Assembly (NCBI GenBank): GCA_019639135.1
Contig: JAHBSL010000015.1
Coordinates: 1 to 64,000 of the forward strand
Source of the DNA: Acidobacteriota bacterium
Lineage (GTDB): Bacteria; Acidobacteriota; Blastocatellia; Pyrinomonadales; Pyrinomonadaceae
Direction of reading: 5' to 3'
Length of the DNA stretch: 64,000 bases
In this document: positions 1-64,000 of the stretch, one piece after another
How positions within the stretch are numbered: position 1 is the first letter of the stretch
Layout of the letters: each line of letters starts with the position of its first letter
Position numbers and translations under genes: made by a program
The notes under the pieces: model-generated
Databases searched by the model: none
What the model saw: only the letters and a program-made list of their open reading frames with translations
What the model was told of the DNA's origin: nothing

Positions 1-369
1 GCTATTCCAGTAACCACAAGTAGCGCCACAGGAAGCCTGAGTAAAACCAACCGACAAGACCCTATCGTTATTCGAATAAACGTTTGCGCGGATTGCACCC
101 TTTCCGCCGTAGATGCTTCCGTCATTGGCCGTCGATTGTTCGAAAATCCGGTGAGTGTACGGTGGCTTAGCGATGATATACAACTCCGAGAGTTGAAGAA
201 ACCTGTTGATCTTTTTCGCAACGTGCCGTCGTGACGGTTGAGAGAATACAGGAAACGAAAAGTGTTTACCTTTCCTGACCATTTCCTTTTGGAAGAACCC
301 GCCCTGTGCGATCGCGATCGGGCGAAGGATCATGACAGCCAAGACTATTATTACGATCCGGACAAACAT
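1..369 (-). CDS. Secreted protein of unknown function, N-terminal part (runs off the left edge)
   Basis: An open minus-strand frame of 123 codons starts at an ATG (367-369) and continues past the window edge without a stop. The first 22 residues form a clear signal peptide (two basic residues, a long Ile/Val/Leu core, then IAIAQGG as a plausible cleavage region). The mature part alternates polar and hydrophobic residues and carries a C-x3-C pair (CGATC) near the visible end. The pattern loosely recalls secreted beta-rich DUF3298/DUF4163-type proteins, but that is an impression only. No neighbour constrains the function. The gene ahead of it on the minus strand (ASCH protein, ending at 440) is 70 bp upstream, so the two could be co-transcribed. 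Confidence 0.6.
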   Translation of the reverse strand, partial: MFVRIVIIVLAVMILRPIAIAQGGFFQKEMVRKGKHFSFPVFSQPSRRHVAKKINRFLQLSELYIIAKPPYTHRIFEQSTANDGSIYGGKGAIRANVYSNNDRVLSVGFTQASCGATCGYWNS

Positions 370-439
370 AGGCCTCGGATTATAGCATCGTTTTTGCCTG
401 CTTTTTCAAAAACTCCTTCCGCTGAACTAAATTTTTGAG

Positions 440-1027
440 TTATCTCTGCTTGAGAGCATTCAGTACCTTCTCGCCGCGTGGTGAGAGGCGGTAGCCAGGG
501 CGGAGGGATTCGGTCAGGCCGAGGGCTTTAAGTTTGCGGACCCAGGGTTTGAAGGTAGGAATGGTGAGGCCGATCTGTTCGGCGAGGATGGCGGCGTGGG
601 TGTTGGGTTGGTCGTGGATCATCTGCAGATAGTCTCTCGTCCACGGGCCGCGTTTGCTGCCGGCGTCGAGCTTCTTGAGTTTGGCAATGATCTCATCGAG
701 TTCGGCCTTTGAAAGATCGGCTTCGGAACGAAGTGCCTTTCGCGGGTCTTCGCCCACCCAACGCACGCCGATGCGGTAGATCGCCGTGCCCTCCTCGGCC
801 GGCGGCATCGAGGCCAAAAGATCACCTTTCGAGGCAAACCCCGCAGCCGCCGCGTCCGCCGGCGTGATCTTTCGCTCCGTGACAACCTCGACCGAATCGA
901 CCGCCAAAACGCCACGCTGCGTCATTTGCGTCCCGCCCGCCTTAACGCCGCACTTCTTCCAACGGCGAAAGATCAGTGTGATCTCACCCGCCTTGATGCG
1001 GTCCAAAATTGCGTTCTTTATTAGCAT
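440..1027 (-). CDS. ASCH/PUA-like domain protein with C-terminal winged helix
   Basis: The 195-residue protein begins with an ASCH-type segment: IKAGEITLIFRRWKK is followed by a turn (KAGG) and then a GVLAVDSVEVV strand, as in small PUA-fold proteins that bind RNA or nucleotides. Residues from about 125 on (TRDYLQMIHDQPN, then AEQIGL, then LGLTESLRPGYRLSPRG) look like a winged-helix module ending in a wing. The start ATG overlaps the TAA of the upstream MoaD-like gene by one base (TAATG), so translation is probably coupled to it and to the BNR gene further upstream. The exact ligand cannot be read from the sequence. The ASCH assignment is likely and the C-terminal winged helix less certain. 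Confidence 0.72.
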   Translation of the reverse strand: MLIKNAILDRIKAGEITLIFRRWKKCGVKAGGTQMTQRGVLAVDSVEVVTERKITPADAAAAGFASKGDLLASMPPAEEGTAIYRIGVRWVGEDPRKALRSEADLSKAELDEIIAKLKKLDAGSKRGPWTRDYLQMIHDQPNTHAAILAEQIGLTIPTFKPWVRKLKALGLTESLRPGYRLSPRGEKVLNALKQR

Positions 1028-1299
1028 TACCCGCCGCTGACCGCATTGAAGATGTGAAGTTCGTCCGTATCGATCGCCGTCTCAAGGCCATTGGCTTGCT
1101 TCACGCTTTTGTCGCCGAGAAAGACGTTGACGTGGGTGCGGATCTTGCCTTGCTCGTCCAGCACGCGGTCGCGAAGCGCCGGATGCAGCGACCATAAGCC
1201 ACCTAGAGCCTCGCCGACCGACGTAAAACTACCCGGCAGGCTGACCTCCGTTTCGCCGCCCGCAAACTGCTTCAAATGCCCGCTTAGATAAACCTTCAT
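1027..1299 (-). CDS. MoaD/ThiS-family ubiquitin-like sulfur carrier
   Basis: This 90-residue protein ends in Gly-Gly (NAVSGG), the C-terminus that E1-like enzymes adenylate and thiocarboxylate in MoaD, ThiS and archaeal SAMP proteins. The body fits a beta-grasp fold: MKVYLSGHLKQFAGG, a central helix region with GEALGGLWSLHP, then VNVFLGDKSV and DTDELHIFNAVSGG. The ATG at 1299 was chosen because it overlaps the TGA of the upstream BNR gene (TGATG) and gives the expected length. The same frame is open further upstream, but that part is antisense-like shadow of the BNR gene. Coupling to a BNR propeller rather than to moaE or thiG suggests a role other than core Moco or thiamine synthesis, which is inference. 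Confidence 0.85.
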   Translation of the reverse strand: MKVYLSGHLKQFAGGETEVSLPGSFTSVGEALGGLWSLHPALRDRVLDEQGKIRTHVNVFLGDKSVKQANGLETAIDTDELHIFNAVSGG

Positions 1300-2363
1300 C
1301 AGAGCGTGTATGCCTTTACGCAGCAGATCTCCGGCAGCGAGCCTTCGATCATCTTCCACGAATCGCCGTCGTTGTGAGAGGCGAAGAGCTTCCCGTTCTT
1401 TGTCCCGAAAAAGATGTTGTTGCCGGTCGAGGTAACCGCATCGCGCAAAACCACCTCGTATGCGTTCTTCTGCGGCAGGCCCTTCGTCAGCGGCTGCCAG
1501 CTTTTCCCCTCGTCGCGGGTGCGGTAAACACGCAGCTTGCCCTCGCAGGTAAATCGCTCGGCGTCCTTTTGGAGCGGAACGATGAAAGCCGAGCCGGCCT
1601 CGCTCACCGTCAGGCCGAAACCGAAATTTGACGGCAGGCCGCTTTCGATCTCTTCCCACGTAATGGCACCGTCTCGGCTGCGGTAAACTCCGTGGTGATT
1701 CTGCAAGAAAAAGAGCTTCTTCTTCGATGGATGCCGGGCGATCTTGTGCACGCACTGGCCGAACTCAGGATATTTATTCGGCATGAAATAGGCCGAAACG
1801 CCGGTGTTCGTCACCTTCCACGTTTCGCCGCCATCGGCTGATTGATAGACGCCGCCGGTCGATATCGCGATCTTGATGTCCTTTGGGTTCTTGGGGTCGG
1901 TGACTATCGTGTGCAGGCAAAGCCCGCCGAAGCCCGGCTGCCACTGCTTCCGGTGCGGATGCTTCCAAAGCCCTTTGTTGAGCGACCAGGTCTCGCCCCG
2001 GTCGTGCGATTCGAAAAGCGCAGCGGGTGCTACGCCAACGTAAAGCGAATCGCTGTCGCCGCCCGCGGTTATCTGCCAGATATTCTCAAGCGGCTTTTTC
2101 GTCGTCGCGGGCATCTTGATCCGCCGTTTCTCCGGCTGGTCCCAGGTTTTGCCCATGTCCGTGCTCTTGCAGAGTTCGGCGCCGAAATGCCAACTCGCCG
2201 GTGCGGCCCACATCTCGTTGCGGCCCTTCCGCTGATCGAGAAACGCCGAGTAAACAGCGAGCCCCGGAAAGTGCGGCCCCTCGATCGACCACTTGCCACC
2301 ACCGCCGCGGAGGATGAATAACCCCTTTGCGGTGCCGACGAGGAGAATCGTTTCGTTTGGCAT
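1299..2363 (-). CDS. BNR/WD40-type beta-propeller protein (glycosyl hydrolase/sialidase-like)
   Basis: The 354-residue protein is built of Asp-box (BNR) repeats: STDMGKTW, SHDRGETW, SADGGETW, SRDGAITW, TRDEGKSW and SHNDGDSW recur at roughly even spacing, which predicts a six-bladed propeller. There is no signal peptide (MPNETILLVGTAKGLFIL begins directly with the first blade), so it is probably cytoplasmic. It resembles the cytoplasmic exo-alpha-sialidase/WD40-like family often found next to a MoaD/ThiS gene. No catalytic residues of true sialidases can be assigned. The stop overlaps the start of the downstream MoaD-like gene. The DUF853 ATPase ends only 12 bp upstream, so all four may form one operon. 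Confidence 0.85.
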   Translation of the reverse strand: MPNETILLVGTAKGLFILRGGGGKWSIEGPHFPGLAVYSAFLDQRKGRNEMWAAPASWHFGAELCKSTDMGKTWDQPEKRRIKMPATTKKPLENIWQITAGGDSDSLYVGVAPAALFESHDRGETWSLNKGLWKHPHRKQWQPGFGGLCLHTIVTDPKNPKDIKIAISTGGVYQSADGGETWKVTNTGVSAYFMPNKYPEFGQCVHKIARHPSKKKLFFLQNHHGVYRSRDGAITWEEIESGLPSNFGFGLTVSEAGSAFIVPLQKDAERFTCEGKLRVYRTRDEGKSWQPLTKGLPQKNAYEVVLRDAVTSTGNNIFFGTKNGKLFASHNDGDSWKMIEGSLPEICCVKAYTL

Positions 2364-2375
2364 ATATCTCCCTCG

Positions 2376-3896
2376 CTAAAACCAACTCGATTTCTTCTTT
2401 GAGGTCGAGCCGCCGAAGATGCCGCCAAGAATGCCGCGGACGATCGTGTTGCCGATCTGCCGGCCGATCGAGGTCGAAGCGGAGCGGGCGGCGCTCTTTA
2501 CAACCGATTCGACGATCCCATCCGGCTGGCGAGATGCAGCTCGCTCGGCCTTTGCCTGGCGTTCGGCTTCTTTCTGGGCCTCGAGTTGGGCCTTTGCCTC
2601 TTCTTCGGCCGCTGACTTTTCTTCGGCACGTTTGGTCAGCATCTCGAACGCCGATTCGCGGTCGATGGCTGTGTCGTAAATGCCGGCCACGATCGACGTA
2701 TCGATCAGCTGCTTTCGCTGGTCGGGTGTGATCGGCCCGATCTGGCTCGCGGGCGGCACGACAAAGGCACGATCGACCACCGTCGGCACGCCCTTTTCAT
2801 CGAGGAGAGAGATCAGCACCTCGCCGACGCCGAGCTCCGAGATGGTCTTGACCGTATCGACCTCGGGATTTTCGCGAAAGCTCTTAGCCGCGACCTTCAC
2901 GGCCTCCTGCTCCTTCGGCGTATAGGCACGAAGCGCGTGTTGGACCCGATTGCCGAGCTGGGCGAGCACCTTGTCCGGGATGTCCGCCGGGCTCTGCGTC
3001 ACAAAATAAACGCCGACGCCCTTGGAGCGAATGAGCCTGACGACCTGCTCGATCTTCTCGACCAATGCCTTTGGCGCGTCGCTGAAGAGCAGGTGGGCCT
3101 CATCAAAAAAGAAGACGAGCTTTGGCTTATCGAGGTCGCCGGCCTCGGGCAACATTTCGAAAAGCTCGGAAAGCAGCCAAAGCAGGAACGTCGAATACAG
3201 CTTTGGCGAGTTGATCAGCTCATCGGCGGCGAGGATATTTATCACGCCTTTGCCGCCGAGCGTCTGCATAAAATCTTCAAGCCGTACGGCCGGCTCGCCA
3301 AAGAATTCGTGCCCGCCCTGCTGTTCAAGCTGCAGCAACCCGCGTTGGATCGCACCGACCGATGCCTTCGAAACATTGCCGTACTGCGTTGTAAATTCCG
3401 ACGCATTTTCAGCCACGAAGATCAGAAGCTGCTGCAGGTCCTTCAGGTCAAGCAAGAGCATGCCGCCCTCGTCCGCGATCTTGAAAGCGAGCGTGAGAAC
3501 TCCCTCCTGCGTTTCGTTAAGCTGCAGGATCCGCGAAAGCAGCAGCGGCCCCATCTCCGAGATGGTCGCCCGCAACGGATGGCCCTCTTTGCCAAAAACG
3601 TCCCAAAACGTGACCGGGCTGCCCTCAAACTTTGTGTCCGCAAGCCCAAGCTGCTCGAGCCTCGCCAGGATCTTAGGGTGGTTTCCGCCCGTTTGGCTGA
3701 CGCCGCTCAGGTCGCCTTTGATGTCCGCCACGAAGACCGGAACGCCGCGTTGGCTGAAGCCCTCAGCCATCTTCTGCAGCGTCACGGTCTTGCCCGTTCC
3801 GGTCGCCCCGGTTACCACACCGTGCCGGTTCGACATTTCCATCAAGAGGTTAAATTCGCTCGCTTCGCGTTTTGCTAAAAGTATTGGTTCAGGCAT
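2376..3896 (-). CDS. DUF853 / HerA-like P-loop ATPase
   Basis: The 506-residue protein has Walker A GATGTGKT at residues 30-37 and Walker B VFFFDEAH with the Asp-Glu pair at about 265-266. The [16 protein letters not shown] segment after the P-loop is typical of the DUF853 (YjgR) branch of HerA/FtsK-like ATPases. A charged Glu/Ala/Lys-rich coiled-coil stretch (about residues 410-455) precedes a Gly-rich tail (GILGGIFGG) ending in KKKSSWF. DUF853 proteins are soluble hexameric ATPases of poorly defined function, sometimes linked to DNA or protein translocation. A 313-codon open frame runs antisense to it but looks like a codon-bias shadow. The gene lies just upstream of the BNR-MoaD-ASCH set. 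Confidence 0.92.
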
Positions 3897-3933
3897 ATCT
3901 CGTGAGTATAAGAGAGGAGAGTTTAATTGTTAA

Positions 3934-4062
3934 AAAGCGCGAAAGTGAAAAGGTTCAAAAGTTAAGAAACTTGAAGTTGAAACCGGACCGTTACCGCTTT
4001 AATCTTTTACCTTTTTCACTTTTTCACTCTTTCACCTTTTCACTTTTTCTCTTTCTCGTATT
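3934..4062 (+). repeat. Low-complexity inverted stretch of TTTTCAC / GTGAAAA units
   Basis: The left part is rich in GTGAAAAG and TTCAAAAG. The right part repeats CTTTTTCAC, CTTTTTCAC, CTTTCACC and TTTTCAC. The two halves are loosely inverted, so the region could fold. The right half overlaps the Lys/Glu-rich 3' end of the YdeI-like gene. It looks like a microsatellite-type intergenic repeat, not a gene. Confidence 0.55.
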
Positions 4063-4648
4063 TCCAATTCCGGCTCTTCCCCTCGCTGAGCCATTCGATG
4101 GCGGTGGCGGTACGTTTTTCACGGGTCGGTTCGGTCTTCGCTTCGTTTATCCACTCGATGTATTCCTTCCGGTGGCTGTAGCTGAATTTGTCGAAAGCGG
4201 CTTTTGCTTTATTGTTTCCGGCGAGAGCCTTCGCAAGTATCTCCGGGACGACCAACTCCGCACGTTCTGCCGGCTTTTTCTGCGGCAGCTTGATTCCCTT
4301 TTCATTTAGCTCGACTGCCTTGTGGACAAGTTCGATGATGACCTTGTCCTTCGGCAGGTCCTTGAGCGAGGCGATCTTGCCAAAGCTGCTCAGCGTGTTG
4401 CGTTCGGAGTCGATAGCCTCGTGCTCAAGCAACTGCTGCTTCCAAAAACCGAACGCGCAGTGCTGCTTGAACGCCGCCATGTTGCAGACCGGCCCCTTGA
4501 AATCAAAGTGCGGCATCCCCCACTTGATCTCCTCTTCAATGTCCGGACACGCCCGATGCACCAGCTTCCGAATATGCGTCAAGATCGGCCGGGCAAATTC
4601 CGCCGACCTCTCGATGTATGCATCAACCCTCGGATCCGTAACCGGCAT
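4040..4648 (-). CDS. YdeI/OmpD-associated-like protein (DUF1801 + OmdA)
   Basis: The start was set at the ATG giving MPVTDPRVDAYIERSAEFA, the usual N-terminus of YdeI-like proteins; the upstream extension is Arg-rich and unlike the family. Residues about 5-110 fit the DUF1801 fold (IRKLVHRACPDIEEEIKWGMPHFDFKG, then NMAAFKQHCAFGFWK). The C-terminal part (PEILAKALAGNNKAKAAFDKFSYSHRKEYIEWINEAKTEPTREKR) is the OmdA/YdeI region with its conserved SHRKEYIEWI core. The family is widespread but its biochemical role is not established. The last residues (KSRNWKYEKEKK) run into low-complexity repeat DNA. It is a single minus-strand gene downstream of a degenerate region. Confidence 0.88.
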   Translation of the reverse strand: MPVTDPRVDAYIERSAEFARPILTHIRKLVHRACPDIEEEIKWGMPHFDFKGPVCNMAAFKQHCAFGFWKQQLLEHEAIDSERNTLSSFGKIASLKDLPKDKVIIELVHKAVELNEKGIKLPQKKPAERAELVVPEILAKALAGNNKAKAAFDKFSYSHRKEYIEWINEAKTEPTREKRTATAIEWLSEGKSRNWKYEKEKK

Positions 4649-4802
4649 CGCTCGCGTCCTCCTCAATAAAGGCCTTGCTGCTGTTTGAAACGCTAAGGGA
4701 TTATAAACGAATATCTTTGCCGAAGACCAACTTTCCCCCGCCACCCGCCAAAAAGCTTACAGCTAACCGCTAAATGCTAACGGCTTAACGAAAATGCTCC
4801 GC

Positions 4803-5471
4803 TTATCGCCGGTCCTTTGCCCGCTCCGCCGTCCGGACGCGATAAAGCCTTTCAGTGAAGCCGCCTTCTTCGACAAATGCCTTCTCAAGCGAAGCGATCT
4901 GCCGGTCGAGCAGGCTGCACGCTACGGTGATAAGCGCAAGTGCTCCATTGGCTGCGATCTCAGGGTAGATCGGTTGAATGGACAGCGTGGACCCCGCGGA
5001 CCCGGCGGACGACGCATCCGCCTTTACCGGTCCATCGTGTACACCAAGTCCATTCTGTCCACCCTCTTTCACCGCCCGCACCCACTCGGCAAAATCATCG
5101 GCGGTCGCCGGCCGGCTGTCTATCAGCAGTGCCCTTCGCCCGTCCGAACGCTCCCATTGCCGTAGCCCCCGCTGCCGAAGAAAGTCCTCGTAATCAAGAC
5201 GGAGTTACTCAAGGCTCGCCCTCGCAACGTTCGTCAGCTTTAGCTCCATCTTCTTCGAGGTCCCGCTCGCTTGGCTACCCTCTGCGATGTTCTGCACACC
5301 GCTCCGCGCCGCCTGCACCATCTGGTCATTTGTTCTGCTCCGCTTGTCGATATACCGGCCGCAGAACCGGACCGTCACATCATAAACAAGTTGGGCCATC
5401 TGAAAACTCTTAAGCTTTCGGTAGCCCCCGTGCAGCGGAATTAGTTTCTCCGGTTTCCTTTGTCGCTCCAT
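4803..5471 (-). pseudogene. Four-helix-bundle suffix domain protein interrupted by one in-frame TAA
   Basis: The frame starting at 5471 encodes an N-terminus typical of the four helix bundle suffix family (KLIPLHGGYRKLKSFQMAQL, RYIDKRSRTNDQMVQAARSG, NIAEGSQASGTSKKMELKL). It hits TAA at 5205-5207 right after RASLE. The same frame then continues LRLDYEDFLRQRGLRQW and later NGALALITVACSLLDRQ and EGGFTERLYRVR to a stop at 4803, which is the expected C-terminal half. A single G-to-T change (GAA to TAA) would explain the break. The middle holds a variable Ser/Gly/Ala segment encoded by 9-bp repeats. Either the gene is dead or a base is mis-called. A separate S23-type four-helix-bundle gene lies at 60846-61208. 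Confidence 0.85.
4979..5014 (+). repeat. 9-bp tandem repeat (GGAC-containing) inside the four-helix-bundle pseudogene
   Basis: Four successive 9-mers share a GGAC core: TGGACAGCG, TGGACCCCG, CGGACCCGG and CGGACGACG. Read on the minus strand they encode a Ser/Gly/Ala tripeptide run in the variable middle of the protein. Because the period is 9 bp, copy-number change stays in frame. Related GTCCA motifs continue to about 5065 and recur at 5569-5604. Confidence 0.65.
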
Positions 5472-5568
5472 CCTTATTATGTGACCGCCGTCGATATAAT
5501 TTGCCGCTTTTTACCGGAGCATTATAACCCGCCCGTCCATCCTGCCCACAATGCAATCATCTCAAACA

Positions 5569-5604
5569 TGTCCACTCGATCCACCCAGTCCACTATGTCC
5601 ACAC
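5569..5604 (+). repeat. 9-bp tandem repeat (GTCCAC-containing) upstream of the four-helix-bundle pseudogene
   Basis: Four successive 9-mers are seen: TGTCCACTC, GATCCACCC, AGTCCACTA and TGTCCACAC. This is the same GTCCA core as the array inside the pseudogene. It lies about 100 bp upstream of that gene's start, in the gap before the 5611-6036 gene. No gene covers it. Confidence 0.6.
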
Positions 5605-5610
5605 AGCACC

Positions 5611-6036
5611 TCAATCAAACTTCCCAATTTCTCGTCCCCGCCTCCTAGGGCCGCGGGAGACGGTTACGGTTTCGGAGAGGTTGAGGTACATGCGGCCGAC
5701 GGCGTCGATCTTGGGGTTGATGAAGCGTTCGGTGGTTTTCAGCCGGATGCCGAAGTGCCTGCAAAAGGGGTTGGCGTAGATGCGTCGGCCGGACATTCGG
5801 GCGTCCTCTTTCAGCTTGAAAGCCGGCCGGGCGGTGATCGCATCCGTCGGTTCGAGGATGATCAGGTCCTTCTGCCGGTTAAAGTAAAGATAGACGGCGA
5901 GCGGCCGGCCGATCGCCTTGTGTGCCCGTTGGTTGAGAAAGATCAAGCCCTTTGGGCAGATCGTTACGTGGAACCGTTCGGCAAATGGCACCGAAGGGCC
6001 GCCCATGAAATTTTCGCATTGTCTGTCTAGCTGCAT
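5611..6036 (-). CDS. Conserved-looking hypothetical protein
   Basis: The chosen ATG at 6036 gives a 141-residue protein starting MQLDRQCENFMGGPSVPF; the longer upstream reading is low-complexity and has no better start. The sequence alternates short strands (RFHVTICPKGLIFLNQRAHK, LAVYLYFNRQKDLIILEPTD) with basic loops and ends in an Arg-rich tail (RGPRRRGREIGKFD). No family is recognised. The regular strand pattern and mixed composition argue for a real small cytosolic protein. There is no signal peptide or membrane segment. Its upstream side is a 420-bp gene-free stretch that may hold its promoter. Confidence 0.6.
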   Translation of the reverse strand: MQLDRQCENFMGGPSVPFAERFHVTICPKGLIFLNQRAHKAIGRPLAVYLYFNRQKDLIILEPTDAITARPAFKLKEDARMSGRRIYANPFCRHFGIRLKTTERFINPKIDAVGRMYLNLSETVTVSRGPRRRGREIGKFD

Positions 6037-6455
6037 AGTTAGTGTCCTCACAAATGATATCTTTGCGTGCCGTGCTCGCACGGAGGTTGCATTTATAGCA
6101 CATCCATTCATCGAATGCGAGGTTTTTTCTCCCGGGCGCGCAAACGGATCCGCGGCGTTGGCCGCTGCGGTCACAGCCTCAAGGGTTTTATGCTTTTACG
6201 GCGCCACAGCACCGGACGCTCTTGACGGTTTTGAAAAATGTTGTGGGTCACTGCCAGGAAATTCCCACGACCGAATCCGGGAAACGCGTCACCGGACACC
6301 TGTAATCCGCCGCTGGAGAGAAAGATCCCGCCTAAAAATGGCAGGGCGTCATTCGGCCGGTCAGGAAACGATTGAACATCTGCGCCTCGCCCGAACTTAA
6401 GGGGAAATTCGTTCCTTGATGTCATTATCGGTTTCGCGATAGCGTCTTACTTTGT
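6037..6455. other. Gene-free stretch
   Basis: About 420 bp between the divergent 5611-6036 gene and the GNAT gene. Short open frames exist on both strands, but none has a convincing start, ribosome-binding site or protein-like composition. It presumably contains the two divergent promoters; no clear box or operator could be singled out. Confidence 0.5.
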
Positions 6456-7019
6456 ATGGTGGAATTCAAGCAAGCGGAAACTGACGATGAGCTTGTGGGC
6501 ATACTTGATCTTCAGCAGAGCAATCTGGCGGCAGGCCTCACATCGAAGGAGCTAGAGCGAGAAGGCTTCGTTACAGTTTCGCACTCGCTTGAGCTGCTTC
6601 GTGAGCTGAACGACATCGAACGACACGTTATCGCAATCAAGGATGGCCGCATTGCCGGCTACGTTCTCGCCATGACCAAGGCGAGCCGCCATCGAATTCC
6701 GATATTGTTTGAGATGTTCGCGGAGTTTGATCGACTTTCGGTATTCGGCCACGACCTTCGCGGGTCTGCCTACATGGTCATCGGTCAGGTATGTGTCGCA
6801 AAGGAGTTTCGCGGGCAGGGCGTTTTCGAGGGGCTTTACCGTGAATATCAACGCCAGTTTTCTACGCGGTACCCGATCGCGATCACCGAGGTCGCGAGCA
6901 GCAATACGCGCTCGCTTGCAGCCCACCGAAAGCTCGGATTTCGCGAAGTGGCCGAATACACCGGCGAGAGCGGGACCCGATGGGTGATCGTGGCCTGGGA
7001 TTGGAACGCCGGCCAGTGA
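6456..7019 (+). CDS. GNAT-family N-acetyltransferase
   Basis: This 187-residue protein fits the GNAT fold: an N-terminal helix pair (ILDLQQSNLAAGL, SKELEREGF), the beta2-beta3 strands (HVIAIKDGRIAGYVLAMT), then the acetyl-CoA-binding motif A (IGQVCVAKEFRGQGVFEGLY), where the R-G-Q-G turn binds the pyrophosphate. The C-terminal part (ITEVASSNTRSLAAHRKLGF) is the usual motif B helix before the last strand. The acceptor substrate cannot be deduced. It stands alone on the plus strand with a 274-bp gap before hppA. Its length is normal for the family. Confidence 0.9.
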   Translation: MVEFKQAETDDELVGILDLQQSNLAAGLTSKELEREGFVTVSHSLELLRELNDIERHVIAIKDGRIAGYVLAMTKASRHRIPILFEMFAEFDRLSVFGHDLRGSAYMVIGQVCVAKEFRGQGVFEGLYREYQRQFSTRYPIAITEVASSNTRSLAAHRKLGFREVAEYTGESGTRWVIVAWDWNAGQ

Positions 7020-7293
7020 ATATCACCACTTCTTTTAAGGTCTAAATGCCACACGCCGACTCGCAGAACATCCCGATACTTTCCCTCTCTTCTGACATTT
7101 CATCGAGGCCGGCCCGTACCCGAACCTTTTTCGCCCGCGGTTGGTTGTGAAATGGCGGCATTTGTTCGATAATTCTAGGTTTTGGTATTCAAAGGACTTT
7201 TTTAGTTCGCATCCCAATATAAGTTAGTAAATATCTATCTTGAGAGGGTGTTTCTGCGGCCCGCGGGGCCGGAAGCACAAGATCGAAAAGACT

Positions 7294-9414
7294 ATGAACG
7301 ATTACGTTATTTATCTGGTGCCCGCGTTGGGGCTTTTCGGCATTCTGGTAATGGCATTCAAATCTGCCTGGGTCGGCAAGCAGGACGCCGGCGAGCAGAA
7401 TATGCAGGAGCTTGCGGGCCACATCGCCGCGGGCGCAATGGCATTTTTGAAGGCCGAGTGGCGGGTGCTGAGCATCTTTGCCGTTATCACGGCCGCCTTG
7501 CTTGCCTATTCGGGCACGGTGCATGAGGTCAATGGCCGCGAGATCCACTCGCACTGGACCATTGCCATCGCGTTCCTGATCGGAGCGGTCTTCTCGGCGA
7601 CGGCCGGCTACATCGGGATGAAGGTCGCGACCAAAGCAAACGTCCGGACGACTCAGGCCGCAAGGACGAGCCTCAAGCACGCACTCGCCGTTTCATTTAC
7701 GGGCGGTTCGGTGATGGGTCTCGGCGTTGCCGGCCTCGCGATCCTCGGGCTTGGCGGGCTGTTCATTGCATTTCTCGCCCTCTTTGCCGACCTCGGCGTA
7801 AATCAGGTAAGGACCGCGATCGAGGTACTGACCGGCTTCTCGCTCGGTGCTGAATCGATCGCACTTTTTGCACGCGTCGGCGGCGGTATCTACACGAAAG
7901 CGGCTGACGTCGGCGCCGACCTCGTCGGTAAGGTCGAGGCCGGCATTCCCGAGGACGACGTCCGCAACCCGGCCACAATCGCCGATAACGTTGGCGACAA
8001 CGTCGGCGACGTCGCGGGCATGGGCGCCGATCTTTTCGGGTCATACGTGGCAACCATCCTCGCGACGATGGTGCTAGGGCAGGAGATCACCTCGCGTGAC
8101 GCGCTCGGCGGGCTCGCTCCGATCCTGCTACCGATGGTCATCGGCGGGCTTGGTATCGTCTTTTCAGTGGTCGGAATGCTGTTCGTCCGCATCAGCGGCG
8201 AAAATGCCTCGGTGCAGAATGCCCTCAACCTCGGCAACTGGTCGGCGATGATCATGACGGTTGTCGCTTCGTTATTTGCGGTGATGTGGATACTGCCGGA
8301 CGGGCAGATCACGCTCCGCTCGCAGTCGTTCGATAAATGGGGCGTTTTCTACGCGATCGTCGTCGGAACGATCGTCGGGGCGATCATGAGCTACGCGACC
8401 GAATACTACACGGCGATGGGCAAAAAGCCGGTAAATTCGATCGTTCAGCAGTCCTCGACCGGCCACGCGACGAACATCATCGGCGGGCTCGCTGTCGGAA
8501 TGAAATCGACCGTTATCCCGATCATCACGCTGGCCGCCGGTATCGTTACGTCATATTACTTCGCCGGGCTCTACGGCGTGGCCATCGCCGCCTCAGGGAT
8601 GATGGCGACGACCGCGATGCAGCTCGCTATCGACGCCTTCGGCCCGATCGCCGACAACGCCGGCGGCATTGCTGAGATGAGCCAGCTCCCGGCCGAAGTT
8701 CGCGGGCGGACCGACATCCTCGATGCGGTCGGAAATACAACTGCGGCAACCGGAAAAGGCTTCGCGATCGCAAGTGCTGCGCTAACTGCCCTCGCCCTAT
8801 TCGCAGCCTTCGTCGGCATCGCCGGTATCGAGCGGATCGATATCTACAAAGCGAACGTTCTCGCCGGGCTCTTCATCGGCGGCATGATCCCGTTCATCTT
8901 CTCTGCCTTGTGTATTCAGGCGGTCGGCAAGGCTGCGATGGACATGGTGCAGGAAGTGCGGCGTCAGTTCCGCGAGATCCCGGGCATCATGGAATATGAA
9001 GCCAAGCCGGAATATGAGAAATGCGTTGAGATCTCAACCAAGGCCTCAATCCGCGAAATGCTTTTGCCCGGTGCGATCGCTTTGATCACTCCGGTCATCG
9101 TCGGGTTCACCTTTGGTCCAGAAGTTCTCGGCGGTTTGCTTGCAGGTGTGACCGTTTCGGGCGTGTTGATGGGCATCTTCCAGAACAATGCCGGCGGTGC
9201 CTGGGACAACGCGAAGAAGTCGTTTGAGAAAGGCGTTGAGATCAACGGCGAGATGTATTACAAGGGCTCCGAGCCGCATAAGGCCTCGGTAACGGGCGAT
9301 ACGGTCGGCGATCCCTTCAAGGACACATCAGGCCCGTCGATGAACATCCTCATCAAGCTGATGTCCATCGTCTCGCTCGTCATCGCGCCGTACATTTTCG
9401 GTATCGGGCAGTAG
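7294..9414 (+). CDS. hppA: Membrane-bound pyrophosphatase, ion-translocating
   Basis: The 706-residue, multi-spanning protein couples PPi hydrolysis to cation export across the inner membrane. The signature run is present: [36 protein letters not shown], then [17 protein letters not shown]; the Asp clusters bind Mg-PPi. The K+-site segment reads [10 protein letters not shown], with Ala where K+-independent enzymes have Lys, so K+ dependence is expected. The ion-gate Glu usually found after GADL(F/Y) is absent here ([12 protein letters not shown]), while a Glu appears in [12 protein letters not shown]; as I recall this is the pattern of the Flavobacterium-type H+ pumps. The ATG at 7294 was preferred over an upstream in-frame start because it begins directly with the first membrane helix. 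A strong terminator follows. Confidence 0.96.
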
Positions 9415-9432
9415 GTAGGCTTATCTAGGTAA

Positions 9433-9480
9433 AGGCCATATAGGAGGGCATATGCGTCCTATGTGGCCTATTTATTTTTC
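9433..9480 (+). terminator. Rho-independent terminator of hppA
   Basis: A 13-bp stem (AGGCCATATAGGA with TCCTATGTGGCCT, one G-U pair) and an 11-nt loop is followed by ATTTATTTTT. It lies between the convergent hppA and carA genes, and the right arm overlaps the carA stop codon. The T-run favours the plus strand. Confidence 0.85.
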
Positions 9481-10562
9481 ATCATTCTCACAAACTGCTC
9501 AAACAAATATTCCGAATCATGCGGGCCGGGGGCTGACTCCGGGTGATACTGGACGGAAAATACCGGCAAATTTTTGTGCCGAAGGCCGGCCACCGTGTTG
9601 TCGTTGAGGTTAATGTGCGTCACTTCGACATCCGCGGGAAGCGAATCGGGATCAACAGCAAATCCGTGGTTGTGTGAGGTGATCTCGACTTTTCCGGTCG
9701 CGAGGTTTTTGATCGGCTGGTTGCCACCGCGGTGGCCGAATTTCATCTTGAATGTCCGCCCTCCGAAGGCCTGCCCGATCAACTGATGACCTAGGCAAAT
9801 GCCGAAAATCGGCTTTTGCGAAGCGGCGAGTTTTCGGATCTCTTCGATCACTGCGGTCATCGAAGCGGGATCGCCGGGGCCGTTCGAAAGAAATATGCCG
9901 TCGGGCTCGAGCGCTATAACTTCTTCGGCCGTTGCTCCTGCCGGTACGACCGTCACCCGGCAGCCGAACTTCGCAAATTCCCGCAGGCTATTCGTCTTCA
10001 CGCCAAAGTCGTAAGCGACGATATGGTACCTGGCATTGGTGGCTGTTGGATATTCGAAGCTCGCCTCGGCAGTGACTTCCGTAGCGAGTTCGCGGCCTTT
10101 CATATCAGGCGAGGAACGCACCTTTTCGAGAAGGCTGGTATGGTCAAGATCCGTCGTCGAGATAACGGCGCGCATTGCTCCTTTGTCACGAATGTGTCGG
10201 ACAAGGGCCCGAGTATCGATGCCTTCGATTCCAACGATGCTGTTTCGCGAAAGGTAGTCTTGCAGTGTTTCGGTCGATCGCCAGTTCGAGGCGATCCGCG
10301 ACGCTTCCTTTACCACAAAGCCTTGAGCCCAAGGACGGTGGGATTCGACGTCTGACTCATTAACGCCATAATTGCCGATCAGCGGATACGTCATGCAAAT
10401 GATCTGCCCGGTATAGCTCGGGTCGGTCAGGATCTCCTGATAACCCGTCATCGATGTGTTAAAGACCATTTCCCCAAAGGCTTCGCCCTCAGAGCCGAAC
10501 GCGGTGCCGCGAAAGGAGCGGCCATCCTCCAGAACAATTATCGCCGGACTTGCTTTAATCAT
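9468..10562 (-). CDS. carA: Carbamoyl-phosphate synthase small (glutaminase) subunit
   Basis: The 364-residue protein supplies ammonia from glutamine to CarB for pyrimidine and arginine synthesis. The N-terminal CPSase domain is clear ([46 protein letters not shown]). The C-terminal class I glutamine amidotransferase domain carries the nucleophile Cys256 in [16 protein letters not shown] and the His-Glu pair in [23 protein letters not shown] forms the oxyanion strand. Length and order match the family. carB is not in the window. lepB lies 75 bp upstream on the same strand. Confidence 0.97.
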
Positions 10563-10637
10563 CTGTAATCCAGTTTATCGCAACCGTCGTCGGCAGTTAA
10601 GTTGACTTTGTTTGGAAATGCGGGGGAGCTTGAATCA

Positions 10638-11333
10638 CTATTGAACGGTACGCGTATCTGAAAGGTTTTCGAGTCCTGAGTCCTTATAATCTCCATGTTC
10701 GACGAAGCCGATCTTGTCCGGCTGCCAGTAGCGAAAGAACGCCTTCCCGTAAATGTACTTCTCGGGAACGAGGCCCCAATAACGCGAATCAGACGAATTA
10801 TCTCGGTTATCACCCATTACAAAGAAATGATGGGGATCGACCTTTTTCGCGGGCCAGGTCGGGAGGCTTTGGTTGTGTTCGGTGTCAAGATAATCTTCCT
10901 GTAGCTCGACACCGTTGATATAAACCCGGCCGTTCCTGACCTCGACCGTTTCGCCCGGCAGCCCGATGATCCTTTTCACGTAGCTCTTATCCGGCTCTCG
11001 CGGAAACCAAAAAACAACGATATCGCCTCGCTCTAAATGGCCCCAACTTACGCTTTGAATGTTGTAGTAAACGAGTTTGTTGACGAGAAGCCGTTCGCCA
11101 TTATGCAGATGCGGTAGCATCGATTCTCCTTCGACGACAACCGGTTGGATAGCGAACACACCTAGCAGGACAAAAACGACAAGGATCAAAAAGACGTCAC
11201 GAACCAGCCGCATTCCCTCGGCCCAGAGGAATGTTCGCGACTGCTTGCGGTAGTGATGCACTGCGATGTCGAGATCATCCGCCGGATCAAGCGGTCCGAA
11301 TGGTATGGTTCTTTTTTTCTTGCCGTTGAACAC
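10638..11333 (-). CDS. lepB: Signal peptidase I
   Basis: This 231-residue inner-membrane serine protease removes signal peptides from exported proteins. One N-terminal membrane helix (residues about 44-62) is followed by the catalytic domain with the Ser71 nucleophile in VEGESMLPHL and the general base Lys120 in DKSYVKRIIGLPGE. The later family boxes GDNRDNSSDSRYWG and VPEKYIYGKAFF are intact. The cytosolic N-terminus (about 40 residues, basic) is longer than in minimal enzymes. It is probably transcribed with or just ahead of carA. The upstream gap of about 155 bp is divergent to the aminotransferase gene and should carry both promoters. Confidence 0.96.
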   Translation of the reverse strand: MFNGKKKRTIPFGPLDPADDLDIAVHHYRKQSRTFLWAEGMRLVRDVFLILVVFVLLGVFAIQPVVVEGESMLPHLHNGERLLVNKLVYYNIQSVSWGHLERGDIVVFWFPREPDKSYVKRIIGLPGETVEVRNGRVYINGVELQEDYLDTEHNQSLPTWPAKKVDPHHFFVMGDNRDNSSDSRYWGLVPEKYIYGKAFFRYWQPDKIGFVEHGDYKDSGLENLSDTRTVQ

Positions 11334-11488
11334 TTTTATTGTGTTTGATTCCGAAATGCGGGCAAATGGTTGACCGCACTAAACATCTTCGATTTTCTGC
11401 CCCGATGGGAGATTTGTCAACGAGTTCTTTTCCTTACTCGAGTTGCATCGGTTCATAGGTCGGCAATGCTTGTTATAGAATCTTTCCA

Positions 11489-12616
11489 ATGACGCCTGAG
11501 ATCCGTTCGCTTTTTGCCGCCACCGAGCAATACGCCTACCTTAACTCCGCTGCCGTTTCGCCGATGCCGTGGACGGCGATCGAGGCTGTCAATTGGCAGC
11601 TTAACGACGTAGCCATGAATGGTTCGGAGCATTATTCCGAGTGGGTCAAAACGAAGGGACGCTGTCGCGAACTCCTTGCCGGAATGCTGAACGTCAGCCC
11701 GGAACAGATCGCTTTCATGCGCAACACGTCGGACGGCTTTGCGGCGGTCGCGGCGGGGCTGGAATGGAACCCGGGCAACAACATCGTCACATTCGGCAAT
11801 GAGTTTCCGGCAAACTTCTACCCGTGGCGGCGTGTTCGCGACCGTTTTGGCGTTGAACTGCGCATTTGCCATGAACGCGACGGACGATACGAGATCGACG
11901 AACTCATCGACATGATCGACTCGAAAACGCGCGTCGTTGCTGTTAGTGCTGTCCAATTCGCTTCGGGTTTTCTCGCCGATCTTGAAAGGATCGGAACCGC
12001 GGCCCGGGCAGCCAATGCCCTTTTCGCTGTTGACGTTATTCAAGGCCTCGGACAGATGGGATTTGATCTTGAGGCCGCTCGGGTCGATGTCGCGGCCGGA
12101 GCGAGCCACAAATGGCTTTGTGCCCCGGAGGGCTGCGGCATTCTTTACGTATCGGAACGCGCTCGCGAACGGGTCGATCCGGTCTTCGTCGGTTGGATCA
12201 GCGTCGAAACTCCCTGGGACTTTGACGACCGGGAACAGCCATTCAAACAAAACGCTCTCGCCTGGGAGAGCGGAACCGGGCCATCATCGCTATTCTACGG
12301 GCTAGAGCAAAGTCTGCTGCTTCTTGGGCAGGCGGGCCTCGGTAACATTCGCAGCTATCTTGCCGAGCTTTCGGGCTATCTCTGCGAGCGGCTTGCCGGC
12401 AGAAATTACCGCATTATCAGCTCTCGCGAGCCCTCGGAAGCGTCGGCGATCGTCTGTATTGAACATCTCGGCGGGCTGCATTGCAATGAAGTGGCGCAAA
12501 GACTTCGCGACGCGGGTGTCATCGTCTCGCCGCGGGGTGACCGTCTTCGTATCGCGCCGCATTTTTACAACAACAAGGAAGACATCGACAGGCTGATCGA
12601 TGCATTGCCGGAGTGA
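11489..12616 (+). CDS. Class V aminotransferase (cysteine-desulfurase-like fold)
   Basis: A 375-residue PLP enzyme of fold type I. The Schiff-base Lys208 lies in AGASHKWLCAPEGCGILY and the cofactor-binding Asp in FAVDVIQGLGQM; the N-terminal YLNSAAVSPMP and the FMRNTSDGF phosphate loop match class V enzymes of the kynureninase/isopenicillin-epimerase-like group. The active-site Cys loop of true cysteine desulfurases is not evident, so desulfurase activity is doubtful. Substrate unknown. It is a single plus-strand gene whose end meets the convergent gene at 12621 with a 4-bp gap. Confidence 0.9.
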   Translation: MTPEIRSLFAATEQYAYLNSAAVSPMPWTAIEAVNWQLNDVAMNGSEHYSEWVKTKGRCRELLAGMLNVSPEQIAFMRNTSDGFAAVAAGLEWNPGNNIVTFGNEFPANFYPWRRVRDRFGVELRICHERDGRYEIDELIDMIDSKTRVVAVSAVQFASGFLADLERIGTAARAANALFAVDVIQGLGQMGFDLEAARVDVAAGASHKWLCAPEGCGILYVSERARERVDPVFVGWISVETPWDFDDREQPFKQNALAWESGTGPSSLFYGLEQSLLLLGQAGLGNIRSYLAELSGYLCERLAGRNYRIISSREPSEASAIVCIEHLGGLHCNEVAQRLRDAGVIVSPRGDRLRIAPHFYNNKEDIDRLIDALPE

Positions 12617-12620
12617 TCTG

Positions 12621-13484
12621 CTACTCCGGCGTGATAGGCTCTGAAAGGTCGTCGAGGTTAAGGCGTGTGATCCCTCCTGCGTCCGAAAACGCGACCATCT
12701 TTTCGCGTACGCCCTCGCGGTATTTGAAGTAGGTGTATCCGGCGATTCCGCCGAGCAGTATGGCAACCGCGAAACCCATAAAGATCCACAAGATGATCGA
12801 GTAGATTATGTCCCGCGATGTCGTGACGAAGTACCGCTCCAAGTTCTGTAGAAGAAACGGGCTTTCCCCGAGCCACTGGATGTCTTTCTCGTACTTCACC
12901 TGGTCGATGAGTCCGGCGGCGGCCTCTGCGTCCTGAGTATCGAAAACGAAAACGGCGTAGTTTCCAACCCGCCGATAGACCGTCGGCGGTTCGGTCAGCG
13001 TCTGTGTGAGGATACGCAGAAATTCAACATCGGCTGCCGAGGCGAACTGCGGCGTTGTGTATTCAACTATCAGAAGCCGCCCTTCCGGATAAACCGCACT
13101 CGCCGCTTCGGTGCCGCCGACGAACTCGATCGCACTATTGACCTGGCGTTCGCCTATCACCCGAACAAGTTCTTCCTTCGAGGCGATAAATGCTGCATTG
13201 CCTCGAACAGCCTCCCAATTCGGCAGGTGTTTGAGGATTACCGGCACGCCGTCCTTTTCGTCAAATTCCTGAGTTCGAACATTCGGCTGAGGCTGTGCAA
13301 CGGCTGTTCCAGCGAAAAAAACGGCCGCAAGCAAGACCGCATGCAACCGAACGCAAGCCGGTCCGAGCCCGAGCGTTCTTATTGAGCGGAATAAACCGTT
13401 ATTGAAATGGGATTTGTACGTGAGCGTCGCCACAGAATATGTATCAAAATCGTTCAAGAGACAACTATACCATATCGTGCGCAC
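12621..13484 (-). CDS. Secreted/inner-membrane-anchored protein of unknown function
   Basis: The protein has a signal sequence (HAVLLAAVFFAGTAVAQ) and one C-terminal membrane helix (IIYSIILWIFMGFAVAILLGG) followed by a short basic cytosolic tail, so most of it faces the periplasm. The periplasmic part is about 180 residues of alternating strands and helices with SAIEFVGGTEAASAVYPEGR and AVFVFDTQDAEAAAGLIDQV segments. The longest frame begins at a GTG (13484), but 20-40 residues precede the hydrophobic core, so a later start such as the GTG at 13433 is also plausible. No known domain is recognised. It is divergent from the sigma-factor gene; a link between the two is possible but unproven. Confidence 0.7.
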   Translation of the reverse strand: MRTIWYSCLLNDFDTYSVATLTYKSHFNNGLFRSIRTLGLGPACVRLHAVLLAAVFFAGTAVAQPQPNVRTQEFDEKDGVPVILKHLPNWEAVRGNAAFIASKEELVRVIGERQVNSAIEFVGGTEAASAVYPEGRLLIVEYTTPQFASAADVEFLRILTQTLTEPPTVYRRVGNYAVFVFDTQDAEAAAGLIDQVKYEKDIQWLGESPFLLQNLERYFVTTSRDIIYSIILWIFMGFAVAILLGGIAGYTYFKYREGVREKMVAFSDAGGITRLNLDDLSEPITPE

Positions 13485-13654
13485 TGCTACGTAAAGCCGA
13501 CACGAGAACGAATTGAATCCTCTCTTTGATGTTCGGCGAAATGAAAGGTATGCCTCGAAAATACAATAAAAATAGGAGAAAAAGGGCCGGTATGGGAAGG
13601 TTTTCGGGGTTTGGCACGCTTTTTGATTCTTGGGATAGCGGGGGATACACGGAA

Positions 13655-14320
13655 ATGACTACAGAAACCTTGAACTATCCTATCTGGCAGAGCGGTACGG
13701 CGGCCGCGGAGAACGAAACGACTTCGGCCAAATACGTTTCTCCGCTCGCGGACACGAGCGACTTTGAGCTTACTCAGGCGGCGGCGTCCGGCGACATGGC
13801 GGCCTTTGAAGAGATCTATCAGCGGCATCATCGCCGGGTCTATTCGATCTGTCTTCGAATGCTCCAGAATGCTTACGAAGCCGAAGACCTTACGCAGGAT
13901 GTCTTCATCCAGCTCTATCGTAAGATCGGCAGCTTCCGCGGCGACTCGGCCTTTACCACGTGGCTGCACCGGATGACGGTCAATCAGGTCCTGATGCACT
14001 TCCGCAAGCGAAACGTGAAGTACGAGAAGGTCACCGAAGAAGGCGAAACGCCGGACCAGGTGGTCACGGGCACGACCGACCCGGAGCGGATGCAGGTCGT
14101 TGACAAGATCGCCCTTGAGCACGCCATCGAGCAGCTTCCGGACGGTTACAAGAACGTCTTCTTGCTCCACGACGTTGAGGGCTTCGAACACGAAGAGGTC
14201 GCTCGCATCCTCGGATGCTCGGTCGGCACGTCGAAGTCGCAGCTCCACAAGGCTCGGCTCAAGCTTCGCAAGCTTTTGCAGAAGAAGGCCAATCCGCGTC
14301 TGGTTGGTGTAAATATTTAG
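13655..14320 (+). CDS. ECF-type RNA polymerase sigma factor
   Basis: A 221-residue sigma-70-family protein. Region 2 is clear: [40 protein letters not shown] (core-binding and -10 recognition) and [20 protein letters not shown]. Region 4 is [20 protein letters not shown], then [20 protein letters not shown], the -35-recognition helix-turn-helix. The ATG at 13655 was chosen because the longer frame adds a basic non-family leader. The first 45 residues (Thr/Ser-rich) are an unusual N-terminal extension. No anti-sigma gene is adjacent, though the divergent membrane protein could be considered. The last 45 codons and the terminator are duplicated at 18.06-18.29 kb. Confidence 0.94.
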
Positions 14321-14352
14321 GTCCGAAATGCGTCTCCTGTCTGAGAACGCAG

Positions 14353-14381
14353 GGCTCGCCGAAAGCGGCGGGCCTTTTCTA
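14353..14381 (+). terminator. Rho-independent terminator of the sigma-factor gene
   Basis: The stem GGCTCGCCG / CGGCGGGCC (9 bp with one G-U pair) with an AAAG loop is followed by TTTTCTATTTT. It lies 32 bp after the stop codon. A near-identical copy sits at 18231-18259. Confidence 0.85.
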
Positions 14382-14435
14382 TTTTCCCCTACCGCATTTT
14401 CTTCCCCGCAACGCTTGACCAATCATGAAGTAATA

Positions 14436-14488
14436 ATTAGTAATGGTGCATGACCCTTCCGAATTAGTAATGCTGCATGACCCTTCCG
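14436..14488. repeat. Two tandem copies of a 27-bp unit
   Basis: Units of ATTAGTAATGSTGCATGACC plus CTTCCG repeat twice with period 27 bp and one mismatch (G/C), just before the 3' end of the 14507-15070 gene. The function is unknown. Confidence 0.6.
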
Positions 14489-14506
14489 GTTTTTGGGGCT
14501 GCGTCT

Positions 14507-15070
14507 TTAGGGATCGTTAAAGTCAGGCCGGGCGATGATCAATGGTTCTATTAGCCGAACGATCTCCATCAGTTCTTTCTCGTTCTCCTCTCTGCTTCTT
14601 TGGTGGTTGCTAAGGTAAACGCTGACCATTGCGCGGCCTTTTACAAAATGAAGCCCAACATTCGTCATCTTCTTATTGAACTCGACGTTCTTCACCAAAA
14701 CCGCCTCGCCCCCAATTCCCGGCGCTTCAAAAAACTCGCCCAAGGAAATCCCTTCTAATCCCAATCGAAAAGACCTGACTGTCTCCTCTTTGTTAAACTC
14801 GAGTTCAACCGCTATACGCAGACCTGTGCCGTTTCTTCTCCACGCAAACGAGGTATAAGTTCGACCGGGATGCCCAGGAGTTAAATCATAAATCAGGTGA
14901 GGGGTAGAAACATTTTCAAGAACGAAACGTTTCTCATGCTTTGCAATTAGATTCATGATTTGCTTCTCGATGTTGCTTGCTTCGGCAAACGCCTTTTTGA
15001 TTTTCTCGTCAGGAGCATTCTTGTAGCGTTTATGGAGTTTCGGATGCACAGGTTCCGCAATCTGCGCCAT
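14507..15070 (-). CDS. Hypothetical protein of the AT-rich block
   Basis: A 187-residue protein with a helical N-terminus (KIKKAFAEASNIEKQIMNLIAKHEKRFVL) and a strand-rich middle (RTYTSFAWRRNGTGLRIAVE, GLEGISLGEFFEAPGIGG, NVGLHFVKGRAMVSVYLS), ending in a helix (NEKELMEIVRLIEPLII). No signal peptide with the ATG used; codon use is more AT-rich than that of the flanking housekeeping genes. No family is recognised. It is the most downstream of four minus-strand genes that may be co-transcribed. A start further upstream cannot be excluded. Confidence 0.6.
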   Translation of the reverse strand: MAQIAEPVHPKLHKRYKNAPDEKIKKAFAEASNIEKQIMNLIAKHEKRFVLENVSTPHLIYDLTPGHPGRTYTSFAWRRNGTGLRIAVELEFNKEETVRSFRLGLEGISLGEFFEAPGIGGEAVLVKNVEFNKKMTNVGLHFVKGRAMVSVYLSNHQRSREENEKELMEIVRLIEPLIIARPDFNDP

Positions 15071-15223
15071 TCCAACATTCTCGCTAGTGATAGCATTAGC
15101 GTTGCAAAGAAAGGGATCTTCAACGCAGTTGCGCCTCTAATAAAAGCCGTTGTTTTTCTTATCTCTCCTTTCTAAGAGAGTCTTCAACCTGTTTCATTAG
15201 AGTCTTCCTCTTGGTCTATGCCC

Positions 15224-15937
15224 TTAGAACCGGAACCCAAATCCGGCGCTGATCTGTAGATTGTGCCTTGCGAAAGTCGGGTTGATCTCTCTTATTCCCG
15301 CCTCACTCGGCTTGCCGTAGCGGATGATAGTGTCGCCAACGTCGAATCTGATCATTGTTCGCCGCGTCGGATAATATTCGATAACCCCGCCAATATCCGT
15401 TGAAAAGAAGTTGCGTGGCTCGCCAACATTCTGAGTAACTACAGGTATAGGAAAGCTTTCGTCAATACTGACAATTGTCGGAAAATTCGCAAATCGGACA
15501 AAGCCTGGCCTGATCTTTCCAAACACGCCGATCTTCTTTCTTTCTGACCCGAATCTCTTGCCGATCTTTGCTCCCACCTGAAATTGAAATTTACCTCCGC
15601 CGCGTTCGAAACGGTTATCGGGGTTCGATGCGTCAGAAAACCGCGGAAGATAGTTTCCCTCCGCCTCGATAGCAATGTTATTCGTAATATTGTAGGTAAA
15701 TCTCGCGCCAAATCCCGGTTCCGCCTGAGTTTCGATCAGCGGGCTTGACCGAAACACGATCGTAATTCCCTCTCTTTTGTAAAAGACCTCAGCAGGGTCA
15801 TAGTTCTCCAGATTCAGGAGTGTAAAATGTCCCCCGATCTCGAAACGTTTAATTTTCTCGTCATTTTGCGCTGAAATTGACAAGATAGCGGTAAGGAACA
15901 ATAAAGCAGCGAAAAGAATTGTTTGCAGATCTTTCAT
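15224..15937 (-). CDS. Outer-membrane beta-barrel protein
   Basis: A 237-residue protein with a signal peptide (TILFAALLFLTAILSISAQN) followed by amphipathic strands of about 9-12 residues, such as FGARFTYNITNNIAIEAEGN, KFQFQVGAKIGKRFG, KIGVFGKIRPGFVRF and MIRFDVGDTIIRYG. It ends in Phe (SAGFGFRF), the usual C-terminal signal for BAM-dependent barrel insertion. Size and strand count suit an eight- to ten-stranded OmpA/OmpW-like barrel. It belongs to the AT-rich secreted-protein block. The ligand or role is unknown. Confidence 0.8.
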   Translation of the reverse strand: MKDLQTILFAALLFLTAILSISAQNDEKIKRFEIGGHFTLLNLENYDPAEVFYKREGITIVFRSSPLIETQAEPGFGARFTYNITNNIAIEAEGNYLPRFSDASNPDNRFERGGGKFQFQVGAKIGKRFGSERKKIGVFGKIRPGFVRFANFPTIVSIDESFPIPVVTQNVGEPRNFFSTDIGGVIEYYPTRRTMIRFDVGDTIIRYGKPSEAGIREINPTFARHNLQISAGFGFRF

Positions 15938-16009
15938 AGTTTCTTAATTTTTCCTACATAAAATATGAGGATAGACATCCGAAAGAATGCCTATCCTCGC
16001 GGACTCGAA

Positions 16010-16753
16010 CTAGTAACTACACTGCGGAATTGGCTGCAAGCAAGGATTCGGTTGAGGTGGCGGCTCAGGATTTTCATTTCCATGAACCCAAATTCCCGAT
16101 GCACCTAAAACGGACCCTTCAGTTGGTGTTTCTGTGCTGTGAACAAGAATAAGGTAATTACCATTCAGCCAGTTCGAAACATTTGGAGTGCTGAAGGTTA
16201 CCGTACCCCCCTCAGAAGAATAAGTTTGAGAAACACTTGTGGCAACGACATGTCCGAACTCGTTGTACCAAGTCGCTCGAAGTGGCCCAGCTTGACCCGT
16301 TAGCGATTTCCCGTAAAGCGAAATAGTGGACGGCGGTTGAAGCACATCGATGTCGCCCGGTGTGACAATCAGTTCAGCGAAATTGACACTACAGGTTAGC
16401 CGGGCAAGGTCATCTAGCCTCATAAATTGCAGGCTAGGAAAACACTGACCCGGCACGCCCAGTACTGTGAAACGCCACGTACCCGGCACAATCGCAAAGG
16501 AAATCCTTTTTAATTCACCCTGCGTGAAAAATTCATTGAAGTGAGTTCGGTTACCAGTTGTTGCTCCTGATGGCTGCACCAGGAAGCCATTCACGCTCGC
16601 AAGGATGGGGAACGGAAAAACAGTTCCACGACTTCCAACCAGCAGACTTACTCGAAATCCGGCATTCGGATCAGTGTTTCTGGTTCTACATCCTGTACCA
16701 AGCAACGAAATGACAGACACAAATACTACAGTACTTAAGAATATTCTGCTCAT
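16010..16753 (-). CDS. Putative lipoprotein with Ig-like C-terminal region
   Basis: A 247-residue protein whose signal sequence ends in a lipobox (SLLGTGCRTRN), so it should be lipidated on Cys22 and membrane-anchored. The mature part is strand-rich with few charged residues (FRVSLLVGSRGTVFPFPILA; TWRFTVLGVPGQCFP; LNGNYLILVHSTETPTEG), which suggests one or two beta-sandwich domains. It ends in a Pro-rich segment (PEPPPQPNPCLQPIPQCSY) with two Cys. No family is recognised. Its start lies 14 bp after the upstream secreted helical gene, so they are probably co-expressed. Confidence 0.65.
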   Translation of the reverse strand: MSRIFLSTVVFVSVISLLGTGCRTRNTDPNAGFRVSLLVGSRGTVFPFPILASVNGFLVQPSGATTGNRTHFNEFFTQGELKRISFAIVPGTWRFTVLGVPGQCFPSLQFMRLDDLARLTCSVNFAELIVTPGDIDVLQPPSTISLYGKSLTGQAGPLRATWYNEFGHVVATSVSQTYSSEGGTVTFSTPNVSNWLNGNYLILVHSTETPTEGSVLGASGIWVHGNENPEPPPQPNPCLQPIPQCSY

Positions 16754-16767
16754 TTTACCATCCTCCT

Positions 16768-17541
16768 CTATGGTTCTAATCCCAAGATATCCAACATCCT
16801 CTTTGGAAGATTTTGAATGTCCGTGGCTGATAGCGAAGCAAGTCCATTTGTTACGGCTTGTTCCATTTCCTCGAATCGAGGATTATTCGCTATTCGCTCA
16901 GGCAGAGTACCTTCGTAATTGAGCTTGTAATCATGTTCAGTCGCCCACAAACTTGCTCTTTCCGATGGAGTAAGCTGATAGTCCGGGTTATTCATCTTTT
17001 GGAACAAGAGTGATGCTAAAACGAATACCGCTTCTGCGGGAGACATTTCAGTTGGAATATTGTCGCCAGTCGACTGAAAATTCGGAGCATTTCTGTTCTT
17101 TCCGATTAGTTCCGGAAACATAGGAAGGATCGCGGTGCGTAGCCTTCTGATTTCGTATTCGCTGGTGTTTGAGTATTCTGGCGTGCCCAGTTTATTTTTC
17201 AAACCGTTAACTGCATAAACAATTTTTTCTTCGGTTATGCCAGCATGCTGATTCTGACGATACAAAACTTCGGCTCGCTTTACTCTATCCTTAAATTCCA
17301 GGCCGGGTTGTCCTACCAGGTAATCCTTAAACCCAGTTACTTTAACTATCGTATCAACAAGTTCCTGAACAGCGGCGGGATTGCCTCCACGAGCAGCTTT
17401 AGCCTTTTCATTTAGGACTATGAAAAGATTCTCAGACGTTGTTTCCTGGGCCTTGCTTCGGTATACGGTCAACACCGTTAAGGAGACCCCAAGAAAAGCC
17501 ACTACTAAAATTGAAAGAAGAAATATCTTTCTCATTTTCAT
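16768..17541 (-). CDS. Secreted or membrane-anchored helical protein, unknown function
   Basis: A 257-residue protein with an N-terminal signal or anchor helix (FLLSILVVAFLGVSLTVLTV) and an otherwise helical, soluble body. A segment near residues 165-200 (TEMSPAEAVFVLASLLFQKM, TPSERASLWATE) resembles a segment of the 35437-36342 protein (SRMTPAQALLITYSVIADDP, TQAEIAQRM) in position and character. Both loci are AT-rich and both are followed by a small lipoprotein gene. No family is recognised. It is the first gene of the minus-strand block ending near 14.5 kb. Confidence 0.65.
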   Translation of the reverse strand: MKMRKIFLLSILVVAFLGVSLTVLTVYRSKAQETTSENLFIVLNEKAKAARGGNPAAVQELVDTIVKVTGFKDYLVGQPGLEFKDRVKRAEVLYRQNQHAGITEEKIVYAVNGLKNKLGTPEYSNTSEYEIRRLRTAILPMFPELIGKNRNAPNFQSTGDNIPTEMSPAEAVFVLASLLFQKMNNPDYQLTPSERASLWATEHDYKLNYEGTLPERIANNPRFEEMEQAVTNGLASLSATDIQNLPKRMLDILGLEP

Positions 17542-18058
17542 GATCCTCCATTGTGGTTGAAAAGAACAACCGAACGTATTTCATTCCGGTTTCTTCCGTA
17601 GCCTTTGGGTTGTGCCGCTACTGTGATTTACGCTAGGATGGAAATGCTTTTGACGCCCATCTGTTGTCCTCAACACAGCAGAGACGGTTATAAACAAGCA
17701 GGCCCTGAAGGGTATCGCAAGTATCCTTCAGGGCATTTCTTGTTCAGCGAATGAAAGTTTTTGCCGGGCCCCGCAAAGATCGTGAACTCCCGAACGGCAA
17801 GGAATCCCGAAACCGCCAAGGGAGACAGCAATATTAAACCAATAATTCAGGAGCAATGCGGGAAGCATAAAACCAACTTCAAGTTTTGCAAGAAAGATAG
17901 AGCACTTTGAAAAAAGTGTCAAGATAAATCTCTTGTTTTTTTTTTTTTGATGGACGCTATCTGTTGCAGCTAAGGGGGTTGCAGATGCGTTTTTTCTGAC
18001 CCCAGATGAACCGAATGGGATCAAATGGCCGCACTGCGACTGATTTATGTAGAAAGCT
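17542..18058. other. Gene-free AT-rich stretch with a strong hairpin (17702-17734)
   Basis: About 520 bp without a supportable gene. At 17702-17734 a near-perfect 14-bp stem (GCCCTGAAGGGTAT with GTATCCTTCAGGGC, two G-U pairs) closes a CGCAA loop; it may be a terminator or a structured RNA end. A run of T residues follows near 17937-17950. The segment joins the AT-rich block to the sigma-gene fragment. Confidence 0.5.
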
Positions 18059-18195
18059 GTGAGCACGAATAGGTCGCTCGCATCCTCGGATGCTCGGTCG
18101 GCACGTCGAAGTCGCAGCTTCACAAGGCTCGGCTCAAGCTTCGCAAGCTATTGCAGAAGAAGGCCAATCCGCGTCTCGTCGGTGTGAATATCTAA
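18059..18195 (+). pseudogene. Duplicated 3' end of the sigma-factor gene
   Basis: This fragment repeats region 4 of the sigma factor at 13655-14320: [20 protein letters not shown], then [20 protein letters not shown] and a stop at 18193-18195. It is nearly identical at the protein level, with silent and few other DNA changes. The frame is open only after a TAG (GAG in the parent) at its left end; there is no start codon or ribosome-binding site, and all upstream sigma domains are missing. It is a non-functional remnant carrying its own copy of the terminator. Confidence 0.85.
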
Positions 18196-18289
18196 GTTTG
18201 ATTTGCGTCTCCTGTCTTCTGAGAACGCAGGGCTCGCCGGAAGCGGCGGGCCTTTTCTTTCGCCCCCTGCCGCATTTTCTTCCCCTCCA
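18060..18289 (+). repeat. Direct repeat of the sigma 3' end, terminator and downstream flank
   Basis: About 230 bp match 14190-14415, including the coding end, the GAGAACGCAGGGCTCGCCG terminator region and the CCGCATTTTCTTCCCC flank, with scattered differences. The two copies flank the AT-rich block of secreted-protein genes in direct orientation. Confidence 0.85.
18231..18259 (+). terminator. Second copy of the sigma-gene terminator
   Basis: The stem GGCTCGCCG / CGGCGGGCC with a GAAG loop is followed by TTTTCTTT. It is the duplicate of the 14353-14381 terminator and follows the sigma fragment. Confidence 0.8.
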
Positions 18290-18349
18290 CGTAAGAGTTT
18301 GGAAACACAATTTGTTGTGGTGAACTTCCGGTCCGTCCAAATAAACAAT

Positions 18350-19096
18350 GGTCTAGAGTAGTTAAGCGTTACAACGGATGAGTTCTGAACATGGACAAGA
18401 GTGTTTTATAGAGATCATGGTTTCGGTGGTTGAACCTGAATTCGCATTCCTTCAAATGGAGCAGGAACTTATCGTTCCGAAGGCCGTTGAATTTTAGCAT
18501 ACGGCGCTTAGCGAAAGACCAGAAGCTCTCGATACCATTTATGTGCCCGGATTTATTTGCAAACTCATTTACATGGTGATTAACGCGAAAATGTTTCTTA
18601 AAGCCGAGATCGACCAGGCCGTCGTATCCGACCCATCCGTCGGTGTGGATGACGGCATCGAGACCGATCTTACCCCGTATAATAGCCTGCAAAGTGCGTC
18701 TTTGGCAGTTAGGAACGATTTCCGTATAAACCTTGTCACCTCGTTTGTAAATGCCAAAGACGATCGTCTTGCCGCTCGCTCCGCGTCCACGCTTTCCGGG
18801 GATTCGCCGACGGCCGAAATACGATTCGTCGAGTTCGACGACTCCGGTCTGAAAGGGGGCGTGGCGTTCGCATTCAGCAAGCAGCCGAACTCTTATCTTC
18901 TAAAAAATTACATTCACGCTTTTTCGTGTTATACCGGTCAACTCGCTTGTCTTTGCCGCTGTCAGATCCATCGCAAAATAACGTACTATTTGACGAAATT
19001 TCTTCTGTGCGATTCGGGAACGACGATAATACCGGTTAACTTGTTGCATCTCAGTAGCTTAACTCCTATCAAAAGATGCTTAACTACTCTAGACCC
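18350..19096. mobile_element. IS1595-family insertion sequence, inactive
   Basis: Perfect 18-bp terminal inverted repeats (GGTCTAGAGTAGTTAAGC at 18350-18367 and its complement at 19078-19095) bound about 747 bp. The flanks show an 8-bp near-duplication (TAAACAAT at 18342-18349 and TTAACAAT at 19097-19104, one mismatch), matching the 8-bp target duplication known for this family. One minus-strand transposase gene fills the element but has a nonsense codon. Confidence 0.88.
18369..19049 (-). pseudogene. IS1595-family (IS1016-like) transposase with an in-frame TAG
   Basis: From the ATG at 19049 the frame gives MQQVNRYYRRSRIAQKKFRQ, then a TAG at codon 50 (18900-18902) directly after KSVNVIF. 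It continues in frame to 18369 with the DDE domain: VVELDESYFGRR, AVIHTDGWVGYDGL, then NGIESFWSFAKRRMLKFNG. These are the two Asp motifs and the catalytic-Asn/Glu region of the IS1595 group. A TTG-to-TAG change explains the stop. The protein lacks the N-terminal zinc ribbon of longer IS1595 members, as in IS1016-type elements. Total length is 226 codons plus the final stop. Confidence 0.88.
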
Positions 19097-19198
19097 TTAA
19101 CAATTTGGAGTTTTCGATCACCATTCGATCACTAAAAGAATGGCAGCAGCATGTTAGGCTTCGCGACATGTATCAGGAGGCCCGAATCGACCCTAAAC

Positions 19199-19582
19199 CT
19201 ATTCGCCTTTTGCTAGATTCTCACGCCGGTTCCATTCGATGAAGCCGAGCGTGCCGACGTAGATGCCTTCGATTAGGAAATGGGCGGCGGCGAGGACCGA
19301 GTCGCCCTCGACCATTCTCGCGGCGAAAATTATGCAAAGAACTGCCCATGCGGCGTTGGCGATGGCAAGCGTCGAAATGAGGCCAATCGGCCGGGTTCGA
19401 CGGACGGCGAGCGAGAGCGAAAAGCTGCCGTAAGCAAGATGGACGCAGGCGTGGGCGATGACCCAGGACTGCGGCAGGTTGTAGATCGGGGCGATGTGGC
19501 CGCTCAGGGCGGCAAGCAAGATGCCGGTCAAAAGGGCCCCGAGGCAATCGACCCAGAGAATGTGTTTTGCGATGAAAGGCAT
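19199..19582 (-). CDS. Small four-helix integral membrane protein
   Basis: A 127-residue protein with four predicted membrane helices (residues about 7-27, 42-60, 67-88 and 97-115), including VDCLGALLTGILLAALSG, LISTLAIANAAWAVLCIIFA and AAHFLIEGIYVGTLGFIEW. It ends in a short charged tail. It resembles small DoxX- or SPW-like inner-membrane proteins in size only; no diagnostic motif was found. It lies on the same strand as, and 23 bp downstream of, the VapC-type gene. Confidence 0.75.
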   Translation of the reverse strand: MPFIAKHILWVDCLGALLTGILLAALSGHIAPIYNLPQSWVIAHACVHLAYGSFSLSLAVRRTRPIGLISTLAIANAAWAVLCIIFAARMVEGDSVLAAAHFLIEGIYVGTLGFIEWNRRENLAKGE

Positions 19583-19605
19583 TGGCGTTGAACGGTCGTA
19601 AGATC

Positions 19606-19986
19606 TTAGATCAACGCAGTGCCGTCGATCTTAGCAAGCTTCGTGTCGAAGGTGCCGAGCGGCGTGTGGCCGGCCTTTTTTGAAACGGCGAGGATCATAC
19701 AATCCGAGAAAGCGACGCCCGTATGCGTCTTGAAAAGCGACAGGGCCGCCGACACAATCTCCGGCTCTTGCAGCACCAATGCCTCGTTCTTCAATGTGAC
19801 CTCGACCGCACGAACGAGGTCGGCCTTAGGCCTTTCATACACAGTTCCTAGCACCCAGATGGTCTCGACGAGCGCGATGTGAGAAACCCAAGCCTGAGTT
19901 CCAACAAAAGCCTTTGCAAGCTTTGATTGCCGCTGGTCGTCTTCAGTAAATATGCGGACCAGGACGTTAGCATCGACCGCTTTCAT
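19606..19986 (-). CDS. PIN-domain toxin (VapC-type)
   Basis: A 126-residue PIN-domain ribonuclease. The acidic active-site residues are visible: Asp5 in KAVDANVLVRIF, Glu in ALVETIWVL, Asp in VAFSDCMILAVSKKAG and Asp in LGTFDTKLAKI. VapC-type toxins cleave tRNA or rRNA when freed from the antitoxin. Its start lies 20 bp inside the antitoxin gene end, so the pair is translationally coupled with the antitoxin first, the normal order for the family. Confidence 0.9.
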   Translation of the reverse strand: MKAVDANVLVRIFTEDDQRQSKLAKAFVGTQAWVSHIALVETIWVLGTVYERPKADLVRAVEVTLKNEALVLQEPEIVSAALSLFKTHTGVAFSDCMILAVSKKAGHTPLGTFDTKLAKIDGTALI

Positions 19987-20236
19987 GCTTTTTTCGGACG
20001 TACTCAGCGATACCTTCTTTCAATTCTTTGAGCGTCTTCTTAGGTGGCTTTTCATTGCCGAAGACCTCTTTATGAAGGTCGTCGAGCGAATAGAGGTTCG
20101 ACCTCTTCACGATAATTTCTTCGCCCTTTTCTTCCCATTCGATGACGGAGCCCGGGCCGATGCCCAGCTTTTTCCGCACCGATGCGGGAACCGAGATCTG
20201 TCCTTGTGCCGTGATCCGCGACCTGACCTTTTCCAT
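19967..20236 (-). CDS. AbrB/MazE-type antitoxin
   Basis: The 89-residue protein starts MEKVRSRITAQGQISVPASV, a SpoVT/AbrB-type swapped-hairpin DNA-binding domain with the usual GQISVP(A)SVRKKLGI.PG pattern. The C-terminal part (DDLHKEVFGNEKPPKKTLKE) is the disordered toxin-binding tail. An upstream ATG at 20254 or a TTG at 20275 would add a few residues, but the shorter start fits the family. An inverted repeat lies 16 bp upstream and should be its autoregulatory operator. It overlaps the PIN toxin gene by 20 bp. Confidence 0.88.
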   Translation of the reverse strand: MEKVRSRITAQGQISVPASVRKKLGIGPGSVIEWEEKGEEIIVKRSNLYSLDDLHKEVFGNEKPPKKTLKELKEGIAEYVRKKHESGRC

Positions 20237-20251
20237 AAACGAATCTTGACG

Positions 20252-20267
20252 CATTACCGTGGTAATG
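20252..20267. promoter_or_regulatory. Probable operator of the AbrB/PIN toxin-antitoxin operon
   Basis: The inverted repeat CATTACC-GT-GGTAATG has two perfect 7-bp arms and lies just upstream of the antitoxin start. AbrB-type antitoxins usually repress their own promoter by binding such palindromes. Confidence 0.6.
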
Positions 20268-20271
20268 TCAA

Positions 20272-20460
20272 TCAAGTTTTCACCGGCGTCTTAGTCTTTC
20301 GGCCGGCGGTTGCGATGGCGACGATAACAAACGCGGCGTGGAGCCAGCCCCAGAGAAGTTCGGAACCGATGCCCCGCCAGCCGCGAAGGCCGATGAACCC
20401 CGAAATGCTGAACTACAAGACAATCGCCACCTTTAAATAGTCAAATTCTGATTTAGAAAT
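20272..20460 (-). pseudogene. Degenerate fragment of a small membrane protein
   Basis: A minus-strand frame reads DYLKVAIVL, a TAG (20413-20415), then FSISGFIGLRGWRGIGSELL and GWLHAAFVIVAIATAGRKTK to a TGA at 20272. The composition is that of one membrane helix plus a Trp/Gly-rich loop, so it looks like the tail of a decayed membrane-protein gene. No start codon was found. Its end underlies the promoter region of the toxin-antitoxin operon. Confidence 0.35.
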
Positions 20461-20479
20461 CACTGGTGAATTCAATGAG

Positions 20480-22447
20480 TTATAAGCCTATTCGTTCCTG
20501 CAATCTGATAAACCTGGGATGGGGATGAAGGCCTTGAATAAGAGGATACACACGCAGGATAGCCATCGTGTCGGAGCGTTCATTAAAGGCTTCCTCGAGC
20601 CGCTCGAGCGCTTCGTCATTGTCACCAATGCCGGAATAAACAACCGCGAACCAAAAGGGTTTGATATATCGAGTTTCTGAAAGCTTATTAAGATCAGCTA
20701 CGATTTCGAGTGCCTTTTCCCGCTGGCCGGATATCCCAAATGCGTAGCCGAGCAGAGCGATCGTGCTCGGGCCGTCATGAAGCCGCCTAGCCGTTTCAAA
20801 TTCGGTTATTGCCTCCGGGATCCGGCCTGTTTTCAAATATGCGATGCCTAGAGCATTACGCGCCGGCGCAAAATCCGGGGCGATTCGAGTCATTTCCTTT
20901 AGCTGCGTAATCGACTCGTCATATCGGCGAGCCCAGCAATATATTTCACCAATATCCGTGCTGATGCTCAATGAAAGCGAGCCTTCGATCTCATGAGCCT
21001 GTTTGATATGCGCAATTGACCGGTCAAATTGTTCAGTAGCTGCCAGAAAATAAGCATACCAGTGATGGGCTGTCGAATAATTCGGGTTTAGCCGCAATGC
21101 TGTTTGAAATTCGTTGTCCGCTGCGGTTTGATCCCAATCGTAAACCCATTTGATAAACGCCAGAGACGTGTGAGCGTCTGCCAGTGAGTCATCGGCTTTG
21201 AGCGCCATCAAAGCGGCTTCTTTTGCCTTTGGCATCGCCTCGTTTGGACGCAGTGATCCCCAGATTCCCAGAAGAATGTAGCAATCCGCCAAACCGGAAT
21301 AGGCACGGGCGTAATTCTGATCTTTCTCTATCGCCTGATTAAAAAAGAGGATTGCTTCTTTCAGATCTTGTTCGGTGCGACGATTCCACAAATAGCGCCC
21401 TTTCAGGTAATCATCGAAGGCATCTCTATTTTCAGTGTCGCGACGCGCGATCCGCTCGCTTTCGCTCGCCCCCAAACTTAACTTCAAAGCCCGCAAAGTT
21501 CCCTCCGCAAGGCGGTTTTCGAGATCGAAAATGTTTGCACTTTCGCCGTCAAATCTTTCTGCCCATATCTGTTCGCCGTTTTCTACTCTCAGGAGACGTG
21601 CGTTTATGCGGATCTGGCCGTTAGTTCGTTGGATGGTCCCCTCCAGCACCGCATCTGCCTTCAATTTTTTCCCGATCTCGAGCGCGTCTTGCGTTGCGTC
21701 AGTGTAAACAGCGACCGAACTCACCGGACGGACGACGATCTGCCGCAGTCCGCCGATCTTCATTATCAAGGCGTCTGCCAGCCCGAGTCCTAAAGCCTTG
21801 TTGCTTTCGTCATCAGTTAAAGATCTCAATGGCAGAACAGCAATCGAACCGATTTTTTTCGTCCCATTTCGAGCAAGCCAGAGCCAGGAACCAACCAACC
21901 CTATAAGAATAACCAACACTGCAACAACAAATGCGGTGGCTGAAATTCTTTTCTTTGGCGGGAGAGCGTGCGGCGATTCGTCAATTTCGTCGTCTTCTTC
22001 AAAGTTAACGGTCAGTCTTTTTAATGTGCGTTTCTCAAAAATCGCCTGGTCTTCAGAACGTACGATCCGCTTCACGTCTGCTGAAAATCGATAGCCATGT
22101 TTAGGAAGTGTCTCAATGGTTACTTCGCCGTCAGAGTTGAACAACTTTCGTAATCGCGAGATCTGTTTGGCAAGATTGCTTTCTTCGACGAATGCATCAT
22201 GCCAAACCGCTGTCATCATTTCATCTTTCGATAAAGCCTTTCCATTGTTCTCAACCAGTAACAGCAGCGTATCGAATTCTTTTGCCGGCAGATGAATGGG
22301 AACGCCCTCAGAAAACAAGGTCCTCTCATTCGGGTCAAGAACAAACCGTTCGAATCGGTAAACAAACCTTTTATTTTCAACTGGTTGCACTAGAGTCAAA
22401 AATAAGTCAAAGAAAAACCATAAAAACCGCAAGACCTTACGGCCCAC
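20480..22447 (-). CDS. CadC-like transcriptional regulator with TPR domain
   Basis: A long single-pass regulator of about 636-655 residues. The N-terminal winged helix (YRFERFVLDPNERTLFSEG, PAKEFDTLLLLVENNGKALS, SNLAKQISRLRKLF, ETLPKHGYRFSA) is of the OmpR/PhoB C-terminal type. One membrane helix (SATAFVVAVLVILIGLVGSW) follows, then a TolB/FlgO-like segment (IAVLPLRSLTDDESNKALGL), and at least six TPR repeats in the periplasmic half. The GTG at 22447 opens the longest frame; a GTG at 22390 gives the more family-like start VQPVENKRFVYRFE. It is divergent to the surface-protein gene set at 22596-31244 and may regulate it, which is inferred from position. Confidence 0.9.
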   Translation of the reverse strand: MGRKVLRFLWFFFDLFLTLVQPVENKRFVYRFERFVLDPNERTLFSEGVPIHLPAKEFDTLLLLVENNGKALSKDEMMTAVWHDAFVEESNLAKQISRLRKLFNSDGEVTIETLPKHGYRFSADVKRIVRSEDQAIFEKRTLKRLTVNFEEDDEIDESPHALPPKKRISATAFVVAVLVILIGLVGSWLWLARNGTKKIGSIAVLPLRSLTDDESNKALGLGLADALIMKIGGLRQIVVRPVSSVAVYTDATQDALEIGKKLKADAVLEGTIQRTNGQIRINARLLRVENGEQIWAERFDGESANIFDLENRLAEGTLRALKLSLGASESERIARRDTENRDAFDDYLKGRYLWNRRTEQDLKEAILFFNQAIEKDQNYARAYSGLADCYILLGIWGSLRPNEAMPKAKEAALMALKADDSLADAHTSLAFIKWVYDWDQTAADNEFQTALRLNPNYSTAHHWYAYFLAATEQFDRSIAHIKQAHEIEGSLSLSISTDIGEIYCWARRYDESITQLKEMTRIAPDFAPARNALGIAYLKTGRIPEAITEFETARRLHDGPSTIALLGYAFGISGQREKALEIVADLNKLSETRYIKPFWFAVVYSGIGDNDEALERLEEAFNERSDTMAILRVYPLIQGLHPHPRFIRLQERIGL

Positions 22448-22595
22448 ACAAGGCGAAGATCATACGCACAGGCCCTAACTGGCGTTACAGAAAAATCAGC
22501 TAATTGTACTGCCGAGTGAGCGAGTGTAGCAAGACTTATTTTCTGTACAGAGCGGGCGTTGGTATTTCAATTGACCAGAAAATTTATGGAGGTAA

Positions 22596-23273
22596 ATGAC
22601 AAAAATGTGTAAGAGGAAACTTTCGATAATAGCAATTCTGACCGCATTCGCGATCACCGGTTTTTCGCAGACCATTCCACCGGATATCAGAGATATGATC
22701 CCCGGCAACACTGCGATCGTTGCGCCAGATAAAAAACCGGGTGTCATTAGGATCGGCGTATCCTCGCCGATCGCCGAAATGGGTAAGGATTTCAGTTTTG
22801 CCGATGCGCCGATGGCTATTCGCAATACGCTCGAGGTGGCACTTACGGAGGATAACGTCGAAGTAATTTTCCTTGAATCGTCCCTGCCGGAAAAAGAAGC
22901 AAAACTAAAAAAATGCGACTACATATTTATTAGCAAGGTCACCCGCAAAAAGGGCGGCGGCGGATTTGGCGGCATGGGCATGCTTGGCGGCATGGCGGGA
23001 ATGATCCCCGGTGTCGGCGGTATAGCAGGAGCCGTAGCAGCCACTGCCGCCGCAACGGCCATCAGTGTTGCGTCTATGTCGGGCGGCTTCAAATCCAAGG
23101 ACGAAGTCGCTTTCGAATATCGCGTCACAACCGTGGAAGGCGCGGTGATCATTCCGCCGACCATTACAAAACAAAAGGCAAAAAAAGATGGGGAAGACGT
23201 TCTAACCCCGCAAATCGCACAAGCTGCAAAGTTGACATTGGAAAAGGTCATGCCGCCGAAACCGGAGCAATAG
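22596..23273 (+). CDS. Secreted protein with Gly-rich hydrophobic segment
   Basis: A 225-residue protein with a signal peptide (IIAILTAFAITGFSQT). The centre holds a glycine-rich, membrane-like stretch (residues about 120-165) with GGGGFGGMGMLGGMAGMIPG and AVAATAAATAISVASMSGG, as in Gly-zipper segments that insert into or oligomerise at membranes. The flanking parts are mixed strand/helix. A good ribosome-binding site (GGAGG) precedes the ATG at 22596; a second ATG at 22605 is also possible. It heads the plus-strand surface-protein set. No family is recognised. Confidence 0.7.
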   Translation: MTKMCKRKLSIIAILTAFAITGFSQTIPPDIRDMIPGNTAIVAPDKKPGVIRIGVSSPIAEMGKDFSFADAPMAIRNTLEVALTEDNVEVIFLESSLPEKEAKLKKCDYIFISKVTRKKGGGGFGGMGMLGGMAGMIPGVGGIAGAVAATAAATAISVASMSGGFKSKDEVAFEYRVTTVEGAVIIPPTITKQKAKKDGEDVLTPQIAQAAKLTLEKVMPPKPEQ

Positions 23274-23297
23274 AAGGGGACTTTTCCTGATTTGACC

Positions 23298-23561
23298 ATG
23301 AGGAGCCTTAGACAAGTGGTGATCGAGGTAGAGGAAACGGTCGTGCTCCGCAGCGGCGAGATAACCGCGGCCGTTTTCTGTCCTGCTTGCGGTGAAAAGG
23401 TTGCTATGGCAACACCCTGGATAGCAAGTGCCGTTAGCGGCATAACCGAACGTGAGATCTTCCAACTGATCGAACTCGGTATGGTTCATTCAGTAGAGCA
23501 CAAAAGGCTGTTCGTCTGTCTGGATTCACTGAAAAAATGTACGGGAGAAATATGGCGATGA
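23298..23561 (+). CDS. Small zinc-ribbon/HTH-like protein
   Basis: An 87-residue protein: VVIEVEETVVLRSGE, then FCPACGEKVAMATPWIA (a CxxC knuckle), then VSGITEREIFQLIELGMVHS, which looks like a MerR-type helix-turn-helix, and HKRLFVCLDSLKKC. The shape (beta strands, CxxC, helix pair, final strand) matches small acidobacterial proteins that I recall as hypothetical. It overlaps the following fibre gene by 10 bp, so it is in the same transcript. A regulatory role is possible but not shown. Confidence 0.65.
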   Translation: MRSLRQVVIEVEETVVLRSGEITAAVFCPACGEKVAMATPWIASAVSGITEREIFQLIELGMVHSVEHKRLFVCLDSLKKCTGEIWR

Positions 23562-26206
23562 AAAGAGGAATATTTACATGGGCAGCGGTTCTTATATTTT
23601 GTATCACTGGAAGCTCCCAAACAAACATTTTTACTTACCAAGGAAAACTGACCGACGGGGCCGTAAACGCAAATGGTACTTACCAGATGCGGTTCTCGCT
23701 TTACGACTCGGTTTCGGACGGAACCCAGATCGGGGCCATCGTTGAGCTCGATCCGGTTATGGTAACCGGAGGCATTTTTACTGCCGAACTCAACTTCACG
23801 GCCCCAGAAGCCTTTGACGGTTCTCCGCGCTGGCTTGAGATCGCCGTAAAGAGACCTTCCGACCCCGAGTTTACGACGCTCAGCCCGCGTCAGCCGATCA
23901 CAAGCACGCCGTATTCGCTAAAAAGCCTGAACGCTGAAATCGCCGAAACGGCGTTGAATTCAACCCAACTCGGCGGTGTGGCCGCAAGCCAATACGTCGT
24001 CACAACCGATCCGCGAATGACCGACGCCCGCGAACCGCTGCCGAACAGCCCGAACTACATCCAGAACACAACGACGCAGCAAACTTCGAGCAACTTCAAC
24101 ATCAGCGGCAACGGCACCGCGAATATTTTCAATGCGGTGAGCCAGTTCAACCTGGGCGGGAACCGGGTATTGAGTGCTCCCGGGACGTTCAACTTCTTCG
24201 CCGGGATCAACGCCGGTCAGTCCAATTCTGGCGGGCAAACGAATTCGTTCTTCGGAATCGGCGCGGGACAGTCAAATGTGGACGGCAGCGAGAATGCGTT
24301 CTTCGGGTTTCAAGCGGGCCTTTCAAATCTGGCCTGCTGCAACTCGTTCTTCGGGAGGAGCTCCGGTGTGCAGAACACTAACGGGCAGCTCAACGCGTTC
24401 TTCGGAAGTTCCGCGGGCTTCAACAATTCCAGCGGGTCGAACAACACATTCATCGGCGCCGGAACGGGCGATGCAAATCTAACGGGATCGAACAACACCA
24501 TCATCGGGGCGGGGGCGAATGTCCTCAGCAACAATCTGAACTTCGCTACCGCAATCGGAGCTCTCTCCATTGTCTCATCGAGCAACACCATAGCCCTCGG
24601 CCGAAGCACCGGCGAGGACACGGTAGTGATTCCGGGGCTGCTCGCCGCCAACGGCTCGGGCCTGACGAACCTCAACGCCGCGAACATTACGAGCGGAACG
24701 CTAGCGATCGCTAACGGCGGCACGGGCAGCTCGACAAAAAATTTTGTCGATCTTTCGACCGATCAAACCGTCGGCGGCAACAAGGATTTTGCCGGAAGAA
24801 CTCAGCATTACGGCGATTTTTTTGCTTACGGTTTAAACAACAGAATTGTCGGACTGCTCGTTCGCCCGCTTCTCGGTAATGCAATCGTTAACTTTCAAGC
24901 GCAGGACAGTTACTATTCGCAAACAATATTTTCGGACCATACGAATACCTATCGCGGCTACATCGGTTATATCGGTGCAAACGCCGGACTCGGCACGAGA
25001 AACGACACCGTTGAGCTGGGCACGAACGGCAAAGACCTGACCCTTCGGCCGAACAATATCGAGGTCATGCGGTTCAGCACGTCCGGCAATATCGGGATCG
25101 GCACGACCACGCCCGGCTCGAGACTGCATGTGACCGGAGCGAGTGCGGGAAGCACGATCCTAAACGTCGAAAACACCTTCACGGGCCCCAACGACGGTTT
25201 TGCGGTGCAAGGACGCTCAGTAAATGGTCCTGGTGGGGGCACGGGCGGCTTTTTCACGGGCGGCCGATACGGCGTTTTCGCACGGGCGGACTCAGGCCCG
25301 GGCACCGGCACCACAATTGGCGTTTACGGCAATGCAATCGGTACCGCAGGGTTTCGCTATGGTGTCTGGGGCGAGGCCAATCCCGGCTCCGGGGCCGTCA
25401 GCGGAACGGGTGTAATGGGCCGCGCGGTCGGTCCTTCCTCCAACACGAATATAGGCGTAGAAGGATTTGCGTCCGGAGCGCCGACGAACTGGGCCGGGTA
25501 TTTCTGGGGCGGCAATACATATGTCGAGAACAGTCTCGCTGTCGGCACGACCAATCCTGGATTCAAAATGCATGTTGTCGATGGCGGCAACACGGGCCTG
25601 CGGGTCCAAACCGCTGCTGCCGGTGGCACCGTAGCCTCGTTCGGGGGCAACGGCGCGTTTCAGGTCGACGCTCCCGGGATAGCGGGCGGGAGGCTGCATG
25701 TGGCGGAGAACGGATTCGTTGGGGTGGGAACTAATTCGCCGTCGTCGCGCCTCACCGTGGCCGGGACTATTACGACCTCCCTCTCCGGCGGCGGCGGTGG
25801 TTCCGTATGCCATACGAACATAGGCGGTATAGGTACGCTGTCCATCTGCGGCTCCAGCCTTAGGTATAAGACCAATGTGAGGGATCTTCGCTCAGGCTTC
25901 GATCTGATCGACCGGCTCCGCCCGGTCACCTCCTACTGGAAAAGGGACAACGAGGAAGACCTGGGTCTTGTCGCGGAGGAAGTCGCCGCGGTGGAGCCTT
26001 TACTTGCCACTTACAACGACAAAGGCGAGATCGAGGGTGTGAAATATGACCGTATTGGCGTCGTGTTGATCAATGTTGTGAAAGAACAGCAGGCGCAGAT
26101 CGAGGAGCAGAAGAAGATGATCCAAAATCAGCAGCAGCAGCTCGACGTGTTGAAAAAACTTCTCTGCGAATTAAGACGGGAAGCGGATGTATGCAAGGAG
26201 AACTGA
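23552..26206 (+). CDS. Surface fibre-like protein with head repeats and C-terminal S74 chaperone domain
   Basis: An 884-residue secreted protein. Signal peptide: KRGIFTWAAVLIFCITGSSQ. Residues about 20-130 form a module (FTYQGKLTDGAV, LSPRQPITSTPYSLKSLNAE) also present in the 28661-30622 protein. Residues about 215-330 carry YadA-head-like repeats (FFGIGAGQSNVDGSENAFFG; FIGAGTGDANLTGSNN). A GGTGSSTKNFVDL segment is again shared with the 28661 gene. The C-terminus is a peptidase_S74 intramolecular chaperone (SSLRYKTNVRDLRSGFDLID; EEDLGLVAEEVAAVEP), in which the Ser and the Lys five residues later form the self-cleavage dyad, followed by a coiled coil rich in Gln. This predicts a trimeric, self-processing fibre. 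The ATG at 23552 has GGGAGA 6 bp upstream. Confidence 0.88.
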   Translation: MAMKRGIFTWAAVLIFCITGSSQTNIFTYQGKLTDGAVNANGTYQMRFSLYDSVSDGTQIGAIVELDPVMVTGGIFTAELNFTAPEAFDGSPRWLEIAVKRPSDPEFTTLSPRQPITSTPYSLKSLNAEIAETALNSTQLGGVAASQYVVTTDPRMTDAREPLPNSPNYIQNTTTQQTSSNFNISGNGTANIFNAVSQFNLGGNRVLSAPGTFNFFAGINAGQSNSGGQTNSFFGIGAGQSNVDGSENAFFGFQAGLSNLACCNSFFGRSSGVQNTNGQLNAFFGSSAGFNNSSGSNNTFIGAGTGDANLTGSNNTIIGAGANVLSNNLNFATAIGALSIVSSSNTIALGRSTGEDTVVIPGLLAANGSGLTNLNAANITSGTLAIANGGTGSSTKNFVDLSTDQTVGGNKDFAGRTQHYGDFFAYGLNNRIVGLLVRPLLGNAIVNFQAQDSYYSQTIFSDHTNTYRGYIGYIGANAGLGTRNDTVELGTNGKDLTLRPNNIEVMRFSTSGNIGIGTTTPGSRLHVTGASAGSTILNVENTFTGPNDGFAVQGRSVNGPGGGTGGFFTGGRYGVFARADSGPGTGTTIGVYGNAIGTAGFRYGVWGEANPGSGAVSGTGVMGRAVGPSSNTNIGVEGFASGAPTNWAGYFWGGNTYVENSLAVGTTNPGFKMHVVDGGNTGLRVQTAAAGGTVASFGGNGAFQVDAPGIAGGRLHVAENGFVGVGTNSPSSRLTVAGTITTSLSGGGGGSVCHTNIGGIGTLSICGSSLRYKTNVRDLRSGFDLIDRLRPVTSYWKRDNEEDLGLVAEEVAAVEPLLATYNDKGEIEGVKYDRIGVVLINVVKEQQAQIEEQKKMIQNQQQQLDVLKKLLCELRREADVCKEN

Positions 26207-26207
26207 C

Positions 26208-28625
26208 ATGCAAAAAACAATACTATTATTTTTGAGTCTGTCGATTGTAATGCTGTGCCACTTTTCCGCGGCGGCGCAGACGACTCCCACTCCGCAGCCG
26301 ACACCGGCGAACGGAGTGGAGAAGATCGTATTCCACTCGCAACGCGACGACGGCATTACACGAGAGATTTACATCATGAATTCGGACGGTACCGAACAGC
26401 GGAGGCTGACCTATAACTCGTTCGACGACATGAGCCCGTCGATCAGCCGGGACGGAAGGAAGATTGTGTTTCATTCCGACCGAGGCGCCGGTTTCGACAT
26501 TTTCATAATGAATATCGACGGCACGAATCAGGTAAATCTCACCAACAACGGGCTGTTCAACATTCAGCCCTCGATCAGTCCGGACGGAGGCAGAATCGCG
26601 TTCAAGTCCATCAGCGATATTTTCGTCATGAATGCCGACGGCTCAAACCCCGTGAATCTGACCGGCGCGTCTCTGTCAAACAACTCCGATCCCTCTTTCA
26701 GTGACGACGGCAGCAAAATAGCCTTCCGATCGGATCGTGACGGGAATCAAGAGATCTACGTGATGAATGCCGACGGCACTAACCAGACACGGTTGACCTT
26801 CACGCCGTCGGTGCTCGAAGAGCAGCCGGCGTTCAGCCCCGATGGAACAAAGATCGTTTATAACACCGAGCAGGATGCGACGAGCGAAATCTGGGTAATG
26901 AATGCCGACGGCTCAAACCCTGTTCGTCTGACCAACAACACCGTGCTCGAACGCCATGCCACGTTCAGCCCCGACGGAACCCGAATCGCATTCACTTCGG
27001 CGCGCGACGGCAATAACGAGATCTATGTGATGAACGCCGACGGATCGAACCCGCAGCGACGAACAAACGCGCCCGGCAGCGACTACGGCGCGAAGTGGGG
27101 CGTGGTAGCACCGGCACCACCGCCCGGCATTCCTAAAATCGCGTTCGTGAGCCAGCGAGGCGGTACTCCGGTGCACATTTACACGATGAACGCGGACGGG
27201 TCGAACCAGACGCCGCTGACAACCGGTCTCGCGGACAATATCGACCCCGCCTGGTCGCCGGATGGGACGAAGATCGCGTTCACAAGTGATCGCGACGGCG
27301 ATCATGAAATTTTTGTGATGAACGCCGACGGCTCGAACCAAACGCAGTTAACGTTCAACGCGGTTATTGATCAGGGGCCGGCGTGGTCGCCGGATGGGAC
27401 GAAGATCGCATTCAGCCGCCGGATATCATCGACGTCGTCCGCAATCGTCATCATGTTTGCGAACGGGGTGGGGCAGACAATAATAACACCACCCAACAGC
27501 GGCCATAACGATTATCCTAAATGGTCGCCGGATGGAACGAAGATCACGTTTACTCGCATTTTTACCAGCGACGCCCAGCGCGACATCTATGTAATGAATT
27601 CCGACGGATCGAACGCCGCGAACCCGATCCGCCTGACCAATAACGCTCCGCTTTACGACAACCACCCTGACTGGTCGCCCGATGGGACCAGGATTGTTTA
27701 CACCTGCAGCGATCCGGCGACGCCGTCGAATTGGGAAATCTGCACGATGAACGCGACGGACGGTTCCGACGTCCGAAGGATTACGACGAACGCTGCCACC
27801 GACGTGTTTCCCGCGTGGTCTTTCGACTCTCAGCAGATCCTTTTCTCGACGAATCGTGACGGCAACAGAGAGATCTACTTGATGAGGGCGGACGGTCAGT
27901 ACCTCACAAATCTCACAAACAACGCGGAGTCCGATTCGCAGCCCGATTGGCAGCCGAACATCGCGTGGGCCGCCTCAACTCCCAACGGGGCCAACGTCGC
28001 CGTACAGATCGGCACGGTCAGCGTCACGTTCGGCGGGGTGACGCAGCCGGGCAATACGTCGCAATATCCGATCAACCCGGCATCGCTCGGCCCGCTGCCG
28101 GTCGGTTTCACATTTGGACCTGGTCTGCCAGCCTATGAGATATCGACGACGGCCGGGTACACCCCGCCGATCACGGTTTGTATACAAGTGCCGAACATTT
28201 CTGATCTGACATCATTCAACGCATTGAATCTTTTCCATTACGAAAACGGCTCCCTAATTAACCGAACTTCATTGCGTGATTTTGCAACGAAAACCATTTG
28301 CGCCGAGGTTGCAAGTCTTTCGCCATTTTCCGTTGCGGTAAATCTCACTCCGACCGCAGCAAATGTATCAATAGGTGGGCGAATTATGACAGCCGACGGG
28401 CGTAACGTTTCCCAAGCAGTAATTTCAATTACCGATGCCAATACAGGCGAAACACGCTCGGTTCATTCAAATACGTTTGGTCATTACCGTTTCGACGACG
28501 TGGCCGTCGGCAGAACTTATTTTTTGAGCGTTAAGCACAAACATTACCAGTTTTCCACTCAGGTTCTAACCGTTTTAGATGAGATCACGGGTTTCGATCT
28601 TGTCGCCGAAAATAATGAGAAATGA
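26208..28625 (+). CDS. Secreted TolB/WD40-type propeller protein with carboxypeptidase-regulatory-like tail
   Basis: An 805-residue secreted protein. Signal peptide: LLFLSLSIVMLCHFSAAAQT. Residues about 35-570 are PD40/TolB repeats with the recurring IYVMNADGSN and FSPDGTKIAF signature, enough for two propellers. A strand-rich linker (TVSVTFGGVTQPGNTSQYPI) follows. The last 90 residues (VSIGGRIMTADGRNVSQAVI; GHYRFDDVAVGRTYFLSVKH) are a carboxypeptidase-regulatory-like (prealbumin) domain, related to the tail of the 30690-31244 protein. The start has AAGGAG 8 bp upstream and lies 1 bp after the fibre gene stop. Confidence 0.92.
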   Translation: MQKTILLFLSLSIVMLCHFSAAAQTTPTPQPTPANGVEKIVFHSQRDDGITREIYIMNSDGTEQRRLTYNSFDDMSPSISRDGRKIVFHSDRGAGFDIFIMNIDGTNQVNLTNNGLFNIQPSISPDGGRIAFKSISDIFVMNADGSNPVNLTGASLSNNSDPSFSDDGSKIAFRSDRDGNQEIYVMNADGTNQTRLTFTPSVLEEQPAFSPDGTKIVYNTEQDATSEIWVMNADGSNPVRLTNNTVLERHATFSPDGTRIAFTSARDGNNEIYVMNADGSNPQRRTNAPGSDYGAKWGVVAPAPPPGIPKIAFVSQRGGTPVHIYTMNADGSNQTPLTTGLADNIDPAWSPDGTKIAFTSDRDGDHEIFVMNADGSNQTQLTFNAVIDQGPAWSPDGTKIAFSRRISSTSSAIVIMFANGVGQTIITPPNSGHNDYPKWSPDGTKITFTRIFTSDAQRDIYVMNSDGSNAANPIRLTNNAPLYDNHPDWSPDGTRIVYTCSDPATPSNWEICTMNATDGSDVRRITTNAATDVFPAWSFDSQQILFSTNRDGNREIYLMRADGQYLTNLTNNAESDSQPDWQPNIAWAASTPNGANVAVQIGTVSVTFGGVTQPGNTSQYPINPASLGPLPVGFTFGPGLPAYEISTTAGYTPPITVCIQVPNISDLTSFNALNLFHYENGSLINRTSLRDFATKTICAEVASLSPFSVAVNLTPTAANVSIGGRIMTADGRNVSQAVISITDANTGETRSVHSNTFGHYRFDDVAVGRTYFLSVKHKHYQFSTQVLTVLDEITGFDLVAENNEK

Positions 28626-28660
28626 TTCATTTTAGTTAAGCAAAATCGGAGATTAAAACC

Positions 28661-30622
28661 ATGAAAGTCAATGCATTTTTCAAATTATCCTGCATTGTAT
28701 TTTGTGTTGTTTTTTGCTGCGGCCTGGCTCAGGCACAGACGACAGCATTCACTTACCAGGGCAAGCTGACCGATATGAGTCTCGCCGCCAACGGGCAGTA
28801 TGACCTGATGTTTCGGTTGTTTGATACAGCCGAGGGTGGTGGCCAGATCGACGGAGCCGCCGCGTGCAACGGCGTGGCGTCGGGCAGCCCTGATGCCGTT
28901 TGCGATGATGTTTCTGTTTCTGGCGGCATCTTTACCGTCAATTTGAGTTTTGGTGAAGCAGCTTTTATCAACGGCGAACAAAGATTTTTAGAGATACACG
29001 TCCGACCCGGCGCAAGCACAGACGAATACACGCGGCTTTCACCGCGACAAGAGATAAACAGCTCGCCGTTTTCAATGAAAAGTCTGAGAGCAGCCGCCGC
29101 CGATTCGCTCTCCACTTCATGTGTATTATGCGTCACGGATGCAAAAATTCAGTCGATCGATGCAAGCAAACTTACCGGTATCTTACCGATAACAAACGGC
29201 GGCACAGGCAGCTCCACGAAGAATTTCGTTGATCTTTTTTCCAATCAAAGCGTTTTTGGAAACAAGACGTTCAACAACGGAGTAACTTTCAACAGCGGAG
29301 TTACGCTTAATCAAACTCTGACGATCAACGGATCCTTGGATGTGCCAAACGGCATCGTTTCGGCTGATCAATTTCACGGCAACGGCGATGGGCTGTTCAA
29401 TGTTCCCGGCACGTTCAAGTGGCAAGCCGTCACGGGTTTGTCGCAACAAGCGCAGCCAAACAACGGGTATCTGCCCACGAATGACGCGCAGGTAACGATC
29501 ACGCTTCCGAAAAACTTAGGCATCGGTGAGATGGTTCGAGTTTCCGGTGCGGGCAGCGGCGGCTGGAAAATTGCCCAAAACGATGGTCAATCCATCATCC
29601 TCGGCAGCGGTATTAAAGTGACATTGCCGCCTCTCGTCTGGACTCCGCGGGCTGTAGCAAGAAATTGGCAATCGGTGGCTTCGTCGGCTGATGGAACAAA
29701 ACTGGTTGCGGTCCCGAGAAACGGACAGATCTACACCTCGAGCGATTCCGGTGTGAGATGGACACCCAGAGACGTCAATCGAAACTGGCGATCAGTTGCC
29801 TCGTCAGCCGATGGCAATAAACTTGTCGCTGTAGTTGAAAGCGGCCAGATATATACTTCGACGGATTCAGGCGAGACCTGGCTTCCTCGCGATACCAACA
29901 GGTTCTGGACGTCTGTGGCATCGTCTGCCGATGGGACCAAGTTGGCCGCCACTGGCGATGGGCTTGTATATACCTCAAATAATTCGGGACTCAGCTGGAT
30001 GCCGCATAGCATTCAGAATTCCCTGAACATCGGTCTCATTGTTTCTTCATCCGACGGCACGAAATTGGTAGCTGCCGATAACGGCTACAGCACGGGGAAG
30101 ATCTATACGTCGGACAACTCGGGGGTCGGCTGGCAGCAGCGAGCCCACGGGGGATTTTGGCAATCCCTCACCACTTCTGCAGACGGAACTAAGCTATTCG
30201 CCGGAATAGACCCGGGGCCGCTTTTCGTGTCACATGATTCGGGCGTAACCTGGAACGCGAGTGGATACCTAAGAAACTGGTACTCCATCGCTTCATCGGC
30301 AGATGGAACCAGAGTGCTTGCCGCAGACTACGGCTTCGGGCTCTACTTTTCAATGGATTCCGGCCTAACGTGGATCGCCGTTTCTCAGGATCCCAGAAGC
30401 TGGTTGTCCGTAGCGATATCCGCCGACGGATCTAAACTGGTTGCGGCAGCCCAGAGCGGGCTTATCTACACCGCTCAAATACCGGCGCATTATGGACGAG
30501 CGACATCGGTCGGAACCGCCGGCTATCTCGTCGGTGGGCAATTCACATCCGTCGAACTGCAGTACATGGGAAACGGACAATTTATGGCCCTCAGCGCCGT
30601 AGGACCATTGTCGGGTAACTGA
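28661..30622 (+). CDS. Secreted BNR-repeat protein sharing modules with the fibre protein
   Basis: A 653-residue secreted protein. Signal peptide: LSCIVFCVVFCCGLAQAQT. The N-terminal module (FTYQGKLTDMSLAANGQYDL; LSPRQEINSSPFSMKSL) matches the one at the N-terminus of the 23552 gene, as does ITNGGTGSSTKNFVDLFSNQ. A beta-rich segment (about 240-320) leads into eight or more Asp-box repeats (SSADGTKLVAV; YTSSDSGVRWTPRD) forming a propeller. The C-terminus (YLVGGQFTSVELQYMGNGQF) recalls a tail-fibre-like beta element. No catalytic site can be assigned. It is 35 bp after the TolB-type gene. Confidence 0.85.
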   Translation: MKVNAFFKLSCIVFCVVFCCGLAQAQTTAFTYQGKLTDMSLAANGQYDLMFRLFDTAEGGGQIDGAAACNGVASGSPDAVCDDVSVSGGIFTVNLSFGEAAFINGEQRFLEIHVRPGASTDEYTRLSPRQEINSSPFSMKSLRAAAADSLSTSCVLCVTDAKIQSIDASKLTGILPITNGGTGSSTKNFVDLFSNQSVFGNKTFNNGVTFNSGVTLNQTLTINGSLDVPNGIVSADQFHGNGDGLFNVPGTFKWQAVTGLSQQAQPNNGYLPTNDAQVTITLPKNLGIGEMVRVSGAGSGGWKIAQNDGQSIILGSGIKVTLPPLVWTPRAVARNWQSVASSADGTKLVAVPRNGQIYTSSDSGVRWTPRDVNRNWRSVASSADGNKLVAVVESGQIYTSTDSGETWLPRDTNRFWTSVASSADGTKLAATGDGLVYTSNNSGLSWMPHSIQNSLNIGLIVSSSDGTKLVAADNGYSTGKIYTSDNSGVGWQQRAHGGFWQSLTTSADGTKLFAGIDPGPLFVSHDSGVTWNASGYLRNWYSIASSADGTRVLAADYGFGLYFSMDSGLTWIAVSQDPRSWLSVAISADGSKLVAAAQSGLIYTAQIPAHYGRATSVGTAGYLVGGQFTSVELQYMGNGQFMALSAVGPLSGN

Positions 30623-30689
30623 TCGGTCGTCTGAGTTGAAAACCGCGCAAATATCGGCCGGAATCGCCGATTTGCAAGGAGGATCAAAA

Positions 30690-31244
30690 ATGAGCACATT
30701 GGAACCACTTGCCGTAACTTCAATCACTTCGTCAGGCAGCCCCTCGAAGCTGGCGGGGGGTTGGATTGTTCTGGTAATGACGGTGCTGTCGATCTCGCTG
30801 ACGGCACAGACGGGCGGGCAGTATTCCGTGACGCAATCGGTAATTGCTTCAGGCGGCGGGCTGTCGAGCGATGCCCGATACGATGTCACTGGGACCGTCG
30901 GGCAGGCCGTGGTCGGCCGAACTGACGCTGTATTACCGTACTTCGTGCAGACCGGTTTCTGGAGCTTCAGCTTTAGCCCGACAGCGGCCGGAATTTCCAT
31001 CGAGGGCCGGGTCGTGTCCGCCTTCGGCTCGCCTCTCGGTATGTCAACGGTCGTGCTTTCGGATGTTGAGGGCAACACCCGCATTGCGATTACCAACCCG
31101 TTCGGTCGATTTCGATTTGAACGGGTCGAAGCCGGACGCGGTTACTTCATCATCGCGAAAGCCAAAGGGTTGTCCTCCGATCCTCAGTTCATAAATCCCG
31201 ACCATGACGTAACCGGGATCGAACTGATCGCCTTTGAACAATAA
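30690..31244 (+). CDS. Secreted protein with carboxypeptidase-regulatory-like domain
   Basis: The ATG at 30690 has a strong AGGAGG site 7 bp upstream and gives a 184-residue protein. A hydrophobic segment (GWIVLVMTVLSISLTAQTGG) after about 25 polar residues acts as signal peptide. The middle (YSVTQSVIASGGGLSSDARY; GTVGQAVVGRTDA) is of the type found before Por- or PEP-like sorted domains, and the C-terminal 85 residues (GISIEGRVVSAFGSPLGMST; GRFRFERVEAGRGYFIIAKA) form a carboxypeptidase-regulatory-like beta domain. It closes the surface-protein set; no clear terminator follows it within 300 bp. Confidence 0.8.
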   Translation: MSTLEPLAVTSITSSGSPSKLAGGWIVLVMTVLSISLTAQTGGQYSVTQSVIASGGGLSSDARYDVTGTVGQAVVGRTDAVLPYFVQTGFWSFSFSPTAAGISIEGRVVSAFGSPLGMSTVVLSDVEGNTRIAITNPFGRFRFERVEAGRGYFIIAKAKGLSSDPQFINPDHDVTGIELIAFEQ

Positions 31245-31596
31245 TGAGAGCACCGCACCTTTTCCGATCAACTGTGAGGAGGCATTGAAAGGAACTTTTC
31301 GAGAAAAAACCTGACCACGATTCCGGGTAATTTTTCGCTCTTTGATCATACCTCGAAAGCGAGCCGAACCCTCTCTGATCCTCAGCTCATATTGTGTTTT
31401 AGTTTTGTTTTGGCCGATTTCTTTTCTATTTTCTACTACCTGTCCATAAACAGAAAGGATGTTCAACCGCGGCCCAAAAGCGGGATCTCTGTTTGTAGAG
31501 TTTCAACCCGTGACGCTCAAGTTATTGGTTCCCAGAGCCTTATTCAACACACTAAATAAGAGCCCATCCGCAAGTGTTGCTCGTTTGGCGACCTCC
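31245..31596. other. Gene-free stretch after the surface-protein set
   Basis: About 350 bp. No open frame on either strand has protein-like composition together with a start. It probably contains the end of the upstream transcript, but no clear hairpin with T-run was seen. Confidence 0.45.
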
Positions 31597-31818
31597 TTAT
31601 TTCTCATGTGCCTCTTCTGCAAAGGAAAGCTGGTTGCTAAAGCCGCGGTGGCCCCATTCGCTCGAATAGGCGATGTTAAATCGAAAGGCGATGACGTCAA
31701 GATCGGGGATGACTGACGCCGCAAAGCCCGCCGCCATGAGCCGCGGCGGAATGATGTTTTTCCCGAGGCCAAAGCCAAAGGCAAGCGGAACGGCGGGATG
31801 TGTAAAGATCGTGGGCAT
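31597..31818 (-). pseudogene. Truncated metal-dependent hydrolase (YdjM/DUF457-like), N-terminal fragment
   Basis: The 73-codon frame encodes MPTIFTHPAVPLAFGFGLGK, then MAAGFAASVIPDLDVIAF and EWGHRGFS, the strongly conserved N-terminus of PF04307-type membrane hydrolases (His and Asp ligands of the metal site). After GHRGFS the sequence departs from the family (NQLSFAEEAHEK) and stops, whereas the family continues for well over 100 residues of membrane helices. No continuation was found in other frames, so the 3' part is deleted. Confidence 0.75.
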
Positions 31819-31901
31819 CGTGTTCGAATGGAAAGATCAAACCCTTCCGATGGAAAGCTCCGGACAATAGTAGCTGATTGCTCCCGTTCGTAAAAGATCT
31901 C

Positions 31902-31930
31902 CCGCCCGCGAAGGTGACGGGCGGTTCTTT
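31902..31930 (+). terminator. Possible terminator hairpin
   Basis: A CCGCCCG / CGGGCGG stem (7 bp) with a 9-nt loop is followed by TTCTTT. It is oriented to end plus-strand transcripts coming from the surface-protein set, but the T-run is short. Confidence 0.45.
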
Positions 31931-31954
31931 CCCGGAGTCAGCTGCTCACTCATT

Positions 31955-31993
31955 TATAAAAAGAAAAAGGGCCCGACTGCGTTGGCCGGGCCC
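31955..31993 (-). terminator. Rho-independent terminator of the HAF-repeat gene
   Basis: On the minus strand GGGCCCG / CGGGCCC (7-bp all-GC stem) is followed by TTTTTCTTTTT. It lies 20 bp after the stop codon of the 32014-34014 gene. Confidence 0.88.
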
Positions 31994-32013
31994 GTTAGGT
32001 CAATGATGTGAGG

Positions 32014-34014
32014 TCATTGCGATCCCCTCCAGTACCTGGCTGAAAGCTGGCTGCTCCTCGGGTCAAACTCATAACCGGTCTTTGACACACCGGTAATGTA
32101 TAGGCGATACGTACCTGCAACTGACTGCACCCCAAAAGTAGCGATGCCTCTTGCGTCGGTCCGGGCCGTTTGTAGAACGTTCCTTCCGTTGGGTGTACGC
32201 CACCGAACCGAGACCGTTGCTTCTGCTACGGGGCTGCCGGCCTTATCAAGGACGGCTACGTCTCCATAGACCCAGTAACCGCTCCGCGTCCGCTCGCTGT
32301 ACATCCTTATCGAACTGACCCGCATAGTGCCGGTGGTCGAGCCTGCAACTATTACGTCCGCCTCGCTGCGGTTTACGTTACCCATCGTGTCATAGGCCAT
32401 CGCCATTATGCGGTAGGTCGCCGGAGTGAGTTGTGTCGTGTCCCAACTGAACACTATCTCGCCTCCGGTATTCGAGGAACCGATGACGACCTGTTGGCCC
32501 GTGTACTGATTCCAGAAGCTGATCTCCTGATACTCAACGGCAACATTGTCGGACGCCGATGAGCGTGTCGTCACGATCCCCGAGACGGTCGATCCTCCGG
32601 CCGGTTCGAGCAGGATTACCTCTGGCGGTGTCGTATCGAGCGGCGTTGCCGGAGATACAACGGTGATTGTGTCAGACCATTCGCTCGTACCGCCGAGGCC
32701 AACGGCCCTTACGCGGTAGTTGTATGTGACGTTTACGCCCACCGTCGTGTCCGAATGGCGTGCGGCAGTTCCCGGCGGAACAAGCGGCAGGGTCTCCCAG
32801 TTCGAGGTACCCGCAACGGTTCGCTGAAGTTCCCATCCACGCGTCAGCGTACTGGTATTGACCCAGGAAAGCTCGATCGAGTTATAGGGCTCCATTCGGG
32901 TTGCAGGATGTGCAATTCCGACGAGCCCGGCCGGGGCGGTCGGCGGCGGGATCGCCCCAATGGGCAAAAGCAGCACGGCACCGGTCTGTCCGGTCGTATT
33001 GTTGCGAGCGATGGTCGCGATCTCGCGGTTGTTGTTAACATACGAGCCGTTGCCGGTGATGACCCAGCCATTTCCGATGGTCTCGGGGCTGAGTAAGCTG
33101 CCGACGGCGAAAGTTCCCAACCCATCGAAGAAAATGCCCGCGCCGAATTCGCCAAAGGTAATGTCGCCCAGGTCGTTAATGTCATAACCGACCGTGTAGC
33201 GGGTTGAGCCTGCGATGAACTCCCATCCGGGGCCGGGTATATATCGAAAGACCGAGACGATGTTAAGCGAAGTTGACCGGAGCGGCGATGAGCCGATCAT
33301 CATCCCGCTTGAATTTATGCCGATGTTTGAGATCGGCTGGTAGTTTGAGGGCCCTTGGCCGGTTACATCGACCTGCCCGGTTGCGAGGTTCAGCCGTTCC
33401 TGGCCGCCGATCACGAGACCGGAGTCATTGATATCGCGGGGAACGATCCAGAAGCCGAAGTCGGTAAGCCGCCGAAAACCGGCCTGATCGCTATAGACCA
33501 AGCCCGTTCCGGTCGGCTGGTAGCCGAGCGAGCTTCGTGAGCCGACTATCTGTCCGGCGTTGTTTATCGCGGTTGCATAGGCCGCCGTGTCGCCAGGCAT
33601 CAGGGGCAGAACCTGAAGTGAATAGCCGCCCGTTCCGGGTGTCCACCGCACGGCCGAGGCATTCCATTGCGGGCTGAACGACACGCCGACAATAACACCT
33701 AGATCATTGACGTCGGTCGGGATCGTACTCATTGAGCCGGATGGGACGGGAAGCTGGGTCCATGGAGACGCGTTGACACTGACGAGCGGTTCGTAGTTGC
33801 CACCGGTCGTCCGCGTTCCGATCACGACGCGCTGCGAGTTGATCGCGGTCGGCGAGCCGGAGCCCAAAAAGCGCAGTTCATAAGCGGGCGGCGTGCCTTG
33901 TGCGGCCACATGCCCGACGATGACCGATATCCAAAATACTGCTGTTAAAAAGAATTGACCGATGGCCGAATGGCCGCTGAAACTAAAGGGGTTGTTGATT
34001 TTTCTTGACCGCAT
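32014..34014 (-). CDS. Secreted HAF-repeat / fibronectin type III / Ig-like protein
   Basis: A 666-residue secreted protein with signal peptide (FFLTAVFWISVIVGHVAAQG). Residues about 40-330 contain HAF-type repeats (INDLGDITFGEF; AINNAGQIVGSRSSLGY; DINDSGLVIGGQ), a propeller-like motif found in secreted proteins of soil bacteria. A fibronectin type III domain (about 365-465; ELSWVNTSTLTRGWELQR, YNYRVRAVGLGGTSEWSDTI) and an Ig-like Big_7-type domain (PEVILLEPAGGSTVSG; AYDTMGNVNRSEADVIVAG) follow, then a strand-rich tail similar to calcium-binding Ig folds. The role is probably extracellular binding. It has its own terminator; no partner gene is adjacent. Confidence 0.88.
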   Translation of the reverse strand: MRSRKINNPFSFSGHSAIGQFFLTAVFWISVIVGHVAAQGTPPAYELRFLGSGSPTAINSQRVVIGTRTTGGNYEPLVSVNASPWTQLPVPSGSMSTIPTDVNDLGVIVGVSFSPQWNASAVRWTPGTGGYSLQVLPLMPGDTAAYATAINNAGQIVGSRSSLGYQPTGTGLVYSDQAGFRRLTDFGFWIVPRDINDSGLVIGGQERLNLATGQVDVTGQGPSNYQPISNIGINSSGMMIGSSPLRSTSLNIVSVFRYIPGPGWEFIAGSTRYTVGYDINDLGDITFGEFGAGIFFDGLGTFAVGSLLSPETIGNGWVITGNGSYVNNNREIATIARNNTTGQTGAVLLLPIGAIPPPTAPAGLVGIAHPATRMEPYNSIELSWVNTSTLTRGWELQRTVAGTSNWETLPLVPPGTAARHSDTTVGVNVTYNYRVRAVGLGGTSEWSDTITVVSPATPLDTTPPEVILLEPAGGSTVSGIVTTRSSASDNVAVEYQEISFWNQYTGQQVVIGSSNTGGEIVFSWDTTQLTPATYRIMAMAYDTMGNVNRSEADVIVAGSTTGTMRVSSIRMYSERTRSGYWVYGDVAVLDKAGSPVAEATVSVRWRTPNGRNVLQTARTDARGIATFGVQSVAGTYRLYITGVSKTGYEFDPRSSQLSARYWRGSQ

Positions 34015-34261
34015 AACGATACCTCCTGCAGCGAGCAGTTATCGTCCGGTCGTCTTTCACCCCCCTCAGAGCGTCTTACGCCTAAAGCCTGAATCCGGCG
34101 TGTAAATCTACTCGCCTATTGTTATTTTCACGCGATCCGGATCGTTGTCTGTGACCGCAGTCACAAGCGGGCCGGTTTCATTTAAGCGATTCTGGAGATG
34201 CTGTCCGGTGATGGCCAACGTCGTTTCGCGGATGGTGGCTACACATTTATAATCGTTGGAA

Positions 34262-35239
34262 ATGAACGCAACAGTAACTGACTTCATCAAGCATCACTAT
34301 CGGCACTTTAATGCGGCGGCGTTGATCGACGCGGCGGAGGGGTATAAGCGGCACCTTGAGGGCGGCGGGAAGATGATGATCACGCTGGCGGGTGCGATGA
34401 GCACGGCAGAGTTGGGATTGTCGCTTGCCGAGATGATCAGGCAGGACAAAGTGCAGATCATCTCGTGCACGGGTGCGAACCTTGAAGAAGATCTTTTCAA
34501 CCTGGTCGCCCACGATTTTTACGAACGCGTGCCGAATTACCGCGACCTGACGCCGGCGGACGAACAAGATCTGCTTGACCGCCACATGAACCGCGTGACC
34601 GACACCTGCATCCCGGAGCACGAAGCGATGCGGCGGCTTGAAAAAGCGATGGTCGAGGTCTGGACACGGGCCGAGGCCGAAGCGCAGCGTTATTTCCCGC
34701 ACGAGTTCATGTACCAGGTCTTAAAAAACGGCTCGCTCGAGGAGTATTACCAGATCGACGTTAAAGACTCGTGGATGTACGCAGCGATGGAGCGGAACCT
34801 GCCGATGGTCGTGCCGGGCTGGGAAGATTCGACGATGGGCAATATGTTCGCCGGCCATGTGATCACGGGCGACGTCGAGAACGTCCACACCGTCCGCACC
34901 GGCATCGAATATATGACGATGCTTGCCGATTGGTACACGGCGAACGCAACCGAGGATTCACGAGTCGGCTTTTTCCAGATAGGCGGCGGCATCGCGGGCG
35001 ATTTCCCGATCTGTGTCGTCCCGATGCTCCACCAGGACCTCCAGCGTGAGAACGTCCCCGTCTGGGGCTACTTCTGCCAGATCAGCGACTCAACCACCAG
35101 CTACGGCTCCTACTCCGGCGCCGTCCCGAACGAAAAAATAACCTGGGGCAAACTCGAGGCCTCAACACCGAAATTCATAGTCGAGAGCGACGCCTCGATC
35201 GTCGCTCCGCTGATTTTTGCGTATATCTTGGGGTGGTAA
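34262..35239 (+). CDS. Deoxyhypusine-synthase-family protein
   Basis: A 325-residue NAD-dependent enzyme of the deoxyhypusine/homospermidine synthase family. The conserved Lys297 lies in NEKITWGKLEAS, which corresponds to the Lys that forms the imine intermediate in the eukaryotic enzyme. The Rossmann-like regions MITLAGAMSTAELG, ISCTGANLEEDLFN and FFQIGGGIAGDFPICVVP are intact. Bacteria lack eIF5A, so a polyamine-linked reaction is more likely than hypusination; the true substrate cannot be read from the sequence. The start at 34262 (ATG) is preferred over a TTG two codons upstream. It is a single gene. Confidence 0.93.
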   Translation: MNATVTDFIKHHYRHFNAAALIDAAEGYKRHLEGGGKMMITLAGAMSTAELGLSLAEMIRQDKVQIISCTGANLEEDLFNLVAHDFYERVPNYRDLTPADEQDLLDRHMNRVTDTCIPEHEAMRRLEKAMVEVWTRAEAEAQRYFPHEFMYQVLKNGSLEEYYQIDVKDSWMYAAMERNLPMVVPGWEDSTMGNMFAGHVITGDVENVHTVRTGIEYMTMLADWYTANATEDSRVGFFQIGGGIAGDFPICVVPMLHQDLQRENVPVWGYFCQISDSTTSYGSYSGAVPNEKITWGKLEASTPKFIVESDASIVAPLIFAYILGW

Positions 35240-35436
35240 CCTAATGTTTTAACGTCGGTCGGGTCCATTAATTTTTTTGTGCTTTAACGTCTTTGGCAAA
35301 CAAATTCAGCTGATTGACTTAATCAGAGAAGAAGGACATGAGATTGACGCAAGTAAAAAAATAATGCTAGCTTTCGGTGTTTGGTAAATTTACTTCACTA
35401 AACCTTATCAAACCCAAGTCAAGGAGAATTTAAATT

Positions 35437-36342
35437 ATGAAAAGGTGGGCTTCCTTTACAATAATTATCTGCTTTTGTGCGGTCATATTAGGCGCACTAA
35501 CTTGGAAACTCAATGTTGCTTCTGGAGTTACTGCGACGGAGGAATATATTCATAAGGTCAGAGATGGATTGGCAGAAATAAACCTGCCAAAAACAAATGA
35601 TAGTTCCTTGGTAAATGCCATCCCTGAAGGTCTTTCAGATTTTTTTCAATCCCGTTCTGGAGTTAGCATTAGTCAGTCTAACAGAGATTTACTGAGGTCA
35701 GCGGAGCAAAATGCACGAAATAATTCAAAAGAAGTGGATGCTGCTGCGCTTACCCAAATCCTCACCGACATTGCGCTAGAAAGACTTCCTACCTTGAGTG
35801 ATACGGAAATTGCCAATATAACGAATTCGTTACGCGGATTTGATGCTCCTGATCTACCGCAAAGTTTTCAAAACGGCCGCAGCATGGTTAAACTGCGGGG
35901 AAGCGCATACAAAGGGATGTCCGCCGACGATTTTAACTCAAAGCTAACAGAGGCCCGGAACGACGGAGCTTCGAACAGCGTGATGCAGGGACTGATTTAT
36001 ACTTTGTTGGAGAAAGAGATAGACCAACGTGTCTATTTATTTAGTCAGGCTGACCCCCAATTTTTTGGCGGAACGAAATCCCGAATGACACCGGCACAAG
36101 CGTTATTAATTACTTATTCGGTTATCGCGGATGATCCGCTGTTTACTCAGGCTGAGATAGCACAAAGAATGCAATATAACCAACAATTGGGATCCCGGGC
36201 TAGCGGAAGCAATTTTCCGAGTCCGCAGGGACACAAGGCATTCGGAGATAACGGCCATCTCTACAGTTCTCCGGTAAGCATCCTCCTTAACGACGCATCT
36301 GTTGAACGGCTCCTAACGCTTGTTCAGGAAAGGGGGAATTAA
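35437..36342 (+). CDS. Secreted/membrane-anchored helical protein, unknown function
   Basis: A 301-residue protein with an N-terminal anchor or signal (FTIIICFCAVILGALTWKLN) and a largely helical body rich in Asn, Ser and Gln. The segment TKSRMTPAQALLITYSVIAD with TQAEIAQRMQYN resembles one in the 16768-17541 protein (see there). A good ribosome-binding site (AAGGAGA) precedes the ATG. Codon use is AT-richer than that of the neighbours, which suggests recent acquisition. A small lipoprotein frame follows 3 bp downstream. No family is recognised. Confidence 0.7.
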   Translation: MKRWASFTIIICFCAVILGALTWKLNVASGVTATEEYIHKVRDGLAEINLPKTNDSSLVNAIPEGLSDFFQSRSGVSISQSNRDLLRSAEQNARNNSKEVDAAALTQILTDIALERLPTLSDTEIANITNSLRGFDAPDLPQSFQNGRSMVKLRGSAYKGMSADDFNSKLTEARNDGASNSVMQGLIYTLLEKEIDQRVYLFSQADPQFFGGTKSRMTPAQALLITYSVIADDPLFTQAEIAQRMQYNQQLGSRASGSNFPSPQGHKAFGDNGHLYSSPVSILLNDASVERLLTLVQERGN

Positions 36343-36345
36343 GCG

Positions 36346-36548
36346 ATGATAAGAAACTTCTATACTTCGGTATTTCTTGCGTCAATCCTCTTAATTGCTT
36401 CTTGCGGGGATTCCGGTCCTAGTAACTCTGGTTGTATACCCAAGTCACCGTAGAAATTCCGGCAGGGCAGCGATATACTGTCGACGGAGTAAGTGCAACG
36501 GCTGGACCAAATGGTGCAACTGTTACCGGCTGCGTTGTACTTCAGTAA
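36346..36548 (+). pseudogene. Small lipoprotein gene with an apparent frameshift
   Basis: From the ATG at 36346 the frame gives MIRNFYTSVFLASILLIASC, a lipoprotein signal with Cys20 as lipidation site, then GDSGPSNSGCIPKSP and a TAG. Another frame then reads LYTQVTVEIPAGQRYTVDGV and SATAGPNGATVTGCVVLQ to a TAA at 36546, with composition that looks like the real C-terminal half. A 1-base deletion or 2-base insertion near 36430-36436 would join them. It starts 3 bp after the 301-residue gene. It could instead be a 35-residue protein as read. Confidence 0.5.
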
Positions 36549-36580
36549 ACTTTCTGTTTTTACTAACTATAAATTTGGAG

Positions 36581-36618
36581 ACGCTCGCGCTGATCAAAAG
36601 CTGCCGAGCGTTTTTGTT
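36581..36618 (+). terminator. Rho-independent terminator of the 35.4-36.5 kb genes
   Basis: The stem ACGCTCG / CGAGCGT with a long loop is followed by TTTTGTTAT. A second perfect 8-bp hairpin (ACTCCGCT / AGCGGAGT) lies at 36626-36648. Confidence 0.65.
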
Positions 36619-36678
36619 ATATTGCACTCCGCTAAGTCAAAGCGGAGTATTTGAGAGCATCCTTATCCTTTAATCTCC

Positions 36679-37332
36679 TTACCCTGTAATCGTGGCGCTG
36701 ATGGTTTCGGACCAGGCGCGGGTTGAGCCGTCCCGCATGGCCCAGCGGAGCATGTAATGGGCCATTTTTCCGGCTTCGGAGCCTGGGTAATCAATTACAT
36801 ACGGCGTTTGGGAATCGGTCGCGAGATAAGTGCATTCCTTAACGTCGGTTGGTGGCGGGCCGTCGATCTTGACGAATATTTCGGCGCCGATCGAGCCTCG
36901 CGGACGCCGTTTGTTGTCCGGCGTAGTGGCCTCGGTCCAACTGATCGTGTGTCGGAGCCGTTCGGAAGTATCGACCGAGCCGACGGGAACGGTCGCATTT
37001 GACGGAACTTTTACGCCGCCGAAAGGCAGACCGGTCGCTGCCAATTGAGCCTCGGTCGCACCGTGGGCTTTTGCCACGTCGCGGCGAGTTCGCATTGCGA
37101 GCTCAAGCGGAGTCCGGCTACCGGTTTTTTTCGCGGTCGCGGCCTTCGCAGCCGCCTGTGCTGCGACCTGTGCGGTCACGTCAGTTTCAAAGGTATCCTT
37201 TGCATTTGTTAGGGCCGTAATATCGACCGGAGTTGCGTTGTAAGCTGCCGGATCGGCGGTCAAAGCGGCGATCAACTGGTTGGCGACATCGATCAATTCG
37301 CTGTCAGAAAGGTCCTGCAAACTCTTTGCCAT
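36679..37332 (-). CDS. Hypothetical protein with helical N-terminus and beta-sandwich-like C-terminus
   Basis: The ATG at 37332 gives a 217-residue protein starting MAKSLQDLSDSELIDVANQL. The N-terminal third is an Ala/Thr-rich helix (VTAQVAAQAAAKAATAKKTG). The C-terminal half (RLRHTISWTEATTPDNKRRP; GAEIFVKIDGPPP; MAHYMLRWAMRDGSTRAWSE) looks like a fibronectin-type strand set. There is no signal peptide. It resembles hypothetical proteins that bind via a small beta domain, but no family can be named. It is a single gene; the region upstream to 37507 is AT-rich and gene-free. Confidence 0.6.
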   Translation of the reverse strand: MAKSLQDLSDSELIDVANQLIAALTADPAAYNATPVDITALTNAKDTFETDVTAQVAAQAAAKAATAKKTGSRTPLELAMRTRRDVAKAHGATEAQLAATGLPFGGVKVPSNATVPVGSVDTSERLRHTISWTEATTPDNKRRPRGSIGAEIFVKIDGPPPTDVKECTYLATDSQTPYVIDYPGSEAGKMAHYMLRWAMRDGSTRAWSETISATITG

Positions 37333-37506
37333 CGTGTGAAAGTCTCCAATTAAGAACGATTCCAAAAATTAAAGGGTGTTGGGCTGCACAGGTTTTATAA
37401 ACAAAAACTTTTCAAAAGTAAAGAGATTTTTTGGACGGAAATGTATTGAATTGAGCAATTAGCAGTAAAAATGGCGTTTGGAAGAGGTTTTCTTGCGTAA
37501 GATAAA

Positions 37507-37707
37507 GATATCCAGACTCTTGGAAAAGGCTTCCAAACGCTTGAAAATGATTTCCAGATGCTAGGAAAAGATTTCCAAATGCTTGGAAATCGTTTTCAAA
37601 GGCTTGAAGATGGTTTCCAGATCCTTGAAGTTCGAGTCAAAATGCTTGGGAATACTCTCCAGACGTTTGGAAATAATTTCAAAAGGCTTGAAAATAGCTG
37701 TCAGACG
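37507..37707 (+). repeat. 21-bp minisatellite encoding heptad repeats
   Basis: Nine full 21-bp units and a partial tenth follow one another, e.g. GATTTCCAGATGCTAGGAAA(A), GATTTCCAAATGCTTGGAAA(T), CGTTTTCAAAGGCTTGAAGA(T). In the plus frame each encodes a heptad of the form (D/G/R)FQxL(G/E)(K/N), so the array would form a coiled coil of about 67 residues ending at a TAG (37708-37710). The frame lacks a start: an in-frame ATG at 37471 is followed by TAA at 37498-37500. The minus frame is also open across the array. It looks like a decayed or non-coding minisatellite derived from coiled-coil DNA. Confidence 0.8.
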
Positions 37708-37757
37708 TAGGATGGTGAAGTCGAAGGCCCAGTTGCTATCGCTCCCGGTTCTGACAT

Positions 37758-37805
37758 TATGGAACATTTTGACGTACTCATAGTCGGGGCGGGGCTTTCG
37801 GGGAT
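37758..37805 (+). pseudogene. 5' remnant of a second FMO-type gene
   Basis: The fragment encodes MEHFDVLIVGAGLSGM and ends where repeat element A begins. It matches the start of the intact FMO gene 196 bp downstream (MEHFDILIIGAGLSGI) with many third-position changes, so it derives from an older paralogue rather than from a target-site duplication. The rest of that paralogue is missing. Confidence 0.75.
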
Positions 37806-37948
37806 GGAGTGCGGACACTCTTGTCCGCATCGCCGGTTCCTCCGGCGAGAAAAAACTGGCGTTTAGAGCTGCGAGGCTAAATTGAGCCCCCGAATCGCGA
37901 AGGCTCTTTCGTGCTTCGCACTCATGCGGACAGGAGTGTCCGCACTCC
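37806..37948. repeat. Palindromic element, copy A
   Basis: 143 bp with inverted ends: GGAGTGCGGACACTCTTGTC on the left and its imperfect complement (GACAGGAGTGTCCGCACTCC) on the right. Each end also folds by itself (GCGGACA with TGTCCGC), and a second hairpin (CGCCGG / CCGGCG) lies next to the left end. It sits between the FMO 5' remnant and the intact FMO gene. Copies C (40345-40487) and B (52727-52838) share both ends. A central TAAATTGAGC is shared with copy C. Confidence 0.88.
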
Positions 37949-37953
37949 GGTTT

Positions 37954-39513
37954 ATGGAACATTTCGACATTTTGATCATCGGTGCGGGGCTTTCGGGTAT
38001 CGGGGCCGGTGCGCATATGCGGATGGAGCTGCCGGGGAAGCGGTTTGCGATACTTGAGGGCCGCGAGGCGAGCGGCGGGACGTGGGACCTGTTTCGATAT
38101 CCGGGCGTGCGGTCGGATTCGGATATGTACACGCTCGGGTATCGGTTCAAGCCCTGGCGGGACGGCAAGGCGATCGCCGACGGGCCGGCGATTTTGAATT
38201 ACATCCGCGAGACGGCCCGCGAATATGACCTTGAGAAAGAGATAAGATACGGGCATCGGGTGCGGCGAGCGGAGTGGAACTCGGCGGAGGCGACGTGGCG
38301 GGTCGAGGTGGAGGTGGTTCGACACGGAGACGCGGAGAATGGGAGAAAAGGAGAAGAGGAGACTTGGGGAGAAAGAGAGGGGGAGACGCGGCGACGCGGA
38401 GATGCAAGCACACCAACGAACTGGCCGTCCGCTGAGAGAGGCGGTTCTGACGTGGCCTACTTCACTTGCAGCTTTCTTTATCTTTGTACGGGTTATTACC
38501 GGTATGAGGAAGGCTATACGCCGGAGTGGGCGGGGTTTGGGGATTACGAAGGGACGGTGGTGCATCCGCAGAAGTGGCCCGCGGGGCTGGATTACTCGGG
38601 CAAACGCGTGCTGGTGATCGGGAGCGGTGCGACGGCCGTAACGCTTGTGCCGGCGATGGCGGCAACGGCCGCACACGTAACGATGCTTCAGCGGTCGCCG
38701 ACCTACGTGGTCTCAATGCCGTCCGAGGATCGCATCGCCAATGCGTTTCGTGCCGTGCTGCCGGCAAAGGCGGCCTATGCGGCGACGCGTTGGAAGAACG
38801 TGCTGCGGCAGATGTTCTTTTACGGCCTTGCGAAGAAGCGGCCTTCGGCGATGAAGCGGCTGATCGAGAAAGGCGTCCGGGCCGAGCTTGGTGAGGAGTA
38901 TCTCGAGCACTTCCGCCCGACCTACAACCCCTGGGATCAGCGGCTTTGCCTCGTACCGGATTCGGACCTTTTTGCCGCCATCCGCGAGGGCAAGGCGTCG
39001 GTCGTGACGGGCACGATCGAGACCTTTACGAAGACAGGCGTGCGGCTCGCTGGCGGTCGGGAGATCGAGGCGGACATCGTCGTCACTGCAACGGGGCTAA
39101 TCCTTAAATTGATGGACGGTCTCACGGTCGTTGTCGATGGCAAACCTGTCGTTCACTCCGAAAAGATCGCCTACAAGGGGATGATGTACAACGACGTGCC
39201 GAATTTGGCTCAGGCCTTCGGCTATACGAACGCTTCGTGGACGCTGAAATGCGACCTGACGAGCGAATACGTTTGCCGGCTGATAAAGCACATGGACGAG
39301 CACGGGTTCCGGAGCTGCACGCCGCGGCTGAATGACGAGACAATTACCCGCGAACCGGCACTCGATTTCAACTCCGGCTACGTCTTGCGGGCGCTCGGCG
39401 AGATACCGAGCCAGGGCTCGAAGCATCCCTGGCGCCTGCATCAGAATTATGCCAAGGACCTGCGGATGCTCCGCTACGGCCGGCTTGAGGACGGGACGAT
39501 GGAGTTCAAATGA
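37954..39513 (+). CDS. Flavin-containing monooxygenase (FMO/Baeyer-Villiger type)
   Basis: A 519-residue FAD/NADPH monooxygenase. The N-terminal FAD motif is GAGLSGIGAG. The FMO/BVMO fingerprint is present as FGDYEGTVVHPQKWP, and the NADPH motif as VIGSGATAVTLVP; GLILKLMDG and VDGKPV precede the C-terminal substrate domain. Between about residues 118 and 155 there is a charged low-complexity insert (HGDAENGRKGEEETWGERE and GETRRRGDAS) encoded by purine-rich repeat DNA, absent from usual family members, yet the frame stays open. The ATG at 37954 follows repeat element A. The stop overlaps the SDR start by 4 bp (ATGA), so both are co-translated. Confidence 0.93.
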   Translation: MEHFDILIIGAGLSGIGAGAHMRMELPGKRFAILEGREASGGTWDLFRYPGVRSDSDMYTLGYRFKPWRDGKAIADGPAILNYIRETAREYDLEKEIRYGHRVRRAEWNSAEATWRVEVEVVRHGDAENGRKGEEETWGEREGETRRRGDASTPTNWPSAERGGSDVAYFTCSFLYLCTGYYRYEEGYTPEWAGFGDYEGTVVHPQKWPAGLDYSGKRVLVIGSGATAVTLVPAMAATAAHVTMLQRSPTYVVSMPSEDRIANAFRAVLPAKAAYAATRWKNVLRQMFFYGLAKKRPSAMKRLIEKGVRAELGEEYLEHFRPTYNPWDQRLCLVPDSDLFAAIREGKASVVTGTIETFTKTGVRLAGGREIEADIVVTATGLILKLMDGLTVVVDGKPVVHSEKIAYKGMMYNDVPNLAQAFGYTNASWTLKCDLTSEYVCRLIKHMDEHGFRSCTPRLNDETITREPALDFNSGYVLRALGEIPSQGSKHPWRLHQNYAKDLRMLRYGRLEDGTMEFK

Positions 39514-40343
39514 CACTTCAGAAAAATAGCGTTGCTGTGGTGACCGGTGCCGGTTCGGGCATCGGGCGGGCGCTGGCCAAGCGGCTCGCGGCCGAGGGAA
39601 TTGCGGGACTTGCGATTGCCGACGTGAACCGCGAGGGGCTTGATGAAACCGCGGCGATGCTGGGCGATACAACGGTGTCTCAGCATGTTGTGGATGTTTC
39701 GGACCGCACGGCGATGCAGGCGTTTGTCGATGCGGTCATCAGCGAACACGGCCGCGTTACGCATGTGATCAACAATGCGGGCGTCGCGCTCGGCGGCACG
39801 TTGCGGGAGGTCACGCTCGATGAGATCGAGTGGCTGATGGGCGTAAATTTCTGGGGCGTGGTCCACGGGACAAAGCTCTTCCTGCCGCATCTGGAGAAAG
39901 AGCCGGAAGCACATATCGTCAATATCTCGAGCCTTTTCGGTCTGGTCGCCCCGCCCGGGCAGACGGCCTATTGCGCGAGCAAGTTTGCCGTCCGCGGGTT
40001 TACGGAAGCTCTGCGGCACGAGCTCGAAGGGATGAACATCGCCGTTTCATCGGTCCACCCCGGCGGCGTTCGGACAAACATCGCGAACAATGCCCGCATC
40101 GCTGCCAACACCGAGCACACTGCCGAGGAGATCGAGCGCCGGCTGAAACGAATAAACCGAAACCTCTCAACGACCACACCCGACCGAGCAGCCGAGATCA
40201 TCATCAAGGGCATCAAGAAACGCAGCCCGCGGATCATCGTCGGCCCCGACGCACAACTCCTAAGCTGGATACAACGCCTTTTCCCGAAACGCTACCTCGC
40301 CATAGCCAACGCCATCAGCGGCGGCAAGCTGAAGGAGACGTAG
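39510..40343 (+). CDS. Short-chain dehydrogenase/reductase
   Basis: A 277-residue SDR. The NAD(P) motif is VTGAGSGIGRA at residues about 11-21; the central NNAGVALGG, the catalytic Ser in IVNISSLFG and the Tyr-Lys in AYCASKFAVRGF are intact. The C-terminal basic extension (LLSWIQRLFPKRYLAIANAI) is typical of the SDR branch found next to FMO genes. The product probably works on the same substrate as the monooxygenase, e.g. reduction of a ketone or alcohol before oxygenation; this is inferred from the ATGA overlap. Repeat element C starts 2 bp after the stop codon. Confidence 0.93.
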   Translation: MTLQKNSVAVVTGAGSGIGRALAKRLAAEGIAGLAIADVNREGLDETAAMLGDTTVSQHVVDVSDRTAMQAFVDAVISEHGRVTHVINNAGVALGGTLREVTLDEIEWLMGVNFWGVVHGTKLFLPHLEKEPEAHIVNISSLFGLVAPPGQTAYCASKFAVRGFTEALRHELEGMNIAVSSVHPGGVRTNIANNARIAANTEHTAEEIERRLKRINRNLSTTTPDRAAEIIIKGIKKRSPRIIVGPDAQLLSWIQRLFPKRYLAIANAISGGKLKET

Positions 40344-40344
40344 T

Positions 40345-40487
40345 GGAGAGCGGACACTCCTGTCCGCATGAGTGCGAAGCACGAAGGCAGTTCCGAAAAT
40401 TTGGACACCTTAGTGAGACTGAACGGCTCAATTTAACACACCGTTTTCGCCGCACTGCGGCGATGCGGACAAGAGTGTCCGCGCTCC
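40345..40487. repeat. Palindromic element, copy C (reverse orientation)
   Basis: 143 bp with the same ends as copies A and B but inverted relative to them: GGAGAGCGGACACTCCTGTC at the left and GACAAGAGTGTCCGCGCTCC at the right. The inner left half contains GCATGAGTGCGAAGCACGAA, matching the right end of copy A. It fills most of the gap between the SDR and hldD genes. Confidence 0.88.
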
Positions 40488-40539
40488 ATCCCTTCCGACA
40501 ATATGCACCGTCTGGGCGACGGGTGTATCATTTTCAAGT

Positions 40540-41544
40540 ATGTCGAAGAGTAGGATCATCGTAACCGGTGGGGCGGGGTTCATTGGGAGTGCCGTTGTTT
40601 GGCGGCTGAGTGAACTGGGCGTTGACGATATTTTGGTCGCTGACCGGATGGATGAGACGGACAAGTGGAAGAACCTTGCGCCGCTCCGGTTTGCGGATTA
40701 CATTGATGCCGACGACTTTGCCGAAGAGCTGGACCTGCACACTGATGTCGCGTGCGTTTTCCACCTCGGGGCGTGTTCCTCAACGACCGAGACCGATGCG
40801 GACTATATGTTCCGCAACAACTTCGAATATACAAAGCTGCTGGCGATGTGGGCGGTGGCCCACGACACGCGGTTCATTTACGCCTCATCGGCCGCGACCT
40901 ACGGCGACGGCTCGGCCGGAATGGCGGATGGTTTCGAACAACTCGGGAACCTTCGGCCGCTGAATGTTTACGGCTACTCAAAGCATCTCTTCGATCAATG
41001 GGCGACGAGGAAAGGGCTCTTCGACAAGATCGTCGGCTTGAAATACTTCAACGTCTTTGGGCCGAATGAGGACCACAAGGGCGACATGCGGTCGCTTGTA
41101 AACAAGGCGTTCGATCAGATAAATTCGACGGGCAAGCTACAGCTTTTCAAGAGCGCAAACCCCGACTATGCCGATGGCGAGTTCGGCCGGGATTTTGTTT
41201 ATATCAAAGATGCGGTTGATATGACGCTGCATTTCTGGGATTCAGGAGCCCTTACCGACGTGCGGGCCTCTGGCAATCGCGGCGGGTTGTTCAATGTCGG
41301 CTCGGGGCGGATGAACACCTGGAACGCTCTTGCCGATGCGATCTTCAAGGCCCTCGATCTGCCGCGGAACGTCGAGTTCATCGAGATGCCCGAGCATCTC
41401 CGCGACCGCTATCAATATCACACCCAAGCTGATCTCACCCGCATCCGCGATTCCGGCTATACCGCGGAGACAACCCCGCTCGATTCGGCAGTCGCCGATT
41501 ATGTGAGAAACTATCTGGTTCCGGGCAAGCATCTCGGAGACTAG
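40540..41544 (+). CDS. hldD: ADP-L-glycero-D-manno-heptose 6-epimerase
   Basis: A 334-residue extended SDR that epimerises ADP-D-glycero- to ADP-L-glycero-D-manno-heptose for the LPS inner core. The NADP motif is VTGGAGFIGSAVVW. FHLGACSSTTETDADYMFRN and the active-site YGYSKHLFDQWA match HldD closely, with the later FGRDFVYIKDAV, and KYFNVFGPNEDHKGDM. Length is normal. It supports a Gram-negative envelope with heptosylated LPS. ribF starts 4 bp downstream, so the two are co-transcribed. Confidence 0.96.
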   Translation: MSKSRIIVTGGAGFIGSAVVWRLSELGVDDILVADRMDETDKWKNLAPLRFADYIDADDFAEELDLHTDVACVFHLGACSSTTETDADYMFRNNFEYTKLLAMWAVAHDTRFIYASSAATYGDGSAGMADGFEQLGNLRPLNVYGYSKHLFDQWATRKGLFDKIVGLKYFNVFGPNEDHKGDMRSLVNKAFDQINSTGKLQLFKSANPDYADGEFGRDFVYIKDAVDMTLHFWDSGALTDVRASGNRGGLFNVGSGRMNTWNALADAIFKALDLPRNVEFIEMPEHLRDRYQYHTQADLTRIRDSGYTAETTPLDSAVADYVRNYLVPGKHLGD

Positions 41545-41548
41545 CGGA

Positions 41549-42502
41549 ATGAAGATCTTTCACGGTACAGAGAACGCGAATATACAGAAGCCGACAGTCC
41601 TGACGCTCGGCGTTTTTGACGGGCTCCACCTCGGGCATCAGCGGATAATGGAGACCGTGGCCGAGCGGGCGGCGGCAGTTGGGGCTATCGCGACGGCGAT
41701 CACATTTGATCCGCACCCGCGGGCAGTGCTTCATCCGGAGTCGGCACCGCCTCTTCTGCAGACGCTCGATCAACGGCTTGCAAATCTTGAGGTGCTTGGC
41801 ATCGAGCAAGCGATCGTCATTGCCTTTGACCGCGAGTTTGCCCAACAGCCGGCAGAGGATTTCATCACCGCGATCATTCAGGACCGCCTTCATGCGAAGG
41901 AAGTGCATCTCGGAAAGGATTTTGCCTTTGGCCGCGGCCGGAGCGGGAACATCGAACTGCTTAAAAAAATGAGCGCCGAACTCGACTTCGTTGCCGAAGA
42001 GGTTCCCGAAGTTCGGCTGCGCGGACATCGGATAAGCTCTTCGCGTATCCGCGCCTTGCTCGGCGAGGGGCGAGTAAATCTTGCCCGCCGGATGCTCGGC
42101 CGGCCGTACGGAGTTGAAGGCGTGATCGAACGCGGAGCCCAACGAGGGCGGACGATCGGTTTCCCGACCGCAAACCTCAAACCGCATAACCGGGTGATCC
42201 CAAAGTTCGGCGTCTATGCAACGGCAACTTTGGTCGATGGCACTTGGCGGCGGAGCATTACGAACATCGGCGTTCGGCCGACGTTTGAGAACGACGCCGA
42301 ACCCTCGATAGAGTCATACATCTTTGATTTCGAGGGCGACCTCTACGGCGACGTGCTCCGCGTGCGGTTCCTTCACCGCATTCGTGACGAGCGTAAGTTC
42401 AATGGAATAGACGAGTTGCGGGCACAGATCGAGCGAGATACCGCGAGGGCGAGGAACTATTTCAGCCGGCCGGGCGTAAAGAATATGCTAGATTTGTTGT
42501 GA
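41549..42502 (+). CDS. ribF: Bifunctional riboflavin kinase / FAD synthetase
   Basis: A 317-residue enzyme that makes FMN and then FAD. The N-terminal adenylyltransferase half has LTLGVFDGLHLGHQRIMETV (nucleotide-binding HxGH region) and LGKDFAFGRGRSGNIELLKK, with ISSSRIRALLGEGRVNLARR. The C-terminal kinase half begins at GVVIERG-like GVEGVIERGAQRGRTIGFPT and includes VYATATLVDGTW and NIGVRPTF, then VESYIFDFEGDLYGDVLRVR with one change (IESYIFDF). It follows hldD within 4 bp. Housekeeping gene of normal length. Confidence 0.96.
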   Translation: MKIFHGTENANIQKPTVLTLGVFDGLHLGHQRIMETVAERAAAVGAIATAITFDPHPRAVLHPESAPPLLQTLDQRLANLEVLGIEQAIVIAFDREFAQQPAEDFITAIIQDRLHAKEVHLGKDFAFGRGRSGNIELLKKMSAELDFVAEEVPEVRLRGHRISSSRIRALLGEGRVNLARRMLGRPYGVEGVIERGAQRGRTIGFPTANLKPHNRVIPKFGVYATATLVDGTWRRSITNIGVRPTFENDAEPSIESYIFDFEGDLYGDVLRVRFLHRIRDERKFNGIDELRAQIERDTARARNYFSRPGVKNMLDLL

Positions 42503-42511
42503 GGTGGGTTT

Positions 42512-42790
42512 ATGAGCATCACGATCGAAATTTCCGAGAGCACCGAGCGAAAGATCCGAGACCGAGCAGAGAAGATCGGCCAGCCGGTCGACAAGGTCGT
42601 TGGAGACCTGGTCGAGGAGGTCTGGGACGATCATTTTCCTGGCGAAGTTGCGTCGGAGACAAGTGATAAAAAGCTCACTATTAACGATCTTACCGGCATC
42701 TTCTCGTCGAAATCACCCGTGGACACGTCGACTCGCGCCTCAGAGATCATGCGAACGGAGCTCGGTTTGTCGAGTATTGGTCAAGAATAG
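42512..42790 (+). CDS. Probable VapB-type antitoxin
   Basis: A 92-residue acidic protein: MSITIEISESTERKIRDRAE, GQPVDKVVGDLVEEVWDDHF, then a flexible tail (TSTRASEIMRTELGLSSI). The N-terminal half resembles a ribbon-helix-helix or short alpha-helical antitoxin domain, and the tail could wrap the toxin. The PIN gene starts 2 bp after its stop codon. The antitoxin role rests mainly on this arrangement. Confidence 0.7.
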   Translation: MSITIEISESTERKIRDRAEKIGQPVDKVVGDLVEEVWDDHFPGEVASETSDKKLTINDLTGIFSSKSPVDTSTRASEIMRTELGLSSIGQE

Positions 42791-42792
42791 AC

Positions 42793-43206
42793 ATGCGCTA
42801 CATTCTTGACTCCGGATTTCTCTACGCTCGTCTGAACGACCAGGATACCAATCACGCCGCCGTGCGTTCGGTCGCGTTGCATGCGAGCGACTTGATCATT
42901 CTGCCCGTTCCGGCAATAACGGAGATCACCTTTCTATTAAGTCGTGACATTGGAACGCATGCGGTCGCGGAGTTTATCCAAGCTCTGCCGAAATCGAACT
43001 TTATACTCGAGGTTCCGACGCCCGAAGATTACGAGCGGTCTGCCGTGATCCTAAGGAAATACGACGACAACAACATTGATTTCGTTGATGCGTGCATTGT
43101 GGCGATGGTGGAGCGGTTACGTATTACGAAGATCCTGACGGTTGACAGGCGGCATTTTAGTGTCTTTAGGCCGCAGCATTGCGAGGCCTTCGAGCTGGTG
43201 CCGTAA
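42793..43206 (+). CDS. PIN-domain toxin (VapC-type)
   Basis: A 137-residue PIN-domain protein. The acidic residues that hold Mg2+ are visible: Asp6 in RYILDSGFLYARL, Glu in PVPAITEITFLLS, Asp in NIDFVDACIVAMVERL and Asp in ILTVDRRHFSVFRP. The C-terminal LTVDRRHF pattern is common in VapC. It is downstream of an antitoxin-like gene with a 2-bp gap and ahead of the UbiB gene on the same strand. Target RNA unknown. Confidence 0.9.
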   Translation: MRYILDSGFLYARLNDQDTNHAAVRSVALHASDLIILPVPAITEITFLLSRDIGTHAVAEFIQALPKSNFILEVPTPEDYERSAVILRKYDDNNIDFVDACIVAMVERLRITKILTVDRRHFSVFRPQHCEAFELVP

Positions 43207-43218
43207 CGATTCGGATGA

Positions 43219-45060
43219 GTGTCCCGGAATTCGCGAACGGGCAATGACCGGCGAACGAGAAGTACACACAAACGCATCGAAAGAGGCTTGAGCGGCGAAG
43301 ACTATAGCTGGATGAAAGATTTAACGAAAGAGCAACGGCTGGCGGTGATCGAGCCAGCGACTCCGGCACGTAACGGCGCAAACGGCAAGGCCCCGCGGCC
43401 GATGGTCGCGACCGAAGAACTGCCGATCTCGAAATACGTTACCAACGACCAGATCATCGCCGAGGAAAAATTTCTCGCCAAGAAAGAATCCGAGGTCGAA
43501 CGCCGCTACACTGGCCTCCGCGGCTGGTTCCGCATCGTGCACGTTTCGGCCGTTATCGGTAAGCTCGCCCTTTATCTATACCTCGATCAATACGAGATGC
43601 ACCGAAAGGCGCAGCTCCGCCACGCGAGGGAGAGAATGAAGACCGCCGAGCGGCTGACCCGAGCGGCAGTTTACGGCGAAAAGCTCTACGGGATCCGGCT
43701 TTGGTTCTTTCACAAGACGATGCTGCTGCTCCGCCGCTTTTTCCTCGGCAGCGAGCTCAACCGCGAGGTCAACCAGGAGAAGCAGGCCGTTTGGCTCAAG
43801 GAAAAGCTGATCGAGCTCGGGCCGACCTTTATTAAGATCGGGCAATCGATGGGCACGCGGGCGGACCTTCTGCCGCTGCCGTTCGTCATTGCGCTCGGCG
43901 AACTGCAGGACAACGTCCCGCCGTTCGATAACGAGATCGCCTTCGCCCGGATCGAGAAAGAGCTTGGGCTAAAGATCAACGAAGTTTATAAGGAATTCGA
44001 GCTTAAGCCGGTCGCTGCCGCATCGCTCGGGCAGGTCTATCGGGCACGGCTCCACACCGGCGAAGAGGTCGCCGTAAAGGTCCAGCGGCCGAACCTCGAA
44101 GCGACGATCAAGGGCGACCTTGAGATATTGCGGAAGGTGGCGGACTTTGCCGAACGCTACCCGCAGCTCAACGAAAACGCCGATTGGTCCGGGATGCTCC
44201 GCGAATTTAACGAGACCATCCACGAAGAGATGGACTACGCCGCCGAGGGGCAGAACGCCGAGCGGTTCCGCGAGAATTTCAAGGGCTGGGACAATGTTCA
44301 CGTTCCGAAGATCTATTGGAACGCCACAACCTCGAAGGTGCTGACGATGGAGTACATCCACGGCACGAAGGTCACAGACCTCGAACGGCTTGCGGCTCAG
44401 CAAATAGCTCCGGAAAAAGTGAATCGTCTTTTGATCCGGACGTATCTCAAACAGCTTTTGGAAGACGGGTTCTTCCACGCCGATCCGCATCCGGGCAATC
44501 TACTCGTAATGCCGGATGGGCGGCTTGCGTTCTTTGACTTTGGCATGGTCGGGCGCATCTCGCCGGAACTGCAGTCAAAGATGATCGATGCGTTCTTCCA
44601 CGTGGTCGGGAAAGACCCGGCGGGCATTGCCCAGGACCTGATCGACCTCGATTTTCTCAAGCCTGGGGTCGATGCCTCGGCCGTCCGGCCGGTAGTCGAG
44701 AAGATGTTCGAGTTTCATTTGAACCTGAAGCTCAAGGACGTAAATTTCAAGGAACTGACCTATGACCTGGCGGATGTGATGTACGATTACCCGTTCCGCC
44801 TGCCGTCCAATTTTACTTACATAATGCGGGCTTTGATGACGCTCGAGGGCATTGGCATTATCACCGACCCCGAGTTCAATTTCTTTGAAACGGCAAAGCC
44901 CTACGCCAAGGAATTCATGCTCAAACGCGAGGGCCGCGACTTCCGCAAGATCTTCGTCGATAAGCTGATGGGCCGCGAGGACGGCGGTAAGATCGACTGG
45001 GACCGCACCTGGAAACTCGCCAAGATGGCGGTGAAGACGGTTTTGAATACCGGAAAGTAA
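43219..45060 (+). CDS. ABC1/UbiB-family atypical kinase
   Basis: A 613-residue membrane-associated protein-kinase-like ATPase of the ABC1/ADCK/UbiB family, linked to quinone biosynthesis. The KxGQ-type motif reads TFIKIGQSMGTRADLLPLPF, the Ala-rich nucleotide loop VAAASLGQVYRARLHTGEEV, the catalytic Lys AVKVQRPNLE, and the active site HADPHPGNLLVMPDG followed by FFDFGMVGRIS. A GTG at 43219 opens the frame; an ATG at 43312 (MKDLTKEQRL) is an alternative and neither has a strong ribosome-binding site. The first 170 residues (basic, helical) are a longer N-terminal extension than usual. Confidence 0.92.
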   Translation: MSRNSRTGNDRRTRSTHKRIERGLSGEDYSWMKDLTKEQRLAVIEPATPARNGANGKAPRPMVATEELPISKYVTNDQIIAEEKFLAKKESEVERRYTGLRGWFRIVHVSAVIGKLALYLYLDQYEMHRKAQLRHARERMKTAERLTRAAVYGEKLYGIRLWFFHKTMLLLRRFFLGSELNREVNQEKQAVWLKEKLIELGPTFIKIGQSMGTRADLLPLPFVIALGELQDNVPPFDNEIAFARIEKELGLKINEVYKEFELKPVAAASLGQVYRARLHTGEEVAVKVQRPNLEATIKGDLEILRKVADFAERYPQLNENADWSGMLREFNETIHEEMDYAAEGQNAERFRENFKGWDNVHVPKIYWNATTSKVLTMEYIHGTKVTDLERLAAQQIAPEKVNRLLIRTYLKQLLEDGFFHADPHPGNLLVMPDGRLAFFDFGMVGRISPELQSKMIDAFFHVVGKDPAGIAQDLIDLDFLKPGVDASAVRPVVEKMFEFHLNLKLKDVNFKELTYDLADVMYDYPFRLPSNFTYIMRALMTLEGIGIITDPEFNFFETAKPYAKEFMLKREGRDFRKIFVDKLMGREDGGKIDWDRTWKLAKMAVKTVLNTGK

Positions 45061-45098
45061 ACCTTGCATCGATGGGTTCACTGTTTTACGATACTCTT

Positions 45099-45311
45099 AT
45101 GGATGCTGATACCGTAAAACTATCGTCAAAGTTTCAGGTGGTTATTCCGCAAAGGGTGAGAGAGCGAATGAACCTCAAGCCCGGGACTCGGTTTCGCGTC
45201 GTTGATGTCGGCGGAACTATTGAAATGATCCCGATCCGGCCGGTTCGAGAAATGCGAGGCCGTTTCAAGGACATCGACACGAATATTGAGCGCGAGGATG
45301 ACCGGTTGTGA
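45099..45311 (+). CDS. AbrB-type antitoxin
   Basis: A 70-residue protein starting MDADTVKLSSKFQVVIPQRV, a SpoVT/AbrB DNA-binding domain (SKFQVVIPQRVRERMNLKPG). The C-terminal tail (REMRGRFKDIDTNIEREDDR) should bind the toxin. The ATG at 45099 was preferred over one nine codons upstream because it matches family starts. Its TGA overlaps the GTG of the PIN gene (GTGA), the usual antitoxin-first arrangement. Confidence 0.88.
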   Translation: MDADTVKLSSKFQVVIPQRVRERMNLKPGTRFRVVDVGGTIEMIPIRPVREMRGRFKDIDTNIEREDDRL

Positions 45312-45679
45312 GCGGCCTTAATGTTGTCGATTCGTCCGGTTGGCTGGAATACCTGAAAGGCTCGGATCGGGCTGACTTGTTTGCTCCCGCTGCCGAGGAT
45401 CAGGCCAGCTTGATCGTGCCCATAATTACGGTGTACGAGGTGTACAAGAAGTTTCGTCGTGAGCGGACCGAACGGGATGCTCAGGAAGCGATAGGAACGA
45501 TGATGAACGGCAAAGTCGTCAATCTTGACCTATCTCTGGCAATAGATGCCGCGAAACTCAATCTTCCGCTAGCGGACAGCATCATTTACGCGACCGCCCA
45601 GTACCATCAGGCAACGCTCTGGACACAGGATGAGGATTTTGAAGGCCTCCCGGGTGTCCGTTATTTTCCAAAGGTATGA
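45308..45679 (+). CDS. PIN-domain toxin (VapC-type)
   Basis: A 123-residue PIN-domain protein beginning at GTG. Acidic residues: Asp7 in LNVVDSSGWLEYL, Glu in ITVYEVYKKFRRE, Asp in LPLADSIIYATAQYHQATLW and Asp in TQDEDFEGLPGVRYF. It is coupled to the AbrB antitoxin by GTGA and to the following SMI1-like gene by ATGA, so three genes are read together. Confidence 0.9.
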   Translation: MSGLNVVDSSGWLEYLKGSDRADLFAPAAEDQASLIVPIITVYEVYKKFRRERTERDAQEAIGTMMNGKVVNLDLSLAIDAAKLNLPLADSIIYATAQYHQATLWTQDEDFEGLPGVRYFPKV

Positions 45680-46203
45680 CAGATCATTCCCCCTTGAGAC
45701 TGCGTGACCGTCTGATTGACGATCTTTTTCGCTACCTTGAAACGCGAGGTGACGTCGTTATGGGTTCTGCGAGCTCGGCCGATGTTGCAGCCCTTGAGTC
45801 TTTGACTTTGCCACTCGAGCTTAAACGTGTCTTACAGTGGAACTGGCCAGTTCAGTTAGGGAGGGTTGGACCTTATAGTTTGTATGGTGTCACCGACCTG
45901 CTTTCCGATGAAGACCTTACGTTACTCATGGATGTGGGCATGCTTCCGATTGGTTATGCGATTAACGGTGACCCGCTGGTTATCAAGTTCTCAGACAGTC
46001 AGTATGAAGTTGGCCTTATTAGCCATGATGAGTACTGGGAGGACCGATCAGCGGGTCCAGAGAATTGTTATGTAACGGTCACAAGTTCTTTAGATGAGCT
46101 ACTCTGGCGCGCGGCTGAGAGCAAGTTTCTCCCCGTCGATTTTTACGCGGCCTCTGAGTTGGCCGAAATGAGGGCTGAGTTTGATTATACGTCCCCGTCC
46201 TGA
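45676..46203 (+). CDS. SMI1/KNR4 (SUKH)-like protein
   Basis: A 175-residue acidic protein. The order of elements (ETRGDVVMGSASSADVAALE, LPLELKRVLQWNWP, YSLYGVTDLLSDEDLTLLMD, LPIGYAINGDPLVIKFSDSQ, YEVGLISHDEYW) fits the SUKH fold: an N-terminal helix region, a strand with the P-hydrophobic-E-hydrophobic pattern, then strands with Gly-Asp-Pro. SUKH proteins are often immunity proteins in polymorphic toxin systems. It overlaps the PIN toxin stop (ATGA). Whether it modulates that module or is only co-transcribed is not known; the SUKH assignment is moderate. Confidence 0.65.
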   Translation: MTDHSPLRLRDRLIDDLFRYLETRGDVVMGSASSADVAALESLTLPLELKRVLQWNWPVQLGRVGPYSLYGVTDLLSDEDLTLLMDVGMLPIGYAINGDPLVIKFSDSQYEVGLISHDEYWEDRSAGPENCYVTVTSSLDELLWRAAESKFLPVDFYAASELAEMRAEFDYTSPS

Positions 46204-46204
46204 T

Positions 46205-46837
46205 ATGACTCGACGTTCGTTTTTGATCAGATACCATTCGGAGCCGCTCAACGCGAGTGGTGAAAACCCATCGGGACCGTTTTCTTTCGATCTGAATAGC
46301 TATTGGCATGGCGGCATAGCTCCAAAGTCAAGGTCAACCCGGATAAGCGCTTGGTGGAACTTCGACTATTTGGAGGTTGTTTTCGATTATGACGCATTGG
46401 AGCCGTTGGTAATAAATTCGATTCCTGATCGCGTGCAAAAGACCATCGGTCTCTGGGAACGGGATGTCTGCGAGATATTTATTGCTCCTGATAGGAATGA
46501 GCCGCGTCGGTATTTTGAGTTTGAAGTGGCGCCGACCGGAGAATGGCTTGACCTGTCGATCGACCTGACCAGCGGCGAGCGCGTAACTGACTGGGACTAT
46601 AACTCGGGGATGAAAGCGGCGGCAAAGATCGAGGACGGCCGCGTCCTGATGGCGATGAAGATACCATGGGAAGCCTTTGGGCGAAAGCCGAAGGCCGGCG
46701 ATGTCTGGCTCGGCAACATCTTCCGCTGTGTCGGCGAGGACGAAACCCGCGGCTACCTTGCCTGGCAGCCGACAATGACAGAAAAGCCGAACTTCCATGT
46801 TCCCGAGGCGTTCGGCGAGTTTGAGTTTGTAAAGTAA
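46205..46837 (+). CDS. CBM9-like carbohydrate-binding-family protein
   Basis: A 210-residue protein with no signal peptide. RYHSEPLNASGENPSG leads into a beta-sandwich of the family-9 carbohydrate-binding-module type: SAWWNFDYLEVVFDYDALEP, GLWERDVCEIFIAPDRNEP, RYFEFEVAPTGEWLDLSIDL and MAMKIPWEAFGRKPKAGDVW followed by LGNIFRCVGEDETRGYLAWQ. This strand order with W-E-x-D near the start of the fourth strand is the CBM9-like-1 pattern found in many soluble proteins of soil bacteria. It starts 1 bp after the SMI1-like gene. Confidence 0.85.
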   Translation: MTRRSFLIRYHSEPLNASGENPSGPFSFDLNSYWHGGIAPKSRSTRISAWWNFDYLEVVFDYDALEPLVINSIPDRVQKTIGLWERDVCEIFIAPDRNEPRRYFEFEVAPTGEWLDLSIDLTSGERVTDWDYNSGMKAAAKIEDGRVLMAMKIPWEAFGRKPKAGDVWLGNIFRCVGEDETRGYLAWQPTMTEKPNFHVPEAFGEFEFVK

Positions 46838-46879
46838 ATTAGGTTTTGAAATGTGATTTCGTAGGTTGTGAGATCTCTT

Positions 46880-47561
46880 CTCGCCGAGCGGAAAAGCTCC
46901 GCTTTTCCGACAGGCATTCTATACTTCTTTCGCGGCTATGCCGCCAATTTCTATGTTCATCATCTCTCGCAAAACGCCTGCGGTCTATATCACCGCCGTC
47001 ACCCATCACAGGCTTCCGATCTTCCGAACCGACCAACTCAAGCAGGTTCTCTGCCAGGCTTACGCCGAAGCTCGCACAGGCCACGGCATTTTGATCCTTG
47101 CCTACGTTATCATGACCGACCACGTTCATATGCTCGTGAGGTCTGACAAAACGATGAGTGACATACTAAGGTTGATGAACGGTATCTCGGCACGGCGGAT
47201 CATCCAGCACCTGACCGCCAACGGACACGAAAAGTCACTTTTCAAACTCCGCGGTTCTGTACGCGGACGTAACCACAAACATTCGGTTTGGCACCACCAC
47301 ACTGATTCGCTTGAGATATTCGGCGAATCGACGTTCCGCCAGAAGCTCGAATACATCCATCAGAATCCCGTGAGGGCAGGAATGGTCGAAAGGCCGCCGG
47401 ATTATCTTTACTCGAGCGCCAGGATTTGGGCGGGAAGTGAGATCAAGGAAGAACCGCTTCAAGTGGATCATCGTGTGATCCAATGGCGGCAGCACGTGGC
47501 GGCATAGCCGCAAATATTATAGGGCATCACACGGAAAAGCATAGCTTTTCCGCTCGGCGAG
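46880..47561. mobile_element. RAYT unit flanked by nested inverted hairpins
   Basis: The outer pair is a 30-bp inverted repeat (46880-46909 and 47532-47561; CTCGCCGAGCGGAAAAGC and its complement, with 2 mismatches in the loop), each copy folding into CGGAAAAGC / GCTTTTCCG. The inner pair is a perfect 14-bp inverted repeat (GCGGCTATGCCGCC at 46932-46945 and its complement at 47498-47511), again each self-complementary. The RAYT gene lies exactly inside the inner pair: its ATG and TAG are within the two hairpins. Confidence 0.85.
46938..47507 (+). CDS. REP-associated tyrosine transposase (RAYT)
   Basis: A 189-residue Y1 transposase of the IS200-like/RAYT group. The HUH metal motif is IMTDHVHMLVRS (His62, His64), and the nucleophile Tyr139 is in RQKLEYIHQNPVRAGMVERP. 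The N-terminal VYITAVTHHRLPIF and the C-terminal DYLYSSARIWAGSE are the family boundary motifs. RAYTs cut and move REP hairpins as single strands. Here the gene sits between two inverted hairpin pairs, which are probably its own REP substrates. The ATG at 46938 is inside the inner hairpin; a second ATG at 46953 is possible. Confidence 0.93.
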   Translation: MPPISMFIISRKTPAVYITAVTHHRLPIFRTDQLKQVLCQAYAEARTGHGILILAYVIMTDHVHMLVRSDKTMSDILRLMNGISARRIIQHLTANGHEKSLFKLRGSVRGRNHKHSVWHHHTDSLEIFGESTFRQKLEYIHQNPVRAGMVERPPDYLYSSARIWAGSEIKEEPLQVDHRVIQWRQHVAA

Positions 47562-47571
47562 TTTTCAACCT

Positions 47572-48288
47572 TTAGCCTTGAATTAGTTTTTCGTTTACTA
47601 ACAACGCGCCCCAGGCGAGGCTGAAGAGGCCGGCGAGGACGCGGATGCCCTTATTGAGGAAGTCGAAGCGGCCGGCGGTGAAGTGGAGCGGCAGGCCCAT
47701 CAAAACGCTCATTATCATCATTCCTGTGATCGAGCCAACGCCAAAAATCACGAGGTAGAACATAGCAACTGCTGGCGACGAAATGGTCGGCAGCACGAGC
47801 AGCATAAGGCCCGCACTTCCGGCAAGGCCATGGACGATCCCAACCGCGACCGTCCGCGGAGCGAAGCGGTGATGCGAACTTTCGGATGCCTCATCTTTGT
47901 GCACGTGAATGTGGGTATGCGAGTGGCCTTCGTGTTCGTGGGTGTGGGCGTGGATCTTCTCGGCGGTGAGGATCTTTCGTAACGCGTTGAGCCCAAGCAC
48001 GACGAGCATGATCCCGACAATGCCTTCGAGCCAGGCCTCGGTGCTTTCGGAGATCTGCAGCTTGGCGAAGACGACGAGTGCCCCGACCGCGACCAGCGAG
48101 ATGGTATGCCCGAGACCCCAAAAGCCGCCGATGATCGAGGCTGTCCAGAGACGTTTTTGCTCGCTGACGATGGCCGAGACGGCCGCGAGGTGGTCGGCCT
48201 CAACGGCGTGGTAAAGCCCGAATAGAAAGCCGATAATGAGCACGGCGAAGGCGGATTGTTCAGGTGATGGCGAAAGAAGTTGTTCCAT
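47572..48288 (-). CDS. Nickel/cobalt transporter-like membrane protein (UreH/NicO type)
   Basis: A 238-residue inner-membrane protein with about six helices. FGLYHAVEADHLAAVSAIVS and GFWGLGHTISLVAVGALVVF are the paired HX4DH- and GHT-containing motifs of nickel/cobalt permeases and UreH-like exporters. A cytosolic His-rich loop (HAHTHEHEGHSHTHIHVHKD) sits between helices 3 and 4 and probably binds metal. The C-terminal half repeats the fold (VHGLAGSAGLMLLVLPTISS). It may act in uptake or efflux of Ni2+/Co2+; direction is not shown. No urease genes are in the window. Confidence 0.9.
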   Translation of the reverse strand: MEQLLSPSPEQSAFAVLIIGFLFGLYHAVEADHLAAVSAIVSEQKRLWTASIIGGFWGLGHTISLVAVGALVVFAKLQISESTEAWLEGIVGIMLVVLGLNALRKILTAEKIHAHTHEHEGHSHTHIHVHKDEASESSHHRFAPRTVAVGIVHGLAGSAGLMLLVLPTISSPAVAMFYLVIFGVGSITGMMIMSVLMGLPLHFTAGRFDFLNKGIRVLAGLFSLAWGALLVNEKLIQG

Positions 48289-48295
48289 TAAGTGC

Positions 48296-48328
48296 TTCGC
48301 CGGCTAAAGCCGGGACTCCAAACCTAGA
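48296..48328. repeat. Short palindromic repeat, intergenic copy
   Basis: CCGGCTAAAGCCGG at 48300-48313 followed by GACTCCAAACCT. Read on the minus strand, AGGTTTGGAGTCCCGGCTTT matches the copy at 58020-58045, with three differences over about 27 bp. It lies between the transporter and SDR genes and overlaps the SDR stop codon by 3 bp. Confidence 0.7.
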
Positions 48329-49082
48329 CCGTCATTCCCCCATCGACCGCGATCGTTTGGCCGGTGATGTAGCTTGAGGCATCCGAGGCGAGAAAGACGA
48401 CGGTGCCTTTCAGCTCGCCTTCCTTACCGATCCGCGGGATCACATTATTTTCCTGTATAGAACGCTCGTAGATATCGATAACGGCATCGGCAAGCCGGGA
48501 GTGGAAAAAGCCCGGAGCGATGGCATTTACGCGAATTCCGCGCCGGCCCCAGCTAGCGGCAAGCTCGCGCGTCAGCCCGATCAAGCCCGCCTTGCTGGCG
48601 ACATAGCCGGCATAGAAAGGGCCGTTTGCCGAGGACGTCAGGCCGGCGATCGAGGCGATATTGATGATCGAACCGCTGTTCTTTTTGAGCATCTCGCGGC
48701 CGGCGGCCTGGGCCATAAGAAAACAGCCGGTCAGGTTCACATCGAGCACCTTTTGCCACTTCTCGAGCGGCATATCCTCGGGCATCGCTCCCCACGAAAT
48801 TCCGGCGTTGTTGATCAAAATATCGAACGCGCCGAACTTCGAAACAGCTTCGGCAACCAAGCGTTCGACGTCCTCCGGTTTCGAGACATCGGCGAGAACG
48901 CCCGCGGCCTTGAAGCCGCGTTCGCGAAACTCGCTGACCGTTTCATCGAGCCATTCCTGCCGGCGGGCACAGAGCACAACGCTCGCACCGGCCTCGGCGA
49001 GCCCTTCGGCCATTTCTTTGCCGATGCCGCGTGAGCCGCCGGTAATGATCGCCGTCTTACCGGTCAGATCAAAGAGTTCCAT
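48324..49082 (-). CDS. Short-chain dehydrogenase/reductase (glucose/gluconate dehydrogenase-like)
   Basis: A 252-residue SDR. The ATG at 49082 gives [20 protein letters not shown]; the six-residue extension upstream has a less typical start. The cofactor motif is [11 protein letters not shown], the central NNAGIS, the catalytic Ser in INIASIAGL and Tyr-Lys in [11 protein letters not shown]. The C-terminus [24 protein letters not shown] is the classical family end. The substrate is unknown. It is divergent from the methyltransferase gene at 49201, with a 118-bp gap holding both promoters. Confidence 0.93.
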
Positions 49083-49200
49083 TACGTTCCTGCCTGGCAT
49101 ATCGCTTTTCGGTCACATTTCGGGAAAGCAAGAGTTTACCACACGATAGCGGGCGAAGCGTCAGGTGGACTCACCCGCCGGATTGCAGTTTAATCTAAGT

Positions 49201-50004
49201 ATGGAAAAGAACGAGCGGGAACTGGCGTTTCTCCGCGACCTGTACATCACGGACGATTTTACGCGGCGGTTTACCGAGCTTGCCGATAAGCATTTGAAGC
49301 TCAAGGACGCCGAGAATGTTCTCTATATGAATGCCGGCACGGGCACGCATTGCTTTGCGGTCCGCGAGGCGGCCGGCGACGAGACGGCCGTTTTTGCCAC
49401 CTGCGAGAATGACGAACTTCTAAAGATAGCAAAGGACAAGGCGGTCGCCTTGAGTTCGGATGTCGAGGTCTCATTGATGAGCTACGAAAGCGATGCTTTT
49501 GATGCCGTTATCGCGGATGGGAGCCTGACGAGCCCGGCCGAGGTCGGCGAACTGATCGCGGAGGCGGCCCGTGTCACAAGGCCGGGCGGTAAGGTTACGG
49601 TGATGTTTCCCGCGGCCGGAAGCTTTGGCGAGATCTTTTCGCTGCTTTGGGAAGTGATGCTCGAAGAGGAATTCGCCGCCGATAGCGTTTTGACCGAAGA
49701 TCTGATCTCGGAGCTGCCCTCGGCGTCATCGCTCACCGAACTTGCCGAGGCTGCCGGGCTGACGAAGGTAAGCCTCAACTCCGAGAACGAGATATTCGAA
49801 TACGAGGACGGAGCAGCCCTTGTAGCCTCGCCGCTGGTGGCGGATTTTCTGATGCCGCGTTGGCTCGGCACGATGCCGGACAAAAAGAAAGAGCAAGTCA
49901 CGGAACGACTTGCTCAATTGATAGACTCCGAGGACGGCGATCTCGCATTTCGATTTACCGTAAAGGCAACGGTGCTGACCGGCGAAAAGGCGTATTCGCA
50001 CTAA
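49201..50004 (+). CDS. Class I SAM-dependent methyltransferase-like protein
   Basis: A 267-residue protein with the Rossmann-type methyltransferase fold: motif I is VLYMNAGTGTHCFAVREA (Gly-x-Gly as in Gly-Thr-Gly), motif II VFATCENDELLKIAKDKA, motif IV FDAVIADGSLTSPAEVGELI and the post-motif helix EAARVTRPGGKVTVMFPAAG. The C-terminal 100 residues (SLTELAEAAGLTKVSLNSEN; FRFTVKATVLTG) are less typical. The acceptor is unknown. The ATG at 49201 is preferred over one 12 codons upstream. The end is convergent with tatA. Confidence 0.85.
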   Translation: MEKNERELAFLRDLYITDDFTRRFTELADKHLKLKDAENVLYMNAGTGTHCFAVREAAGDETAVFATCENDELLKIAKDKAVALSSDVEVSLMSYESDAFDAVIADGSLTSPAEVGELIAEAARVTRPGGKVTVMFPAAGSFGEIFSLLWEVMLEEEFAADSVLTEDLISELPSASSLTELAEAAGLTKVSLNSENEIFEYEDGAALVASPLVADFLMPRWLGTMPDKKKEQVTERLAQLIDSEDGDLAFRFTVKATVLTGEKAYSH

Positions 50005-50011
50005 TGCGTGA

Positions 50012-50269
50012 TCATTTCGCCTCGGCACGTCGGCGAAGTTCCTCGGCGAGGGCTTCGTCGCTCATCTCGCTGATCATTGGCGTTTCAACCGAGCGGAGTG
50101 ACTTGTCCGCGGCCTCTTCCTCTTCTGCCTCGCGGAGCCCCTCTTTAAAGGCTTTTCGCGACTGGCCGAGCGATTTGGCAAGCTGCGGAAGCCGCGAGGC
50201 CCCGAAAAGCAGGAAAAGCACCGCAACTATCAGGATTATCTCAGTTGTCCCGAGAGCAATTGCTAACAT
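50012..50269 (-). CDS. tatA: Sec-independent translocase TatA/TatE
   Basis: An 85-residue protein with one N-terminal membrane helix (TEIILIVAVLFLLFGASRLP), the Phe-Gly hinge, then an amphipathic helix (QLAKSLGQSRKAFKEGLREA) and an acidic tail. This is the standard TatA order. It exports folded proteins with twin-arginine signals; the asparaginase at 55890 begins with a possible Tat motif (NRRTFIG). tatB and tatC are not in the window. A ADKSLRSVE stretch in the tail resembles a peptide coded by the palindromic element but is probably chance. Confidence 0.93.
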   Translation of the reverse strand: MLAIALGTTEIILIVAVLFLLFGASRLPQLAKSLGQSRKAFKEGLREAEEEEAADKSLRSVETPMISEMSDEALAEELRRRAEAK

Positions 50270-50340
50270 AATGACACCTACGATTTTTTAGACGCACGAA
50301 CGGCAACTAGGGCCGAACCGGTCCGAATACCCCAACTATA

Positions 50341-51294
50341 TCACAAACCGGCCGTGCGGAAGCGGTCCATCGCGTCTATTAACGCGGCCGTAATGCCTTT
50401 CTCCGAGACCGAGTGGCCCGAGTCCGGAACGACAATGAACTCGGCCTCCGGGAGTGCCTTATGCAGCTCCCAGGCGGACGTCATCGGGCACACCACATCA
50501 TAGCGGCCCTGGACGATGACGACCGGCAAATGGCGGATCCTATCTACATTCTCAAGCAGATAATTGTCCGAAGGGAAGAACGAGCCATTGACGAAATAGT
50601 GGCTCTCAATACGGGCAAGGCTCAAGGCTTCGTGCTCGCCTTCCCAGTGATCGACCAAATCCTGATCCGGGAAGAGCTTTGAGGTCGCTCCTTCCCAGGT
50701 GCTCCAGGCACGGGCGGCAGCAAGGCGGACCTGCTCGTCGTCGCTGGTCAGCCGCTTATGATAGGCAGCCATAAAGTCGCCTCGTTCCGCTTCCGGGATG
50801 GCGTCGCGATAACGTTCCCAGAAATCGGGGAAGATCTCCGAAGCTCCGTATTGATAGAACCAATCGAGTTCTTTCTTGCGGGTCAGGAAAATGCCGCGGA
50901 GGATGAGCCCGAGACAGCGGTCCGGATGATTGATGCCATAAGCGAGGCTGAGCGTTGAGCCCCACGAGCCGCCGAAAACGTACCACTTATCAATGCCGAA
51001 CTTTTCGCGAAGCGTCTCAATATCCTTGATCAGGTCCCAGGTCGTGTTCTCGCGAAGCTCGGCGTGCGGCGTCGATCTGCCTGAGCCGCGTTGGTCAAAG
51101 AGCACGACGTGATAAGCCTCGGGGTCAAAGAACTGCCGGTACATCGGGATCAATCCGCCGCCCGGCCCGCCGTGGAGGAAAACGACCGGAATGCCGTCTG
51201 GATTGCCGACGCGTTCGTAGTAGATCTCATGAATATCAGAGACCTTCAGCATGCCCGAATCAAAGGGCTCGATCTCGGGATAAAGTGTTTTCAT
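50341..51294 (-). CDS. pip: Proline iminopeptidase
   Basis: A 317-residue alpha/beta-hydrolase of the S33 family that removes N-terminal proline. The oxyanion HGGPGGGL is followed by FDQRGSGRSTPHAELRENTT, the nucleophile Ser in FGGSWGSTLSLAYG, the Asp in VIVQGRYDVVCPMT and the His in VVPDSGHSVSEKG. The internal cap region (RKKELDWFYQYGASEIFPDF) and length match bacterial Pip. The ATG at 51294 (MKTLYPEIEPFD) is the family start. It lies on the minus strand 70 bp upstream of tatA. Confidence 0.95.
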   Translation of the reverse strand: MKTLYPEIEPFDSGMLKVSDIHEIYYERVGNPDGIPVVFLHGGPGGGLIPMYRQFFDPEAYHVVLFDQRGSGRSTPHAELRENTTWDLIKDIETLREKFGIDKWYVFGGSWGSTLSLAYGINHPDRCLGLILRGIFLTRKKELDWFYQYGASEIFPDFWERYRDAIPEAERGDFMAAYHKRLTSDDEQVRLAAARAWSTWEGATSKLFPDQDLVDHWEGEHEALSLARIESHYFVNGSFFPSDNYLLENVDRIRHLPVVIVQGRYDVVCPMTSAWELHKALPEAEFIVVPDSGHSVSEKGITAALIDAMDRFRTAGL

Positions 51295-51534
51295 ATGTCT
51301 AAATGATAAGGGAATTCTGTTGAATGTAGAAGTCTTGCCGGACAACACAGTTTAAGAACAGGGATGGAGCGGATCAGGCGGATATTTCTTCTTCGGTTCG
51401 AGCCAAAGCGTTACGAATGCATTCCGCTGGCCGCTTCTTTCTTATTTTCCTCTTTTGTGGTTACCAAACTTTCATGAACCACGAAATAAGAAAAGAAGAA
51501 AAGGAAACATTAGGATTAACTACTTGATGCGACA

Positions 51535-53517
51535 TTATCCGAGAAATCTATCGCTCCAGAGCTGAAATACCAGCAGCGTCCAGAGTTCCTTGTGGTGCGA
51601 AGCTCGGCCGGTTTCGTGTTCGGTGATAAGACGTTGGACGTAGTGGGGGTTGAAGAGGCCCTGTTGCTTTAAACTTTCGAGTGCGAGCATGTCGTGCATT
51701 AGCGGATTGAGGCGGCCCTTTAGCCATTCGGCGATCGGGATGCCGAAGCCTTTTTTGGGGCGGTGGAGGATATCCTGCGGGAGCAGTTCACGCATCGCCT
51801 CTTTCAGGATCACTTTGCCGCTCTTGCCTTTTAGTTTGTACTCGACCGGGATCGACGCGGCGAATTGGCCGACGCGAGGATCGAGGAACGGTGCACGCGT
51901 CTCGAGCGAGACGGCCATTGCCGCACGGTCCACCTTGGTCAGGATGTCTTCAGCGAGATAGAAATTGATGTCCGCGTACTGCATCTGCTCGATGACGTTC
52001 TTCGCGTCCGAGCGGCCGACAATTTCGCGGACGCCGCGGTAAATGTCGGCGTCGGTCTGGGCGAGGACGTCTTTTGAGAAAAGCTCGTTGTGCTGGTCAA
52101 TCGAAAACGAGCCGAACCACGAATGATGCCGCGTGACGGCGTCGTAATTCGCCGCACGGACGAACCGCTTTGCCTTGTAATCGAACGACATATTCTTGGT
52201 CGAAACCGGCAATGCGTTAACGACCGGCTCGATCAATCCGCGGCGGAGGATCGAGGGAATCGCCAGGTAATTTGCCGCCACGGTGTGGGCGTAATACATC
52301 GGGTAGCCGGCGAAAAGCTCGTCTCCGCCATCGCCGCCGAGGGCGACCGTAACGTGCTTGCGGACAAAGCGTGCGAGGAGATAGGTCGGTATCAGCGAGC
52401 CGTCGGACATCGGCTCGTCGAGCCAGGTGCCGATCTCGCTGATCAGGTCGCCGGCGGTCGCGGCGGAGAGCTTGTCCTCGTAATGCTCGGTATTTAGGTG
52501 CCGGGCGACCTGCCTCGCATATTTCGATTCATCGAAGCTGTCTTCTTCGAAGCCGATCGAGAAAGTCTTAACGCGCTCGGTCGCGTGTTGAACGGAAAGA
52601 GCCGCGACGGTCGAAGAATCGATCCCGCCGGAGAGCAAAATGCCGAGCGGGACGTCAGAGACCAGCCGCATCCGAACGGCGTCGGAGAGCAGGTCGCGGA
52701 GTTCTTCTGCTTTCGCGCGTAGCGATGGAGCGCGGACACTCTTGTCCGCATCGCCGGTTCCTCCGGCGAAACTATCTCGGTCATTCGAGCTTGTTCGCGT
52801 CGAAGCGACGCTCATGCGGACAGGAGTGTCCGCGCTCCAATTTAAGTCCCAATAGCGGCGGGTTGTTGCCTCGCCGTTCTCGACCGTCAGGACGTGTGCC
52901 GCCGGAAGTTTTTGAATGCCTTTGAAGATCGACATCGGGGCCGGGACGTAGTCGAACGAGACGTAGTGGCGGAATGCATCGAGGTCGAGCTCGGGCTTGA
53001 CGGCGGGATGGGCGAGAATCGCTTTAAGCTCCGATGCCCAGATCAGCTTGTCCTCAAAAACGCCGTAATACAGCGGCTTTTCGCCAAAGCGGTCGCGGGC
53101 GATGATCAGCTTTTTCCGCCGCGAGTCCCAGAGCGAGAAGGCGTACATGCCGTTAACGTGTTCGAGCAGGGCGTCGCCGTGCTCTTCGTAAAGATGCGGC
53201 AGGATCTCGGTGTCAGATTTGGTCGTAAACTTGTGGCCTTTAGCTTCGAGCTCGGAGCGGACCTCGCGATAGTTGTAGAGCTCGCCGTTCATCATCACGA
53301 CGACCGAGCGGTCGCAATTGAAAACCGGCTGGTCGCCGGTGTGCAGATCGATGATCGAAAGCCGCCGCATTCCGAGCGCGACCGTGTCGTCAAGCCACAG
53401 CCCTTCGCTGTCCGGCCCGCGATGCACGATCCGCTCGCACATCGAGTGCAGCACCGCCTCGGCACCGTCGTTCGAATCAGATCGCTTTAGGTTTATCCAA
53501 CCGGTGATACCGCACAT
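51535..53517 (-). CDS. asnB: Asparagine synthase (glutamine-hydrolysing) with an in-frame repeat insertion
   Basis: A 660-residue enzyme. The class II glutaminase domain starts with Cys2 (MCGITGWINLKRSD) and has RGPDSEGLW, MNGELYNYREVR and HLYEEHGDALLEHVNGMYAF. The synthase domain carries the PP-loop LGILLSGGIDSSTVAALSVQ and ALGGDGGDELFAGYP. Between YWDLNW and RAKAEELRDLLSDAV about 38 residues (SADTPVRMSVASTRTSSNDR, DSFAGGTGDADKSVRAPS) are inserted; normal homologues lack them. The insert is encoded by palindromic element copy B, and the reading frame is kept. The site is the linker between the two domains, which may tolerate it. The enzyme makes asparagine or an amidated glycan or peptide precursor. 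Confidence 0.95.
   Translation of the reverse strand: MCGITGWINLKRSDSNDGAEAVLHSMCERIVHRGPDSEGLWLDDTVALGMRRLSIIDLHTGDQPVFNCDRSVVVMMNGELYNYREVRSELEAKGHKFTTKSDTEILPHLYEEHGDALLEHVNGMYAFSLWDSRRKKLIIARDRFGEKPLYYGVFEDKLIWASELKAILAHPAVKPELDLDAFRHYVSFDYVPAPMSIFKGIQKLPAAHVLTVENGEATTRRYWDLNWSADTPVRMSVASTRTSSNDRDSFAGGTGDADKSVRAPSLRAKAEELRDLLSDAVRMRLVSDVPLGILLSGGIDSSTVAALSVQHATERVKTFSIGFEEDSFDESKYARQVARHLNTEHYEDKLSAATAGDLISEIGTWLDEPMSDGSLIPTYLLARFVRKHVTVALGGDGGDELFAGYPMYYAHTVAANYLAIPSILRRGLIEPVVNALPVSTKNMSFDYKAKRFVRAANYDAVTRHHSWFGSFSIDQHNELFSKDVLAQTDADIYRGVREIVGRSDAKNVIEQMQYADINFYLAEDILTKVDRAAMAVSLETRAPFLDPRVGQFAASIPVEYKLKGKSGKVILKEAMRELLPQDILHRPKKGFGIPIAEWLKGRLNPLMHDMLALESLKQQGLFNPHYVQRLITEHETGRASHHKELWTLLVFQLWSDRFLG
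52727..52838. repeat. Palindromic element, copy B (in frame within asnB)
   Basis: 112 bp (114 with the conserved AT that precedes each copy, i.e. 38 codons). Ends: GGAGCGCGGACACTCTTGTC and GACAGGAGTGTCCGCGCTCC. The left 43 bp match copy A with a few differences, including the second hairpin (CGCCGGTTCCTCCGGCG). The middle is shorter than in A and C. No stop codon appears in the asnB frame. Confidence 0.9.
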
Positions 53518-53529
53518 TTTCTGAACGTT

Positions 53530-53850
53530 CTATGCGGCCAATTCGAGCAGTTCTTCGACCTCATGGGCGAGCGGGAGAGGTAAAAAGTCTTCTTTGTCAC
53601 AGAATGTGGTCTCGCCATTTTCATCACGAACGACAACGCCGGATTCGCCATACTTAACGAGGTACAGCTTGCGCGGGATCAGCAGCTCGTGGTCGTCCGA
53701 CTCAAGACAAACCGCCCACATCTCGACCGGGGCTTTCGGAGTCTCGGCACGTTCGATGACGAACTCACGCGAAGGCTGCATTTCACCTCGCATGATCATC
53801 CCTGCTTCAATAATGCTTGCTTTTAGTTGTTCGAAACGAGTTTCGTTCAT
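53530..53850 (-). CDS. Probable antitoxin partner of the RelE-type toxin
   Basis: A 106-residue protein (MNETRFEQLKASIIEAGMIM) with an N-terminal helix, a strand-rich middle (EMWAVCLESDDHELLIPRKL) and an acidic C-terminal helix (AHEVEELLELAA). No helix-turn-helix of the XRE type is visible. It was assigned by position: its ATG at 53850 overlaps the stop of the RelE-like gene (ATGA), so the toxin is first, as in HigBA-type order. The exact family is not recognised. Confidence 0.6.
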   Translation of the reverse strand: MNETRFEQLKASIIEAGMIMRGEMQPSREFVIERAETPKAPVEMWAVCLESDDHELLIPRKLYLVKYGESGVVVRDENGETTFCDKEDFLPLPLAHEVEELLELAA

Positions 53851-54182
53851 TGCCGCAACCACTCCTCAACGATCGACCGAAGGTTCTTGATCTCCGCCTG
53901 CGAAAGAACTACTTTTTCATTCTTTAAGTAGATATCAAGCATGTAGAGCGTTTCCCTTACGACCGCAAAATAGTATATCACCCGCGCACCGCCCCGCGTT
54001 CCCTTTCCTTTTGCAGCTTGCCTGATCTTCCTCAACCCGCCGCTGCCCTTGATTAGATCGCCTGCATCCGGAAATTCGCACAATCGGATTTGTAGCTTTT
54101 GATACTCTTCATCCGTTAAATGTTCAACGACCTTTTTCGTGAACTGGGACGTCTCTCGGAATCTGTAGTGGACATTCTTCAT
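53847..54182 (-). CDS. RelE/HigB-type toxin
   Basis: A 111-residue protein with the RelE/ParE fold: FRETSQFTKKVVEHL, TDEEYQKLQIRLCEFPDAGD, LIKGSGGLRKIRQAAKGKGT, then GGARVIYYFAVVRETLYMLD and IYLKNEKVVLSQAEIKNLRS. PDAGD-LIKG-GGLRKIR is the usual HigB/RelE core. The ATG at 54182 (MKNVHYRFRE) fits the family; an upstream extension is low-complexity. Such toxins cut mRNA at the ribosome. It is followed directly by its presumed antitoxin. Confidence 0.85.
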   Translation of the reverse strand: MKNVHYRFRETSQFTKKVVEHLTDEEYQKLQIRLCEFPDAGDLIKGSGGLRKIRQAAKGKGTRGGARVIYYFAVVRETLYMLDIYLKNEKVVLSQAEIKNLRSIVEEWLRQ

Positions 54183-54291
54183 TGAGATGAAATGCAAAAG
54201 GAAATTAGTTTTGGAGTTCGGCGCCGTTCCCGTCCCTCCGCCCGGGCTGCATTGCAAATCTGTATCCGCTCCGCGACTCCGTAACCTCGAC

Positions 54292-54784
54292 TTACTTCAG
54301 TTGCGAATAAATCGGATTGAACAAATGTTGATCAATAGTCTGTGTTTTCCAGTAACCGCCTGCCGCCAAAGCCATCCAACTTTGATAAGCCCAAATTTCG
54401 TATCTGCTGCCATCCGGATTAAACAGATTGACAAACATCGCACCGCCTTTGCGTTCGATGAGAACAGGTCCGCAAATAAGTCTTTGGAGAGTTTTCTTAC
54501 CCTTTGACTCATCTAGTAGATCTCTTTCATCAAATTCGACTGCTTCGTCGTAGGTTTCGATGTCGACACGCATCCCATCCGCTTGCAAATGAAAGTCGAG
54601 CATAATCGAATTGTGGCCGACGCGCATTAGTTTGAACTTGAGATAGTAGTGGTGTATCCACCATTCATCGAAAGTTATGTCAGGATTGTCGAAAATCTCG
54701 GGCGCACCACAGTCGCTAAGAATTGCGTTAATAATCTCCACCTGCCGCTTTACCAGCGGGTCGTAGTTCATTTCCTTTGGATTC

Positions 54785-54798
<14 letters not shown>
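54292..54798 (-). CDS. Hypothetical protein downstream of the GT2 gene
   Basis: A 168-residue protein starting MVEAKNPKEMNYDPLVKRQV. A possible ribosome-binding site (AGGA) lies 8 bp before the ATG at 54798, inside the 3' end of the GT2 gene (14-bp overlap). The body is strand-rich with many aromatic residues (DEWWIHHYYLKFKLMRVGHN; MFVNLFNPDGSRYEIWAYQS). There is no signal peptide or membrane helix. No family is recognised. Overlap with the glycosyltransferase gene suggests co-expression. Confidence 0.65.
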
Positions 54799-55777
<979 letters not shown>

Positions 55778-55889
55778 TTCAATAAATCCGATAAACCTAA
55801 TAATCTAGAACTTTCGGCGGCGAAAATACAGCAGGCACAAGCGGTTAGCACAGGAACTATCGCCGTTCGCGCACCGATAATACGAAAAC

Positions 55890-56921
55890 ATGAATCGAAG
55901 AACCTTTATTGGGATACCGGCCGCGGTCGCCGCTGCTGCTAATTTGACGCCAGCCAACGCCCGGTCTTTTTCGACAAGTTCGGGCCTTCGGGTAAAGCTT
56001 CCGGTCGTGGTTTCCACTTGGGACAGCGGTGTACGGGCGAATGCGGCCGCGTGGCCGGTGTTGGCCGGCAAGGGTTCGGCTCTTGACGCGGTCGAGGCTG
56101 CGGGGCGTGCGAGCGAGGAAGAGATCAGCTGCTGCGTTGGGCTTGGTGCGAATCCGGACCGTGATGGAACGGTGACGCTCGATTCGTGCATTATGAATGG
56201 CAACGGCGATTGCGGCAGCGTCGCGTATCTGGAGCGGATCAAACATCCGGTTTCGGTCGCCCGGAAAGTGATGGAACTCACGCCGCACGTTCTGCTCGCC
56301 GGCCGCGGAGCACAGCAATTTGCCGCGGCGAACGGGTTCGCGATCGAGAGCGGCGAGCTTTCGCCCGAGGCGGAGCGGGAATGGAAGAAATGGCTTGAGA
56401 AATCGAACTACAAGCCGGAGATCAACATCGAGAACAAAAAGGTCTCGCAGGCGGCGCCGTACCGTTTGAGCGACGGCTCACCGAACCATGACACGATGGG
56501 CACAGTTGCGATCGGGGCCGATGGAAAGCTTGCCGGAATGGTAACGACGAGCGGGATGGCTTTTAAGATGCACGGCCGAGTTGGCGACTCGCCGATCATC
56601 GGTGCCGGGCTTTTCGTTGATGACGAGGTCGGGGCGGCGACGAGTTCGGGCGTTGGCGAAGAGGTGATCCGCATTTGCGGGACGCACACCGTCATCGAAC
56701 AAATGCGGATGGGCCGCTCGCCCGAACAAGCCTGCCGCGAGGCCATCCGCCGCATCGTCAAACGCGACCCAGGAAAGGCAAAGGAGTTTCAGGTCGGCTT
56801 CGTCGCTATCTCACGCCGCGGCGAGGTCGGCGCCTTCGCTATACAAAAGGGCTTCTCGTTCTCTGTCACGAATGCTGAATTTCCGGATGGCAAGGTCTTT
56901 CAGGCGAGAAGTCATTTTTAG
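55890..56921 (+). CDS. N4-(beta-N-acetylglucosaminyl)-L-asparaginase / isoaspartyl peptidase family
   Basis: A 343-residue Ntn-hydrolase precursor. The N-terminus MNRRTFIGIPAAVAAAANLT is a possible twin-arginine signal, so it may be exported by Tat. VVVSTWDSGVRANAAAW and AGKGSALDAVEAAGRASEEE are typical of the alpha chain, and the autocatalytic cleavage site is HDTMGTVAIG with Thr202 as new N-terminal nucleophile. GGSVAYLERIKHP and ATSSGVGEEVIRICGTHTVI follow. Probable role: hydrolysis of glycoasparagine or isoaspartyl peptides in the periplasm. It is divergent to the GT2 gene. Confidence 0.92.
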   Translation: MNRRTFIGIPAAVAAAANLTPANARSFSTSSGLRVKLPVVVSTWDSGVRANAAAWPVLAGKGSALDAVEAAGRASEEEISCCVGLGANPDRDGTVTLDSCIMNGNGDCGSVAYLERIKHPVSVARKVMELTPHVLLAGRGAQQFAAANGFAIESGELSPEAEREWKKWLEKSNYKPEINIENKKVSQAAPYRLSDGSPNHDTMGTVAIGADGKLAGMVTTSGMAFKMHGRVGDSPIIGAGLFVDDEVGAATSSGVGEEVIRICGTHTVIEQMRMGRSPEQACREAIRRIVKRDPGKAKEFQVGFVAISRRGEVGAFAIQKGFSFSVTNAEFPDGKVFQARSHF

Positions 56922-57043
56922 CCTCAGAGTACACGGAGAGTATTTGGGGCGGTCTTAACGATAACAAGTTCGGGCACTCTGGCTCTTCTTCTCGAGAAAA
57001 ACCGAAGCTTTCTCTTTGAGCCCTCTGTGCGCTCTGTGGCCGA

Positions 57044-57361
57044 CTACTTCGGATCGCCGGAGTTGATGTGAAAATGCAGATGTTTTGAGTCCTGGTATTC
57101 GCCGAGGTTGGTGAGGACGCGGGCGGCACCGTGTTCCTCGAAGACCCGGCCGGCCACCTCTTTGATCACGTCGAAGATCTCGATGAGCAGATCGCTTTCG
57201 ACCTCGAGAACAGAGGCGACGTGCCGCTTCGGCACAACCACGATATGCACCGGCCAGAACGGCCGGGTGTGGTGATAAGCCAAGACATGCTCGGTCTCAA
57301 GCACCTTCTCTACCGGCGTCTTGCCGGAAAAGACCTCTTCGCAATAGAAATCTGTAGACAT
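57044..57361 (-). CDS. HIT-family protein (histidine triad)
   Basis: A 105-residue protein with the active triad KHLHFHIN (His94, His96, His98). The upstream strands (VLAYHHTRPFWPVHIVVVPK RHVASVLEV) and the helix (LLIEIFDVIKEVAGRVFEEH) match HINT-type nucleotide hydrolases. It probably hydrolyses AMP-linked substrates (e.g. AMP-lysine or dinucleoside polyphosphates). It is close to the standard size and is a minus-strand gene just downstream of the methyltransferase at 57401. Confidence 0.94.
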   Translation of the reverse strand: MSTDFYCEEVFSGKTPVEKVLETEHVLAYHHTRPFWPVHIVVVPKRHVASVLEVESDLLIEIFDVIKEVAGRVFEEHGAARVLTNLGEYQDSKHLHFHINSGDPK

Positions 57362-57400
57362 ATGAATCCGCGAGAGAAGTGTAACGAACTTATCGCCCTC

Positions 57401-58213
57401 TTACGCAGACGGTTCTGACTTTCTTGCGACGATGACGATCGAGACGCCGAAGGGGAAGTCGAGGTTTTTGAGGATGTGCCGCTCGGCGGAAAATATCTTG
57501 CCGAAGAGTCCGTTTAGGGCGGAGACGTTGATGTTGTTTTCCGAGTCGGGCTTGATGCCGGTCAGCTTCATCAGCGTTCGGCCGCCGAGGATCGGGGCAA
57601 AGAAGGTAAAGTTGGCGTAGGTCGCCCGCTCGACCGTGTAGCCGGCCTTTTCGAGCCGCTCGACGATCTGCTTACGGGTGTAGCGGATGCGGTGGTGCGA
57701 GATGTCGTCCTGCACGCCCCAGAGCCACATGAATGCCGGCACGAAGATCAGCGAATAGCCGCCGGTCTTCGTCACGCGGTGCATCTCTTTGAGGCCCGCG
57801 ATATCGTCATCGAGGTGTTCAACGACGTCGAGAGCGGTTGTGATGTCAAAGGTCTCGTCTGCGTAGGGCAGCTTCTCGGCAAGGCCTTTTTGAACGGCCA
57901 ACCCCTTGCGGCGACAGAATTCGAGAGCCTCATCCGAGACATCAACGCCCTCGGCCGAGCCGAACTGCGAGAGCATCTCAAGATTTGCACCCGTCCCACA
58001 GCCAACGTCTAAAATGCGCAGGTTTTGAGTACCGGCTTCAGCCGGCCTATTTGCGTCCGCAGTCGCACTTATTAACTCAGAACTTTTAACGATATCGCGG
58101 AGAAAAGATTCAAGGATCGCCCGGCGGCCGACGAACCACCAATGGCTATCCTCCACACGATCCATGATCGCGTAGGTGTGCTGCTGCATTTCCTGCGGAA
58201 GTGCCGTGTTCAT
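57401..58213 (-). CDS. Class I SAM-dependent methyltransferase with an in-frame short palindrome
   Basis: A 270-residue methyltransferase. Motif I is ILDVGCGTGANLEMLSQFG, followed by EGVDVSDEALEFCRRKGLAV (motif II), TTALDVVEHLDDDIAGLKEM (motif IV, with the conserved Asp) and MHRVTKTGGYSLIFVPAFMW (motif V). The N-terminal DSHWWFVGRRAILESFLRDI is typical of the MenG/UbiE-like branch seen near cell-surface genes. Residues about 53-65 (ANRPAEAGTQNLR) are coded by a copy of the CCGGCTTYAGCCGG palindrome at 58020-58045, inserted in the loop just before motif I without breaking the frame. Substrate unknown. Confidence 0.9.
   Translation of the reverse strand: MNTALPQEMQQHTYAIMDRVEDSHWWFVGRRAILESFLRDIVKSSELISATADANRPAEAGTQNLRILDVGCGTGANLEMLSQFGSAEGVDVSDEALEFCRRKGLAVQKGLAEKLPYADETFDITTALDVVEHLDDDIAGLKEMHRVTKTGGYSLIFVPAFMWLWGVQDDISHHRIRYTRKQIVERLEKAGYTVERATYANFTFFAPILGGRTLMKLTGIKPDSENNINVSALNGLFGKIFSAERHILKNLDFPFGVSIVIVARKSEPSA
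58020..58050. repeat. Short palindromic repeat, in frame within a methyltransferase
   Basis: CCGGCTTCAGCCGG at 58032-58045 with the leader AGGTTTTGAGTA, the same family as 48296-48328. On the minus strand it encodes NRPAEAGTQN within the 57401-58213 gene. Confidence 0.75.
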
Positions 58214-58263
58214 AAACTTTATATCCTACTAAATCCGGCACCGCTCAAACTACCCTACCAGGT

Positions 58264-60024
58264 TCATCGTGGGTTCCAAATGTTCAAAGCGATACAACGT
58301 TCTAACGTGCGGGCAAGCTTTGGATTGAGCGATTTTAACGTTGTGAGGTAGTTGCGAGCTAAATCAAGCTCGCCTAGCCTGACCGAAAGCAGACCGGCTT
58401 GGAAGATCGCGGCCGTATTCAACGGTTTCAGGGACAGCGACCGCTGGTACATTTCCAATGCCTCGCGTCGCCTGCCGCTCTCACGCAAAAGGTCCGCAAG
58501 CCCCTTCATTATATCTGGCGTATCCGCCTTGCCGGCTATTACTTTCTTATATTCTTCGATCGCTTCGTCAATCCTTCCAAGTTTGCGATACTCTCCGGCG
58601 AGACCAAGATGTGCGGCCAGATTCTCCTTTTTTGCTAGCGATTTTTTGTAGGCCTCGATCGACCTTAAGACATCACCACCCTCCGTATAGATAATGCCGA
58701 TGTAGTGATAGATCTGTGGATCGTCTGGATCGAGTTCGTAGATCCTCTGGATATATCGTTCAGCATCGCCTAAACGATTCGCGTAGCCGAGTGCGGAAGC
58801 GAGATAAAGCAATTTGTCTACATCTTTCGGGAAATTCTCGATCGCAACGATCATTTCTGGGAGTCGCTGAATGATCCTCTGGCGGTTTTGCGAAACCTCA
58901 AGGAACATTTCGTAACCCTCGTTACCTGGGTTCAGCTTGACGTTCCGTTCGTGATACTCGATCGCTTTATCAAATTCGGCGAGAGCCGCATGAGCGGAGC
59001 CAAGCTGCATAAGGATATCCGGATTATCCGGATCGTTCGCTAGTGCTTGTTCGAGAACCGCCTTCGCCTCCGAGTACAGGCGAAGCGACGACAAACTCAC
59101 TCCTAACTGGTACAAGACCGCCAAACGGTTCGGTTCTTGTGCGGCCAAGGGGCGGAGAATTTGTACAACCGCTTCATGTCGTCCCAGAACGGAGCTACTC
59201 ATCGCTGTAAGCAACTTCGCGGTCGTTTCTCTAGTATCGTAGGTGTTGACGCGTGAGAATGCCTCGATAGCTTCTTTGTGTTCGCCGAGCTCAAACAAGA
59301 TCAGCCCCATCGCGAAGTTGGCATGCGGATCGACTGGCCCTAAAGCGAGAGCACGCCTCGCAGACGCAAGAGCCTCAGGGTCACGACCAAGATTCAACAG
59401 CACTTCAGCCAAAACGCCGTGATGCCTCGCCCTTTCTGGCTCAAGCGTCGTCAATGTCTGAAGAATGTTCACCGCAGTCTGGAAGTTCTTGCGGAATACA
59501 TAGTAATCTGCGGCGACAGTAAGCAGTAATGTACTGGTTCGGAAGCGATCGACGGCGATGCCGATCGTTCGTTCGGTCTCGTCATCCATTCTTCCGGCCG
59601 CACCAAGGGCGTCGATGCGGGCCGCATGGATTCGATCGGAGTCGGGGGCTAACTCTACCGCTTCATCGCAGGCTTCGATAGCTTCGGCGTGTTTGCGCTG
59701 AACGCTAAGTGCCGTACATAGATTCGCAAGGAACTCTGCATTGTTTGGAGCAAGCCTGACCGCCCTTCGAAAGGCAGTTTCGGCTTCCACAGGCCGCTGA
59801 AGCTTAAGATTAAGCGTCCCGATATTTGCAAAGGTCGCGGGCTCCTTGTCGTCCAACCTCGCGCTTCGCTCAAAGCTTGCAAGGGCTTCTTCTAGGTTAT
59901 TGAGACGCAGAAGCCTTATACCTTCTTGAAAATGCCATTGTGGGGTATTAGGTTGGTTCGATTGTCCTGGGACGCACAAAACAAGTACGATTATGGAGGC
60001 GAGCAGAAACGCGGGTTTGACCAT
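58264..60024 (-). CDS. Secreted TPR-repeat protein
   Basis: A 586-residue protein with a signal peptide (FLLASIIVLVLCVPGQSNQ) followed by at least twelve TPR units (e.g. QFQEGIRLLRLNNLEEALAS is read as WHFQEGIRLLRLNNLEEALA; AETAFRRAVRLAPNNAEFLA; EAYKKSLAKKENLAAHLGLA). The tandem helical pairs make a superhelical scaffold for protein contacts in the periplasm or at the outer membrane. No catalytic domain. It is downstream of the 60126 gene and the methyltransferase follows on the same strand after 50 bp. Confidence 0.9.
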   Translation of the reverse strand: MVKPAFLLASIIVLVLCVPGQSNQPNTPQWHFQEGIRLLRLNNLEEALASFERSARLDDKEPATFANIGTLNLKLQRPVEAETAFRRAVRLAPNNAEFLANLCTALSVQRKHAEAIEACDEAVELAPDSDRIHAARIDALGAAGRMDDETERTIGIAVDRFRTSTLLLTVAADYYVFRKNFQTAVNILQTLTTLEPERARHHGVLAEVLLNLGRDPEALASARRALALGPVDPHANFAMGLILFELGEHKEAIEAFSRVNTYDTRETTAKLLTAMSSSVLGRHEAVVQILRPLAAQEPNRLAVLYQLGVSLSSLRLYSEAKAVLEQALANDPDNPDILMQLGSAHAALAEFDKAIEYHERNVKLNPGNEGYEMFLEVSQNRQRIIQRLPEMIVAIENFPKDVDKLLYLASALGYANRLGDAERYIQRIYELDPDDPQIYHYIGIIYTEGGDVLRSIEAYKKSLAKKENLAAHLGLAGEYRKLGRIDEAIEEYKKVIAGKADTPDIMKGLADLLRESGRRREALEMYQRSLSLKPLNTAAIFQAGLLSVRLGELDLARNYLTTLKSLNPKLARTLERCIALNIWNPR

Positions 60025-60125
60025 CTGGGAAAATCTCTCCTTCGGATTTACTAAATCCCACGATTATACCCTATATGGCAATTCCCGACGTAGGTTTTTC
60101 TTTACGGCGTTTCGACGGGGGAATC

Positions 60126-60773
60126 CTACTTTAGCACAAGCCCAAGGAGTTCGCTGGCACGCGGGCCTTGGTTGCCGTCGGGCGTGAGGCCGTAGCTTTC
60201 GCTTAGGCGGCGATGGATGCCCTCAAGGTCAAGGAAACACGGGCCTGCGTCGCCCTCGCGGCCGAGGATCATCAGGTGCAGGCCCTCGTGAAGATATTCT
60301 TCCCGGTCGATGCAGAGCATATACTCGCCCGAGGTCCGGTGTGCCTCAAGCTCGAGCTCATAAAGCGTCGGGTCAAATATTGAGAGCGGGTTGACGTCTG
60401 CCTTTGAAAAGCTCTCGATGGTGCGGGCAAAATCGTATGCGTGGCGGCCCTCGTGAACGAACGTGCCCTCGCAGCCGCGTTGGCCGCCCGTATCGATCGT
60501 CTCCTTGGCGATGGCGATATAGACCTCGCCAAAGGCCTCGCGAAGTCCGAGCCGCTCGTCCGCGATCTTCTCATTCGTTGCCGCAGGGTCGATCAAGCCG
60601 GTGATGCCCGAGGCATTGATCTCGGCCACCGGCTTTACCCGAACCGTCATCTCCGAGCCGAGAATGTGGCGGACGATCACCTTCTGCTCGTCCGTTCCCC
60701 GCTCGGCAATCGTCGAAAGAGCTTCCTCGACCGATCTGCGGTACTTCCTGTCAATACCGTTGTCGAATTTCAT
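60126..60773 (-). CDS. Putative zinc metalloprotease-like protein (HEGRH motif)
   Basis: A 215-residue protein without signal peptide. It holds an HExxH-type motif, CEGTFVHEGRHAYDFARTIE (His107, Glu108, His111), followed about 27-30 residues later by acidic residues in LYELELEAHRTSGEYML, which could supply the third zinc ligand. The upstream strand region (TVRVKPVAEINASGITGLID) and the helix-rich C-terminus fit a gluzincin-like fold but no named family. Substrate and activity are unknown. It is a single minus-strand gene between the TPR gene and a small four-helix-bundle gene. Confidence 0.65.
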   Translation of the reverse strand: MKFDNGIDRKYRRSVEEALSTIAERGTDEQKVIVRHILGSEMTVRVKPVAEINASGITGLIDPAATNEKIADERLGLREAFGEVYIAIAKETIDTGGQRGCEGTFVHEGRHAYDFARTIESFSKADVNPLSIFDPTLYELELEAHRTSGEYMLCIDREEYLHEGLHLMILGREGDAGPCFLDLEGIHRRLSESYGLTPDGNQGPRASELLGLVLK

Positions 60774-60845
60774 GGATCCTGACCAAGTGAATAGAGAATA
60801 GAAAATCGTGAATAGCGGATCGACAGGTACTGTTCCTGGCGAAGG

Positions 60846-61208
60846 TCATTTAGCCTTCGATCGAACGTGGTTTATTAGTCCACTCAACATCCGCCCAAGC
60901 TCATCAAATCGAGGCCTGATATCGCTGTAAGATTTCTCCGAAATGTAACCCAAGCGAACTGCAATCAAGAGTTGGGTTGAAGCTTCACTTGCTGAACCCT
61001 GCGAATTTGAGAGGAAATATAGGAACTCCTTGTCAAACGTCCAAGCAGCTCCCTCGGGAATATTCGATGGTATGGACACTGCCGCTCGACGAAGTTGCGA
61101 TGTTAGTCCAAATCGCTCATCAGTGGGAAATTTCTCGGTCAGCTGATAGATCTCAACGACAAGGTCTGCGCCCCTCTTCCAGACTTCCAAATTCTCGTGA
61201 GTTCTCAT
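60846..61208 (-). CDS. Four-helix-bundle protein (S23-type)
   Basis: A 120-residue protein: MRTHENLEVWKRGADLVVEI, TEKFPTDERFGLTSQLRRAA, SIPSNIPEGAAWTFDKEFLY, FLSNSQGSASEASTQLLIAV, then YISEKSYSDIRPRFDELGRM. This is the S23/bL-type four-helix bundle originally found in rRNA intervening sequences, now common as free-standing genes. SIPSNIPEGAA is the conserved hairpin. The function is unclear; it may bind RNA. No rRNA gene is nearby. Confidence 0.93.
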   Translation of the reverse strand: MRTHENLEVWKRGADLVVEIYQLTEKFPTDERFGLTSQLRRAAVSIPSNIPEGAAWTFDKEFLYFLSNSQGSASEASTQLLIAVRLGYISEKSYSDIRPRFDELGRMLSGLINHVRSKAK

Positions 61209-61260
61209 ACTTGGTACAGTAACCCCTTCAGAACGATGGGGAGAATTTCGATGACCACCT

Positions 61261-61290
61261 ATTTTCTATTCACTATTCACTATTCTCCTA
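61261..61290. repeat. CTATTCACTATTCAC microsatellite-like stretch
   Basis: Runs of TCTATTCAC and CTATTCAC follow the small gene's 5' end. Related GTGAATAG runs lie at 60786-60812 and 63369-63464, all intergenic, as seen often in this genome type. Confidence 0.5.
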
Positions 61291-61311
61291 CCACAACCTC
61301 GGACAATGAAT

Positions 61312-62304
61312 TCACACTCGTCCAAAGCCGCACCAGCTATTGCTATTGTGCCAGATTATCTCGACGTCCTGGGCCTTAACGTCATTCCACCAATCCTCGA
61401 ATTCCTCTTTCGAGATATAGAACGCCGTCGGGGCGACGAGGTGGTCGAAGACGATGTTGTGCTGTTCGCGCCAACCGAATGTGCCGAGGTGATTGAGGTA
61501 ATCGTTGTAGAAGAGCTTTTTCGCGACCGGCTTCGCCGCGATATTCGCGGGGCGATAGACGAGTTTCGTTGTCAGAAAAAGCGAGAGCGTCGGCAGCTTT
61601 GAAAGCTGATAAAGCACCGGCTGCGACATCTTTGAGGTAAAGCCCTCGCGGATCGGGTTGACGTATTTCGTGATCCACTCGTTGTTCTCGGCACCATAGA
61701 CCCAGGCCGAGATATGCCCGCCTTTCTGCACTTTTGAGGCGAGCGAAAGGAATGCCTTTTTCGGGTCGGGCGTGTGATGAAGCACGCCAACGCTGAAGGC
61801 GTAATCGAACGCCCGCTTGAGCGGCAGCTTAAAAATGTCGCACTGAATAATGTGGGCGTTCGGCAGGTCTCGCGTTAGAGCAAATGCGGATTCGACGCCA
61901 TCGCCGAGGTCGATGCCGACCACCTCTTTCGCTCCCCACTGAGCGGCGAGCTTCGTGTGCCGGCCCTTGCCGCAGCCGCCCTCAAGGACGACCTTGCCTA
62001 CAAAGAACTCCGGCTTTACCGGCTGCAACCAGCCGAGGAATTGCTCGTTATATTTCGGGTCTTCCTGCGTAAAATGCGTCCACTGCCAACCGAAATTTTC
62101 GGCCGTCTCTGCCTTGTCCGCCTCGATCTTACCGAGATCTGCAAAGCGCGGAACACCGCGGACGACCTTATATTCGCGGTCGCACTTCTTGCAGGTCAGA
62201 ACACCTTCGATTATCTCTTTGCCTTCATAGGTGCTGACATACGCCAGCAAAATGTCACCGCCGCATGTCGGGCAGGCGAGAAGGTCTAATAGTTTTTCTT
62301 TCAC
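61312..62304 (-). CDS. SAM-dependent methyltransferase with N-terminal zinc ribbon (Trm112-like)
   Basis: A 330-residue protein. Residues 5-45 form a Trm112/zinc-ribbon domain with Cys11, Cys14, Cys38 and Cys41 (LACPTCGGDILL, LTCKKCDREYK). The methyltransferase motif I is KVVLEGGCGKGRHTKLAAQW, followed by VVGIDLGDGVESAFALTRDL and VGVLHHTPDPKKAFLSLASK. The C-terminal region (ITKYVNPIREGFTSKMSQPV) is characteristic of methyltransferases near surface-polysaccharide or tetracycline-like genes; acceptor unknown. It starts with GTG that overlaps the MazF stop (GTGA), so it is translationally coupled to the toxin module. Confidence 0.88.
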   Translation of the reverse strand: MKEKLLDLLACPTCGGDILLAYVSTYEGKEIIEGVLTCKKCDREYKVVRGVPRFADLGKIEADKAETAENFGWQWTHFTQEDPKYNEQFLGWLQPVKPEFFVGKVVLEGGCGKGRHTKLAAQWGAKEVVGIDLGDGVESAFALTRDLPNAHIIQCDIFKLPLKRAFDYAFSVGVLHHTPDPKKAFLSLASKVQKGGHISAWVYGAENNEWITKYVNPIREGFTSKMSQPVLYQLSKLPTLSLFLTTKLVYRPANIAAKPVAKKLFYNDYLNHLGTFGWREQHNIVFDHLVAPTAFYISKEEFEDWWNDVKAQDVEIIWHNSNSWCGFGRV

Positions 62305-62645
62305 AATTCAAGACAATACCGGACGGCACTTTCTACCTTGTTCATCATCTCTTCCGGTAGTTTTCCGGCGGGGGCATCAGGAAATCTGCGATGGTCGATC
62401 GCACGAATTTGAAAGCACAAAAACACGGTTTCGATCGGGAGGCCGCTATCCATTGAAGAAACTCTCACATTTGTAGGAAAGTCGCGCTTTATGTTCTCGC
62501 CTTTCGTTCCAAAGACTACAGTTACAACAAGCGGCAGTTGATTTATTCGGTCAGAAGACAAAACCAATATGGGACGTTGAACTGCCTGCTCACGGCCTTT
62601 TGTTGGATTGAGGTCAACAAAATAAATCTGGCCACGTTCGATCAT
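62301..62645 (-). CDS. mazF: MazF/PemK-type toxin
   Basis: A 114-residue endoribonuclease toxin. MIERGQIYFVDLNPTKGREQ, QRPILVLSSDRINQLPLVVT and VRVSSMDSGLPIETVFLCFQ match the MazF/PemK fold: the strand pair around PI-LVLSSD and the catalytic Arg/Thr region. MazF cleaves mRNA at short sequences. The ATG (62645) overlaps the stop of the antitoxin frame (ATGA). The antitoxin frame has an in-frame TAG, yet the toxin is intact. Confidence 0.92.
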   Translation of the reverse strand: MIERGQIYFVDLNPTKGREQAVQRPILVLSSDRINQLPLVVTVVFGTKGENIKRDFPTNVRVSSMDSGLPIETVFLCFQIRAIDHRRFPDAPAGKLPEEMMNKVESAVRYCLEL

Positions 62646-62875
62646 TTCGCTAGTCCGTCCAGTTCCGTAAAACTAAAATCGTCCTCGATTTCTTTCAGTT
62701 CATGCCGGATGTCAGGGTCGGATGCCATTTCAGCCAACTGTTTCTGCGTTTCTTCCTCCTGCCGCTTTCGCAAGGTCTCCTAAACACGTGAAATGAGACG
62801 AAGTTGCTCTTTCTCCGGTAGCGCAAATATATTCCTTTCAATTTCTGCAATATTGGTTGCGTTCACAATATTCAT
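62642..62875 (-). pseudogene. Antitoxin gene of the MazF module, interrupted by an in-frame TAG
   Basis: From the ATG at 62875 the frame encodes MNIVNATNIAEIERNIFALP and EKEQLRLISRV, then TAG (62780-62782), then continues in frame ETLRKRQEEETQKQLAEMAS, DPDIRHELKEIEDDFSFTEL, DGLAK to a TGA that overlaps the mazF start. The whole is 77 codons, a normal antitoxin length, and LISRV-L-ETLRKRQ would be continuous if TAG were TTG. An AGGAG lies 3 bp before a TTG after the stop, so a 43-residue C-terminal peptide could still be made. A sequencing error cannot be excluded. Confidence 0.75.
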
Positions 62876-62879
62876 TACC

Positions 62880-63368
62880 CTATTTTACCTTATCCGTGAC
62901 CGATTTGAACGCTGAAAACTCGCGATGCGGGAACGGCTGACGCCAGTTGAACTCGAATTCGTCCGTTTCGCGGTCTTCGTAGAGACGGTCGAAAGTTTCG
63001 CCGAAGGCCCTGACTATCTCTGCGGTCGGACCGGTGTACGAATAGACCAGCTCACGTTCGGCGGCGTCGCGTTCGTCGGTCGGATACTGATAGATCTCAA
63101 TGGTCAGATCATCGCCGCTCCGCAGGAAATGAAAATCGAATTCCTCGGGGTCGCGGTTCCATTTTAAGATGTGCTCGCTTGAATCGACACCCTCGCTACC
63201 GGTCGGGTTTCCGCCTTCGGAGGCGATCGCCGTCAGGATCCGCATTAAATCGGACAGAGCCGTCTCATGCGGCGAATGGGCGGTCGTCGTGTGAAATTCG
63301 TTCACACCATCGCTGAATCCTATCGACATCCATCCGCACTGCGGGCTGTTGAAGCTGATCTCTAGCAT
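62880..63368 (-). CDS. Hypothetical protein, conserved-looking
   Basis: A 162-residue protein. The ATG at 63368 (MLEISFNSPQCGWMSIGFSD) was preferred because the upstream extension is made of repeat-derived residues. It alternates strands and helices: FHTTTAHSPHETALSDLMRI, ILKWNRDPEEFDFHFLRSGD, LTIEIYQYPTDERDAAEREL, ETFDRLYEDRETDEFEFNWR. The fold looks like a small alpha/beta protein without signal. No family is recognised. Its stop lies 4 bp ahead of the antitoxin frame, so they may be one transcript. Confidence 0.75.
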   Translation of the reverse strand: MLEISFNSPQCGWMSIGFSDGVNEFHTTTAHSPHETALSDLMRILTAIASEGGNPTGSEGVDSSEHILKWNRDPEEFDFHFLRSGDDLTIEIYQYPTDERDAAERELVYSYTGPTAEIVRAFGETFDRLYEDRETDEFEFNWRQPFPHREFSAFKSVTDKVK

Positions 63369-63464
63369 CGTGAGTAAATAGTAAATCGTGAATCGTGAAT
63401 AGTAAATCGCAGGTCGGAGCACAGCCTTTTTACTATTTACTATTTACGATTTACTATTCACTAA
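63369..63464. repeat. GTAAATCGTGAATAGT / ACTATTTACTATTTACG microsatellite
   Basis: Alternating units of GTGAATAGTAAATCG on the left and TACTATTTACTATTTACGA on the right, the two being inverted. It separates the hypothetical gene and thyA. Confidence 0.6.
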
Positions 63465-64000
63465 ATGCACCAGTATCAAGATCTGTTAAGGCATGTTTTG
63501 GCGAACGGGACGAAGCACGAGGACCGAACGGGCGTCGGTACCATTTCGGCGTTCGGATACCAAACGCGGTTCGATCTGCGTGCGGGTTTCCCGATAGTGA
63601 CAACCAAACGTGTGCCGTTTCGCTGGGTCGCCGAAGAGCTTTTCTGGTTTCTGAGCGGTTCGACCGATGAGGCCGATCTGCGGGCGCGCGGCGTCGATAT
63701 CTGGCAGGAATGGGCGACCGCCGAACAGACGGCGAGATTTGGCAGAGAAGAAAATGATCTCGGGCCGGTTTACGGATATCTGTGGCGTTCGTTCGGCGGT
63801 GATTATCCGCAGATGAACGGCGTTGACCAGATCGCTAGGCTGATCCGCGAGATCGAAACGAACCCGAATTCCCGCCGCCTGATCGTGACGGGCTGGAATC
63901 CCGAGACTTGCGACGAAGTTGCCTTGCCGCCTTGCCACACGCTTTTTCAATTCAAGATCGACGGCGGGCGGACGCTGCACTGCCAGCTTTACCAACGTTC
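63465..64000 (+). CDS. thyA: Thymidylate synthase, N-terminal part (runs off the right edge)
   Basis: The open frame starts [20 protein letters not shown], followed by [20 protein letters not shown], the conserved [20 protein letters not shown], and [20 protein letters not shown]. The nucleophile Cys157 is in [15 protein letters not shown]. The enzyme methylates dUMP to dTMP with methylene-THF. It is cut by the window edge after about 178 codons; the family length is about 264. The insert between about 80 and 100 ([18 protein letters not shown]) is typical of the long-loop ThyA type. It is preceded by repeat DNA that may hold its promoter. Confidence 0.96.

Follow-up and report, generated by a model that had tools for sequence, protein, structure and literature searches.

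MAT-like fibre genes with a linked membrane regulator and a candidate surface partner in a Pyrinomonadaceae genome

The window analysed here is a 64,000-nucleotide stretch of an Acidobacteriota (Pyrinomonadaceae) contig. Within it, six plus-strand ORFs and a divergent minus-strand regulator gene were all found where an earlier note on this DNA had placed them. The domain calls made then largely hold in Pfam (S74, PD40, CarboxypepD_reg, BNR-type and Trans_reg_C/TPR), with the CarboxypepD_reg match of P0006 falling just under the cut-off (31.6 vs 32.3). The start codons of P0003, P0004 and P0006 need correction, and a purine-rich, ribosome-site-like sequence precedes each corrected start; the probable start of P0003 forms an ATGA overlap with the stop of P0002. 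After this correction, neighbouring genes overlap by 4 bases at the closest and stand about 65 bases apart at the widest, in line with the short or overlapping gaps described before, and the spacing is operon-like. The features are as follows.

20480..22447, minus strand: P0007, divergent one-component regulator (Pfam, hydropathy, linkage)
22448..22595, no strand: divergent promoter region, 148 bp, with an inverted repeat as candidate operator
22596..23273, plus strand: P0001, secreted Gly-rich protein, accessory (comparison with relatives)
23292..23561, plus strand: P0002, small C-x2-C...H...C protein with an HTH-like stretch (alignment of relatives)
23537..26206 (likely start 23558), plus strand: P0003, MAT-like fibre (Pfam, profile matches)
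23630..23962, plus strand: MATN domain of P0003, aa 32-142 (profile match, AF2 model)
25838..26197, plus strand: S74 intramolecular chaperone of P0003 (Pfam, alignment of relatives)
26187..28625 (likely start 26208), plus strand: P0004, PD40 beta-propeller with C-terminal CPD, accessory (Pfam)
28661..30622, plus strand: P0005, second MATN fibre, with MATN at 28742-29119 and a BNR/sortilin-like propeller tip at 29666-30475
30636..31244 (likely start 30690), plus strand: P0006, GFW partner protein, with a signal peptide, a GFW domain at 30801-30968 and a C-terminal CPD at 30981-31232

Contig C37 of this genome carries the fibre module a second time, in a smaller version. An Rfam scan of the region gave no match, and promoter and terminator scans stayed near chance level.

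Two fibres behind one N-terminal domain

P0003 and P0005 have an N-terminal domain of ~120 aa in common (2e-26), here called MATN, which had gone unnoticed in the earlier note. Behind it the tips differ, with S74 in P0003 and a BNR-like propeller, weakly matched in Pfam (Sortilin/BNR-type), in P0005. P0003 runs from a signal peptide through MATN and YadA-like and beta-shaft repeats to the S74 chaperone/protease and a coiled coil with a Cys pair. Among 45 MATN relatives, 36 match the Bdellovibrio MAT (mosaic adhesive trimer) model NF053851 (Bdello_MAT_N) at E<=1 (best 3.4e-6), all under its curated cut-off of 60 bits. The three fibres of this genome reach 15.8-24.4 bits and so fall outside the Bdellovibrio subfamily as curated, and a search with the same model in the phylum of locus L097 returned seven genomes with weak matches, none above cut-off. 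The loci found via NF053851 in that other phylum are also recognised by the acidobacterial MATN profile (1e-11 to 1e-20). Judged by these profile matches, MATN is distantly homologous to the Bdellovibrio MAT N-domain. The fibres are MAT-like in the broad sense, in that a homologous beta-rich N-domain directly follows the signal peptide and mosaic C-terminal tips (S74, YadA-like, BNR, NHL/Vgb and FGE-sulfatase) stand behind it.

The AF2 model of the P0003 MATN has a mean pLDDT of 82, rising to about 94-97 across most of the beta-sandwich core. Its structural matches are generic Ig-like/beta-sandwich folds, with a best Z of 6.8 tied among unrelated proteins and weak viral matches, so no fold family can be inferred from them. 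The shaft of P0003 resembles in sequence the solved MAT Bd2133 (8ond; E 0.0012); the fibre is presumed to be trimeric, surface-exposed and adhesive. Neither P0003 nor P0005 carries a recognisable anchor. In addition, Pfam reports no C-terminal anchor barrel of the YadA autotransporter type in P0003, whose C-terminus is instead S74 plus coiled coil.

The S74 domain of P0003 passes the Peptidase_S74 gathering score (26.1 vs 22 bits, aa 773-821). A putative dyad, Ser773/Lys778, lies within CGSSLRYK with Lys at Ser+5 and is conserved in the genus. In MyRF the Ser-Lys dyad has been shown to be essential (PMC8326128), and its conservation from phage to MYRF is strict (PMC3742443). The SDxxxK motif of Bdellovibrio MATs is absent, as P0003 has SSLRYK and most relatives SSxRYK; the Asp is replaced by Ser in P0003 and nearly all relatives. 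With Ser773 and Lys778 kept and the Asp replaced, autocleavage of P0003 is plausible, and the cut would be expected before Ser773 (codon 25853-25855).

Partner, regulator and accessory genes

The linkage of fibre and P0006-type (GFW) genes is far stronger than chance predicts. In congeneric genomes, 24/31 GFW genes have a MATN gene no more than 6 kb away, which shares their strand in every case, where 0.44 would be expected, roughly 55-fold above chance. A GFW gene is found within 6 kb of only 31/72 MATN genes, so for many fibres GFW must either work in trans or be unnecessary. The fibre and GFW pair occurs in records named Acidobacteria, Chloroflexi, Verrucomicrobia, Phycisphaerae, Sumerlaeota, Deltaproteobacteria and Halieaceae, at least seven phyla as named in the records. 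From genomes of those phyla, 26 of 42 further GFW regions chosen without regard to MATN also hold it. At the eight loci found through NF053851 in another phylum, six have a GFW neighbour recognised by profile and a seventh has an evident divergent one; the eighth is interrupted by the contig end, so that GFW is present on 7/7 contigs running past the fibre. Within the genus, the divergence of fibres correlates with that of GFW proteins (r 0.39 after thinning, p 0.0014), a correlation that may stem from shared descent.

P0006 and P0004 share a C-terminal domain (CPD; 2e-14), likewise new to this analysis. In 20/20 sampled proteins no more than 12 aa separate the end of the CPD from the stop, a strictly C-terminal position that would suit functions besides anchoring as well. 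PDB comparison, which covered only the CPD, gives a transthyretin/CNA_B-like fold (Z 12.4), and the GFW domain is poorly modelled (pLDDT about 45-53). At their C-terminus GFW proteins carry modules typical of the lineage (CPD, YLP-box, 'FYRL' or dockerin-like), whereas most fibres lack them; one Chloroflexi GFW protein ends in the putative YLP-box sorting motif of NCBI (12.8 vs cut-off 10).

The regulator P0007 has Pfam matches to Trans_reg_C (2.5e-15), FlgO (3.8e-6) and TPR. Its winged-helix DNA-binding domain (aa 29-125) is followed by a single predicted TM helix (aa 168-186), and the FlgO/TolB-N-like region and TPRs lie on the far side of it. With the TM called by hydropathy, this is a CadC/ToxR-like layout of wHTH, single TM and extracytoplasmic domain. 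P0007 scores 55.7 bits against the CadC equivalog NF007540, under the curated cut-off of 400 bits. In congeneric genomes, 35/54 MATN loci have a gene for a large wHTH regulator at a distance of up to 6 kb, where 1.6 are expected (roughly 22-fold above chance), and at 33 of the 54 it is divergent upstream of the fibre; a TM segment is present in 27/28 of those inspected. The suggestion that a divergent, membrane-bound CadC-like protein belongs to the locus is thus upheld well above chance. In the promoter region, an inverted repeat at 22486-22494 (TACAGAAAA) and 22539-22547 (TTTTCTGTA), present at the equal position in the closest relative G020, is a candidate operator.

The remaining genes are more loosely attached. 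No curated family matches P0002; C30, C33, H66, C76 and the HTH-like stretch are retained in its relatives, and it tracks the regulator, since 9/9 copies in 15 genomes have a large wHTH gene no more than about 1 kb away. P0001 is akin to the C-terminal portion of a ~500-aa protein, which elsewhere mostly occurs as a single copy. Nearly all P0001-like genes lie away from fibre loci; they occur at one only here and in G020 (93% identical). P0004, with ten PD40 repeats and a C-terminal CarboxypepD_reg, is missing from the otherwise syntenic locus of G020. The earlier proposal of a single six-gene unit was therefore abandoned, and conservation of gene order holds for fibre, GFW and regulator and fails for P0001 and P0004. 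The conserved core is the fibre, P0006 and the divergent membrane wHTH regulator.

A proposed fibre system and its alternatives

Together, our data suggest that the locus is probably a MAT-like adhesin operon with a regulator, two fibres and a GFW partner as surface holder. The membrane-spanning, CadC-type P0007 would sense an envelope signal and control whether the divergent operon is expressed. Its products would include two long fibres with the same MATN base and different tips. P0003 would trimerise through its shaft and S74/coiled-coil end and cut itself, which would free the chaperone and leave the mature tip exposed, while P0005 would present its propeller tip. Secreted P0006 would bind the fibre via its GFW domain and hold it at the cell surface via its CPD.

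In the study of the Bdellovibrio MATs, the surface element that binds the fibre N-domain is stated to be unknown, and the main text mentions no partner gene (PMC10769870). The GFW protein may be this adaptor, which makes a small gene beside MAT-like fibres in many phyla a concrete candidate for the missing element. We propose more tentatively, as a possibility, that GFW is a fibre-binding domain of wide distribution, which each phylum has joined to its own C-terminal surface-sorting module, and is the long-sought element for MAT-type fibres, with the Pyrinomonadaceae CPD an unrecognised sorting or anchoring signal of many proteins. If so, one fibre design could be plugged into very different cell envelopes, and the CPD is a candidate for a C-terminal sorting domain in wide use among Pyrinomonadaceae.

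A rather unlikely alternative keeps the adhesin operon and makes GFW a factor for fibre assembly or export, or a second secreted adhesive subunit, instead of an anchor. The adjacency data fit it equally, and the poor prediction of the GFW domain alone would suit a part that folds only on its client. GFW domains also stand at the start of far larger proteins whose tails are FG-GAP or Ig-like, and 7/30 weakly match the CPR pilus protein PamT (NF058579; best 4e-4). However, the C-terminal module switches to a lineage-typical element, the YLP-box in Chloroflexi and a strictly C-terminal domain in Pyrinomonadaceae. Such tails disfavour an export chaperone, which would not need them.

It is improbable that the fibres are reversed, with the C-terminal end held and MATN as the distal, partner-binding part. 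In the Ardenticatenia (Chloroflexi), many fibres have a TM helix and an Arg tail at the C-terminus (in L096, L103, L143, L165 and L174, a hydrophobic helix then Arg/Lys), and an N-terminal anchor therefore cannot be general. In P0003, however, the terminal S74 domain would be removed by cleavage, and the varied known tips are C-terminal, as are the binding tips of Bdellovibrio MATs (PMC10769870).

A loose cluster of unrelated surface proteins is very improbable: it may describe P0001 and P0004, which are not conserved neighbours, but it is contradicted for the fibre, GFW and regulator genes by their linkages and by the retention of fibre and GFW together across phyla. Phage origin is unlikely, and a tail fibre or tailocin remnant scarcely credible, since the S74 and tail-like PHROG matches of P0003 and the weak structural likeness of MATN to phage proteins are outweighed by the signal peptides on the fibres, the membrane regulator and secreted partner, the lack of phage structural genes among 18 window proteins scanned (as the earlier note had observed) and a pattern-seeded search of 2.9 million IMG/VR viral contigs, in which only three relatives of MATN turned up.

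The idea of an undescribed acidobacterial surface system thus survives as a fibre module with a linked, divergent regulator; its six-gene extent, its restriction to Acidobacteria and its wholly undescribed kind do not, as the pair occurs in other phyla and MATN has distant Bdellovibrio homologues. Literature searches found no paper joining S74, tail fiber and Acidobacteria, and none joining Pyrinomonadaceae and adhesin.

Relation to known systems

PamT resembles the GFW domain weakly over its N-terminal ~50 residues and serves as a lead only, since the GFW matches are far under its 240-bit cut-off; a literature search found no text on it. Like CadC/ToxR-type regulators, P0007 combines a cytoplasmic wHTH, a single TM and an extracytoplasmic sensor and diverges from its likely target, but its sensor is of a FlgO-like/TPR type, where relatives often have PD40. 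YadA-like trimeric autotransporter adhesins share the YadA-head-like repeats and presumed trimeric fibre of P0003, which differs from them in its C-terminal end. As in the Peptidase_S74 chaperones of endosialidase tailspikes and MYRF, S74 in P0003 follows a beta-rich stalk, has Ser and Lys five residues apart and is joined to a C-terminal coiled coil. In contrast to these, P0003 is a secreted bacterial protein with the Asp after Ser replaced by Ser, and most S74-profile matches of the sampled loci have a C-terminal Cys pair.

Close in architecture are the Bdellovibrio MATs, the prey-recognition fibres of that predator, which also have a signal peptide, a conserved beta-rich N-domain of ~120-130 aa and a long shaft that bears an exchangeable C-terminal tip, S74 among other kinds. 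They too occur in several copies per genome, with 21 MAT genes in B. bacteriovorus HD100. The fibres described here differ in an N-domain under the curated cut-off, in their SSxRYK-type motif and in their propeller and FGE-sulfatase tips, and their hosts are not known as predators. MAT-like fibres are thereby extended from predators to uncultured environmental lineages, in which the locus has a dedicated divergent sensor-regulator and a GFW partner.

Genes and domains of the operon

We describe the locus as a MAT-like adhesin operon (MAT, the mosaic adhesive trimer of Bdellovibrio), with a core of a fibre and its small secreted GFW partner that recurs across many phyla. The earlier note had proposed a regulated surface-adhesion system, and this part of its reading is kept in refined form. 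All six plus-strand genes are present as it gave them, and so is the regulator that diverges from them:

20480-22447, minus strand: P0007, wHTH and TPR regulator (Pfam)
22596-23273, plus strand: P0001
23292-23561, plus strand: P0002, small C-x2-C...H...C protein
from 23558, plus strand: P0003, fibre with S74 chaperone/protease domain (Pfam, 26.1 bits against a cut-off of 22)
from 26208, plus strand: P0004, ten PD40 repeats and a C-terminal CarboxypepD_reg (Pfam)
plus strand, ahead of P0006: P0005, fibre with a weak propeller match (Pfam)
from 30690, plus strand: P0006, CarboxypepD_reg (Pfam)

The starts of P0003, P0004 and P0006 are later ones suggested by the upstream sequence, and they make the operon compact. 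Two relations were absent from the earlier note: P0003 and P0005 share an N-terminal domain (MATN), and P0004 and P0006 share a C-terminal domain (CPD). P0001 matches the C-terminal part (~180 aa, with a Gly-rich insertion) of a ~500-aa secreted protein (sampled locus L025, 1483-2976) that is mostly single-copy in relatives. Convergent to the operon lies P0008 (32014-34014, minus strand), a secreted protein with HAF-repeat, Big_7 and CarboxypepD_reg-like matches, all weak. The module has a smaller second copy in the same genome (G000, contig C37, 58600-61700; L008, 2636-7694), in the order divergent wHTH and PD40 regulator, MATN fibre, then a GFW and CPD gene overlapping the fibre end. Its fibre carries YadA-like repeats and, at the C-terminus, a coiled coil; an S74 catalytic part is not recognisable in it.

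Residues 771-778 of P0003, CGSSLRYK, align with the Ser...Lys dyad of S74 domains; SSxRYK is the form in most relatives, and the Asp of SDxxxK is replaced. Ser and Lys are essential in MyRF (PMC8326128) and strictly conserved from phage to MYRF (PMC3742443). Since P0003 keeps both, its sequence makes autocleavage before Ser773 a plausible prediction. At the sampled loci, most proteins matched by the S74 profile have a terminal Cys pair that follows the coiled coil, though a few of the matches span this C-terminal end only.

Conservation within the genus and the regulator

MATN and the N-half of P0006, the GFW domain (...SVIAGGG..S.GG.F...GT.GQ..AG......GFW), were searched separately in 19 well-assembled genomes of the genus. 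Within 6 kb of a MATN gene lie 24 of the 31 GFW matches, each on the strand of its MATN neighbour; random placement would give 0.44. Conversely, 31 of 72 MATN matches have a GFW gene within 6 kb, and GFW is present in every MATN-bearing genome (17/17). Within the genus, GFW divergence rises with fibre divergence (r 0.57; after thinning, 0.39 with p 0.0014), as expected of a lasting partnership but also of plain co-inheritance. One congener (G031) has at least 14 MATN fibres and 2 GFW matches only, making it a candidate for a large fibre repertoire with few shared partners.

Trans_reg_C searches in 15 of these genomes place a large wHTH regulator within 6 kb of 35 of 54 MATN loci, where chance would give 1.6; at 33 of these loci the regulator is upstream and divergent. 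A TM segment follows the wHTH domain in 27 of 28 regulators inspected. Each of the nine P0002-type genes in these 15 genomes has such a regulator no more than about 1 kb away, including two genes with no fibre nearby; P0002 therefore belongs with the regulator. This regulator is divergent in all nine cases (in relatives, for instance, at G010:C9:45980 and G012:C6:683475), and the two proteins possibly form a two-part regulatory unit. An inverted repeat, TACAGAAAA / TTTTCTGTA, lies in the 148 bp that separate P0007 from P0001. Because this repeat is kept at the corresponding position in the nearest relative and the genes are divergent, we suggest it as the predicted binding site of P0007. Of the six-gene set, fibre and GFW partner form the conserved core, with the regulator linked, and P0001 and P0004 are accessory.

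The fibre-GFW pair across phyla

The core is not specific to acidobacteria, the group in which the earlier note had placed the system. A MATN scan of named genomes, with loci selected by MATN only, gives fibre loci in Chloroflexi/Ardenticatenia, Verrucomicrobia, Phycisphaerae, Sumerlaeota, Deltaproteobacteria and Halieaceae, and a GFW gene often adjoins the fibre there. In the opposite test, 26 of 42 other GFW regions, taken from 20 such genomes irrespective of MATN, contain a MATN gene, and several of the remainder stop at contig ends. Binning errors in the MAGs could distort individual records but not the pattern as a whole.

GFW proteins are small secreted proteins whose C-terminal part varies by lineage: CPD in Pyrinomonadaceae, YLPxxxR in Chloroflexi, a domain ending FYRL in Verrucomicrobia and a dockerin-like part in Phycisphaerae. 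A Chloroflexi GFW protein matches the YLP-box, listed by NCBI as a putative sorting motif (12.8 against 10 bits). CPD, whose model is transthyretin/CNA_B-like (Z 12.4), ends within 12 residues of the stop codon in 20/20 sampled, otherwise different Pyrinomonadaceae proteins. This strictly C-terminal position makes it a candidate for an unrecognised sorting or anchoring domain. Its copies here span 28353-28607 and 30981-31232, and its host ORFs (L207-L226) reach ~3300 aa. Fibre ends, unlike those of GFW proteins, are mostly S74, coiled coil or tip domains. The simplest reading is that the GFW protein would act as a surface adaptor, whose GFW domain would bind the fibre and be joined to the lineage's own means of surface retention. 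The GFW domain alone gives a poor structure prediction. Many Ardenticatenia fibres end in a TM helix and Arg tail, which argues against a single anchoring mode for all. In five of them (L096, L103, L143, L165, L174), a hydrophobic helix followed by an Arg/Lys tail suggests C-terminal membrane anchoring, with the fibre oriented opposite to the Bdellovibrio model. Seven of 30 GFW domains (A5 alignment) weakly match the N-terminal part of PamT, a CPR-type pilus protein (NF058579, best 4e-4), which may connect the two systems.

Relation to mosaic adhesive trimers

MATN, for which Pfam has no family, weakly matches NF053851, the NCBIfam model of the Bdellovibrio MAT N-domain; 36 of 45 aligned MATN relatives match it (best 3.4e-6). 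Loci found by NF053851 in another phylum in turn score 1e-11 to 1e-20 with our MATN profile, built mainly from acidobacterial fibres, so that the link is strengthened in both directions. In six of eight such loci the gene immediately next to the fibre is a GFW gene that the profile recognises; of the other two, one has an evident divergent GFW gene and one is truncated. In addition, the P0003 shaft resembles the solved MAT Bd2133 (8ond, E 0.0012), and the AF2 model of MATN has a confident beta-sandwich core of a common type.

In Verrucomicrobia, FGE-sulfatase domains (PF03781) form the fibre ends behind MATN (L131, L155, L156, L159; E 1e-42 to 1e-49). By their related fold, these tips are possibly counterparts of the C-type-lectin tip that Bdellovibrio Bd2740 carries.

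According to PMC10769870, the beta-rich N-domain of a MAT is ~130 aa long and accompanied by a signal peptide, the tips are exchangeable and may or may not include S74, and the surface element to which the N-domain binds is unknown. As in MATs, one N-domain here bears varied ends: S74, YadA-like repeats, and BNR or NHL propellers. MATN scores under the NF053851 cut-off, however, and we therefore term the fibres MAT-like rather than members of the Bdellovibrio subfamily. The earlier note had suggested that the system may be undescribed; its kind is already known. What appears new, judged against open-access papers, is the GFW partner gene, the link to a regulator and the spread over phyla.

Follow-up and report, generated by a model that had tools for sequence, protein, structure and literature searches.

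REPINs and the RAYTs that accompany them in REPtrons have been described in Pseudomonas and enteric bacteria (PMC3116915, PMC3733652). The elements analysed in this study share with them an inverted pair of REP sequences, a tetranucleotide tag, dispersed copies and a hairpin-flanked Y1/HUH transposase. The tag is GGAG here, whereas it is GTAG or CGTC there; the described REPINs are extragenic, whereas our copies lie mostly inside genes and in frame (PMC3116915, PMC3733652); and the RAYT found here lacks its own stop codon and forms a fusion with a host enzyme. REP dimers within ORFs are also known from Opitutus terrae and others, but there intragenic copies are a minority and an embedded transposase was not described (PMC3733652). 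Acidobacteria likewise have RAYT-like genes with flanking inverted repeats, the TIRtrons (TIRYT), but these are genes flanked by TIRs, for which in-frame fusion was not described (PMC3733652).

The RPEs of Rickettsia are palindromes of ~100-150 bp that also lie in frame in unrelated and in part essential genes and encode a recurrent peptide (PMC10969869; Ogata 2000 and 2002 as cited there). The likeness is one of description; the host lineage here is unrelated to Rickettsia, and a RAYT with matching hairpins is present. In R. conorii, the intragenic repeats RPE-4 and RPE-6 were equated with CGTC REPs, without a dedicated transposase (PMC3733652), and as far as we found, the movement of protein-coding palindromes of the Rickettsia type has lacked one. 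Inteins and homing elements are likewise parasitic in-frame inserts with an endonuclease-type enzyme in conserved enzymes, but in our case the insert is apparently retained, and a splicing domain was not found by Pfam. A survey of Y1 proteins discarded unexpectedly long ones as 'gene fusions or annotation errors' (PMC6006769), so embedded cases may be commoner than known. In the open-access literature we found no report of in-frame or fused RAYTs, or of such elements in Acidobacteria. As far as found, RAYTs embedded in frame are new here, whereas in-frame palindromes, intragenic REPs and RAYTs/REPtrons were already known. By analogy, the family would be a REPIN/RAYT system that behaves like the RPEs. 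The reading that we prefer, with a probability of roughly 0.7 and from sequence comparison, is a frame-preserving system of this kind whose transposase is carried as an insert domain of host enzymes.

The element family and its copies in the window

The window is the whole stretch of 64,000 nucleotides that was analysed. The earlier note had described three copies with common ends in it, and all three were recovered:

37806..37948, minus strand: copy A, complete REPIN, 143 bp; intergenic, immediately 5' of a flavin monooxygenase-like ORF
37806..37828, minus strand: right-end REP hairpin of copy A (GGAGT tag plus GCGGACA/TGTCCGC, as read on the plus strand)
37926..37948, minus strand: left-end REP hairpin of copy A
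40345..40487, plus strand: copy C, complete REPIN, 143 bp; intergenic, immediately 3' of a short-chain dehydrogenase-like ORF
40345..40367, plus strand: left-end REP hairpin of copy C
40465..40487, plus strand: right-end REP hairpin of copy C
51535..53517, minus strand: asnB, host of copy B; asparagine synthase (AsnB), 660 aa
52727..52838, minus strand: copy B, complete REPIN, 112 bp; in frame within asnB, encoding SADTPVRMSVASTRTSSNDRDSFAGGTGDADKSVRAP
52727..52749, minus strand: right-end REP hairpin of copy B
52816..52838, minus strand: left-end REP hairpin of copy B

When oriented, the element reads GGAGnGCGGACACTC(C/T)TGTCCGCATGAG, a variable middle and then CGCCGGAGGAACCGGCGATGCGGACAAGAGTGTCCGCnCTCC. 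It thus consists of two REP palindromes, inverted and ~100 bp apart, and the GGAG tag stands at the hairpin foot in nearly all copies, in place of the GTAG or CGTC of REPINs. Each end folds on itself, as had been proposed: the window contains six GCGGACAN4TGTCCGC hairpins, and none is expected from 100 dinucleotide shuffles. As single-stranded DNA the entire element forms one long hairpin, in which the two ends pair over ~23 bp (z against shuffles -8.9, -10.5 and -7.0 for A, B and C). A second hairpin (CGCCGG...CCGGCG) had been assigned to A and B; it is present in both, but it is not restricted to them, since nearly all copies have it, and copy C carries the variant CGCCGC/GCGGCG. The sequence said to be common to A and C, GTGCTTCGCAC (GTGCGAAGCAC on the opposite strand), is also present, and it proved to be one of at least three alternative left-end sub-hairpins.

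The genome-wide search that the earlier note had suggested gave 45 palindromic sites, each matched on both strands and counted once, and 0 for the reversed control pattern. A covariance model found 23 complete copies and four fragments in the genome (4.09 Mb, 41 contigs); these are many dispersed copies, though fewer than in large REPIN families. The compared genomes are mostly MAGs (Pyrinomonadaceae / Acidobacteria). The exact 23-base core was found in 21 of 119 genomes of the family, all 21 in the genus of this genome, and the covariance model matched 38 of the 41 genomes of that genus, with totals over both strands that were not taken as copy numbers. The middles are almost unrelated between copies while the ends are nearly identical, in agreement with the earlier description. 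Simple copying does not explain identical ends with fully different middles; copies may exchange sequence at their hairpin ends, or the middle may drift as coding sequence while the ends are renewed.

An orthologue of copy A, with a homologous middle, is present in a related genome, G046. The opening codons of the flavin monooxygenase (MEHFDVLIVGAGLSG) occur twice, at 37757-37814 and 37952-38009, flanking copy A, with 78% identity. The doubled start is found in G046 too, so the arrangement is old; it may be the remnant of a second gene copy lost through recombination. A purine-rich GGAGANNN repeat at 38326-38402, in frame within the same ORF and common to G046, is possibly another family of in-frame inserts.

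In-frame placement inside host genes

What had been overlooked is that the elements are mostly protein-coding inserts. Nineteen of the 23 complete copies are genic, not extragenic as in REPINs; they lie in frame and free of stops in long ORFs of 15 host genes, in the same strand sense throughout. The hosts, whose identities are backed by family-model matches, are TatD, an M14 peptidase, LeuS, CarB, FdhF/YdeP, MetH, an RtcB-like protein, GH92, TrmFO, AsnB, an acyl-CoA synthetase (three copies), an alpha-2-macroglobulin (three copies), a fatty acyl-CoA ligase, a glutamate-synthase-like oxidoreductase and a pyruvate-ferredoxin-type oxidoreductase. Seventeen of the 19 read xGG AGC GCG GAC ACT CCT GTC CGC (SADTPVR...), and the other two (L028, L030) have a variant left end and use a different frame, with the host frame still open. 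Stop-free in-frame insertion with a conserved peptide is also what characterizes the RPEs. Copy B is an example, although its genic position had been missed: its insert falls between the two domains of AsnB (Pfam GATase_7 51-169, Asn_synthase 272-655), and a PDB alignment of the protein is interrupted around it, at residues 229/270. Half elements with a single REP also occur in frame, in a ThiC-like ORF (L044 ~2041-2079) and a DUF1446-like ORF (L036 ~2027-2060), both named by eye.

The length is 1 mod 3 in 17 of the 19 genic copies of this genome. In relatives it is so in 39 of 41 genic versus 9 of 25 non-genic copies (Fisher p 2.5e-7), counts that are partly dependent since some insertions are ancestral and common to several genomes. 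In the G000 length table, copy A was counted as intergenic although a spurious antisense ORF overlaps it. In this genome, stops interrupt the coding frame in 4 of 4 intergenic copies, including a TAA in the SADTPVR frame of copy A and another in that of copy C, but in 0 of the 17 genic copies that use this frame. These contrasts bear on the idea that in-frame placement merely reflects long ORFs that arise by chance in GC-rich DNA, or errors of assembly. GC-rich palindromes are indeed open in several frames, and the antisense ORF over copy A is such a case. We nevertheless rejected the idea and give it a negligible probability, because host family models match on either side of the inserts, reciprocal empty sites exist, the mod-3 and stop-codon contrasts hold and the same pattern is seen across independently assembled genomes.

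In genic copies the middles are made up largely of S, G, A, D, E, T and N residues; the insert peptides are hydrophilic and are placed where solved relatives show loops. The hosts are conserved and in part essential enzymes such as LeuS, which would fit removal of the inserts after transcription or translation, by RNA splicing, ribosome bypass or protein splicing, so that the host proteins never carry them. Hydrophilic inserts at loops argue against this. RNA removal or bypass would also not require the inserts to stay open and in frame, as they do, and Pfam scans of the proteins with an embedded RAYT (see below) found no intein Hint splicing domain. We regard removal as very improbable.

In this genome an element occupies the LeuS site, a turn before KMSKS; the site is empty in G069, G046, G081, G065 and most others. 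The same turn has different in-frame inserts in G083, G062 and G074, and what look like shrunken in-frame remnants in G045, G080 and G077. That one site is found empty, filled or shrunken among relatives supports the REPIN-like view of the earlier note. Other sites are shared: the asnB site of copy B is also filled in G077 and G081, and the TatD, GH92, TrmFO and asnB sites are common to several species, where the element is sometimes inverted or has a different middle. The earlier note held that mobility would be unlikely if only three copies existed or if copies lay at fixed sites in related strains. The former is not the case, as many copies exist; the latter is true of some sites, and the conservation of these sites between species implies that those insertions are old. 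Classical DDE-type MITEs have terminal inverted repeats and target-site duplications; inverted ends are present here, and at the acyl-CoA synthetase and LeuS junctions, where the host codons have diverged, no clear target-site duplication was seen. At the TatD and GH92 sites (L047, L055, L053, L133) the element has opposite orientations between species and is in frame both ways, so its reverse strand is an open coding frame too.

A RAYT within acyl-CoA synthetase and PriA

The earlier note suggested that the elements are REPIN-like and moved by a RAYT encoded elsewhere. This agrees with what was found on contig C9: among the 11 Y1_Tnp genes of the genome, the C9 member has the hairpins of the elements on both flanks, as it sits between a complete element and the right end of another. 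REPINs and a RAYT flanked by the same REP thus occur in one genome. The protein belongs to the RAYT family (NCBIfam NF047646, 96.2 bits, cutoff 80; PDB 4er8, E 3e-12). What the note had missed is that this RAYT is itself embedded in a host enzyme. With its flanking elements it is in frame at both ends within a 1004-aa acyl-CoA synthetase; it is not a stand-alone gene but shares a 1007-codon open frame with the synthetase. The AMP-binding domain is split around Y1_Tnp in Pfam, and the alignment of the synthetase to PDB 8rpk picks up again across three gaps. Since there is no stop after the RAYT, any RAYT product of this locus includes the second half of the host enzyme. The window has a RAYT of its own (46938-47507), which is freestanding (NCBIfam NF047646, 95.5 bits) and unrelated to the embedded clade; it was set aside as the mover because GCGGACA hairpins are absent beside it. 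Covariance-model matches are more numerous in genomes with an embedded RAYT (median 24 versus 12, p 6e-4; related genomes treated as independent). From the flanking hairpins and this association, the C9 RAYT is likely to be the cognate of the elements.

A structure prediction was made for a synthetase-RAYT chimera, L205. In pLDDT, the RAYT blocks were modelled at ~72-98 and the flanking element peptides mostly below 50, with a mean of 49.1, and apart from the RAYT domain only one N-terminal segment was well modelled. The synthetase was poorly modelled because few synthetases were in the alignment, and the prediction is uninformative on the enzyme. For the insert, the model supports a self-contained RAYT domain with disordered linkers.

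Searching the proteins of the family placed all 11 close relatives (>=56% identity) of this RAYT in host frames, those of acyl-CoA synthetase or PriA. One of them (G054) is at a contig edge, where it adjoins the start of its synthetase gene, and two are in PriA, namely L206, with PriA domains on either side, and L071. The next relatives (<=49% identity) are mostly freestanding, in frames of ~200-350 aa. The HUH and catalytic Tyr motifs are invariant or near-invariant among ten embedded members. In 8 of 33 genomes of the genus the acyl-CoA synthetase holds a whole RAYT (site 85 in three genomes, site 386 in the other five), and across the 33 genomes the same three points of this enzyme are filled in frame by several unrelated repeat families. 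Other in-frame families at sites 85, 386 and 581 (L077-L126) are SPPYEGGVA.., PPASAGG.., SSLITHHSS.. and NADAIVRNE... At the right end of an insert from a different repeat family, G045 loses the synthetase frame (L115, C18 ~312700-313010); this is either a pseudogene or an assembly error.

The RAYTs of G083 and G062, at the same site and the sole pair with unsaturated synonymous change, have dN 0.09 and dS 1.09. Such purifying selection, and the presence of several inserts at conserved sites, would be expected if the RAYT had become a domesticated functional domain in the synthetase, with the small elements as old, immobile linker insertions passed on vertically. We consider this unlikely: the same RAYT clade is found at two synthetase sites and in PriA and is missing from most genomes, the LeuS insert is missing from near relatives, and the sites are also used by unrelated repeat families. 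The RAYTs of site 386 and of PriA form one clade with PriA nested within it, so that by sequence the RAYT appears to have moved between acyl-CoA synthetase and PriA.

It is a separate question whether insertion prefers the same allelic site in other strains, as with homing endonucleases, or is random and followed by selection. Many genomes have inserts at identical points of one gene, the RAYTs cluster by site, and in G057 the RAYT tree is discordant with the host tree, all of which would suit homing. Since unrelated repeat families share these sites, structural tolerance alone may suffice, and exchange of host genes may also produce the pattern. Homing seems doubtful to us.

The preferred reading, a frame-preserving REPIN/RAYT system, would then operate as follows. 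The REPIN is a pair of inverted REP hairpins with a 5'-GGAG tag and a variable middle, which the cognate RAYT, a Y1/HUH transposase, most likely copies or moves as single-stranded DNA. The RAYT would be produced as an insert domain of its host enzyme that folds independently and is joined through flexible linkers encoded by the element, and would act on the hairpins in the fused state. Insertions would survive selection only if they remain open and lengthen the gene by a multiple of three bases; elements would then be kept without loss of genes and erode through in-frame deletions. We infer that the inserts are translated, and that the fused RAYT is active and serves as the mover. That several sites are conserved between species, so that many copies are old, counts against this reading, as do the broken synthetase frame of G045, the two genic copies with a different frame, the unequal conservation of ends and middles, and the prevalence of MAGs among the genomes. 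If it holds, a mobile element could multiply without gene inactivation and would naturally supply insert domains and linkers, with a testable set of host proteins, and the lifestyle of the Rickettsia type would here be paired with a plausible mover, itself carried in frame within host enzymes.

Embedded RAYTs outside the genus

Of the best 80 RAYT loci, chosen by similarity from a collection covering 84,980 species, 14 from outside the genus occupy frames of >400 aa; this number excludes L282 (480 aa), which has only 5 residues past the RAYT and is not a firm case, nor is L233, with a run of N upstream. Methyltransferases of the DUF1156 type have embedded RAYTs at two sites, and L218 and L216 provide reciprocal empty sites for them. 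In L277, an MmeI-like enzyme, host domains are found on both sides of the RAYT. UDG and SNF2 cases, with a host domain downstream only, are weaker. Embedded RAYTs thus appear to recur in other phyla, in DUF1156 and MmeI-type methyltransferases.

A wider reading, to which we give even chances, is a class of RAYTs that replicates only as in-frame inserts of host proteins (acyl-CoA synthetase, PriA, DUF1156/MmeI methyltransferases) at fixed structural loops across phyla, and that scatters frame-preserving, linker-adding REPINs. One DUF1156 methyltransferase frame in a Methylococcaceae MAG (L241:3341-7633) contains two RAYTs, which occupy both known sites.

Follow-up and report, generated by a model that had tools for sequence, protein, structure and literature searches.

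In-frame REPIN-like palindromes in enzymes of a Pyrinomonadaceae genus, and a probable cognate RAYT transposase embedded in frame in acetyl-CoA synthetase and PriA

REPINs are doublets in which two inverted REPs form a hairpin around a short, highly diverse spacer, and they are found in genomes that hold several RAYTs, each surrounded by matching REPs (Bertels & Rainey, PMC3116915; PMC8049555). The REPs of described REPINs are extragenic and bear a GTAG tag (PMC3116915; PMC8049555), the tags described for REPs being GTAG or GT[AG]G (PMC6006769, PMC8266576). RAYTs are held to be immobile, that is incapable of self-mobilisation, and occur as single copies, and their persistence is unexplained (PMC3116915). 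A census of the RAYT superfamily dropped RAYT proteins that were unusually long, taking them for fusions or misannotations (PMC6006769). Palindromes have also been described within genes. For example, intragenic GTAG and CGTC REPs or dimers in ORFs of several species add 20-30 or more residues, for which a seat in flexible loops has been suggested (Di Nocera et al., PMC3733652), and Rickettsia palindromic elements (RPEs), palindromes of ~100-150 bp, lie in frame in many housekeeping genes and are in some cases structurally tolerated, according to the account in PMC10969869 of Ogata et al. 2000 and 2002. RPE/CGTC elements carry a CGTC tag and are without a transposase partner (PMC3733652). In-frame palindromes are therefore already known, as Rickettsia RPEs and as intragenic REPs. 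Inteins with homing endonucleases likewise place a nuclease ORF in frame in essential enzymes, at conserved sites and with a patchy distribution across species, while the byps of yeast mitochondria, mobile hairpins that occur in numerous protein genes and vary in the middle but not at the ends, are skipped by the ribosome.

The window analysed here is a 64,000-nucleotide stretch of an Acidobacteriota genome of the family Pyrinomonadaceae (contig JAHBSL010000015.1, positions 1 to 64,000), in which an asparagine synthase gene carries a palindromic element with the following parts.

51535..53517, minus strand: host gene, AsnB-type glutamine amidotransferase/asparagine synthase of 660 aa (from the ORF listing, TIGR01536 and an alignment of 25 orthologues)
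52727..52838, minus strand: in-frame REPIN-like doublet, GGAG...CTCC, 112 bp, encoding SADTPVRMSVASTRTSSNDRDSFAGGTGDADKSVRAP (from 26 genome copies, absence from most orthologues, and folding)
52816..52838, minus strand: REP-like hairpin at the gene-proximal (5') end, GGAG + C + GCGGACA-CTCC-TGTCCGC, the stem of which covaries between genomes
52795..52815, minus strand: inner hairpin H2 (GCGTC-GCTTC-GACGC), variable stem with compensatory changes among copies
52770..52794, minus strand: spacer of 25 bases, hypervariable between copies
52750..52769, minus strand: inner hairpin H3 (TCGCCGGAGGAACCGGCGAT), nearly invariant
52727..52749, minus strand: inverted REP-like hairpin at the 3' end, GCGGACA-AGAG-TGTCCGC + G + CTCC

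The asnB product matches NCBIfam TIGR01536 at 500 bits (cut-off 267) and reads, on the minus strand, ...YWDLN-W-SADTPVRMSVASTRTSSNDRDSFAGGTGDADKSVRAP-SLRAKAEELRDLL..., such that the stop-free insert, W-SADTPVRMSVASTRTSSNDRDSFAGGTGDADKSVRAP-S, adds 38 residues to the linker between the glutaminase and synthetase domains. An initial annotation of this DNA had placed a palindromic element in frame between the two domains, and its coordinates (52727-52838) proved exact, as did the length of the insert and its freedom from stops; it also described a unit of 114 bp with a conserved AT on the left, which is corrected here to 112 bp, the flanking bases differing from copy to copy. The peptides that the element is predicted to encode in AsnB are MSVASTR, TSSNDR and DSFAGGTGDADK. 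An AlphaFold model of the protein (mean pLDDT 83), a check that had been proposed with the annotation, assigns values below 50 to residues 231-262 and of ~30 to the insert, which lies between well-modelled domains, and so predicts a disordered stretch of interdomain linker. As single-stranded DNA, the element folds at -50.4 kcal/mol (shuffle mean -21.1; z -11), and none of 200 shuffles folded as well. The right arm of this and other copies has GGAGG and, eight bases on, ATG, which might serve as ribosome-binding site and start codon outside the host frame.

As in REPINs, the two inverted REP hairpins combine into one larger hairpin, and stem pairs covary both among copies and between genomes. 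Among copies, the H2 stem occurs as GCGTC/GACGC, GTGCC/GGCAC, ACGCC/GGCGT and GCGAC/GTCGC, while the REP stem changes genome by genome (GCGGACA/TGTCCGC, GGGGACA/TGTCCCC and GAGGACA/TGTCCTC). For example, G023 has 19 GGGGACA and 7 GAGGACA hairpins, as against one and none in the source genome, G000. The conserved tetranucleotide tag is GGAG, one base off the hairpin, rather than the GTAG (with GYRG variants) of REPs, and the CGTC tag of RPEs was absent from the element end. In eight copies of the 130-bp type in G000, the ends differ by 4-5% on average and the middle by 52%, and spacer identity of at least 0.85 was found only among orthologous insertions, with non-orthologous pairs never above 0.81. 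A search for target-site duplications found none, the flanking bases being unlike between copies, and relative to empty alleles a few host residues were replaced, rather than the element having been cleanly inserted. The window, locus L063 and the PriA locus L222 of G032 gave no Rfam match at gathering thresholds, and hence no known intron or RNA.

Searches of the 4.09-Mb source genome identified 26 loci, of which 22 lie in frame within 17 genes, asnB among them, and four lie outside genes.

C4:123386: non-genic copy, 96 bp
37806..37948 of the window (C7:37806), minus strand: second window copy, 143 bp, in the intergenic DNA just ahead of a flavin-monooxygenase-like ORF
40345..40487 of the window (C7:40345), plus strand: third window copy, 143 bp, intergenic and flanked by a short-chain dehydrogenase ORF that ends at 40343 and an epimerase ORF that starts at 40540
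C23:111667: non-genic copy, 123 bp

The element is thus not primarily a repeat of non-coding DNA, as had been thought, and the proposed search for further coding genes that hold it in frame was productive. This distribution departs from the extragenic location of REPINs and agrees with the in-frame residence of RPEs in unrelated genes. The hosts, whose names are readings of their sequences except where checked with Pfam or NCBIfam profiles, are tatD, an M14 peptidase, leuS, carB, a molybdopterin oxidoreductase, metH, asnB, acetyl-CoA synthetase (ACS; four ends or elements), alpha-2-macroglobulin (A2M; three), an AtuA-like gene (half an element), rtcB, an acyl-CoA synthetase/acyltransferase fusion, a GltD-like gene, porA, a GH92 gene, trmFO and thiC (half an element). 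The complete in-gene copies that use the main frame, 17 in all, have lengths of 97, 112, 127 or 130 bp. Every one of these lengths is 1 mod 3 (chance for all 17, (1/3)^17), which means that two more bases are supplied by the junction; the copies read via the other left-arm frame (M14 and carB) are 113 and 110 bp. In-gene copies of G000 share one orientation throughout, with a genus-wide bias of 37 to 7 in which orthologues are not independent, and the preferred frame is the hydrophilic SADxxVR...ADKSVR; as the ends are palindromic, an inverted element encodes the same end peptides. Across the genus, in-gene doublets were read in frame 2 in 43 cases and in frame 0 in eight, with no open case in frame 1 (a single call beside asnB of G010 had stops and was left out); these counts come from a codon-usage classifier that missed asnB itself, one flank of which fell just below threshold, and are therefore conservative, although orthologous sites are counted repeatedly. 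Both metH (C6) and thiC (C37) of G000 bear a further in-frame repeat peptide, QKPAREQGR or QRPAREQGL...GHAVTQ.

Across the 25 related asnB genes that were aligned, the same element occupies this spot in only one, that of G020, where it has another spacer. Elsewhere in the genus, the linkers of G019, G012 and G004 carry repeats of the SPPYEGGV...GRGG type, while those of G014 and G011 carry SEPGAVATG, that of G024 carries QKPAREQGR and other relatives have a bare linker. The same insert shared among homologous asnB genes would have marked an old, gene-specific feature; with G020 alone carrying the element here, that pattern was not seen, and the initial view of a mobile element is upheld. Other hosts present a similar picture, with empty alleles in five of six relatives for LeuRS, in G019, G020 and G012 for MetH, in six of six for A2M site 3, in G019, G009 and G014 for RtcB, and in G009, G011, G012 and G014 for CarB, while the loops of tatD, ACS, porA, gltD and GH92 hold different repeats in different species. 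That these loops are empty or carry unrelated repeats in relatives indicates mobile inserts gained in particular lineages. Some insertions are shared by descent, namely those in trmFO (G000, G019, G020 and G031), carB (G000, G019 and G031) and GH92 (G000, G004, G021 and G061). The same enzyme loops of relatives also carry another repeat family, likewise in frame, the hairpin ends of which are SPPYEGGVAAASADGVVL...ENHPPAEAVPLLRKEGS. In a GTDB scan with one genome per species, from which records near the source genome may be missing, the right end was found in Acidobacteriota assemblies only, several of them labelled Blastocatellia or Pyrinomonadaceae, and the left-end pattern did not occur in any of 23 genomes from the other families of this class.

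The origin of the variable spacers was also considered. Derivation of the spacer in place from the host loop was rejected, as ancestral loops (FEG in MetH, QGG in A2M) are shorter than the spacer, and equal rates of evolution of ends and spacers after insertion were likewise dropped, since between TrmFO of G000 and G020 (~dS 1) the element ends are unchanged while the spacer differs by 16%. Copies gained since G019 split from G000 (dS 0.4-0.7 for most hosts, 1.0 for ACS) have consensus ends, yet their spacers resemble none of the genome's other copies (best match 0.77), which simple copy-and-paste would not predict. Loss of the donors could account for this, as could exchange of the spacer during insertion.

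A transposase of the RAYT type lies between the same element ends. The source genome has 11 Y1_Tnp matches, one of which (C9:91310-91870) falls inside a 1007-aa ACS ORF, and Pfam places the RAYT in one ORF with AMP-binding or, in other genomes, PriA domains. Among 41 genomes of the genus, the 11 nearest relatives of this RAYT (55-73% identity) are all within host ORFs, while the rest show at most 49% identity and are mostly ORFs of 193-283 aa. Rather than free-standing genes, the RAYT-bearing host ORFs are 826-1064 aa long in ten of 11 cases, the other being cut by a contig end (361 aa). Nine species have the RAYT in ACS, at two sites (after SPTLIRSLAA in G000, G061, G023, G026 and G035; after VEFPxWF in G022, G003, G017 and G036), and two have it in PriA (G032 and G004). 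The MPNHxH (HUH) and YIxxxPV (Tyr) motifs are kept in all 11, the TnpA-REP structure PDB 4er8 matches the RAYT (E 1e-8), NCBIfam REP_Tyr_transpos scores 86 against a cut-off of 80 on the PriA host, and NF047646 is above cut-off in PriA and DUF1156 hosts. As with the REPs around described RAYTs, the flanking elements are the same as those found elsewhere, and their stems are genome-specific. A free-standing Y1_Tnp gene of another group (189 aa, 39 bits) also occurs in the window at 46938-47507, plus strand.

These in-frame RAYTs form one clade in the tree (93/98, 94% of bootstraps), within which the PriA pair is nested among ACS copies (99/97). The ACS of G032 has a different repeat at the RAYT site, and PriA of G061 has no RAYT-sized gap. 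Together with the nesting of the PriA pair, these states make a move of the RAYT from ACS to PriA, still in frame, the simplest reading. Between the PriA pair, the RAYT has a dN/dS of 0.04 at dS 2.1 (host 0.09-0.13), and in an ACS pair pN is 0.18 with saturated synonymous sites (pS 0.90), showing at the sequence level that the embedded RAYT is under purifying selection. An AlphaFold model of the ACS-RAYT fusion had a mean pLDDT of 40 and supports no structural inference. Elements beside the RAYT in PriA of G004 and G032 are oppositely oriented yet the frame is kept, the palindromic ends encoding the same peptide both ways. In G036 (C390), the ACS ORF passes from the N-terminal site into the RAYT and on directly to the C-terminal site, with the enzyme core missing, through either element recombination or misassembly. 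Beyond the genus, a RAYT in G050 and G054 lies in frame in a DUF1156 anti-phage-type methylase ORF (~1250 aa), flanked by GGGAGCGCGGGCGTCCCGCCCGC palindromes (peptide GARASRP) that are quite unlike the REP-like repeats of the genus, and in G045 (L382:2480-4576) a RAYT is fused in frame upstream of an aminotransferase-like ORF in a stretch that is partly masked (N). Judged from these ORFs, in-frame RAYTs are present in two other families of the class.

Taken together, we consider it likely that the elements are REPIN-like, non-autonomous palindromes that are probably mobilised by a RAYT, filtered by reading frame and translated within enzymes. Two REP-like hairpins, inverted around a free spacer, would constitute the element, and the RAYT, a Y1/HUH transposase, would most likely mobilise it as single-stranded hairpins, with an insertion step that is probably blind to the reading frame. 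Survivors in genes would then be those copies that restored the frame, were read in the hydrophilic frame and hit a permissive surface loop, where the translated peptide would stay in the enzyme as a disordered loop. We infer both that the insert is tolerated in this way, being kept in the mature enzyme rather than removed, and that the elements are mobilised by the in-frame RAYT. The latter would be the likely cognate transposase and itself an in-frame insert in ACS and PriA, such that its reading frame would be protected via selection on the host enzyme. Several observations count against this reading: element counts are only weakly higher in genomes with an in-frame RAYT (mean 6.5 versus 2.7, one-sided p 0.04, uncorrected for phylogeny), the ten other Y1_Tnp matches of G000 could mobilise the elements instead, the tag is not that of described REPs, and the spacers of recent copies are unmatched in the genome.

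If the insert were instead removed after transcription or translation, by splicing of the RNA or the protein or by ribosome bypass of the kind seen in phage T4 gene 60, insertion would be neutral anywhere, which would suit the very stable hairpin and the essential enzymes that have been hit, among them LeuRS, where an insert immediately precedes the KMSKS loop, and RtcB, with one beside the catalytic His region. However, removal would call for neither lengths of 1 mod 3 nor a frame free of stops nor a preference for one frame, all of which are observed, and precise removal would not restore the ancestral loops of MetH (FEG) or A2M (QGG), where, as is often the case, flanking residues are replaced. 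Unrelated repeats are also tolerated in the same loops of relatives, Rfam gave no intron and Pfam found no Hint/splicing (intein) domain in the ACS and PriA hosts of the RAYT, all of which render removal very unlikely. It is equally doubtful that the hydrophilic loop has been co-opted and is selected in each enzyme for regulation or interaction: the TrmFO copies common to G000, G019, G020 and G031 have mostly conserved acidic spacers, and their ends are identical between G000 and G020 even at ~dS 1, but 17 unrelated enzymes are involved and close relatives are mostly empty or have other repeats at these sites.

In-frame residence in many enzymes would also be expected of RPE-like selfish palindromes that are unrelated to RAYTs and spread by some other transposase, for which Rickettsia RPEs are a known precedent (PMC10969869). 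This is improbable here, as the CGTC tag is absent and, in 11 genomes, a RAYT lies between copies of the element whose genome-specific stems match around it. The likeness to Rickettsia palindromic elements suggested in the initial annotation is therefore supported for the way of working but not for kinship. An assembly or frame artefact might be suspected, since the genomes are metagenome assemblies and repeats are prone to misassembly, but the same insertions recur in independent assemblies (TrmFO in four species, CarB in three, GH92 in four and ACS-RAYT in five), their frames intact and their synonymous sites diverged, making an artefact extremely unlikely.

Beyond the REPIN-like reading of the elements themselves, we lean towards the view that this RAYT lineage has no free-standing gene and lives as an in-frame domain of housekeeping enzymes, namely ACS and, following a transfer, PriA, or a DUF1156 methylase in other families, and that its REPINs have been sieved for copies that can be translated. 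The host enzyme and its RAYT would then share one polypeptide, a frameshift or stop in the transposase would harm the enzyme too, and such an intein-like lifestyle without splicing would offer one answer to what saves RAYTs from loss. A literature search found no description of in-frame RAYTs or of a RAYT lineage inside housekeeping enzymes, subscription journals lying mostly outside its coverage, and such cases may have been filtered out by the superfamily census (PMC6006769). While REPs are extragenic by name, this REPIN-like population is mostly intragenic, inside many housekeeping enzymes of the genus, and the frames in which its copies are read reveal protein-level selection. The transposase that likely serves it sits in frame in housekeeping enzymes of 11 genomes of the genus and has apparently changed host gene. 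Two questions become testable as a result, namely the upkeep of a domesticated transposase and the tolerance and reuse of protein loops as landing sites for mobile DNA, for which many natural before/after alleles of highly conserved enzymes are on offer.

Compared with byps, the elements have similarly constant ends and a variable middle, but are constrained in length to keep the frame. The embedded RAYT resembles inteins in its residence, but has no splicing domain, is a single-strand transposase and appears to be retained in the protein; at 38 aa, the asnB insert is in any case too short for an intein. In-frame residence in housekeeping genes is shared with RPEs, whereas the phylum, the sequence, the GGAG tag and the flanked RAYT are different. 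Relative to previously described intragenic REPs, 22 of 26 copies are in genes, different repeat families occupy the same loops from one species to the next, and even the transposase lies in frame. The closest likeness in organisation is to REPIN/RAYT systems, with an inverted doublet, a diverse spacer, a RAYT between matching ends and several RAYTs per genome. However, as the tag proved not to be GTAG and the location of most copies not to be extragenic, the element is not classed as a canonical REPIN, nor is it an RPE: its copies are mostly intragenic and in frame, its tag is GGAG, and its likely RAYT is housed in host genes, apparently having passed from one to another.
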